Below, piece after piece: positions 1 through 32,216 of a stretch of DNA of 32,216 nt (its first letter is position 1; every line of letters begins with the position of its first letter). Source of the DNA: Gemmatimonadaceae bacterium (GTDB lineage: Bacteria > Gemmatimonadota > Gemmatimonadetes > Gemmatimonadales > Gemmatimonadaceae); NCBI GenBank assembly GCA_019752115.1, contig JAIEMN010000078.1, positions 1 through 32,216 of the forward strand, in the 5' to 3' direction. The notes below the pieces were generated by a model. The model had not been told where the DNA came from, made no database searches, and was given only the letters and a program-made list of their open reading frames with translations. Both the position numbers and the translations under genes were made by a program.

Positions 1-1
1 C

Positions 2-2281
2 CGCCGCGTGCGGCGCACGCGCGAGGCCCTGCGCGCCAGCGACGTCGTGCGGGGGGTCACCGGCCACGTGGACGCGCTCTGGCGGCTGGGGGATTCCGTG
101 CCGCGCGGCAGCGGTGAGGGCAGCAGCATCGACTCGGACACGAGCGCCTGGCAACGCCTGGCGGATCGCGCGGAGCGGGAACTGCGCCGTATCCCCGAAC
201 TCGCGCCGCTGGCCACGCTGCGATCGCTCTGGGCACCGCCCCGCACGTCAGGCGCCCGCGTGACCGCCGACGGCAGCGGCGAAACGCTCCGACGCGCCGC
301 GATGGCTGCCTGGACGCTCCCCTACTTCGTGAACGCGGCCCTCGACGCACCCGAGCGCGACTCCATCGACGATCCGCGCGATCGGGCCTTTGCGCAGCGC
401 TGGTTCAGCGGAACACGCGACCAGGTGCGCCAGGCCCCCGCGCGACTGTTCGGCGACTCCATCACGGTGGCCCAGCTGTTCGCGCAGGTCTTCACCGAGC
501 GCACGTTGCTGCGCCGGGTGGAGTCGCCCGCGGTACCGCGGCTCTACGACACCCCGCTCGGCGATGGGTCCGCGCGTGATCTCACGGTGCTCTACGTCCC
601 GGGGATCTTCGGCGAGCTGTTCGATGATGAGATCTGGCAGCGCGGATTGCGGGCGCTGCACGACGACCTCGGGCTGCGCATCGTGCAGGCCGGCACCGAC
701 GGGCGCTGCAGCGCCAGCGACAATGCGGCGCGTATCCTCGAGACGATGCGTCGCGATACGCAGCTGCGGCTGGCGCGCGGCTATGCCACGCCCCGGTACC
801 TCATCATCGGCTACTCCAAGGGCGGCGTCGATGCCGCCGAAGCACTCGTGCGCGACCCGATCCTTGCGGGTAGCGCCGTGACCGGACTGGTGACGATCGC
901 CTCGCCGCACGGCGGGACGCCCGTGGCCGAACGCGCCGATCTCCCGGACGCGCTGCTGCGGGCCGTGATCTCCCGACCCCGCCCGGCCGCGTGCGATACC
1001 ACGCGCGCCGTGGAATCGCTCTGGCCGGCGAACCGCGCGGCGTTCTGGAGCGGCGCCGGCGCGCGACTCGAGTCGCTGGTCCCGCTGGCCTCCGTGTCGC
1101 TCGCCAGCGAGATGCGCGATGCCCACCCATGGATGAAGATCACCAAGCGCATCGCGCGCTTCAGTGAGGCGAACGACGGTGTGGTGGCACGCAGCGCCTC
1201 GCGCTTTCCCGACGCGGTGCACGCCCTTGATCTGGGGGAAGTGCCGGGTGATCACATCGCTGGCCGGGTGGCGTCCGACTTTCCGCAGGAAGCCTTTCTC
1301 GAGGCGGTGGTCCTCACGCTCAATGAAGTCGGATGGTTCGACGGCGATGCGAAGGCGCGATGGCTCGAGGCGGTTCAGGCGGCGCGCCGAGCAGTAGCCG
1401 ATGCCCCGACCGCCCCACACACCGCGCGGCTCGCTGGGCCCCGGGCGCCGTCCGTGCAGGAGCCGCGGGCCCCGCTGGCGCTTCCCGGACGCATCGGGTG
1501 GCGGGCGGATCGCACGTACAAGATGACCGGCCTCGAGGCGCTCGCCGATCGCGACATCCCGCTCGCCACGCGCGAGGCGTTCCCCGAGGGGCTCACCCTC
1601 TGGTGCGATCAGCGCGACATGACCGCCTTTCGTGAGGAGTACGAGTTCCTCTACGACGCGGGGAACGGCGGAGGCGAGAACACGCTCGACAACGGGTTCG
1701 CCATGGTGGACGCCGACAGCACCGCGCGGGGTCGGGCGTGCCGGCTGCGTACGCATCGATCGGCGATGAAGATGACCACCGCTTCACTCCGCTTCCGTCC
1801 GTCCGTCTTTTCGCAGCTCGACCTGCGAATTCGCGTGGAGCAGAGCGTACGCGGGGTCGCGCCCAACAAGGGCGGTCGCGGGAAGAATGATGCCGCGCTC
1901 AAAGTCTGGATCGTACTTCGCGATGATCGCCCGGGTGCGAATGGCAAGCCGCTGCTCTTCGGTTACATGTGGGCGGCGCCGGACGCGGACGGTCGCGTGC
2001 CGGCAGTCGACTCCCTGGTCGAAGCGAGCGCCTCGCGTCGACGTATCGGCTTCAGTACGCTCCCGGAGGCCTGGCTCGTCTACGTCGGCGGGCCCACTCT
2101 CGAGGGACGCTGGGTCTCCGTGACCCACGATCTGGCGCGTGATGTGGCGCGCGCGTTTCCCGGTGTCCCGCTCGAGGCCCTGCGCGTCGTGGCCATCACC
2201 GTGCAAACCGACTCCGATGAGAGTCGCGGAGACACCGAGGTGCTGCTCGAGCGCCTCGCCTTTCGTCCCACGCCACCGTAA
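2..2281 (+). CDS. Alpha/beta hydrolase (lipase-like) fused to a C-terminal DUF3047-like domain, 5'-partial
   Basis: The reading frame is open to the window edge; the first possible start is a GTG at 8, so the true start probably lies upstream. Numbering from that GTG, residues about 190-430 look like an alpha/beta hydrolase: a strand LTVLYVPGIFGE (possible oxyanion-hole region), then the nucleophile elbow GYSKGG with Ser270, followed by TIASPHGGTP, which is typical of lipase or PGAP1-like folds. A His in the GDHIAGR segment near 418 could complete the triad. Residues about 490-755 resemble DUF3047: an ALKVWIVL strand, a GYMWA strand, VSVTHDLARDVARAFP, and a final AITVQTDSDESRGDTEVLLERLAF, matching the family's DTDNT-like end. 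An esterase or lipase acting in the envelope is plausible; substrate and export cannot be judged without the N-terminus. The hydrolase call is fairly sure, the DUF3047 call rests on remembered family pattern. Confidence 0.7.
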   Translation, partial: RRVRRTREALRASDVVRGVTGHVDALWRLGDSVPRGSGEGSSIDSDTSAWQRLADRAERELRRIPELAPLATLRSLWAPPRTSGARVTADGSGETLRRAAMAAWTLPYFVNAALDAPERDSIDDPRDRAFAQRWFSGTRDQVRQAPARLFGDSITVAQLFAQVFTERTLLRRVESPAVPRLYDTPLGDGSARDLTVLYVPGIFGELFDDEIWQRGLRALHDDLGLRIVQAGTDGRCSASDNAARILETMRRDTQLRLARGYATPRYLIIGYSKGGVDAAEALVRDPILAGSAVTGLVTIASPHGGTPVAERADLPDALLRAVISRPRPAACDTTRAVESLWPANRAAFWSGAGARLESLVPLASVSLASEMRDAHPWMKITKRIARFSEANDGVVARSASRFPDAVHALDLGEVPGDHIAGRVASDFPQEAFLEAVVLTLNEVGWFDGDAKARWLEAVQAARRAVADAPTAPHTARLAGPRAPSVQEPRAPLALPGRIGWRADRTYKMTGLEALADRDIPLATREAFPEGLTLWCDQRDMTAFREEYEFLYDAGNGGGENTLDNGFAMVDADSTARGRACRLRTHRSAMKMTTASLRFRPSVFSQLDLRIRVEQSVRGVAPNKGGRGKNDAALKVWIVLRDDRPGANGKPLLFGYMWAAPDADGRVPAVDSLVEASASRRRIGFSTLPEAWLVYVGGPTLEGRWVSVTHDLARDVARAFPGVPLEALRVVAITVQTDSDESRGDTEVLLERLAFRPTPP

Positions 2282-2317
2282 ACGCACCGCGGACGCGGCC
2301 ACCAAGATCCTCGCCGC

Positions 2318-2788
2318 ATGCTAACTTGGGACGATCTGAAACTCTTCGTCCTGTCAATGTCCTTCACGGCGCTTACCCCACCTCCTACCGCTCGTCACAC
2401 CCGCACTTGTGCGCTCTGGGTGGACGGGGAGATCGTCATCGGGCGCTTTCATGACGGCGCCATTGTCACCGGTGACGACGCCCGCGAGAATCTGGGGGTG
2501 CTGCTCGAATTCGTCGGCGATCGCCGAGCGCCCGTGCTGGTGGATCTGCGCGGTATCCAATCCCAATCGGCCGAAGCCCGCAGTGTCTTTGCCGGTCCCG
2601 ATGCATTCCGCGCATCCATTGCCGTGGCGCTGCTGATCGGTTCAACCATCAGTCGCGTGGTCGGCAACTTCTACCTCGGCTTCAATAAGCCGCTGACGCC
2701 ATCTCGCCTGTTCACCGATCCGGCCGACGCGCGCGTCTGGTTGCTGGCATGGCGTGCCAGCGAACCGGCAGTGGGTCCGACGCCGTGA
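2318..2788 (+). CDS. DUF7793-like (STAS/SpoIIAA-like) small protein
   Basis: A 156-residue protein with no signal peptide or membrane segment. The core (ALWVDGEIVIGRFHDGA, then VLVDLRGI near 92, FAGPDAFRASIAVALLIGS, GNFYLGFNKPLTPSRLF, and a terminal DARVWL helix) matches the pattern I know for DUF7793-type STAS-like proteins, which alternate strands and helices and are often encoded beside histidine kinases. The ATG at 2318 gives the longest form; an in-frame ATG at 2357 removes 13 residues that look non-conserved and may be the real start. Neither has a clear ribosome-binding site. Its 3' end overlaps the downstream kinase gene, so the two are probably translated together and the protein may modulate that kinase. 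That partnership is inferred from position only. Confidence 0.72.
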   Translation: MLTWDDLKLFVLSMSFTALTPPPTARHTRTCALWVDGEIVIGRFHDGAIVTGDDARENLGVLLEFVGDRRAPVLVDLRGIQSQSAEARSVFAGPDAFRASIAVALLIGSTISRVVGNFYLGFNKPLTPSRLFTDPADARVWLLAWRASEPAVGPTP

Positions 2789-4164
2789 CCGATCACCCGG
2801 CGCATCCGATCTCGCATGAAGATCGGCTGCAGGAACTGATCGACGTGGTGGTCGCCATTGCGTCGTTCCAATTCGATCGGCGCGCCAGCGTGGGGCGCGA
2901 GGGCGATATCCTGGACGGCCTGGCAGTGGGCATCAACATGCTAGCCGAGGAGATCGGGACGCGGGTCGCGCGCGATCAGCTCTATCAGCGCCAGCTCGCG
3001 CAGAACGAACGACTGATCGCCGTGGGACAGCTGGCAGCCGGGATTGCGCACGAAGTCAACAACCCCGCCGCGTACGTCATGGCCAACCTGCAGATGGTCG
3101 ACCATACCCTCGCCACGCTGATCGATGCGGCGCGTGCTGGCCGCCTCACCCCCGAAGACGTTGCGCAACAGGCCGAACAGGCGCGCCTCCTGACCCGCGA
3201 GAATCTCGGCGGGCTCGAACGCATCGTGGCGATCGTGCGGGAACTGCGTCAGTTCACCCATGGCGGCGCCGATGTGGTCGAGCCGGTGGACCTGAGCCGC
3301 GTCATCGCCGATGCCTGCGCCCTCGTGCGGAGCGAAGTGGTCTTCCGGGCCACGCTTGACGTGCACGTCCCCGAGCGCCTCGTCGTGCGCGGCGATCGCA
3401 CGAAGCTCACACAGGTCTTCACCAACCTGCTCCTCAACGCCGCCCAGGCCATTCCCGAAGCGTCGCCGCGGCCGGAACAGATCGTGATCGAGGCCACCCG
3501 CGATGGACAGCTGATCAGCGTGTGCGTCCGCGATACCGGCAGTGGCATCACCGACGACGTGCGCCCCCGTCTCTTCGAACCGTTCTTCACCACCAAACCG
3601 CGCGATCTGGGCACCGGGCTCGGGCTGGTGATCTCGGCCGATATCGTCCGGGCGCACGGCGGTGAGTTGCGCCTGCGGGAGACGTCACCGGCCGGCACCA
3701 CCTTCGAGGTGCGCCTGCCGCTGCTGACGGGCCCGGTGGAGCTGCCGCGCGTCACGCCCCAGTTCGGCGTGCGTCGTCCACGCCCGCTCACGCGGCGCCC
3801 GCGGGTGCTGCTCGTGGACGACGAAGCGCAGGTGCTGGCGGCCTATCGCGGCCTGCTGGGTGAGGAGTACGACGTGCACATCGCAGCGAGCGGTCGGGAA
3901 GCGATCGAGCGCCTGACTTTGGATCAGGACTGGGATACCATCGTGTGCGACGTCATGATGCCCGAGCTGGATGGCACCGCCGTGCATGACTGGGTCAGCG
4001 CACATGTGCCCGCGCTCGAGCCGCGGGTGCTCTTCTGCACCGGCGGGGCCTTCTCACCGCGGGGCGTGGTGCTCACCGAACGCCATGCTGCCCGCCTGCT
4101 GCAGAAGCCCTTTACAATTACGGCCTTCCGCGAAGCCGTCGCGCGCGTGGCGATGACCGCCTGA
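2749..4164 (+). CDS. Hybrid histidine kinase (HAMP-like linker, HisKA, HATPase, REC) without a recognisable sensor domain
   Basis: A cytoplasmic kinase of 471 residues. After a short N-terminus there is a HAMP-like stretch (about 25-75, ending in ILDGLAVGINMLAEEI), then a HisKA H-box AAGIAHEVNNP with His101. The HATPase has an N-box (NLLLNAAQAIP, about 226-236), a G1 box DTGSGI (262-267) and a G2 box GTGLGLVI (288-295). A C-terminal receiver domain starts at VLLVDDEA (about 353), with phosphoacceptor Asp401 in VCDVMMPELDG and Lys453 in QKPF. There is no membrane segment or PAS/GAF domain, so the signal probably comes from a partner, perhaps the DUF7793-like protein. The ATG at 2749 overlaps that gene by 40 nt; a GTG at 2785 would give a 4-nt GTGA overlap and is a good alternative start. 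The REC at the C-terminus suggests phosphorelay or feedback rather than direct DNA binding. Confidence 0.88.
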   Translation: MACQRTGSGSDAVTDHPAHPISHEDRLQELIDVVVAIASFQFDRRASVGREGDILDGLAVGINMLAEEIGTRVARDQLYQRQLAQNERLIAVGQLAAGIAHEVNNPAAYVMANLQMVDHTLATLIDAARAGRLTPEDVAQQAEQARLLTRENLGGLERIVAIVRELRQFTHGGADVVEPVDLSRVIADACALVRSEVVFRATLDVHVPERLVVRGDRTKLTQVFTNLLLNAAQAIPEASPRPEQIVIEATRDGQLISVCVRDTGSGITDDVRPRLFEPFFTTKPRDLGTGLGLVISADIVRAHGGELRLRETSPAGTTFEVRLPLLTGPVELPRVTPQFGVRRPRPLTRRPRVLLVDDEAQVLAAYRGLLGEEYDVHIAASGREAIERLTLDQDWDTIVCDVMMPELDGTAVHDWVSAHVPALEPRVLFCTGGAFSPRGVVLTERHAARLLQKPFTITAFREAVARVAMTA

Positions 4165-4179
4165 TCGCCTCACTGCGCG

Positions 4180-6870
4180 TCAGCGTCCCGCGTCGAGCAC
4201 CTCGCGAACCCGCGTCACCAGTTCGCGCGCGGAGAACGGCTTGGGCAGGAATGGGATCTGTGGCTCGAGCACCCCGTGTTGCGCAATCACATTCGCCGTA
4301 TACCAAGAGGGAAACAGCACGGGGATCTCGGGGTGCGTGACCTGGACTTCGTCGGCCAGCTGCTTGCCATTCATGCCCGGCATGATGACGTCCGTGACCA
4401 GCAGGTGCACCACGTCGGTAGTGGCGCTGAGCCAAGTCAGCGCCGCCTGTCCGCGATCGAAGGCGAAGACCTGATAGCCCTGCTGCACAAGCAATCGCGT
4501 CATGAGGTGCCGCACGGGGTCGTCGTCTTCCACGAGCAGGATCGTTTCCGTGCCCTCTGGCAGAGGCAGCGGCGGGGTAAGCGTTTCGGAATCAACCGGC
4601 GCGAGCACACGCGGCAGATAGACATGAAACGTGGTTCCCGCTCCCAGCGCCGACGTGACGTCCACGCGTCCGCCGTTCTGTGTGACCGCGCCATGGATCA
4701 CCGCGAGCCCCAGCCCCGTCCCCTTCCCGGCGGACTTGGTGGTGAAGAAGGGTTCGAACGCGTGTGCCAAAACCTCCTCGCTCATGCCGTCGCCGGTGTC
4801 GCTCACCGTCAGCAGGATGTACTCGCCGGCACGCAACCCAGGGTGACGACGGGCGTACGCCTCGGTGATGTTCGTGTTGCTCGTCTCCAGTGTCAGCGTG
4901 CCCCCGTTCGGCATGGCATCGCGCGCATTCACCGCCATGTTCACCAGAATCTGTTCGGCCTGCCCCACATCGAACCGCACGTACCCCAGGTCGTGCGCCG
5001 TCACCGTGCGGAGGACGATGTCTTCCCCAAGGAGTCGCTGCAGCATGGCGGCGACGCGATGCACCACCTCGTTCAGGTTGAGCGTCGTGGGGGCGATGAC
5101 CTGCTTGCGCGAGAACGCCAGCAGCTGTTGCGTGAGTCGCGCGGCGGAATCGGTGGCCTTGGACACTTCCAGCAGGTCAGAGCGCGCCATGCTGTCGGCC
5201 GGCAACTCGCTGAACGCCAGATCCAGTGACGCCTTGATGACCGTGAGCAGATTATTGAAATCGTGTGCCACGCCACCGGCGAGCCGCCCGATACTCTCAA
5301 GCTTCTGCGACTGGTTGAGCTCCTGCTCGAGACGCTTCGTTTCGGTGACATCGGCAAACGCCGCGAGCATCCCGACCATCAGGCCCTGGGCGTCGCGAAT
5401 GGCGCTGGCATTGAGCTCCATGATCCGCGTTGTCCCGTCGGCCCGCTGCGCGGTGAGCTCGCCGGTCCAGCTGCCCTGCTTCGCCAGTGAGACCACCACC
5501 GCCTGCGCCTCCTCCGGCGCGCGCCAGAAGGTCAGCGCGGAGCGACCGAGGATTTCGGCTTCGGAGCGATAGCCCCACAGCGTCAGGAACGCCGGATTGA
5601 CGTAGGTGAGCACACCCTGTGAGTCACTCATGGCAACGCCGTTGACCGAACTCGCGATAGCTTGCTGAAGCCGCTCGCGCGCCTCCCGTTCACGCACCCG
5701 CTCCGTGATATCCACGATGGTGCCGCGATAGAGCCGCCGCCCGGCGACGGGCATGCGTGTCACACGCAGTTCGCACGGCACGATGTGCCCATCGGCGTGC
5801 ACGCCGTGCCACTCCGCCACGAACGGCCGCCCCTCCTCGATGCACGCCATCGCCTGCAGGCGGTACGCCTCCCGCGAGACACCATTGGGCTGCACGTGCG
5901 CACTGACCGTCATCGGTGATTGGCCCACGAGAGCGTCGCGGGCACAACCGAGCATGCGCTCCGCTGAGGGATTCGCCTCGGTGTACACGCCCGAATCGGC
6001 GTCCCACACGAGAATGCCCTCGGCCGCGTGCTCGAACAGGTATCGCAGCTCCCGCTCGCGTTCCTCGAGCGCCAGGCGCTGGTCATGGAGCACCGTCGTG
6101 TCAGTGAGTGCGCCATACCAGTGGATATGCCCATTGATACGCCGCTCCGGTCGGGAGGCGCCAGCGAGCCACCGTTGCCCGTTGGGGGTCAAGACGCGAA
6201 ACTCGTAGGCCCAGTCGCTGAGCGTGCGCGCCGACTCGTCGATCGAGCGGAGAAAGGCGGGCACGTCGTCGGGGTACACATAGGAGACGAAGGTATTCGC
6301 ATCCTCGGCAAGTTCGTTCAGCGAGCGGCCGATCAACTCGGCGAGTCCGTGACTCGCAAACGGGAGCCGGATCTTTCCCGAGGGCTCGAGCACGAACTCA
6401 TACAGGATCGCCGGCACGTGCGTCGAAATGCGCTCCAGCAGCGTCGCGGCGTCACGAGCGGCCTGTTCGGCCTTCACCCGCTCGGAGATCTCCAGCACGC
6501 TGCCCAGCACGAACGGCTCCCCGTCGGGCGTGTGCATCGTGCGCACGTCGAGCGCTACCCAGATCAGCGTGCCATCCTTGCGCAGATACCGTTTGTCGCA
6601 CTGGTAGCTGCCGATCTGCCCGTCGTGCAGCGCCTGCAATTGCGTGACGCAGGCGTTCAGATCATCGGGATGCGTGATGTCCTGCACCGTCCGCGCGAGC
6701 AGTTCCTCGCGCGTGTAGCCCAGCATCTGGCAGAACGTGCCGTTGACGTCGACCCATTGGCCGGTGCGCGAGTCGGCGACGCCGAGGCCAACATGGGGAA
6801 TCTCACGACACGCCCGAAACAGAGGGTCCGTTTGGGAGAGGCGAGGAACGGTCGGAGGAGTGGACGGCAT
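4180..6870 (-). CDS. Multi-PAS hybrid sensor histidine kinase with C-terminal receiver domain
   Basis: An 896-residue soluble sensor kinase. Four PAS/PAC units are visible at about 18-130 (VNGTFCQMLGYTREEL, then a PAC end VLEISERVKAEQ), 145-262, 272-392 and 400-512 (YVNPAFLTLWGYRSEAEILG). The HisKA domain follows with H-box AGGVAHDFNNLL, His536. HATPase boxes are VNMAVNARDAMP, DTGDGM (691-696) and GKGTGLGLAVIHG (716-727). The receiver domain starts near 777 (LLVEDDDP), with Asp827 in LVTDVIMPGMNG and Lys877 in PKPF. The receiver's beta4 segment reads FPSWYT where many relatives have an SGY sequence, a small oddity. No membrane segment is seen, so it senses a cytoplasmic cue such as redox state, light or a small ligand; the sequence does not say which. 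It ends only 15 nt from the convergent end of the other hybrid kinase. No DNA-binding response regulator is nearby. Confidence 0.9.
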   Translation of the reverse strand: MPSTPPTVPRLSQTDPLFRACREIPHVGLGVADSRTGQWVDVNGTFCQMLGYTREELLARTVQDITHPDDLNACVTQLQALHDGQIGSYQCDKRYLRKDGTLIWVALDVRTMHTPDGEPFVLGSVLEISERVKAEQAARDAATLLERISTHVPAILYEFVLEPSGKIRLPFASHGLAELIGRSLNELAEDANTFVSYVYPDDVPAFLRSIDESARTLSDWAYEFRVLTPNGQRWLAGASRPERRINGHIHWYGALTDTTVLHDQRLALEERERELRYLFEHAAEGILVWDADSGVYTEANPSAERMLGCARDALVGQSPMTVSAHVQPNGVSREAYRLQAMACIEEGRPFVAEWHGVHADGHIVPCELRVTRMPVAGRRLYRGTIVDITERVREREARERLQQAIASSVNGVAMSDSQGVLTYVNPAFLTLWGYRSEAEILGRSALTFWRAPEEAQAVVVSLAKQGSWTGELTAQRADGTTRIMELNASAIRDAQGLMVGMLAAFADVTETKRLEQELNQSQKLESIGRLAGGVAHDFNNLLTVIKASLDLAFSELPADSMARSDLLEVSKATDSAARLTQQLLAFSRKQVIAPTTLNLNEVVHRVAAMLQRLLGEDIVLRTVTAHDLGYVRFDVGQAEQILVNMAVNARDAMPNGGTLTLETSNTNITEAYARRHPGLRAGEYILLTVSDTGDGMSEEVLAHAFEPFFTTKSAGKGTGLGLAVIHGAVTQNGGRVDVTSALGAGTTFHVYLPRVLAPVDSETLTPPLPLPEGTETILLVEDDDPVRHLMTRLLVQQGYQVFAFDRGQAALTWLSATTDVVHLLVTDVIMPGMNGKQLADEVQVTHPEIPVLFPSWYTANVIAQHGVLEPQIPFLPKPFSARELVTRVREVLDAGR

Positions 6871-6983
6871 CGCCGATGTGAGTACGGGAGGGTTGACTCA
6901 AAGCTCGGCATGCCGTGGGACGAAATTGAGGGCGGTTCCCTGACATCCTGTGGGGAACTCGGACCTCCGGCGGGGACATCGGG

Positions 6984-8243
6984 TCAGGTCACCGCGTGAC
7001 GCACCTGGAATGCCGGGTTCTTCCACGCGTCCGTGAGGAGCACATCATGCAGCACCGCGGCCGCATGGACGACATCAGCGAAGCGCAGATAGAGCGGCGT
7101 CAGGCCGAAGCGCATGATGTCGGGCGCGCGGAAGTCGCCGATGACGCCGCGCGCAATGAGCGCCTGCATGACCGCGTACCCTTCCGGATGCGCGAAGCTC
7201 ACATGGCTGCCGCGCGGTGCGCCCGGGGGCGGCCCCACCAGTGCCACGCCATACGTGGCACAGGTCGCGGTCACGGCCCGCATGAACAGCGCGGCAAGCT
7301 GCTGCGCCTTGGCGGAGACCATCGCCATGGACGTCTCGCGATGCAGATCCACGCCCACCTCCAGCGCCGCAAACGCCAGCACCGGCGGCGTGCCGCAGAG
7401 GAAGCGCGCCATCCCCGAGCCGGCTTCGTACTGATCCACGAACGCGAACGGCCGCGCATGTCCCATCCACCCACCCAGTGGGCTCTGCACACGGGCGTGA
7501 TGCCGCTCGGCGACGAACAGGTACGCCGGCGCCCCCGGGCCCCCGTTGAGAAACTTGTAACCGCACCCCACGGCGAAATCGGCGTGGCAGCCGTTGAGAT
7601 CCACGGGTAGAGCGCCGGCCGAATGGGAGAGATCCCACAACACGAGTGCGCCGTGCGCATGCGCTGCGGCCGTGATGGCCGCCATGTCATGCACCTCGGC
7701 CGTCTTGTAGTGCACATGCGTGAGCAGCACGAGCGCCGTGTCGGCGGTGATACGGCTCGCGATCGCGTCGCGCGACGCGAGCTCGAGCCGATGGCGGCCA
7801 CCGAGCGTGCCGATCGCCGACTCGATCATGTAGAGATCCGTCGGGAAGTTGCCGGGCTCCGAGAGCACCACGGTGCGCCCGGGCTGCGCGGTGAGCGCGG
7901 CCACGATGAGTTTGTAGAGATTCACGCTGGTGGAGTCGGCCGCCACCACCTCATGCGGTTGGGCGCCGATCAACCCGGCGATCTTGGCCCCGACCCGTGC
8001 CGGGGCGCCGATCCAGTCGGCGCTGTTCCAGCTGCGAATGAGCCCCTGCCCCCACTCCTCGGTCGCGACCTGCGCGAGGCGTGCGGCCGTCGCCTTGGGC
8101 GGCGCCCCCAGCGAGTTGCCATCGAGGTACGTCACCCCCTCGGGGAGGGCGAAGCGGTCGCGGAACGCGGCGAGCGGATCGGCGGCATCCAGCGCCGCGG
8201 CTTCAGCACGAAAGGCGGCAAACGCGTCAGAGGATTGAGACAT
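6984..8243 (-). CDS. kynU: Kynureninase
   Basis: A PLP-dependent fold-type I enzyme that cleaves L-kynurenine to anthranilate plus alanine (or the 3-hydroxy form), in tryptophan catabolism or the kynurenine route to NAD. Family marks are YLDGNSLGAPPK near 39-50, SWNSADWIGAP near 71, FPTDLYM near 133 for cofactor stacking, a DLSHSAGA segment with Asp204 and His207, and the cofactor lysine Lys230 in GCGYKFLNGGPGAPA. Length is 419 residues, normal for the family. I start at the ATG at 8243 (MSQSSDAF) because the frame's 59-residue extension upstream is non-conserved and runs into the divergent fumarase gene. No other kynurenine-pathway gene lies in the window, so it stands alone here. Confidence 0.93.
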   Translation of the reverse strand: MSQSSDAFAAFRAEAAALDAADPLAAFRDRFALPEGVTYLDGNSLGAPPKATAARLAQVATEEWGQGLIRSWNSADWIGAPARVGAKIAGLIGAQPHEVVAADSTSVNLYKLIVAALTAQPGRTVVLSEPGNFPTDLYMIESAIGTLGGRHRLELASRDAIASRITADTALVLLTHVHYKTAEVHDMAAITAAAHAHGALVLWDLSHSAGALPVDLNGCHADFAVGCGYKFLNGGPGAPAYLFVAERHHARVQSPLGGWMGHARPFAFVDQYEAGSGMARFLCGTPPVLAFAALEVGVDLHRETSMAMVSAKAQQLAALFMRAVTATCATYGVALVGPPPGAPRGSHVSFAHPEGYAVMQALIARGVIGDFRAPDIMRFGLTPLYLRFADVVHAAAVLHDVLLTDAWKNPAFQVRHAVT

Positions 8244-8358
8244 GGCGACAAGGTTACGCCGCGGCCGCCGGGCGTGACATTCGGGGTGTGTTCGGATCAC
8301 CCCACGCTCAGGGATTTCCCAGTTCACGACGGCCGGTCCCGACCATTTCTTTCTGCGT
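8244..8358. promoter_or_regulatory. Divergent promoter region between kynureninase and fumarase
   Basis: This 115-bp gap separates two divergent genes and must hold promoters for both. The one structured element I see is a 6-bp inverted repeat, GGGGTG at 8283-8288 and CACCCC at 8298-8303 with a 9-nt spacer, which could be an operator. No convincing -35/-10 pair stands out. Confidence 0.35.
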
Positions 8359-9885
8359 ATGACCACCACCATCACCCAAGCCGATTTCATCCAGTCCATC
8401 GCGGACGCGCTCCAGCACATCTCGTACTACCACCCGCTGGATTACATCCACGCGCTGGCCGACGCGTACGAGAAGGAGCAGAGCCCGGCAGCGAAGGACG
8501 CCATCGCCCAGATCCTCACCAACTCGCGCATGTGCGCGGAGGGGCACCGCCCGATCTGCCAGGATACCGGCAGCGTGGTCGTGTTCCTCAAGGTCGGCAT
8601 GAACGTGCGCTGGGATGCCACCCTGAGCATCCAGGAGATGGTCGACGAGGGCGTGCGCCGCGCCTACCTGCTCCCCGACAACGTGCTGCGCGCAAGCATC
8701 GTGAGCGACCCGGCTTTTGGTCGCAAAAACACGCGCGACAACACGCCGGCGGTGGTGCACGTGGAGCTCGTGCCGGGTGACCATGTGGAGGTCAAGCTCG
8801 GCGCCAAGGGCGGTGGCTCGGAGAACAAGAGCAAGTTCGCCATGCTCAACCCCAGCGACAGCATCGTGGACTGGGTGCTCAAGACGGTGCCGCTGATGGG
8901 CGCCGGCTGGTGCCCGCCGGGGATGCTCGGCATCGGCATCGGTGGCAGCGCCGAGAAGGCGATGCTCATGGCGAAGGAATCGCTCATGGAGCACATCGAC
9001 ATGGCGCAGCTCAAGCAGCGCGGCCCGCAGAACAAGATCGAGGAGCTGCGCATCGAGCTGTGCGACAAGATCAACGCCCTCGGCATTGGTGCGCAGGGGC
9101 TCGGTGGGCTCTCCACCGTGCTCGATGTGAAGATCTGGGATTATCCCACGCACGCGGCCAGCAAGCCCATCGCCATGATCCCCAACTGCGCGGCCACGCG
9201 GCATGCGCACTTCACGCTCGATGGCACGGGCGTGGCGCAGCTGCCGGTACCCAAGCTGAGCGACTGGCCGGCGGTGACGTGGCGCCCCGATGTGAACGCG
9301 AAGCGGGTGGATCTCAACACGCTCACCCCTGAGATCGTGGCGACCTGGAAGGCGGGCGATCGGCTCCTGCTCAACGGCAAGATGCTGACTGGCCGCGATG
9401 CGGCGCACAAGCGCATCGCCGATCTCTTCGCGAGCGGCGAGGGGCTCCCGGCGGGTGTGGACTTCACCAACCGCGTGATCTACTACGTGGGCCCGGTCGA
9501 TCCCGTGCGCGACGAGGCCGTCGGCCCGGCCGGCCCAACGACGGCCACGCGCATGGACAAGTTCACCGAGATGATGCTCGCCAAGACGGGGCTCATCGCC
9601 ATGGTGGGCAAGGCCGAGCGCGGTCCGGCCGGGCTCGAAGCCATCCGCAAGCACAAGGCGGCGTATCTCATGGCGGTGGGCGGCGCGGCGTATCTCGTGT
9701 CGAAGGCGATCCGCTCGTCGCGCGTCGTCGCCTTCGCCGACCTCGGCATGGAAGCGATCTACGAGTTCGATGTGGAGGACATGCCGGTCACGGTCGCGGT
9801 GGACGCGACGGGCGACAACGTGCACGAGACGGGACCAGCGGTGTGGAAGGACAAGATCGCGAAGGGGCTGCCGATTCTGGCGTAG
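8359..9885 (+). CDS. fumA: Class I (iron-sulfur) fumarate hydratase
   Basis: Interconverts fumarate and L-malate in the TCA cycle in the cytoplasm. At 508 residues it is the single-chain class I type, with an N-terminal alpha domain and a C-terminal beta domain. Three cysteines fit the [4Fe-4S] ligands: Cys67 in GHRPICQDTG, Cys185 in GWCPPGMLGIGIGG and Cys276 in IPNCAATRH. Their spacing (118 and 91) is close to that I recall for characterised class I enzymes. The C-terminal half contains LTGRDAAHKR and IYYVGPVDP, as expected for the beta domain. The ATG at 8359 lacks a clear ribosome-binding site, but the protein starts sensibly there. Class I enzymes are usually sensitive to oxygen and superoxide, worth noting in an organism that otherwise looks aerobic. 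L(+)-tartrate dehydratase is the main alternative, but the single-chain length argues for fumarase. Confidence 0.93.
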   Translation: MTTTITQADFIQSIADALQHISYYHPLDYIHALADAYEKEQSPAAKDAIAQILTNSRMCAEGHRPICQDTGSVVVFLKVGMNVRWDATLSIQEMVDEGVRRAYLLPDNVLRASIVSDPAFGRKNTRDNTPAVVHVELVPGDHVEVKLGAKGGGSENKSKFAMLNPSDSIVDWVLKTVPLMGAGWCPPGMLGIGIGGSAEKAMLMAKESLMEHIDMAQLKQRGPQNKIEELRIELCDKINALGIGAQGLGGLSTVLDVKIWDYPTHAASKPIAMIPNCAATRHAHFTLDGTGVAQLPVPKLSDWPAVTWRPDVNAKRVDLNTLTPEIVATWKAGDRLLLNGKMLTGRDAAHKRIADLFASGEGLPAGVDFTNRVIYYVGPVDPVRDEAVGPAGPTTATRMDKFTEMMLAKTGLIAMVGKAERGPAGLEAIRKHKAAYLMAVGGAAYLVSKAIRSSRVVAFADLGMEAIYEFDVEDMPVTVAVDATGDNVHETGPAVWKDKIAKGLPILA

Positions 9886-9908
9886 GCCCGCAGTTCCTCT
9901 GTTTTTTT

Positions 9909-9986
9909 GCCACGCATTGCACGGAAACGCACGGTGGATTGTCGTTCGCTCGACATTCCACCGTGCGTTTCCGCGTGATCCGTGGC
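9909..9986. repeat. 78-nt near-perfect hairpin
   Basis: The arms 9922-9938 and 9957-9973 are a perfect 17-bp inverted repeat (ending in GGTGGA / TCCACC). After one mismatch, five more pairs (9940-9944 with 9951-9955) close a six-base TTCGCT loop. Outside, pairing resumes with a few mismatches or wobbles to GCCACG (9909-9914) and CGTGGC (9981-9986). T-rich runs flank it (9902-9908 and 9989-9994). It could act as a bidirectional terminator after the fumarase gene and the convergent GxxExxY gene, or be part of the CCACGGA-type repeat that abuts it. Confidence 0.8.
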
Positions 9987-10034
9987 CATTTTTTCACTGA
10001 GATACCCAGAGTCTGTGCGTCCTCCGTGGCCATT
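9979..10034. repeat. CCACGGA-type direct repeats downstream of the GxxExxY gene
   Basis: The 12-mer TCCGTGGCCATT occurs at 9979-9990 and again at 10023-10034, 44 bp apart. Read on the minus strand these are AATGGCCACGGA followed by GGACGCACAGACTC and TCAGTG-like text. This is the style of degenerate CACGGA/CACAGAG repeats that I recall beside GxxExxY and four-helix-bundle genes in several environmental phyla. The association is remembered, not searched. Confidence 0.6.
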
Positions 10035-10039
10035 ATTGT

Positions 10040-10447
10040 CTAGTCGTTCATCAGACGCTGCTGCGTGGGCGTCCAGATCAACCGACGCACCTCCGGTTTC
10101 GGTCCGAAGTTGAAGAGCAACCCGACCTGGAGCCCGGATCCGCGCAGATAGTTGATGAGCTGGGCCTCGTGCGACGGCTGGAGGCGATTACAGGCCTTCA
10201 GCTCCACGATGACGCGGTTGTCCACGACCAGGTCGGCCCGGAACACGCCGATCACGCGGCGTCGGAACCAGACCTGCAGGACCTGCTCCCGGACGTACGG
10301 GGTGCCCTGCGCTTCGAGCACGCAGGCGAGTGCTTCGGCATACACGACTTCGGCATACCCCCAGCCGAGCTCGTTGTAGACCTCATAACAGGCGCCGATG
10401 ATCGACTGCGTCAGCGCGGCGTGCAGAAGAGACGTGCGGGTCGGCAT
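10040..10447 (-). CDS. GxxExxY protein (PDDEXK_3 nuclease-like)
   Basis: A 135-residue soluble protein. The name-giving motif is GYAEVVY (Gly30, Glu33, Tyr36), preceded by the conserved GACYEVYNELG helix. A PD-(D/E)xK-like core follows: Asp72 in RADLVVDN, then Glu82 and Lys84 in VIVELKA, then a helix with QLINYLRGSGLQVGLLFNFG. The biochemical role of the family is unknown to me; the fold suggests a nuclease-like or degenerate nuclease function. The ATG at 10447 (MPTRTSLL) gives the usual family length; longer starts upstream at 10486 or 10555 run toward the divergent kinase gene and look unsupported. It is divergent from the kinase gene, and its 3' side abuts a repeat cluster typical of this family, suggesting a dispersed accessory gene. 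Confidence 0.88.
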   Translation of the reverse strand: MPTRTSLLHAALTQSIIGACYEVYNELGWGYAEVVYAEALACVLEAQGTPYVREQVLQVWFRRRVIGVFRADLVVDNRVIVELKACNRLQPSHEAQLINYLRGSGLQVGLLFNFGPKPEVRRLIWTPTQQRLMND

Positions 10448-10553
10448 ACGTGGCAGCCTAGCACGTGCGACGCCTGGACCTGTCATCAAAACGACGCAGA
10501 CGTGCGCGGGCCCATCCCGACCGGATCGGCGCCGCGAGTGTACCTTTTCCGCC

Positions 10554-13229
<2,676 letters not shown>

Positions 13230-13241
13230 CGAGGCTTCGGG

Positions 13242-13547
13242 ATGCACGCACCAGACCCTGCCCTCGCCGAAGAAAACGCTCGCCTCCGCGCCCGCATTGC
13301 CGAACTCGAACGCATGGCCATGGTCGCCGCGACGAGCGAGGTGCGCTACGCGATGGACGGCCGCCCGCTCCCCACGACATCGCGCCGAGCCATGGGGCAG
13401 TTGTTCGCCTTTCTGCTGTTCCTGTTTGGTATCGCGCTCGGCTTCGGGATCGCCATGCGCAATCCTGACTTCAAGCGCGGCTTTCAGGACGGGATGCGCA
13501 ATCCGTCGCCCGGCGCGGAAGTCCCGCTGCCATCGTACGCGCGCTGA
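13242..13547 (+). CDS. Small coiled-coil membrane protein
   Basis: A 101-residue protein I cannot assign to a named family. Residues about 7-25 (ALAEENARLRARIAELER) form a short heptad-like helix suitable for a coiled coil. Residues about 53-71 (LFAFLLFLFGIALGFGIAM) are a single hydrophobic membrane helix followed by a charged, Pro-rich tail. A GAGG sequence at 13230-13234 lies about seven bases before the ATG, one of the clearer ribosome-binding sites in the window. It begins 12 nt after the kinase stop, so co-transcription is likely and it may be an accessory or substrate of that kinase; this is positional inference only. Confidence 0.7.
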   Translation: MHAPDPALAEENARLRARIAELERMAMVAATSEVRYAMDGRPLPTTSRRAMGQLFAFLLFLFGIALGFGIAMRNPDFKRGFQDGMRNPSPGAEVPLPSYAR

Positions 13548-13586
13548 CTGTGCGGGAACCGCCCGGCGTGCGGTGAGCACGTCGCA

Positions 13587-16364
13587 TCAGCGGGTCCCAC
13601 GATCGCCGATCTGAGACAGCCAGGCCTGGGCACGCCCACGGGCGAGCCAGCCCTCAAAGCCGAAGGCCGGCTTGTGCTGCACGAGCGCCAGCGCCTGTGC
13701 GCGCGCCGCGCTCGTATCGCCCGCCTGCAGGGTTACCCACGCCAGCGTCTCGTAGGTGACATCCGAGCTGTCCACCTGCGCGGTGGCGGCCAGCGTCGGC
13801 AGCACGCGTGCAGCGTCCCCGCGCGCGGCGGCGATTTCCGCGGCCAGAAGATCTCGGGCGGCACCGTGCGCGACGGAGGACGACACCACGCGCCGCGTCA
13901 GCCCTTGCAGTACCCGCTGCGCGTCGGCGAGACGTCCCTGGCGCGCCAGCGAGAGGCCGACCCAGTACAGCACGACCGGCTCGCGCACGAGAGGTGCCTC
14001 CTGCACCAGCGTATCGAGCTGCACCGCTTCCGCCGACGGCTGCCCCGACAGCTGCAATGCCGACGCCAGCCAGAGTCGTGATCGGACCCGGCCGAGCGTA
14101 TCGAACGCGACACGGCTGTGAGCGACCGCCTCGCGAAGAGGGGCGATGGCTGCGGCCGGTCGTCCGCGCCAGAGCTCAAGCTGCCCGAGGGAGCGGGCGG
14201 CGCGCGCCCGCAACACGGGCGTCTTGTCGGCGTACCAGCGAAACGTGCGTTCGGCGCTGTCGTACATCTGGGCCCGCACGAGGAGATCGCCATAGCGCTG
14301 CGTGAACAGCGGCCCGTATCGGATGTTGGTGTCCAGGGCAACGGCGCGGCCAAACGCGGCCACCGCCTTCTGCCGCGTCAGCGGATCATCGGCTTCGTAG
14401 GACAGCGCCAGATTGGTCCAGACGATTTCGTCCAGCGAATCGCGCTGCACGTACGCCTCGGCAATGCGCACGGCTTCCGCCTTGCGGCCGCGCGTGAGCA
14501 GATCATATGCCTGCGCCCGGAGCATTTCCGCATCATCAGGGTGTGTCGCGAGCCACCGCCCCCGCACGGCGATCGCACTGTCCAGCACGCCGCGCGCGCG
14601 AGCGACCGACGCCCGCACGATCGTCTGTTCTCGATCGGAAAGGCGGTCGAGATAGCGCTCCGCGCGACGGAATGCTGAATCGGCGCCCTGCGGATTGTTG
14701 TTGAACGCCAACGCCCGCCCCAAGGCATTCCAGGCGAGCGCGAAAGTGGAATCCAGCGCCACCGCCTGGCGATACGCGTCGATCGCGGGCAGCGTCCGGT
14801 CGGCATTGAACGCGCGCGCCCCCTCGGCAAAGGCTTGCAACGCCTCGAGCGACGTGGTGGTGTACTCGGGGAGCGGGCGCTGACGCGTGGCCTCGCGCGC
14901 GCCCCCCAGCTTTCGCAACGCGCTGCGAATGACGGCATCGAGCGCGCCCATGAGCTCCGTGGGCGCCACGGCGTCGCTCTGCACCGTGGCAAGCACGGTG
15001 CCATCGCCCGGTCGGACCACGCGAAGCGCCATGCGAAATTGCGGGCCGAGCGCGACGACCAGCGGCACGGCGACCGCGCTCGCTCCCGCGCGCAGCGCGA
15101 CCGTACGTGCGAGCGCCTCCGTGAACGGCCCGAATCGCGCCACGCTATCGGTCGCGGCGGTGGAGAGCCGCCGCAACGTCTGTACGCGGCTGGGCGGCAG
15201 CACGCGCAGGGCGTCCGACTCATTGAGCGCCGTGGACATCGCCAAGGCCACCGCGTGGCCCAGCAGCGTGTCCGGGGTCGCGTTCTCCACGTCGGCCATC
15301 ACGAGCAGTGTGCGACGGTCAGGGGTGCTGCTGAAGACCGGGCGCGCCTTGCCGATTCGATCGCTGGTCCACGCGATGCCAACGACCGCCGCCAACCCGG
15401 CGAGCACGCCCAACGCGCGGCGGCGCGTGCGCGACGGGGCCATCATAGGCGGGGACGTCACGCGCGGAGATGTCGCGACCGGTGTGGCGACGGGGGGCGC
15501 GACGCCAGCGGTCCCGACGAGCGGCGGCGTCGACGGGTTCGCCGGGGCGACGGGTGACGCGGCCGTTGGCGTCGCCTGCTGCCGAGAGGCCAAGGCCTGC
15601 TCCGCGTCGTCCATCAGCCGCGTCAGGCGCTTGTCGGGGACGGCGTCGTACTCCTCGCGCAGCTGATTCGCGTAGTGCGTGAACCGTTCCCGCGCCTGAC
15701 GCACCGCTTCCGTGGTCCCGGGTGTCGTGAGCGCGCGAATCCACGCCTCCGCAGCATCGTACGACAGGGGCGCCGTATCCAACCAGCGTCGCGCCACCGT
15801 CGCTGCGCGCCCATGGTCACCCGCATGCGACAGCCGCCGACATTCCGCCTCGCACGACGCGGCGAACTGCCGCCGCAACGACTCACGCTGCCGTTCGACC
15901 CACTCCTCGAAACGCGGCGCACGCTCGACGTAGATGCCGTCGAGCAGGTCGGCCGCATATACGGCGATCGCGCCGGCATGATCGCCCGCCGTATGGGCGG
16001 CGATGAACTGCGCGACATCACTCTGGAGCGGCGTTCCCGGATCGAGGACAAGGTCGGCCGCGCGTGGCGCCAGGATCTCGGCGCCCAACACGCGACGCAG
16101 CAGACGCAGCGCCTCGGCGAGCGAGTGCTTCGCCTTGGCCGGATCGCTGTCACTCCAGAAGAAGTCGGCCAGCTGATCACGGGTCAGCGGCCGGGGGGTG
16201 ACCGCGAGCACAGACAGGACCGCCAGCACCCGGCGCCGGTTATCCAGCAACGCCGCCCGTTCGCGCTCCTCGTCGGACGCGTCGACCGGCGGCACTAATT
16301 GCATTGCCCCGAACAGCCGAAGGCGGAACGGGCGAGACGGTGACTCAGGAGCGAACGACGACAT
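13587..16364 (-). CDS. Membrane-anchored BTAD/SARP-type transcriptional regulator with extracytoplasmic TPR domain
   Basis: A 925-residue protein with three parts. Residues about 12-115 resemble the winged-helix DNA-binding domain of SARP-type activators (FRLRLFGAMQL, then RRRVLAVLSVLAVTPRPLTRDQLADFFW, and AKHSLAEALRLLRRVLG). Residues about 115-258 form a BTAD-like helical repeat domain. A long Ala/Pro/Thr linker leads to one membrane helix at about 316-334 (LGVLAGLAAVVGIAW). The rest is mainly TPR-like helical repeats (for example AIDAYRQAVALDSTFALAWNALGRAL) and probably lies outside the membrane. The start at 16364 (MSSFAPES) fits the domain; the frame can extend to 16463 but those residues look non-conserved. 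It is likely a one-component membrane regulator like ToxR/CadC in topology. Its target is unknown. Confidence 0.85.
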   Translation of the reverse strand: MSSFAPESPSRPFRLRLFGAMQLVPPVDASDEERERAALLDNRRRVLAVLSVLAVTPRPLTRDQLADFFWSDSDPAKAKHSLAEALRLLRRVLGAEILAPRAADLVLDPGTPLQSDVAQFIAAHTAGDHAGAIAVYAADLLDGIYVERAPRFEEWVERQRESLRRQFAASCEAECRRLSHAGDHGRAATVARRWLDTAPLSYDAAEAWIRALTTPGTTEAVRQARERFTHYANQLREEYDAVPDKRLTRLMDDAEQALASRQQATPTAASPVAPANPSTPPLVGTAGVAPPVATPVATSPRVTSPPMMAPSRTRRRALGVLAGLAAVVGIAWTSDRIGKARPVFSSTPDRRTLLVMADVENATPDTLLGHAVALAMSTALNESDALRVLPPSRVQTLRRLSTAATDSVARFGPFTEALARTVALRAGASAVAVPLVVALGPQFRMALRVVRPGDGTVLATVQSDAVAPTELMGALDAVIRSALRKLGGAREATRQRPLPEYTTTSLEALQAFAEGARAFNADRTLPAIDAYRQAVALDSTFALAWNALGRALAFNNNPQGADSAFRRAERYLDRLSDREQTIVRASVARARGVLDSAIAVRGRWLATHPDDAEMLRAQAYDLLTRGRKAEAVRIAEAYVQRDSLDEIVWTNLALSYEADDPLTRQKAVAAFGRAVALDTNIRYGPLFTQRYGDLLVRAQMYDSAERTFRWYADKTPVLRARAARSLGQLELWRGRPAAAIAPLREAVAHSRVAFDTLGRVRSRLWLASALQLSGQPSAEAVQLDTLVQEAPLVREPVVLYWVGLSLARQGRLADAQRVLQGLTRRVVSSSVAHGAARDLLAAEIAAARGDAARVLPTLAATAQVDSSDVTYETLAWVTLQAGDTSAARAQALALVQHKPAFGFEGWLARGRAQAWLSQIGDRGTR

Positions 16365-16443
16365 GGCAATCTGGAGCGGGAACCGCAAACTACCGGGGCA
16401 GACTCGGCAGGCTTCTTCCAACATGGGATATCGCCGATCCCTC

Positions 16444-16472
16444 GTCAAATGATTCGGCCGCAATGATTTGAC
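16444..16472. promoter_or_regulatory. 29-bp palindrome, candidate operator/promoter element
   Basis: Arms 16444-16454 (GTCAAATGATT) and 16462-16472 (AATGATTTGAC) match at 10 of 11 positions around a CGGCCGC spacer. It lies between the divergent BTAD regulator and M20 peptidase genes. The right arm contributes a plus-strand TTGACA (16468-16473) and the left arm a minus-strand TTGACG (16448-16443), so it could carry two opposed -35 elements or bind a dimeric regulator. No good -10 boxes at standard spacing were found. Confidence 0.45.
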
Positions 16473-16585
16473 AAGCTGCGGGGGCGAATTACCTCAGCTG
16501 GGGACGCCGGCCGTCTTCAGGGCCGACTTCCTCGTATCCGCAGTAGATTCCTGCGTCCGATCACCCTCAGCCCCGACCCAGAACG

Positions 16586-17881
16586 ATGCGCCTGCGCTTC
16601 CTTGCCACGGCCGGCCTCCTGCTCGCCAGCCGCCTGTCGGCCCAATCACCCGCCCAGTACCCGACCTCCTGGGACCCCAAGCTCATGGAGCGCCCCGACA
16701 TCAAGGCGGCCATGAGCCTGCTCGAGAAGAACTTCCCGAAGCAGGTCGAGGAGTGGGTGACGCTCACCGAGATGCCCTCCAAGTCGGGGCTCGAGACCAA
16801 GCGTGGCGCCTACGTGAAGGCCGTGTTCGAGAAGGAAGGGCTCAAGCCCACCATCGACTCGATCGGCAACGTGATCGCCGTGCGCAAAGGCACCGGCGGC
16901 GGGCCCACGATCGCGATCATGGCCCACATCGACGTGGTCTTCCCGAACGAGACCAACAAGAAGGTCCGTCGCAGCGGCGACACGCTTTTCGCTCCCGGCG
17001 TGGGTGACAACACCGCCAGCGTTGGCAACATGCTCGCCACGCTGCGCACCATGAACGCCACCAAGTTCACCAGCAAGGGTGACATCATCTTCATCGCCAC
17101 GACGCAGGAAGAGCTCGGGCTCAAGGGCGCCGAGTACTGGCTCGCGCACAACAAGGCGCCCGACCTGCTCATTGTGCCCGATGGCTCGTACGGCAGCGTG
17201 GCCTACGGCGCGCTCGGCATCTACTGGACGCGGTATGTGTTCACGAGCCCCGGCGCGCATACACTGGCGTCGCGTGGTCGCCCCACGCCGGTCAAGGCTG
17301 TGGCCGAGGCGATCGATCGCCTGTACAAGCTGCAGTTCCCCGCCCTGCCCGACGGCGCCGTGATGAACATCGGTCAGATCCATGGCGGCAACATCTTCAA
17401 CGCCGTGCCGCAGGAGCTCTACTTCACCGTGGACCTCCGCAGCTCCGATCCGGTGCTCCTCGACTCGCTCGACCGCACGATCACCCGCATCACCAAGGAA
17501 GTCGCCGACAATCAGAAGGTCGGCCTCCGCATCGAGATCGAGCAGAAGAATCAGGCCGGCGGCACCGCCAAGATGCTCGAGGGCGCGCGCGCGCATCCGC
17601 TCGTGCAGACGGCCGTGGACATCAACCGCGCCCTGGGGATGACGGCGGGCATGCCCGGCGCCCAGGAAGCCGTCGCCACCGGTGCCACCGACGCGAACCC
17701 CGGCGTCGTACGCAAGATCCCCGCGATCGCGATCGGCGGCTCGAAGGCCAACGGCGCGCACCAGCTGTCGGAGTACGCGCTGGCGTCGAGTGCACTGCCG
17801 TCGACGAAACTCCTGTATCTGCTGACGGCGACGTTTGCGGATGGGGTGAAGGTGGTCGGCAACTCGAAGGTCGTGCCGTAG
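16586..17881 (+). CDS. Secreted M20-family metallopeptidase
   Basis: A 431-residue zinc peptidase with a signal peptide (MRLRFLATAGLLLASRLSAQ, cleavage probably after about residue 20). The catalytic domain shows MAHIDVVFP (His114 metal ligand, Asp116), GVGDNTASVGNML with bridging Asp141, and TTQEELGLKGAEYW with the Glu175-Glu176 pair. A C-terminal GAHQLSEYA supplies the last histidine ligand. The middle part (GAHTLASRGRPTPVKAVAEAIDRLYKL) is the M20 dimerisation domain. It probably trims peptides or dipeptides in the periplasm or outside; the substrate is not evident. The gene is divergent from the BTAD regulator and ends 15 nt before hairpin repeat copy 1. Start at 16586 is chosen for the signal peptide; no strong ribosome-binding site is seen. 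Confidence 0.92.
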   Translation: MRLRFLATAGLLLASRLSAQSPAQYPTSWDPKLMERPDIKAAMSLLEKNFPKQVEEWVTLTEMPSKSGLETKRGAYVKAVFEKEGLKPTIDSIGNVIAVRKGTGGGPTIAIMAHIDVVFPNETNKKVRRSGDTLFAPGVGDNTASVGNMLATLRTMNATKFTSKGDIIFIATTQEELGLKGAEYWLAHNKAPDLLIVPDGSYGSVAYGALGIYWTRYVFTSPGAHTLASRGRPTPVKAVAEAIDRLYKLQFPALPDGAVMNIGQIHGGNIFNAVPQELYFTVDLRSSDPVLLDSLDRTITRITKEVADNQKVGLRIEIEQKNQAGGTAKMLEGARAHPLVQTAVDINRALGMTAGMPGAQEAVATGATDANPGVVRKIPAIAIGGSKANGAHQLSEYALASSALPSTKLLYLLTATFADGVKVVGNSKVVP

Positions 17882-17896
17882 TGCGGATGGTACTTT

Positions 17897-18007
17897 AACC
17901 CCTCAGGCATCAGGGGGGAGGAAAAGAGGGAGTGGGCATCAGGACCGCGGTTCATGCAGTCCTGATGCCCACTCCCTTTCGTCCTCCCCCCTGACGCCTA
18001 AGGGGTT
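17897..18007. repeat. Long hairpin repeat, copy 1 (111 nt)
   Basis: Perfect 19-bp arms 17927-17945 / 17959-17977 enclose a 13-nt loop. Perfect 13-bp arms 17910-17922 / 17982-17994 follow outside a small internal loop, and 17897-17909 / 17995-18007 pair with two mismatches. It lies between convergent genes (15 nt after the peptidase stop, 38 nt from the MetX-like stop), so it could terminate both. The minus-strand flank reads GAGATGTGAGG (18018-18008). Beyond it is a tandem TCTCGCG heptamer, three copies at 18015-18035. Confidence 0.9.
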
Positions 18008-18044
18008 CCTCACATCTCGCGTCTCGCGTCTCGCGTCGCACATC

Positions 18045-19115
18045 TCACTTCAGAAACGCCGCAATCTCTCGATTCAGAAACGCCGCATCCCCCGGATTAC
18101 TCGCCGCCCCCGCCGTATGCCCCCACAGCGACGGAATGGGTCGCAGCGTCACCGTCCGCATGAATGACGCCTCGTACCGCGCGTCGCCCACCGGGAAATA
18201 CAGATCCGTCTCCGACGGCATATACAGAAACGGCACCTGAATGGATCGCAGCGCCTTCTCCGTATCACCGCCAAAGCCCGGCGTCGTGCCGACGTCGTGT
18301 TGCTCCCACGTGCGGGCCTGCAGGATGTAATCGTTCGCATCGGCGCTGAAGCGCGTGCGAAACGAGGCCATGTACTCCGCGAGCGTCGTGCCCGGCTTCG
18401 CGACGGTCTTCCACAGCTCCTTGCGCCACCACTCCTGCGAGTAGAGCCACGCCGCCCACACCTGGCCGAATGCGGCGAGCCCTTGCTTGGGCGGCGCCGT
18501 GTAGTCGCCGTTGTGAAACGCCGAGTCGGTCGTGAGTGCGGCGATCTGCCCTTCGAGGCGCATGATGCCGTGGCCGTAGGTGCGCGCCGTGCCGCTCGTC
18601 GCCACAATGCGATCAGCGAAGGTGGGATAGCGCACCGCCCACTGAAACGCCTGCTGGGCGCCCATGGAAAAGCCGATGATCGCCTTGAGGTGCGTGATCC
18701 CGAACTGCTTGGTGAGCAGCTGGTGCACCGCTTCCACATTGTCGCGAATGGTGGTGACCGGAAAGCGCGGCCCGTGAAGGGGCTCCGGCGTGTTGCTCGG
18801 CGACGACGAGCGCCCATTGCCGAACAGCTCGGTGGCCACGATGAACACCTGCGTGGTATCGAGCGCCTTGCCGGCGCCAATGATCCACTCATAGCCACGC
18901 GAGTTCGCCATGTAATGCGAGGGCACCAGAATGGCGTTGTCGCGCGCGGCGTTCAGATGGCCATAAGTCCCGTAGACGACGCGCGCCTCGGGGAGCACGA
19001 CGCCGCTTTCGGTCTTGAAATTGGCGATCGTGAACGCCGGCGGTGGCGATTGCGCAGGGAGGGCGGGGGCGGCGACGGCGAGCGCCGCGGCGAAAAACCG
19101 GCGAAGTGTAGGCAT
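18045..19115 (-). CDS. Secreted alpha/beta hydrolase of the homoserine O-acetyltransferase (MetX)-like family
   Basis: A 356-residue protein with a signal peptide (MPTLRRFFAAALAVAAPALPAQ). The fold follows MetX: FKTESGVVLPEARVVYGTYG, an ATELFGNGRSSSPSNTP segment, then nucleophile Ser150 in IIGFSMGAQQAFQWA, Asp304 in SETDLYFP and His333 in WGHTAGA. A true MetX works in the cytoplasm on homoserine, so the export signal suggests a different job such as an envelope hydrolase or acyltransferase. It begins 41 nt after the kinase-TPR gene on the same strand and is probably co-transcribed with it. The triad assignment is from sequence pattern; the substrate is unknown. Confidence 0.87.
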   Translation of the reverse strand: MPTLRRFFAAALAVAAPALPAQSPPPAFTIANFKTESGVVLPEARVVYGTYGHLNAARDNAILVPSHYMANSRGYEWIIGAGKALDTTQVFIVATELFGNGRSSSPSNTPEPLHGPRFPVTTIRDNVEAVHQLLTKQFGITHLKAIIGFSMGAQQAFQWAVRYPTFADRIVATSGTARTYGHGIMRLEGQIAALTTDSAFHNGDYTAPPKQGLAAFGQVWAAWLYSQEWWRKELWKTVAKPGTTLAEYMASFRTRFSADANDYILQARTWEQHDVGTTPGFGGDTEKALRSIQVPFLYMPSETDLYFPVGDARYEASFMRTVTLRPIPSLWGHTAGAASNPGDAAFLNREIAAFLK

Positions 19116-19156
19116 ACTCGACCAATCCCTGCCCCCGCCGGCGGGTTCCGCCAGCC

Positions 19157-21841
19157 CTACCGTTTCGCCAGGCGGTCGAAGCGGGGATTGCCGTACAGCG
19201 GCTTGAACGTCGGATCGATCCGCAAATAGGCCGGAGTCACGTCTGAAGCCGGTGACGTGAGCAGCGGCTCCAGCAGATCGAGCGCGCGATTGTACTCGCC
19301 ACTCTGGATCAGGATACGCGCCACCTGAAAGTGCACGTACGGCGTGAGCGAGACGTCGTTCGTGGTCTCGCGCAAAGCCAGCGACTTCTCGGCTTCGGCA
19401 ATCGCGTCGGCCTTGCGCCCGGCCAACGCCAGCGCGCGCCCGCGCAGTTCATGCAGTTGCGCACGTTCCGGGAAATCACGCAGCTGCGCGTCAAAGAACA
19501 CCAGTGCCGAATCGCCATAAGCCCGACCCTTGGCCGTATCGCCCAGCAGCCGCCACGTATGGCCGATCTTGAGCCCCCAGTGGCCTTTGTCTCCGCCAAA
19601 GTCGGCGACGCTGAACCTGATGATGCGCGGCCACAGCGCCGGCGGCAGCGCCCACATGGTCTCCTGATACAGCGCAAAACGCACGCACAGGGCATTCGTA
19701 TCAACGATCTTGAGTCGCTCGTTCACCAGCGCCTGCACCGAATCGAGCTGCCCGAGACTCAGGTAGGCGAACGCCTTCCCCTGAATGATGCCGAGATTCT
19801 GCGGCGCCAGCGCCAGGGCCGTGTTCCACGCCTTGAGCTCCTCCGCGTAGCGCCGCGTATCGTGATAGGCACTCGCCAGCCGTCGCCACGCGTTGATCGA
19901 TCGCGGGTCCAATTCGGTGGCCTTTCGGGCATGGGCGATGGCATCCTCCCACTTGCCCAGCGTGCGATCGACACCGACGAGCACCGACACCGCTTCGGCG
20001 TCGTTGGGATTTCGCGCCACGAGCGCGAGATAGTCCTGCTGGGCGCCCTGGTAATCGAGATCGATGTTGAGCTTGATGGCCGCCGAAGCCAGCAGCGCCT
20101 CGCGGCGTCCCGGTGCGAGCTTCTCCACTTGCGCTGCCGCAAAGCGGGCACGGTCCACGATCGCCTTGGTCGGTCCGGTCGACGCAATCGAGGCATTCGC
20201 GCGCGCCACGGCCGCCCACGCGCGCACGAACGCCGGATCGAGCGCCACCGCCCGATCGTAGTCTTCGAGCGCCTTGACCAGCGTCGGGCTGTCATTCGTC
20301 GCCATGCCGTTGCTGACCTGCTCGCCCTTCAGGAACGCATCGTACGCATCGACGTTACCCGACATCGCCTCGCCCGCCTTGGCACGACCGGCTGCGCCCA
20401 ACGCGACGTCGAGCTGCTCGGCCACCCGAGTGGCGATGGAGTTCTGCACCGCGAAGACATCCGTCATGACGGTGTCGTACGGCTGGCTCCACTTCGTGTC
20501 TTCGTGCTCGACTTCGATGAGTTCGGGGATCACGCGCACGCGGCTGCGGTCGCCGTCCTTCATCCAGCGCACGGTGCCGGTGAGGATGTACTGCACCCCG
20601 AGCTCAGCGCCGATCTCGTGTGGCTTCTTGCCGGACTTCTTGTACTGGGAGCTGCTCGCCCGTGCCGTGACGCGAATGCCGCGAATAGCGGACAGCTGCG
20701 TGCGCACTTCGTCGGTCATGCCGTCCGCGAAGTACTCGTCGTCGGCGCGACCAGCGTTTTCGAACGGCAGCACGGCGATACGCTGCTCCCCCGTATCGGC
20801 GGGTACGCTTCCCCGCTTCGCCCACCACACCCCGCCAAGAAGCGCCATCAGACCGACCAATGCGCCAACCAGCCACGGCGCCCGGCTTCTGGCGCGTGGC
20901 GCGGACGCGTCGACCGCTGTCGCGGTCGCTGACATCGCACCCGTTGACGCCGTGGTCGATGCGGCCACCGGCGCCACGGTCGACGGTACATGCATCGCGC
21001 CCGTCGTGCGCTCCCCCTGATCGAGCATCTGCGCGAACTCGCCGAGCGTGGCCGGTCGATCCGCCTGAATCTTGGCCATACCCAGCTCGATCGCGCGGGC
21101 AACCCCGGGCGGCACCGTCGGGCGCGACTGCATGATCGGGCGCGGGTTCTCAGTCACCGCCCGCGCCATGATCGCCACCGGGCTGGGTCCCGTGAACGGC
21201 GGCTCGCCAGCGAGCATTTCGTACAGCACACACGCCAGCGAATAGCAATCGGTGCGTGCGTCGAGTGTACCGTCACCCGTAGCCTGCTCGGGGCTCATGT
21301 ACGCCGGTGTGCCGACGGCCATACCGGCGGTGGTGATCCCTGCCTCGCTCGTATTCAGCGCCCGCGCGATGCCAAAGTCCGCCAGCATCGCTTGCCCATC
21401 GATCAGCAGGATGTTGTCGGGTTTGATGTCCCGATGAATGACCTGATGCCGATGTGCATAGTCGAGCGCCAGCGCGATCTCGCGGGTGATACGCACCGCG
21501 TCGGCCACCGGCAGCTGGGTTTCCCGCTGCAGCCGATCACGCAACGACTCGCCTTCGACGTACGGCATCGTGAACCAGCACACGTCACCGGTGGCACCGC
21601 TGTCGTACACCCCGAGAATGTGCGGATGCTGCAACCGCGCCGCGAGCCGGATCTCGCGTTGAAAGCGTTCCGCGCCGAGCGACGCGGAAAGCTCGGGGTT
21701 CAACACCTTGAGCGCGACCGGTCGATCATGCTGCAGATCACGCGCGAGATACACCGTGGCCATGCCCCCGCGACCGAGCACGCGGTCGATGACGTAACGC
21801 CCGTCGAGGGCTTGGCGGAGCGCGTCCAGCGGATCGGTCAT
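19157..21841 (-). CDS. Membrane-anchored Ser/Thr protein kinase with TolB_N-like and TPR domains
   Basis: An 894-residue eukaryotic-type kinase. Kinase domain about 16-275: GRGGMATVYLA, Lys45 in VALKVL, HRDIKPDN with Asp138, DFG with Asp155, and GTPAYMSPEQ. An Ala/Thr-rich linker precedes one membrane helix at about 322-341 (PWLVGALVGLMALLGGVWW). Residues about 353-480 match the TolB_N/FlgO-like region seen in many kinases and adenylate cyclases (IAVLPFENAG, YFADGMTDEVRTQLS, YILTGTVRW). The remainder is TPR-like (YDRAVALDPAFVRAWAAVARAN, ARKATELDPRSINAWRRLASAYHDTRRYAEE). Topology implies an outside helical-repeat sensor linked to an inside kinase. Hairpin copy 2 lies 42 nt before its start codon, so that repeat may sit in its promoter or leader. 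The MetX-like gene follows downstream. Confidence 0.92.
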   Translation of the reverse strand: MTDPLDALRQALDGRYVIDRVLGRGGMATVYLARDLQHDRPVALKVLNPELSASLGAERFQREIRLAARLQHPHILGVYDSGATGDVCWFTMPYVEGESLRDRLQRETQLPVADAVRITREIALALDYAHRHQVIHRDIKPDNILLIDGQAMLADFGIARALNTSEAGITTAGMAVGTPAYMSPEQATGDGTLDARTDCYSLACVLYEMLAGEPPFTGPSPVAIMARAVTENPRPIMQSRPTVPPGVARAIELGMAKIQADRPATLGEFAQMLDQGERTTGAMHVPSTVAPVAASTTASTGAMSATATAVDASAPRARSRAPWLVGALVGLMALLGGVWWAKRGSVPADTGEQRIAVLPFENAGRADDEYFADGMTDEVRTQLSAIRGIRVTARASSSQYKKSGKKPHEIGAELGVQYILTGTVRWMKDGDRSRVRVIPELIEVEHEDTKWSQPYDTVMTDVFAVQNSIATRVAEQLDVALGAAGRAKAGEAMSGNVDAYDAFLKGEQVSNGMATNDSPTLVKALEDYDRAVALDPAFVRAWAAVARANASIASTGPTKAIVDRARFAAAQVEKLAPGRREALLASAAIKLNIDLDYQGAQQDYLALVARNPNDAEAVSVLVGVDRTLGKWEDAIAHARKATELDPRSINAWRRLASAYHDTRRYAEELKAWNTALALAPQNLGIIQGKAFAYLSLGQLDSVQALVNERLKIVDTNALCVRFALYQETMWALPPALWPRIIRFSVADFGGDKGHWGLKIGHTWRLLGDTAKGRAYGDSALVFFDAQLRDFPERAQLHELRGRALALAGRKADAIAEAEKSLALRETTNDVSLTPYVHFQVARILIQSGEYNRALDLLEPLLTSPASDVTPAYLRIDPTFKPLYGNPRFDRLAKR

Positions 21842-21883
21842 GGCGTGAGTATAGCGCGAGGGGGCGGGAGGCGGAGGGCCGAG

Positions 21884-21994
21884 AACCCCTCAGGCATCCG
21901 GGGGGAGGACAAAAGGAAGTGGGCATCGGGACTGCACGAATCGCGGTCCTGATGCCCACTCCCTTTTCACCTCCCCCCTGATACCTGAGGGGTT
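21884..21994. repeat. Long hairpin repeat, copy 2 (111 nt)
   Basis: Same length and order of stems as copy 1. The outer 25 positions of each arm pair at 23, and the inner arms (GAAGTGGGCATC and GATGCCCACTCC) pair with a few mismatches. The right boundary is 42 nt beyond the DUF4397 stop codon; the minus-strand flank reads GAGACATGAGG (22005-21995). On the other side the kinase start is 42 nt away. Confidence 0.9.
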
Positions 21995-22035
21995 CCTCAT
22001 GTCTCACGACACGTACGACTCACCACCCTCGCGTC

Positions 22036-22725
22036 TCACAACACCTCGAGCCGCACCCCGCCCCCCGGCGCATCCAGGATGACGACCGTCCGCTTCCCCC
22101 CACTCCCCAGCGTCACCGTCACCCGCACCACACTCGTCCCCCATCCCGTGGCGTCGGTGGGCGTCTGCCAGACGCGCACCTCCCAGTTGCCCACCGTGCT
22201 TTGGTAGAACGGGGCGCTGAGGCTCGTGATGCTCGTCTGATAGGTGAAGGGAAACTGCCAGCGCACCGGCGTCGCGAAATCGGGCTGGGTGCGATAGACC
22301 TGCAGTTCACCGGCGTTGGCCGCGAGATGCAACACGCGCAGCTTCGTCGCCCCCGCTGGCACCACACTGTTGGTGTCGTCGAGCGCCGTCGTCGTCAGCG
22401 CGCCCGATGCCGAGCGAATGCCGGCGATCGTCGGGAGCGCCGCAAACGCCGCCGTCACCGACTGCGCGGCCGTGGTGGTGGTCCCACTCCGCAGCGCGAC
22501 GGCATGGGCGCCGTCGCTCACCGCCACCTGGGCCACGGTCCCGGCGGCAATGCCCAGCGCCACCGGACTCCCATCGACCACCAGATCGACCGGGGACGGA
22601 AACGCGTTGATCACGCGTAGCTGCGACGGCCCCGGCTGAATGCGGAGCGGGCTGTCACTGCCACAGGCAGCGAGCGAGATGATCGCCACACCGGCGACCG
22701 CGAACCATCGAAGAGGACGACGCAT
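22036..22725 (-). CDS. DUF4397-domain lipoprotein
   Basis: A 229-residue protein with a lipoprotein signal (SLAACGSD, Cys21). The mature part has two related beta-rich halves, the first beginning LRVINAFPSPVDLVVDGSPV and the second LRVLHLAANAGELQVYRT, which is the hallmark of DUF4397 (immunoglobulin-like folds that decorate the cell surface). Function of the family is unknown. It follows the PF04020 membrane protein gene by 22 nt on the same strand, so the three genes from 23597 to 22036 may form an operon ending at hairpin copy 2. Confidence 0.87.
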   Translation of the reverse strand: MRRPLRWFAVAGVAIISLAACGSDSPLRIQPGPSQLRVINAFPSPVDLVVDGSPVALGIAAGTVAQVAVSDGAHAVALRSGTTTTAAQSVTAAFAALPTIAGIRSASGALTTTALDDTNSVVPAGATKLRVLHLAANAGELQVYRTQPDFATPVRWQFPFTYQTSITSLSAPFYQSTVGNWEVRVWQTPTDATGWGTSVVRVTVTLGSGGKRTVVILDAPGGGVRLEVL

Positions 22726-22747
22726 GATACGAAGCCTAACGGATCGC

Positions 22748-23107
22748 TCAGTCGTCGTCCTTATCCGGAATCAGCAAACCCAGAATAGCGCCCACGACAC
22801 TCACCAGAATCGAGCCCAGCAGTGCCGGCACGAAGCCGCGCACACCAAAGCCGTACCCGGCGGCGAGCTTGGCCGTAAGCAGCAGCATCCCCGCATTGAT
22901 CACGAGGGCAAAGAGCCCCAGCGTGAGCACCGTGATCGGGAACGCGAAGAGCTTCAGCACCGGCTTGATCAGCACATTCACCGTGCCAAAAATGAGCGCC
23001 ACCACCAGAAGCCCTGGCAGCGTGCCCGTGTAGCGGATGCCGTCGATGTACTGCGCGGCGCACCAGAGCGCGACCGCATTGATGAGCAGCTTGAGGAGGA
23101 GGCGCAT
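22748..23107 (-). CDS. PF04020 (phage holin family 4 / YvlD-like) membrane protein
   Basis: A 119-residue integral membrane protein with about four hydrophobic helices (near 4-22, 30-50, 56-80 and 90-113). The sequence LLKLLINAVALWCAAQYIDGI at the start and GTVNVLIKPVLKLFAFPITVLTLGLFALVINAGMLLL in two stretches are typical of the PF04020 family. Despite the family name these are common chromosomal proteins in non-phage settings and probably act in envelope maintenance. The acidic C-terminus PDKDDD is normal. It lies 16 nt after the DUF2147 gene and 22 nt before the DUF4397 gene, all on the minus strand. Confidence 0.9.
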   Translation of the reverse strand: MRLLLKLLINAVALWCAAQYIDGIRYTGTLPGLLVVALIFGTVNVLIKPVLKLFAFPITVLTLGLFALVINAGMLLLTAKLAAGYGFGVRGFVPALLGSILVSVVGAILGLLIPDKDDD

Positions 23108-23123
23108 GCCTCAACCTACGGCG

Positions 23124-23597
23124 TCACTCGCCGGCGCGTTTCCAGACCTGCGTGCGTCCCAGCATCGCGACCCCCAAAAAGCCGCGCATCTTGAGTGACT
23201 TGCCGTCTCTGGCCACCTCGACCTTGGCCTTGTAGACCTTGCCCACATCGGGGTCGAGCACCTCGCCGCCGGTCCAGAGCAGCGGGTTCTCGCGATCGCG
23301 CCGCAGACCCGTCAGAATGGCCATGCCGATCAGCGGCTGATTGTGGCGTGCGCCGGGGCATTTGTCGCACAGCTTGTCCCCTTCTTCGCCCGGGACGAGC
23401 GACCGGACCACCGTGCCCGTGAGCTGATCGCCGGCGACCGAGATGCGAATCTCCGCGCGCGGCTTCCCCGTGGCGTCATCGATGGTGTGCCAGAGCCCGG
23501 CGGGCGACGACGACACCGCCTGCGCCGAGAGGCGCAGAGGCAGAAACGCCACCAGCACGGCGGCAGCGCGCAGGGCGCCGGAAATTCGGAGGGACAT
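23124..23597 (-). CDS. Secreted DUF2147 protein
   Basis: A 157-residue protein with a signal peptide (MSLRISGALRAAAVLVAFLPLRLSAQ). The mature part matches DUF2147: GLWHTIDDATGKPRAEIRIS, a LCDKCPGARHNQPLIGM segment, WTGGEVLDPDVGKVYKAKV and MRGFLGVAMLGRTQVWKR. The family is a periplasmic beta-barrel-like fold of unknown function. A CDKC pair may bind metal or form a disulfide. I chose the ATG at 23597; a GTG two codons upstream at 23603 is the longer alternative. It is first in a probable three-gene minus-strand operon. Confidence 0.87.
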   Translation of the reverse strand: MSLRISGALRAAAVLVAFLPLRLSAQAVSSSPAGLWHTIDDATGKPRAEIRISVAGDQLTGTVVRSLVPGEEGDKLCDKCPGARHNQPLIGMAILTGLRRDRENPLLWTGGEVLDPDVGKVYKAKVEVARDGKSLKMRGFLGVAMLGRTQVWKRAGE

Positions 23598-23706
23598 GTT
23601 CACACGCTGAAGGACACCACCCGACCGGGTGACCGATGGAGCGACCGGAAGAAGCTACCGCGCCGCCCCCACGGGAATAAACCGTTTCCCCGCATTAAGT
23701 TCGCGC

Positions 23707-24975
23707 ATGACGCGATTTTGGATGCTCCTGCTGGCCGCGGCGGCCCGGCTCGCCCCGACATCGGCCGCCGCGCAACCGGCCGCGCCCGTCGCTGACTCGG
23801 CGCTGGTGGTCCCGGCCTACACCGCCTATCTCCACCCGGACGCCGACGGCGCGCCCATCTCGCCACGGCGGCCGGTCGCCCCCTTTACCCAGCCCGGCCG
23901 CGCGCTCCAATGGTACGCGCTCCTGCGGCACCCCGGCGACCTGCAGCTGCAGGTCGCGACTCACGGCGCCTCCGGCCGCTGGCAAATCACCGTGGGGCGC
24001 GATACGCGCACCGGTCGCATCAGCGCCACGCGTGGCGACACGACGGTCATCGACTTTGGCACCGTGACCATCCGCGACACCGGCTACGTGGCAATCGTGC
24101 TCACCGCCGCCGCCCCCACGCCCGCGAGCATCGACGCGCTCCTCCTGCGCGGCCCAGCCGCCGCCGACGCGCACGCCAACCGCGAGCCGCGTCGCAACGC
24201 CGCCAGCGTGCACCTGCGCTATCCCACCGACAGCACGTGGCCCATCACCGGCTTCTACAGCGAAGTCACCGCCGTCGACGATCCGGTGACGACCTACTAC
24301 ATGGCCACCGGCTTCGCGCGCGGCTACTTCGGCATGCAAGTGAACTCGCCCACCGAACGCCGCATCATCTTCTCGGTGTGGGACGCCGCCGAAGGGCAGA
24401 CGGCAATGAATCGCAGCACCGTCGCCGAAGAGAACCGCACGTCGCTACTCGGCAAGGGCGAGGGCGTGGTGGCCGAAGCGTTCGGCAACGAAGGCACCGG
24501 CGGCCACTCGCATCTCGTCTACCCGTGGAAAACGGGGAGTGTGCAGCGCTTCTTCGTCACCGCGAAGCCGGTGGGCACCGCCACGGAGTATCGTGGCTAT
24601 TGGTATCACCCCGAACGGCAGCAGTGGATGCTGATTGCCGGCTTCCGCGCGCCCAAGGACGGCGGGTATCTGCGGCGATTGTACGCGTTCAGCGAAAACT
24701 TCGGCGGCTCGACGGGCGATCTGCGGCGGAAGGCGCGCTATGGCAATCAGTGGGTGCAGCTGGCCGATGGCTCATGGCGCGCGCTCACGCAGGCGACGTT
24801 TACACATGATCCGACGGGGAAGGAGGCGCGGCTCGACCGCTGGGCAGGAGTGGAGAATGGGCAGTTCTTCTTGAGCCACGGGGGGTTTGTGGCGGGGTTC
24901 GCACCGGCGGGGACGATGCTGACGCGGCCAGCGGGTGGAGCGCCGCCGACAATTGAGGTGCCGCCGGGAGTCTGA
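23707..24975 (+). CDS. Secreted DUF5077-DUF3472 protein
   Basis: A 422-residue exported protein (signal MTRFWMLLLAAAARLAPTSAAAQ). An N-terminal domain of about 120 residues (AYTAYLHPDADGAPI, then ITVGRDTRTGRISATRGDT and GYVAIVLTA) fits DUF5077. The following 250 residues fit DUF3472: YYMATGFARGYFGMQVNSPTERRIIFSVWD, GEGVVAEAFGNEGTGGHSHLVYPWKTG, YRGYWYHPERQQWMLIAGFRAP and FSENFGG. Such proteins often sit in carbohydrate-related gene sets and are thought to bind or process glycans, but no activity is established to my knowledge. Start at 23707 is chosen for the signal peptide; the frame opens 26 codons earlier. It converges on the sialidase-like gene, with hairpin copy 3 between them. Confidence 0.87.
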   Translation: MTRFWMLLLAAAARLAPTSAAAQPAAPVADSALVVPAYTAYLHPDADGAPISPRRPVAPFTQPGRALQWYALLRHPGDLQLQVATHGASGRWQITVGRDTRTGRISATRGDTTVIDFGTVTIRDTGYVAIVLTAAAPTPASIDALLLRGPAAADAHANREPRRNAASVHLRYPTDSTWPITGFYSEVTAVDDPVTTYYMATGFARGYFGMQVNSPTERRIIFSVWDAAEGQTAMNRSTVAEENRTSLLGKGEGVVAEAFGNEGTGGHSHLVYPWKTGSVQRFFVTAKPVGTATEYRGYWYHPERQQWMLIAGFRAPKDGGYLRRLYAFSENFGGSTGDLRRKARYGNQWVQLADGSWRALTQATFTHDPTGKEARLDRWAGVENGQFFLSHGGFVAGFAPAGTMLTRPAGGAPPTIEVPPGV

Positions 24976-25004
24976 TGTCGGCGTGTCTGACATCGGAGTT
25001 GAGT

Positions 25005-25112
25005 AACCCCCGAGAGCTCAGGCGGAAGAATTTCAGGGAGTGGGCATCAGGACCGCAGTTGTTGTCCTGAGCACTTCCTCCTGACGTTCTTCCCCCTGAG
25101 CTCTCAGGGGTT
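25005..25112. repeat. Long hairpin repeat, copy 3 (108 nt, altered outer stem)
   Basis: The outer 26 positions of each arm pair at 24, although their sequence (AGAGCTCAGG and CCTGAGCTCT) differs from copies 1 and 2. The left core at 25035-25056 is identical over 22 nt to 17927-17948 in copy 1, while the right core is decayed. GAGT/ACTC extends pairing to 25001-25116. It sits between convergent genes, 29 nt and 35 nt from their stop codons. The minus-strand flank reads TAGACGTGAGT (25123-25113). Confidence 0.87.
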
Positions 25113-25146
25113 ACTCACGTCTAAGCCCCGTTCGCTGACCGTGGGC

Positions 25147-26190
25147 TCAGTGAACACGTAGTACGACATGCTTTACCCGTCTCCGCTGCCACGTATAGCT
25201 CACGTGCACCAGCCCATCCCGCGTCTGGATCACCGCCGGATACGAGTACTCCCCCGGCGCCGATTCGAGGGTGTCGATCGGCGTCCACGTCACCCCATCG
25301 CGCGACAGACTCACCACCAGCGGCGTCCGCCCGTCGCGAACGGGGTTCGAGACCAGCAGCTGTCGCCCATCGCGTAGCGTCACGGCATCGATCCCGGAGT
25401 TCGGATTGGGGAGCGCCGTGGGTGCGAGCGCGCTCCACGTGCGCCCGGCATCGCGGCTCCAGGTCTCGTACAACACGCCCGGGCCGCGCGTGCGCACCAG
25501 CGCCTGCAACGCGCCATCGCGATGGACCAGCACCGTCGGCTGAATGGCATCAACCTCGCGCGCGGACGGTGCCGGCAGCACCTGCGTCCAGGTGCGCCCA
25601 CCATCGGTGGAGCGCTCGAAGTGCACGCGCCACGCATTCGCGGCGTCGGGCGCCTCCGTACTCGACGGACTCACCAGCGTGCCATCACGCAGCCGCACGA
25701 GCTTGTTCTTGATTGGTCCCAGCAGGCCATCGGGCAAACGACGCGGCGCCCCCCACGTGCGGCCGCCATCGGCACTCTCGCGCACCATCCCCCACCACTC
25801 GCGCGGGTTGGGGCCGACCTTGTAGTAGAGGACGAGCCGGTGGCCACCGGGCGCATCGAGCACCGGGTTCCACGTCGGAAAGCGCTCGCCGCCCGCCTGC
25901 CCACCGGTCGCGATCTCCACCGGCGGCGTCCAACGCCCGCGCTCATACCGCGTGAACCAGATCCCGACGTCCTTCGCGCTCTCGTAGGCGCCGGCGAACC
26001 ACGCCGCCGTCAGCGTGCTGTTCACCTCGGCCATCGTGGATGCATGCACCGATGGCGGCGGAGCCCCGTCGCTCGGCCAGTCGCCCAGGATCGGCGTGAT
26101 GCGTGCGGCAGGGGCACGCGGGACCACCCGCGCGCAGGCGACGGCCAGCGCACTCACGAGGAGCGAGCCGGCGAGCCGCGCGCGCCTCAC
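25147..26190 (-). CDS. Sialidase-fold (BNR repeat) exported protein
   Basis: A 347-residue six-bladed-propeller protein with a signal sequence and a possible lipobox (ALAVAC, Cys19). Asp-box repeats are visible as SADGGRTW (139-146), STDGGRTW (194-201) and SRDAGRTW, SRDGVTW later. The block YYKVGPNPREWWGM and GPIKNKLVRLRDGTLVSPSSTE is typical of the BNR_2 family often annotated exo-alpha-sialidase. A classic FRIP motif is not seen, so real sialidase activity is doubtful; another exo-glycosidase or glycan-binding role is as likely. It starts with GTG at 26190 overlapping the upstream stop as GTGA, so translation is coupled to the preceding lipoprotein gene. It ends 35 nt before hairpin copy 3. 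Confidence 0.85.
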   Translation of the reverse strand: MRRARLAGSLLVSALAVACARVVPRAPAARITPILGDWPSDGAPPPSVHASTMAEVNSTLTAAWFAGAYESAKDVGIWFTRYERGRWTPPVEIATGGQAGGERFPTWNPVLDAPGGHRLVLYYKVGPNPREWWGMVRESADGGRTWGAPRRLPDGLLGPIKNKLVRLRDGTLVSPSSTEAPDAANAWRVHFERSTDGGRTWTQVLPAPSAREVDAIQPTVLVHRDGALQALVRTRGPGVLYETWSRDAGRTWSALAPTALPNPNSGIDAVTLRDGRQLLVSNPVRDGRTPLVVSLSRDGVTWTPIDTLESAPGEYSYPAVIQTRDGLVHVSYTWQRRRVKHVVLRVH

Positions 26191-26597
26191 TTGATCGTGA
26201 TGGTGCGAACGAGCGTGGGGCCGGGCCGCAGGACCGACACCGCGTAGGGCCCCGGCGTGGACGGCGCGGTGAGCGTGACGACGTACGCCTTGAGATACTT
26301 GGCGGGCTCGTTCTCACACGCCCCGATCTTGCGCCGCCCTTGCAGCTGGATCTGCGACTGCGTTTCGCCGGGGCGAATGAAGATGCGATCCACCTCGGCG
26401 CAGCCATTCGAGCTGAGCGGCCCCCACAGCTGCTGCGTGAAGCTGCTCTTCGCGATCACGGTGTCGGGGCCGGTCACCGAGTCGATGGCCACCGTGAAGT
26501 ACTGATACTCCGGGTCGACCAGTCCACATCCGGTGGCGGTCGCGACGGAGACCGCCGCGATCACCAGGGCCAGCACGCTCTGCTTGGCGATGCGCAT
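26187..26597 (-). CDS. Small predicted lipoprotein of unknown family
   Basis: A 136-residue protein with a signal sequence and possible lipobox ending at Cys24 (TATGC). The mature part is beta-rich with two further cysteines (NGCAEVD and GACENEP) that could form a disulfide. The end (GPYAVSVLRPGPTLVRTITIK) looks like an immunoglobulin-like last strand pair. I do not recognise the family. Its ATG overlaps the upstream stop (TGATG) and its own stop overlaps the downstream GTG, so it is the middle of a translationally coupled trio. Confidence 0.75.
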   Translation of the reverse strand: MRIAKQSVLALVIAAVSVATATGCGLVDPEYQYFTVAIDSVTGPDTVIAKSSFTQQLWGPLSSNGCAEVDRIFIRPGETQSQIQLQGRRKIGACENEPAKYLKAYVVTLTAPSTPGPYAVSVLRPGPTLVRTITIK

Positions 26598-26968
26598 CAG
26601 ATACCCGTTGGCGTGTAGTCGATGCCACCGGCCAAACGATACACCGTCACGTCGATCACTTCGGTGCGCCCTTCGTCGATGGTGATGGTGCGCGCCAGCC
26701 CTGGCGTACTCCCGACAAACTGGGCGCGAGGCACCACGCGTATGGAGACCGCGCCAGCTTCGCGCAGGCGCACCGTGAGCTGCCCATTGGCCGCCGTGCG
26801 ATAGGTCGTGCTGACCCCATCGGGCGTCGTCACCTGCACCTGATTCACGCCGGCCGCCTTGCCGCCGTCATCGCGCACGCGCACGGATAACGTGGCGACC
26901 GCCGGTTCGGTGGTCGCACCGCCGGCGCATCCGGCAGCCAGCAGTAGCGAGAGCAGCACACGTCGCAT
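26597..26968 (-). CDS. Small lipoprotein with an Ig-like (Big_1 or carboxypeptidase-regulatory-like) domain
   Basis: A 123-residue protein starting MRRVLLSLLLAAGC, a clear lipoprotein signal with Cys14. The mature domain (ATLSVRVRDDGGKAAGVNQVQVTTPDG, then YRTAANGQLTVRLREAGAVSIRVV) has the pattern of a bacterial Ig-like or regulatory-like beta-sandwich found in adhesins and TonB-linked proteins. I start at the ATG at 26968; the frame extends to 27103 into non-conserved sequence. It heads the coupled trio that ends with the sialidase-fold protein, so these may form one surface complex. Confidence 0.75.
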   Translation of the reverse strand: MRRVLLSLLLAAGCAGGATTEPAVATLSVRVRDDGGKAAGVNQVQVTTPDGVSTTYRTAANGQLTVRLREAGAVSIRVVPRAQFVGSTPGLARTITIDEGRTEVIDVTVYRLAGGIDYTPTGI

Positions 26969-27045
26969 AGACAGACACTCACGGAAATGAAGACGTCGGA
27001 AAGCTACCGAAAATTCCCGCCGGCCAGCCAGTGTGTCTGGCGGAC

Positions 27046-28299
27046 TCAGGGGGCGACGCGCACCGCACTGATGCTCGACCCGCGCTCGCCCTGCTGGACC
27101 CATGCCACCACCGCCCCGCCGGGCACCGCCGCGATCGCCGGATAGAAGAGCGCGCCGCCGCCAGGAATGGCCAGCGGCGTGACGCGATCGGCGTCGATGC
27201 GCGCCGCGGCTAGTCGCCGCTGCCCCTCAACAACCTCGTCCCACACCACGAACGGCCGATCGCCCGCGCCCATCACCACACTCGGATGCGACGCGAGCCC
27301 CGCCGTGGGCAGCTTGCGCCGCGGCGTGAAGGCGGGCGCCTTGGCGGTCGTGGCATTGCTCGAGCGCGCGTAGAACAGCGCCAGCTGTTTCCCGTCGCTT
27401 CCGGCGTCCGCCGTCGGCCACACCGCGTGGACCTGCTGCTTGGCATCGACGGCGATCGAGGGCCCGTTGTCCGGGCACCCATCGATCTGCCATTGATCGT
27501 CGCTGATCTTGACCGGCGCCGTAAAGGTGCGCCCGCCATCGCGCGTGGCCGCGAAGGCGATGTCGCGAATGCTCCCCGGATACACCTGGCGCCACGCGGC
27601 AAAGGTCCACGCGCCGTGATGCACCAGCGCGGTCTTGCAGCAGTAGCACACGCTGCTGGTGACACTCTTCGCGCTGCCGCCCAGCGTCGCGAAATAGAGG
27701 CGCGACAGCTTGGCGCGCTCGGTCGGATCCGGCTTGGGCGCGTTGGGGTCGTGCTGATGCGTCATCGGCACCGCCGCCGCGTCGCGATGATCGAGCCACA
27801 GGACATGCACCTTGCCCTGCGCATCGACATCCACCGCCTGCCACCCCCGCGCGCCGGGCGCGTCGCTGCCGGTCACCGTGGACGCAGCCCCAAAGTGCGC
27901 CCCCCCATCGGTGGACCTGGCCTGCAGCAGCTGCCAATCGTTGCCGGTCTTGACGGTCCACACCACCAGCACGTCGGGCTCCTTCGCGCCAGCGCGCGGC
28001 ACGAGCGCCACCCGCGGCGGCATCTCGCCGCTGACGCGCGCCTGACCGGCCACGGAATTCACCTGCACCGGGGCACCAAAGCGACGCCCGCCGTCGCGAC
28101 TCACCGCGAGATACACGTCCATCGCCCCGCTCGCCGCCGCCGACCAGCTTACGGCGACAAAATCGCCGAGCGCCGTGACCGACGGATTGGCGCCGCTGCG
28201 GCCGGCGACATCGAGCGACACGGGCTGTTGAGCGGCGAGTGGAGACGCTGCGAACACGGTCGCCACGAGGAGGGCGCGAGTCAGAAGATGTGGCGACAT
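27046..28299 (-). CDS. Secreted beta-propeller (sialidase-like) protein with CxCC cysteine motif
   Basis: A 417-residue protein with a signal peptide (MSPHLLTRALLVATVFAASPLAAQ). Asp-box-like repeats appear as VSRDGGRRFGAPVQV, RSTDGGAHFG and ATRDGGRTFTAPV, so a BNR-type propeller is likely. A central cysteine motif CYCCKTAL (Cys218, Cys220, Cys221) is followed by DGCPDNGPSIAVD with Cys275. I recall this CxCC...CPxNGP pattern in a family of propeller proteins, which suggests a metal or disulfide site rather than a glycosidase active site. It begins one nucleotide after the stop of the TlpA-like gene, a tight coupling that hints at thiol handling of these cysteines. No sialidase catalytic residues are evident. 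Confidence 0.82.
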   Translation of the reverse strand: MSPHLLTRALLVATVFAASPLAAQQPVSLDVAGRSGANPSVTALGDFVAVSWSAAASGAMDVYLAVSRDGGRRFGAPVQVNSVAGQARVSGEMPPRVALVPRAGAKEPDVLVVWTVKTGNDWQLLQARSTDGGAHFGAASTVTGSDAPGARGWQAVDVDAQGKVHVLWLDHRDAAAVPMTHQHDPNAPKPDPTERAKLSRLYFATLGGSAKSVTSSVCYCCKTALVHHGAWTFAAWRQVYPGSIRDIAFAATRDGGRTFTAPVKISDDQWQIDGCPDNGPSIAVDAKQQVHAVWPTADAGSDGKQLALFYARSSNATTAKAPAFTPRRKLPTAGLASHPSVVMGAGDRPFVVWDEVVEGQRRLAAARIDADRVTPLAIPGGGALFYPAIAAVPGGAVVAWVQQGERGSSISAVRVAP

Positions 28300-28300
28300 G

Positions 28301-28846
28301 TCAGGGCGCGAGCGACGCGCGGATGGCGGTCACGAGAGTGGAGTCGCCGGTCCGAAAGCCGCCGATCTGCCGCGCGCGGATCACGCCCTGCTGGTCGATG
28401 ACGAACGTTTCGGGGACACCGATGGTGAGGAACTGCGCTTGCACATCCTTCTGCGGATCGAGCCAGATCGCATACGGGACGCTGAACTCCTTGAGGAACT
28501 CGCGAATCTCCGGTTCCGCACCGTAGCTGTCGACGCTCACCCCGATGAATCGCACCGGCGCATTGGCAAACTGCCGGCTGAGCGCGACCAGCTCCGGCGT
28601 TTCCATGCGACACGGCTGGCACCACGTCGCCCACACGTTCAGCACCACCACCGTGTCCCGCAGCGCCGCGAGCGAAACCGGCCGGGCATCGAGATCCGTG
28701 AGCGTGAGCGCCGGCGCCGCCGCGCCGATGGCCGGGGGCTTGAGCGCCTTGGCCGGCGGCGGTGCGCCATCACGTGCCGACGATCGCTCGCCGCCTGTGC
28801 AGGCGGCCAGGATCACGACGCAGAGCAGGCCGTGTCGAATACGCAT
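28301..28846 (-). CDS. TlpA-like thioredoxin-fold lipoprotein
   Basis: A 181-residue protein with lipobox LAAC (Cys16), so anchored in the envelope. The thioredoxin fold shows VVVLNVWATWCQPCRMETPEL with active-site Cys76 and Cys79, the inserted helix FIGVSVDSYGAEPEIREFL and the cis-proline region GVPETFVID. Such proteins reduce disulfides outside the cytoplasm, for example in cytochrome c or metal-site assembly. The next gene, one nucleotide away, encodes a propeller with four cysteines that could be its client. Partner reductases such as CcdA/DsbD are not in the window. Confidence 0.92.
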   Translation of the reverse strand: MRIRHGLLCVVILAACTGGERSSARDGAPPPAKALKPPAIGAAAPALTLTDLDARPVSLAALRDTVVVLNVWATWCQPCRMETPELVALSRQFANAPVRFIGVSVDSYGAEPEIREFLKEFSVPYAIWLDPQKDVQAQFLTIGVPETFVIDQQGVIRARQIGGFRTGDSTLVTAIRASLAP

Positions 28847-28893
28847 GCGCAGAATCTAGCCCACGCCGACGGCCGCGGCCTGACGACGCCGCC

Positions 28894-29511
28894 CTAGCGT
28901 GCCGCCGCGCGCTGCGCCGCCGCCACCGAGTCGAACTTCGCGAGATACGCCGTCACGACCGCCGGGCTCAGCGTCAGCACCGTGCGCACGTTCGCGCTCC
29001 GGCCGTGCACCCGCACCTCGAGACCGGTCGTGGCGCTACGCCGCAGCAGCTCATCCTCCACGCGCGCCGTCACCACCTCGAAGGGCGTGCACCCCAGGTG
29101 CCCTTCGCACGAATGGACGTCGCGGAACCAGCCGCTGATGGCAAAGACGCGCCCCTGATCGCTTCCCAGCGGGAAAACGCTCCAGTCCCCGCCGTTGCGC
29201 ATGGTGAGCTGCCGCAGCACCGACGCACTGAAGAAGAGCGAGTGAAACCCGCGCGCGATCGTACCGTCTTCACGCAGACTCGAGCGCAGCCCGTAGCGCG
29301 CATCGTCGCCCGCCCACGCGAGCACGTTGACATACGGCGAGCCGCGGAAGGTACGGACCACCACACTCGGCACGGAGTCATCCGGCGCGAGTTCGTCTGC
29401 GCCAGCCACCTCGCCGGCCACATCCGGCATGGCTGCCGGGGGACGGGCGCCATGCGGGGCGCACGCCCCCAGGGCCAGGGCAGTCACCAGCAGCAATCGC
29501 GAGCGCACCAT
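28894..29511 (-). CDS. Predicted lipoprotein of unknown function
   Basis: A 205-residue protein with a clear lipoprotein signal (ALGACAPHG, Cys17). The mature part has strands such as VVVRTFRGSPYVNVLAWAGDD and LTMRNGGDWSVFPLG, and a cysteine pair in HSCEGHLGCTPFEVV that may be a disulfide. The last third (LRRSATTGLEVRVHGRSANVRTVLTLSP) ends in a helix rich in alanine. I do not recognise the family. It lies 47 nt upstream of the TlpA-like gene on the same strand, so it may belong to that operon. Confidence 0.78.
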   Translation of the reverse strand: MVRSRLLLVTALALGACAPHGARPPAAMPDVAGEVAGADELAPDDSVPSVVVRTFRGSPYVNVLAWAGDDARYGLRSSLREDGTIARGFHSLFFSASVLRQLTMRNGGDWSVFPLGSDQGRVFAISGWFRDVHSCEGHLGCTPFEVVTARVEDELLRRSATTGLEVRVHGRSANVRTVLTLSPAVVTAYLAKFDSVAAAQRAAAR

Positions 29512-29593
29512 GAGCTCTCCAGGCGGGATGGATACTGGAGTATACGCCGCACCGGCCGAAATGTCGCCGCGCCTCGTCCCCGCCCTGCGCGGC

Positions 29594-30538
29594 TCAGCGC
29601 ACCAGCTGCTTCAGCAGCTCGGGGAGTGCGTGCAGCTGATCGACATGATCGGGCGCGCTGTTGCCGGCGAAGCCCATGAGCGTGAATCGCCCGGCGTGCG
29701 CTTCACTCAGCTGCTGCATGCCGCGTGGCCCCCATCGCAACACCGGTCGCCGCTTCACCCCAAGCGACGCGAGCATCCACTCGGCGGTTTCGGTCGTACT
29801 CGCGAAGGTTCCGGGAAAGATCTCGGAGTGAGTGACGATCATGCGCCGGTCGCCACGCGTGGCCGCACGGGCAAACGCCGTGAGGGCCACCAGATTGGTG
29901 GTATCGAGCGCGCCACCACTCGCCAAGACCTGCCCCTCGAGCACGTACGAGGTGTGCATCCCGTCGATGAGCAGCACCCCGCTGATCCGCTCGACGTGCC
30001 GCGGCACCAGCAGAATGCGCCGAATGGCGCCGTGCCCCGCGCTCCACCCACTGAGCCAGATGCGGTCGATCCGCACCGGCGCGCCGCGTGCTGCGGACAG
30101 CTCACGCGTGATCTGCGCCAGCAGCGAGTCGAATGGGGCCGGATCGCGGTACGTGCGATCGTAGACGCCGCTGCCGCTGCCGAGCGTCATAGCCGCCGAT
30201 ACGGTGGGGCGCGTGAGACCGGCCGCCGCCTGCGCGGGGAGCCAGCCGGCACCATGCCAGTGGATGAGGAGATCCACCGCAGTGCGCGTCGCCGCCCGTT
30301 CCGGAATAAAGAGCGCGATGGGTTTGTCCCCCGGGCCGGGGAGCGTACGCATCTGCCCGGCGGGGAGACGTTCCACGAGCCGCGCGTGGATCCGCGTCGC
30401 GTCCGCCATGGGCGACGGGTTCTGCGCGGCCGGTGGCGGGGCGCTCTGCGCGGCGGCGGCCGGTGCTGCCGCGAGCCACAGCACCGCGCCACAGACGCCC
30501 ATTCGCCGCACGCGCTGGCCCCCGAGTCGATCCGGCAT
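29594..30538 (-). CDS. Secreted alpha/beta hydrolase-like protein
   Basis: A 314-residue exported protein. The start at 30538 gives MPDRLGGQRVRRMGVCGAVLW then AAAPAAAAQ, a good signal peptide with basic n-region; an internal ATG at 30502 is the alternative. The fold shows LLIHWHGAGW (oxyanion region), nucleophile elbow LSGWSAGHGAIRRIL, and a strand VLLIDGMHTSY. A late His in APDHVDQLH could complete a triad. Substrate is unknown; peptidase or esterase activity is possible. It is divergent from the plug-like gene with only 33 nt between starts, so the promoters must overlap coding or leader sequence. The downstream lipoprotein gene begins 82 nt after its stop. Confidence 0.8.
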   Translation of the reverse strand: MPDRLGGQRVRRMGVCGAVLWLAAAPAAAAQSAPPPAAQNPSPMADATRIHARLVERLPAGQMRTLPGPGDKPIALFIPERAATRTAVDLLIHWHGAGWLPAQAAAGLTRPTVSAAMTLGSGSGVYDRTYRDPAPFDSLLAQITRELSAARGAPVRIDRIWLSGWSAGHGAIRRILLVPRHVERISGVLLIDGMHTSYVLEGQVLASGGALDTTNLVALTAFARAATRGDRRMIVTHSEIFPGTFASTTETAEWMLASLGVKRRPVLRWGPRGMQQLSEAHAGRFTLMGFAGNSAPDHVDQLHALPELLKQLVR

Positions 30539-30571
30539 AGGTTGAACGTAGCCTCCCGCGGCGCCCTGCAC

Positions 30572-32071
30572 ATGCCAGCAGCCCTCTCCCCCCTGCCCCC
30601 TTCCTCCTGCTCCCTGCCGTTGGCGGCGGTGGTGGCCGGTCTCCTCCTCGCCCCGTCGCTGTCATTCGGTCAGGGCGGCGTCATCCGTCGCGACAGCGCC
30701 ATCACCGCGCGCGTCGCGCAGCGCGGCACGGTGCGCGGGGTGATCCGCGACTCACTACGCGGCGGCCCACTCCCCAAGGCGCTGGTGCAGCTGGTGGCAA
30801 TGGAGTCGAACGAGCCCTTCGGCGTCGCCGTCGAGTCCGACTCGCTCGGCCAGTACCGCATTACCGGCGTCCCGGTCGGGCGCTACGCCGTCGGCTTTCA
30901 TCATCCCGCCCTCGACTCGCTGGGCATCGAGCCCCCCGTGCACGGGGTGGAGGTCGGCGCCATCAGCGATGTGCGGGCGGATCTGGCCATTCCATCGGCG
31001 CGGCGCCTGCGGGCGAGCGTATGCGGGGCGACCCGCACCGGCGGGGCGATGCTGCTGGGCTTCGTGCGCCGCGCGTCCGATCGCGCGCCAGTCGGGGGCG
31101 CGCTGCTCGAAGCCGCGTGGATGGAGCTGCGCATCGATAAGCAGGGTGTGGGCAATCGCCTGCAGCAGCGCACCCAGGTGAGTAGCGCCAACGGGTGGTT
31201 CGCCTTCTGCGACGTGCCGGCACCAGGCAACGTCGCCTTGCGCGTGGTCGCCGGCGACGACTCGCTCGATGCCGTGGAGTTCGAGATGAGCGGCGATCCG
31301 GTGGAGCGCCGCGAACTGCTGCTCGGCGCCTCACGGGTCCGCGAGCTGCGCGACACCATCCGCGCCGGCGACTCCACCGTGCTGCGCACCCGTCGTCTGC
31401 GCGTGGGCGACGCCACGGTGCGGGGCGCCGTGGTCCGCGCCGACAACGGCCACCCGCTCGCCAACGCACAGGTGACTGTGGTAAACGGCCCCTCCACGCG
31501 CACCAACGAGAAGGGCGAGTGGACGCTTACCGAGGTCCCGGCTGGCACCAGGACCCTCGAGGTGCGCGCCGTGGGGTACTTCCCCCTTCGCCTCACGACG
31601 AACCTGCTGCCCAACGCTGACGCCCCGCTCATCGCGCTTTCGAGCACCAAGAGCGTGTTGGAGACGGTGAAGGTCCGCGCCGCCTACTGGCGCTACGCCG
31701 ATCTCAAGGGCTTCCGCGACCGCCAGCGCAGCGGCGTGGGGCGCTTCTACACGGAAAAGGACATCGACGCCCGCGCCGCCCTGACCACCTCCGACCTCCT
31801 GCGCAGCATGGCCGGGGTGCTCATCGAGTACGGCGACGACGGCAACAAGTTCTTCTTCCAGAAGACCGCCGGCGCGATCGGCTTCGATCGCTGCATCCCC
31901 ACCGTCTTCCTCAATGGCGCCGCCCTGCGCGACATCGACGCGAGCACCCTCGACACCTTCGTAAACCCCGATCGCATCGTGGGCATCGAGATCTACCAGG
32001 CCGGCATGGGGCCGGCCGCGTTTCAGGTGGCGTTCACGGGGTGCGGGAGCATCGTCTTCTGGACGCGGTGA
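30572..32071 (+). CDS. Secreted protein with carboxypeptidase-regulatory-like repeats and a TonB plug-like C-terminus
   Basis: A 499-residue exported protein (hydrophobic leader to about SFGQGG, residue 36). Three beta-sandwich regulatory-like units are visible: about 52-115 (VRGVIRDSLRGGPLPKALVQL ... GQYRITGVPVGRYAVGF), 160-240, and 282-357 (VRGAVVRADNGHPLANAQVTV ... GEWTLTEVPAGTRTLEVRAVGYF). Residues about 380-499 resemble a TonB-dependent receptor plug (YTEKDIDARAALTTSDLLRSMAGV, VFLNGAALRDID, then IVGIEIYQAG and a terminal GCGSIVFWTR) but no beta-barrel follows. Cys441 and Cys491 could pair. The much longer open frame to 29327 overlaps the hydrolase antisense and is rejected; TTG at 30542 is a possible alternative start. 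Confidence 0.85.
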   Translation: MPAALSPLPPSSCSLPLAAVVAGLLLAPSLSFGQGGVIRRDSAITARVAQRGTVRGVIRDSLRGGPLPKALVQLVAMESNEPFGVAVESDSLGQYRITGVPVGRYAVGFHHPALDSLGIEPPVHGVEVGAISDVRADLAIPSARRLRASVCGATRTGGAMLLGFVRRASDRAPVGGALLEAAWMELRIDKQGVGNRLQQRTQVSSANGWFAFCDVPAPGNVALRVVAGDDSLDAVEFEMSGDPVERRELLLGASRVRELRDTIRAGDSTVLRTRRLRVGDATVRGAVVRADNGHPLANAQVTVVNGPSTRTNEKGEWTLTEVPAGTRTLEVRAVGYFPLRLTTNLLPNADAPLIALSSTKSVLETVKVRAAYWRYADLKGFRDRQRSGVGRFYTEKDIDARAALTTSDLLRSMAGVLIEYGDDGNKFFFQKTAGAIGFDRCIPTVFLNGAALRDIDASTLDTFVNPDRIVGIEIYQAGMGPAAFQVAFTGCGSIVFWTR

Positions 32072-32145
32072 GCGGATGATTTTTTGTGGCCTTTGAGAAC
32101 TGAGAACCGAGCCGTGAGCACCGAGATGTGAGACCTGAGCTGTTC
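32072..32145 (+). other. Intergenic tail with degenerate TGAGA-type repeats
   Basis: After the last stop codon the plus strand reads as loosely repeated units around TGAGAAC, TGAGCAC and GAGATGTGAG (32123-32132). The last is the same motif that precedes the hairpin repeats on the minus strand. No open frame or hairpin is seen here. Confidence 0.5.
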
Positions 32146-32191
32146 AGACCGGGATGATGGGTGACACCGAGACCGGGATGATGGGTGACAC
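32146..32191. repeat. 22-nt direct repeat, two copies, 24-nt period
   Basis: The sequence AGACCGGGATGATGGGTGAC plus AC occurs at 32146-32167 and 32170-32191, separated by two bases. Copies are identical. TG at 32141 followed by repeats of this kind resembles the multiple terminal binding sites of some IS21/IS481-type elements, whose body would lie beyond the window. This reading is tentative. Confidence 0.8.
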
Positions 32192-32216
32192 TGGGCCATG
32201 TTTTGAGCTCCACGCG

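Follow-up and report, generated by a model that had tools for sequence, protein, structure and literature searches.

What are three similar hairpins of more than 100 nt doing in one short stretch of bacterial DNA, how did they come to be there, and what keeps them in place? The window studied here, i.e., the whole analysed stretch of 32,216 nucleotides, is contig 78 of a genome assembly (G000) that comprises 83 contigs and 5.17 Mb and is 97% complete. We found that the three elements belong to one dispersed family of palindromic repeats, which we designate family A, and that this family is biased to the 3' ends of genes. The reading we prefer, with a probability a little short of one half (about 0.47), is that family A is an ERIC/REP-like dispersed palindromic repeat and, as we infer, is kept at gene 3' ends probably as an RNA hairpin that ends or protects transcripts.

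The initial annotation of the window described three hairpins, each folding on itself, and this description holds (Table 1). The RNA folding energies of copies 1, 2 and 3 are -98.5, -91.2 and -82.0 kcal/mol, with means of -43, -41 and -39 kcal/mol for shuffled sequences. None of the 200 dinucleotide shuffles reached the energy of a real copy. The corresponding z-scores, between -10 and -17, are -14.0, -13.7 and -10.5 on the plus strand and go down to -17.4 on the minus strand. Folding is also strong for single-stranded DNA. A control sequence of 432 kb, generated with a first-order Markov model, gave no hairpin with a score of at least 22, the maximum being 15. The extents first given for copies 1 and 2 stand, whereas in copy 3, placed at 25005-25112, pairing extends another 5 nt outwards at both ends. 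The core GTGGGCATCAGGAC proposed for all three is exact in copies 1 and 3, but the 5' arm of copy 2 has GTGGGCATCGGGAC. The loops are 7-10 nt long. Copy 2, when inverted, matches copy 1 at 89% identity.

Table 1. Features of the window discussed in the text
Feature	Position	Strand	Description
Copy 1, subfamily A	17897..18007	.	Arms 17897-17948/17956-18007, 52 bp, 7-nt loop, 88% complementary
Copy 2, subfamily A	21884..21994	.	Arms 21883-21935/21943-21995, 52-53 bp, 87% complementary
Copy 3	25000..25117	.	Arms 25000-25053/25064-25117, 54 bp, 80% complementary
One-sided leader of copy 3, GTCTGACATCGGAGT type	24985..24999	+	Adjoins the outer stem; blastn matches run into the leader
Unrelated long hairpin, CACGGA type	9909..9986	+	23 nt past the fumarate hydratase stop, then CATTTTTT

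Our gene calls place all three copies in intergenic gaps, in agreement with the earlier view that they are not coding. Convergent stops flank copy 1 (a peptidase M20/M28-like gene, stop 17881, and an alpha/beta hydrolase gene, stop side 18045) and copy 3 (a DUF3472 gene, stop 24975, and a BNR-repeat protein gene, stop side 25147). Copy 2 is located between tandem minus-strand genes, 40 nt past the stop of a DUF4397 gene (22036-22689) and 41 nt before the start of a Ser/Thr kinase-TPR gene (19157-21841). Degenerate 7-nt repeats (CTCGCGTCTCGCGTCTCGCGT / TGAGAACTGAGAACCGAGCCGTGAG) are also seen beside gene ends at positions 18009-18047 and 32094-32132 of the window. Such GAG-type heptamers flank many family A copies and build the arms of another hairpin family (L040:6794, L086:3765).

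A search with a covariance model (R1) and a sequence-only model (R2) revealed at least 44 full-length and two partial copies, which are distributed over 22 contigs of the source genome; copy 1 scores 116.9 bits with R1. The copies are near-perfect stem-loops of 105-118 nt, and distant loci have the ~110-nt sequence in common, at 83-89% identity. An alignment of 21 copies (A2) resolves two subfamilies, A, which includes copies 1 and 2, and A', to which most other copies belong. Copy 3 is of a mixed type: its outer arms are A'-like and its 5' inner arm is A-like. In the alignment consensus each arm consists of three TCAGG-containing units, 14-16 nt apart. The family ends are (TGAGN)AACCCC...GGGGTT, and where CGTC is found, in some copies, it lies inside the arm only. 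Many copies have a leader of about TCTGACATCGGAGGTGAGT at just one of their sides, which may be either side with respect to the genes; leaders like that of copy 3 stand on one side or the other of other copies, including the copy at murB described below. The suggestion that the hairpins represent a dispersed structured intergenic element is thus backed by copy number and, as shown below, by location and covariation.

Family A copies are seen on only about 22 of the 83 contigs (G000 contigs 2, 4, 7, 11, 19, 20, 22-26, 31, 43, 45 and others), and other hairpin families seemed less clustered in our sample. The clustering could reflect a chromosomal region or a replicon. A mixture of two genomes in the assembly was considered and rejected, as the tetranucleotide composition showed no clear split.

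Among 41 genomes, blastn with copy 1 gave matches only in its own genome. R2 matches are found in each of 12 congeners (24-60 per genome, both strands counted), the best of them scoring 43-51 bits versus 66-101 bits for the own full copies. In the congener examples that we inspected the arm layout is kept and the letters differ, e.g., AACTCCCTAGGGAACAGGGGGGAGGGTATCAGGGGGCAGGGTGCAGGAAC in L206. Sequence comparison demonstrates in about 12 congeners a diverged superfamily with the arm layout of family A. The source genome itself probably belongs to the Gemmatimonas type; among the grounds for this assignment are the closest named relatives of the murB gene in L036, which are Gemmatimonas MAGs. 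Covariance-model hits outside the genus are tandem-unit hairpins of up to about 72 bits that score mainly as purine-rich hairpins. We did not count them as members because scores of 30-55 bits are attained even by unrelated hairpins within the same genome. Genomes of the same taxonomic family outside the genus have hairpins whose arms are near-exact tandem repeats, (AGGGCAGG)n or (GGACTGAAG)n, for instance in L233 (332-427 and 1507-1602) and L232 (958-1138).

The location of the hairpins relative to genes was assessed with our own hexamer-based gene predictor, whose calls may be wrong in single cases. Long hairpins occur in 26 of 136 convergent gaps and in 26 of 833 other gaps (odds ratio 7.3, p 2e-10). 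Outside the regions chosen for family copies the counts are 5 of 53 and 6 of 423, respectively (odds ratio 7.2, p 0.004). Of the 22 hairpins in tandem gaps, 18 are closer to the upstream stop than to the downstream start (p 0.004), with a median of 22.5 nt past the stop and 65 nt to the next start. The family copies themselves are mostly found in convergent gaps or 0-50 nt downstream of stop codons, and the 3'-end placement entertained in the initial annotation is therefore borne out as a bias. A few hairpins lie in divergent gaps. The one clear case, L030, precedes a gene that we take to be lepA from its N-terminus; at least one other apparent case, L034:7566, looks like a gene-calling error.

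This niche is not exclusive to family A. A survey blind to sequence, covering about 1.2 Mb of the source genome, revealed several unrelated families of 70-150 nt hairpins that share it, including AACCCACGACC..TGATCA, CGCACAGAGGCACAGAG, CCACGGATCACACGG, GAGAACCGAGAACC, CTGCGGGAAGACGT and others. They form separate sequence clusters with no evident common motif. Twelve long hairpins are present in 400 kb that were not selected for family A. In one congener (G021) the 300 kb surveyed contain no long hairpin; other congeners sampled carry some long hairpins of their own. A second abundant type, AACCC..TGATCA, is made of 7-nt AACCCNN units with a TGATCA centre and often abuts stop codons (L023, L027, L031, L039, L045, L048, L054, L081); at L048:15639-15726 the stem has TAA/TTA as its outermost part, which overlaps the stops called on either side. 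In G016 two closely similar hairpins of 120-130 nt, of the GAACGGCGTTAAGGG type, lie 0.5 kb apart (L103:6449-6577 and L103:7048-7168), which suggests local copying.

Orthologous gene ends were compared for two genes, fumarate hydratase and murB. The fumarate hydratase gene of the window (8359-9885) is conserved and served as the basis of the comparison. In the source genome it is followed by the CACGGA-type hairpin of Table 1, relatives of which are seen at L031:6909, L090:6448 and G000:C64:11080-11174. In other species CGGATT-, AACCC-, CACGGAT- or other hairpins are found 3' of this gene, and in six species (G011, G014, G015, G023, G024, G041) there is an ordinary terminator, GGGGCGGTCC..CGCCCC with a T-run. 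The murB gene of L036, named from its own sequence and the matches to it, has a family A' copy on its 3' side in the source genome. Five relatives have an unrelated CTCTGCG-type hairpin of ~100 nt at this place, and in most others the hairpin is short or absent. The half of this intergenic region that lies downstream (GTGTCGAAACGC ... CGACGTG) is alignable in almost all species while the hairpin varies; therefore the hairpin block seems to be replaceable as a unit, the upstream region of the next gene staying in place. At these two genes, long hairpins appear to swap at orthologous ends, the structure being kept while the sequence turns over. The orthologous ends of the genes next to copies 1 and 3 were uninformative: gene order differs, and there are few or no hairpins.

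Several steps would lead to such a pattern if the preferred reading, a repeat kept as a 3'-end RNA hairpin, is correct. Copies would spread by a copying process, either transposition in trans or ectopic gene conversion. Once transcribed, the hairpin would form the transcript 3' end from either side, and copies would be kept at gene ends. It may block trimming by 3'-5' exonucleases, help termination of the Rho type or of a weak intrinsic type, and keep antisense transcription from running through between convergent genes; as a palindrome, one element could serve both strands. Only 1 of 38 family ends has at least 6 T in 10 nt, and only 2 of 52 ends of long convergent hairpins have at least 5 T in 8 nt. 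The lack of a U-tract argues against classical intrinsic termination and for probable Rho-assisted ends at which exonucleases are blocked.

The pairing itself gives a mixed picture. In the alignment 95% of cells are paired, and the covariation score is 0.25 versus at most 0.094 for slid partners (0 of 500 shuffles). Most of the covariation separates subfamilies A and A'. Within the subfamilies, 12 cells are changed on both sides, versus 42 broken cells and 20 changed on one side. By our own estimate less than one both-sided cell would be expected by chance if the arms were independent. The 12 cells fit either compensation or arm-to-arm correction, and shared ancestry inflates their count. Because they stand against 62 one-sided or broken cells, the maintenance of pairing is weak or the copies are young. 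Selection on RNA was also sought as a bias of G-U over A-C mismatches and was rejected: G-T and A-C mismatches number 21:21 in the family, and 31:26 in the sense orientation of tandem gaps, which is not significant. The copy number, the location bias, the 95% pairing with its covariation, the other families or U-tract terminators at orthologous ends, and the shared niche count for a 3'-end role; the lack of a U-tract, the uncompensated changes, the lack of an RNA-strand preference and the presence of at least one divergent-gap copy count against it.

The latter points bear on the main rival, namely that family A is a palindromic mobile element (REPIN/ERIC/MITE-like), selfish or neutral, whose 3' bias comes from the purging of copies that hit genes or promoters. 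We regard it as a serious but less probable explanation. It is favoured by the species-restricted amplification, the subfamily structure, arm decay that is mostly uncompensated inside subfamilies and shows no G-U bias, the presence of a copy between divergent genes, and the gain or loss of the murB block as a unit. RAYT transposases, whose genes often lie beside REP or REPIN copies, are a common explanation for dispersed palindromic repeats, and such an enzyme had been proposed as something to look for. The search for PF01797 (Y1 transposase, RAYT type) gave no match in the source genome, 97% complete, and among 30 genomes Y1 genes are present in 4 of 13 carriers of the family and 4 of 17 others (p 0.70). 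Mobilisation by a RAYT is rejected on these grounds, and the same results speak against the selfish reading in general. So does the lack of a target-site duplication: direct repeats at 19 copies score 0.79, versus 1.04 +- 0.29 for shuffled flanks. Moreover, neutral insertion alone does not predict that, at orthologous ends, unrelated hairpins and ordinary terminators should take each other's place. A phage or plasmid origin was rejected, since a blastn search of phage and plasmid records with copy 1 gave no match. Loss of SbcCD as the cause of palindrome tolerance was rejected too, as an SbcD-like nuclease, with matches mostly below the curated cut-off, is found in 29 of 30 genomes with no contrast between hairpin-rich and hairpin-poor species.

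The hairpins might instead originate, or be perfected, at their present sites if fold-back template switching (quasipalindrome correction) acted on short periodic repeats between genes; the likeness of the hairpins would then come from shared units and gene conversion, not from transposition. Arms are periodic (p<0.05) in 26 of 55 long hairpins, as are 6 of 100 control windows. Across 19 families over-representation is strongest for lag 7 (z 3.2), a tentative value given the 23 lags examined. The near-exact tandem-unit arms outside the genus, (AGGGCAGG)n, and both-sided changes within subfamilies of any type, including A-T/T-A, point in the same direction. Yet template switching leaves unexplained the sharing of ~110 nt at 83-89% identity between far-apart loci, and periodicity is not significant in most single copies of family A. 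As an account of this family it seems improbable.

A role at the DNA level, e.g., a putative protein or gyrase binding site or a cruciform at convergent ends, as proposed for enterobacterial BIMEs, agrees with the symmetric element lacking an RNA-strand preference, the strong convergent-gap bias and the stable folding of single-stranded DNA, but we consider it very unlikely as well, because the families that share the niche cluster separately by sequence and have no evident motif in common.

A broader proposal is that long (about 100 nt) 3'-end palindromes are a general, sequence-independent feature of Gemmatimonas, with each species building its own families on short periodic units and the families being exchanged, at the same gene ends, with each other and with ordinary terminators. 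Such hairpins would form a mobile class of interchangeable 3'-end modules, and the mechanism of their formation would be new. We think this generalisation unlikely, though less so than the two preceding explanations.

Family A resembles several known systems. No named family had been recognised in the initial annotation, and Rfam has no match above the gathering score in the window; the sub-threshold hits, rejected as candidates, are almost all microRNA models that match a long hairpin far below their gathering scores. ERIC, or intergenic repeat units, of Enterobacteria, Yersinia and Vibrio are alike in length (about 100-140 bp) and number (tens of copies per genome or more). ERIC folds into one long stem-loop and has RNA effects in Yersinia (PMC2267715). 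It is ~127 bp long and located in transcribed intergenic regions; family A shows the stem-loop and the intergenic position. Compared by description, family A differs in its phylum, its near-perfect palindrome, its three-unit arms and its convergent-end bias. REPs are 20-40 bp long, carry a GTAG or CGTC tag at one end and lie mostly downstream of genes and between unidirectional or convergent genes (PMC3733652), and REPINs are RAYT-linked hairpins with compensatory changes (PMC3116915). The earlier label "REP/MITE-like" applies loosely: family A is, like REP/BIME and REPIN, a dispersed intergenic palindrome found downstream of genes, but it is 3-5 times longer than a REP and has no GTAG/CGTC-tagged end, no target-site duplication and no Y1/RAYT gene in the genome. 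Rho-independent terminators share the stable hairpin 0-50 nt past the stop codon; unlike them, family A has a stem several times longer, lacks a U-tract and is repetitive genome-wide.

Cyanobacterial heptanucleotide STRR repeats are degenerate 7-nt tandem units in intergenic DNA. As a lead, they resemble the arms of several of the other hairpin families described here; the unit of family A, however, is 14-16 nt, and STRRs are not defined as long hairpins. Of the stem-loop-containing sequence families, 92 in 40 genomes, two thirds have a predicted common secondary structure and are intergenic (PMC2267715). Family A belongs to the same descriptive class but is not among the named families, and the phylum is not mentioned in the text of that survey. 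Nor is it in the other survey papers that we searched, and a full-text search for Gemmatimonas aurantiaca with repetitive or palindromic terms found no paper. Family A is a new, untagged addition to the known class of dispersed palindromic repeats.

Thus an abundant palindromic family has spread in a genome in which no RAYT-type enzyme was found. The presence of unrelated hairpins at orthologous gene ends offers a natural test of whether such elements are parasites or working 3'-end modules, and the genus includes cultured species in which this question could be measured.
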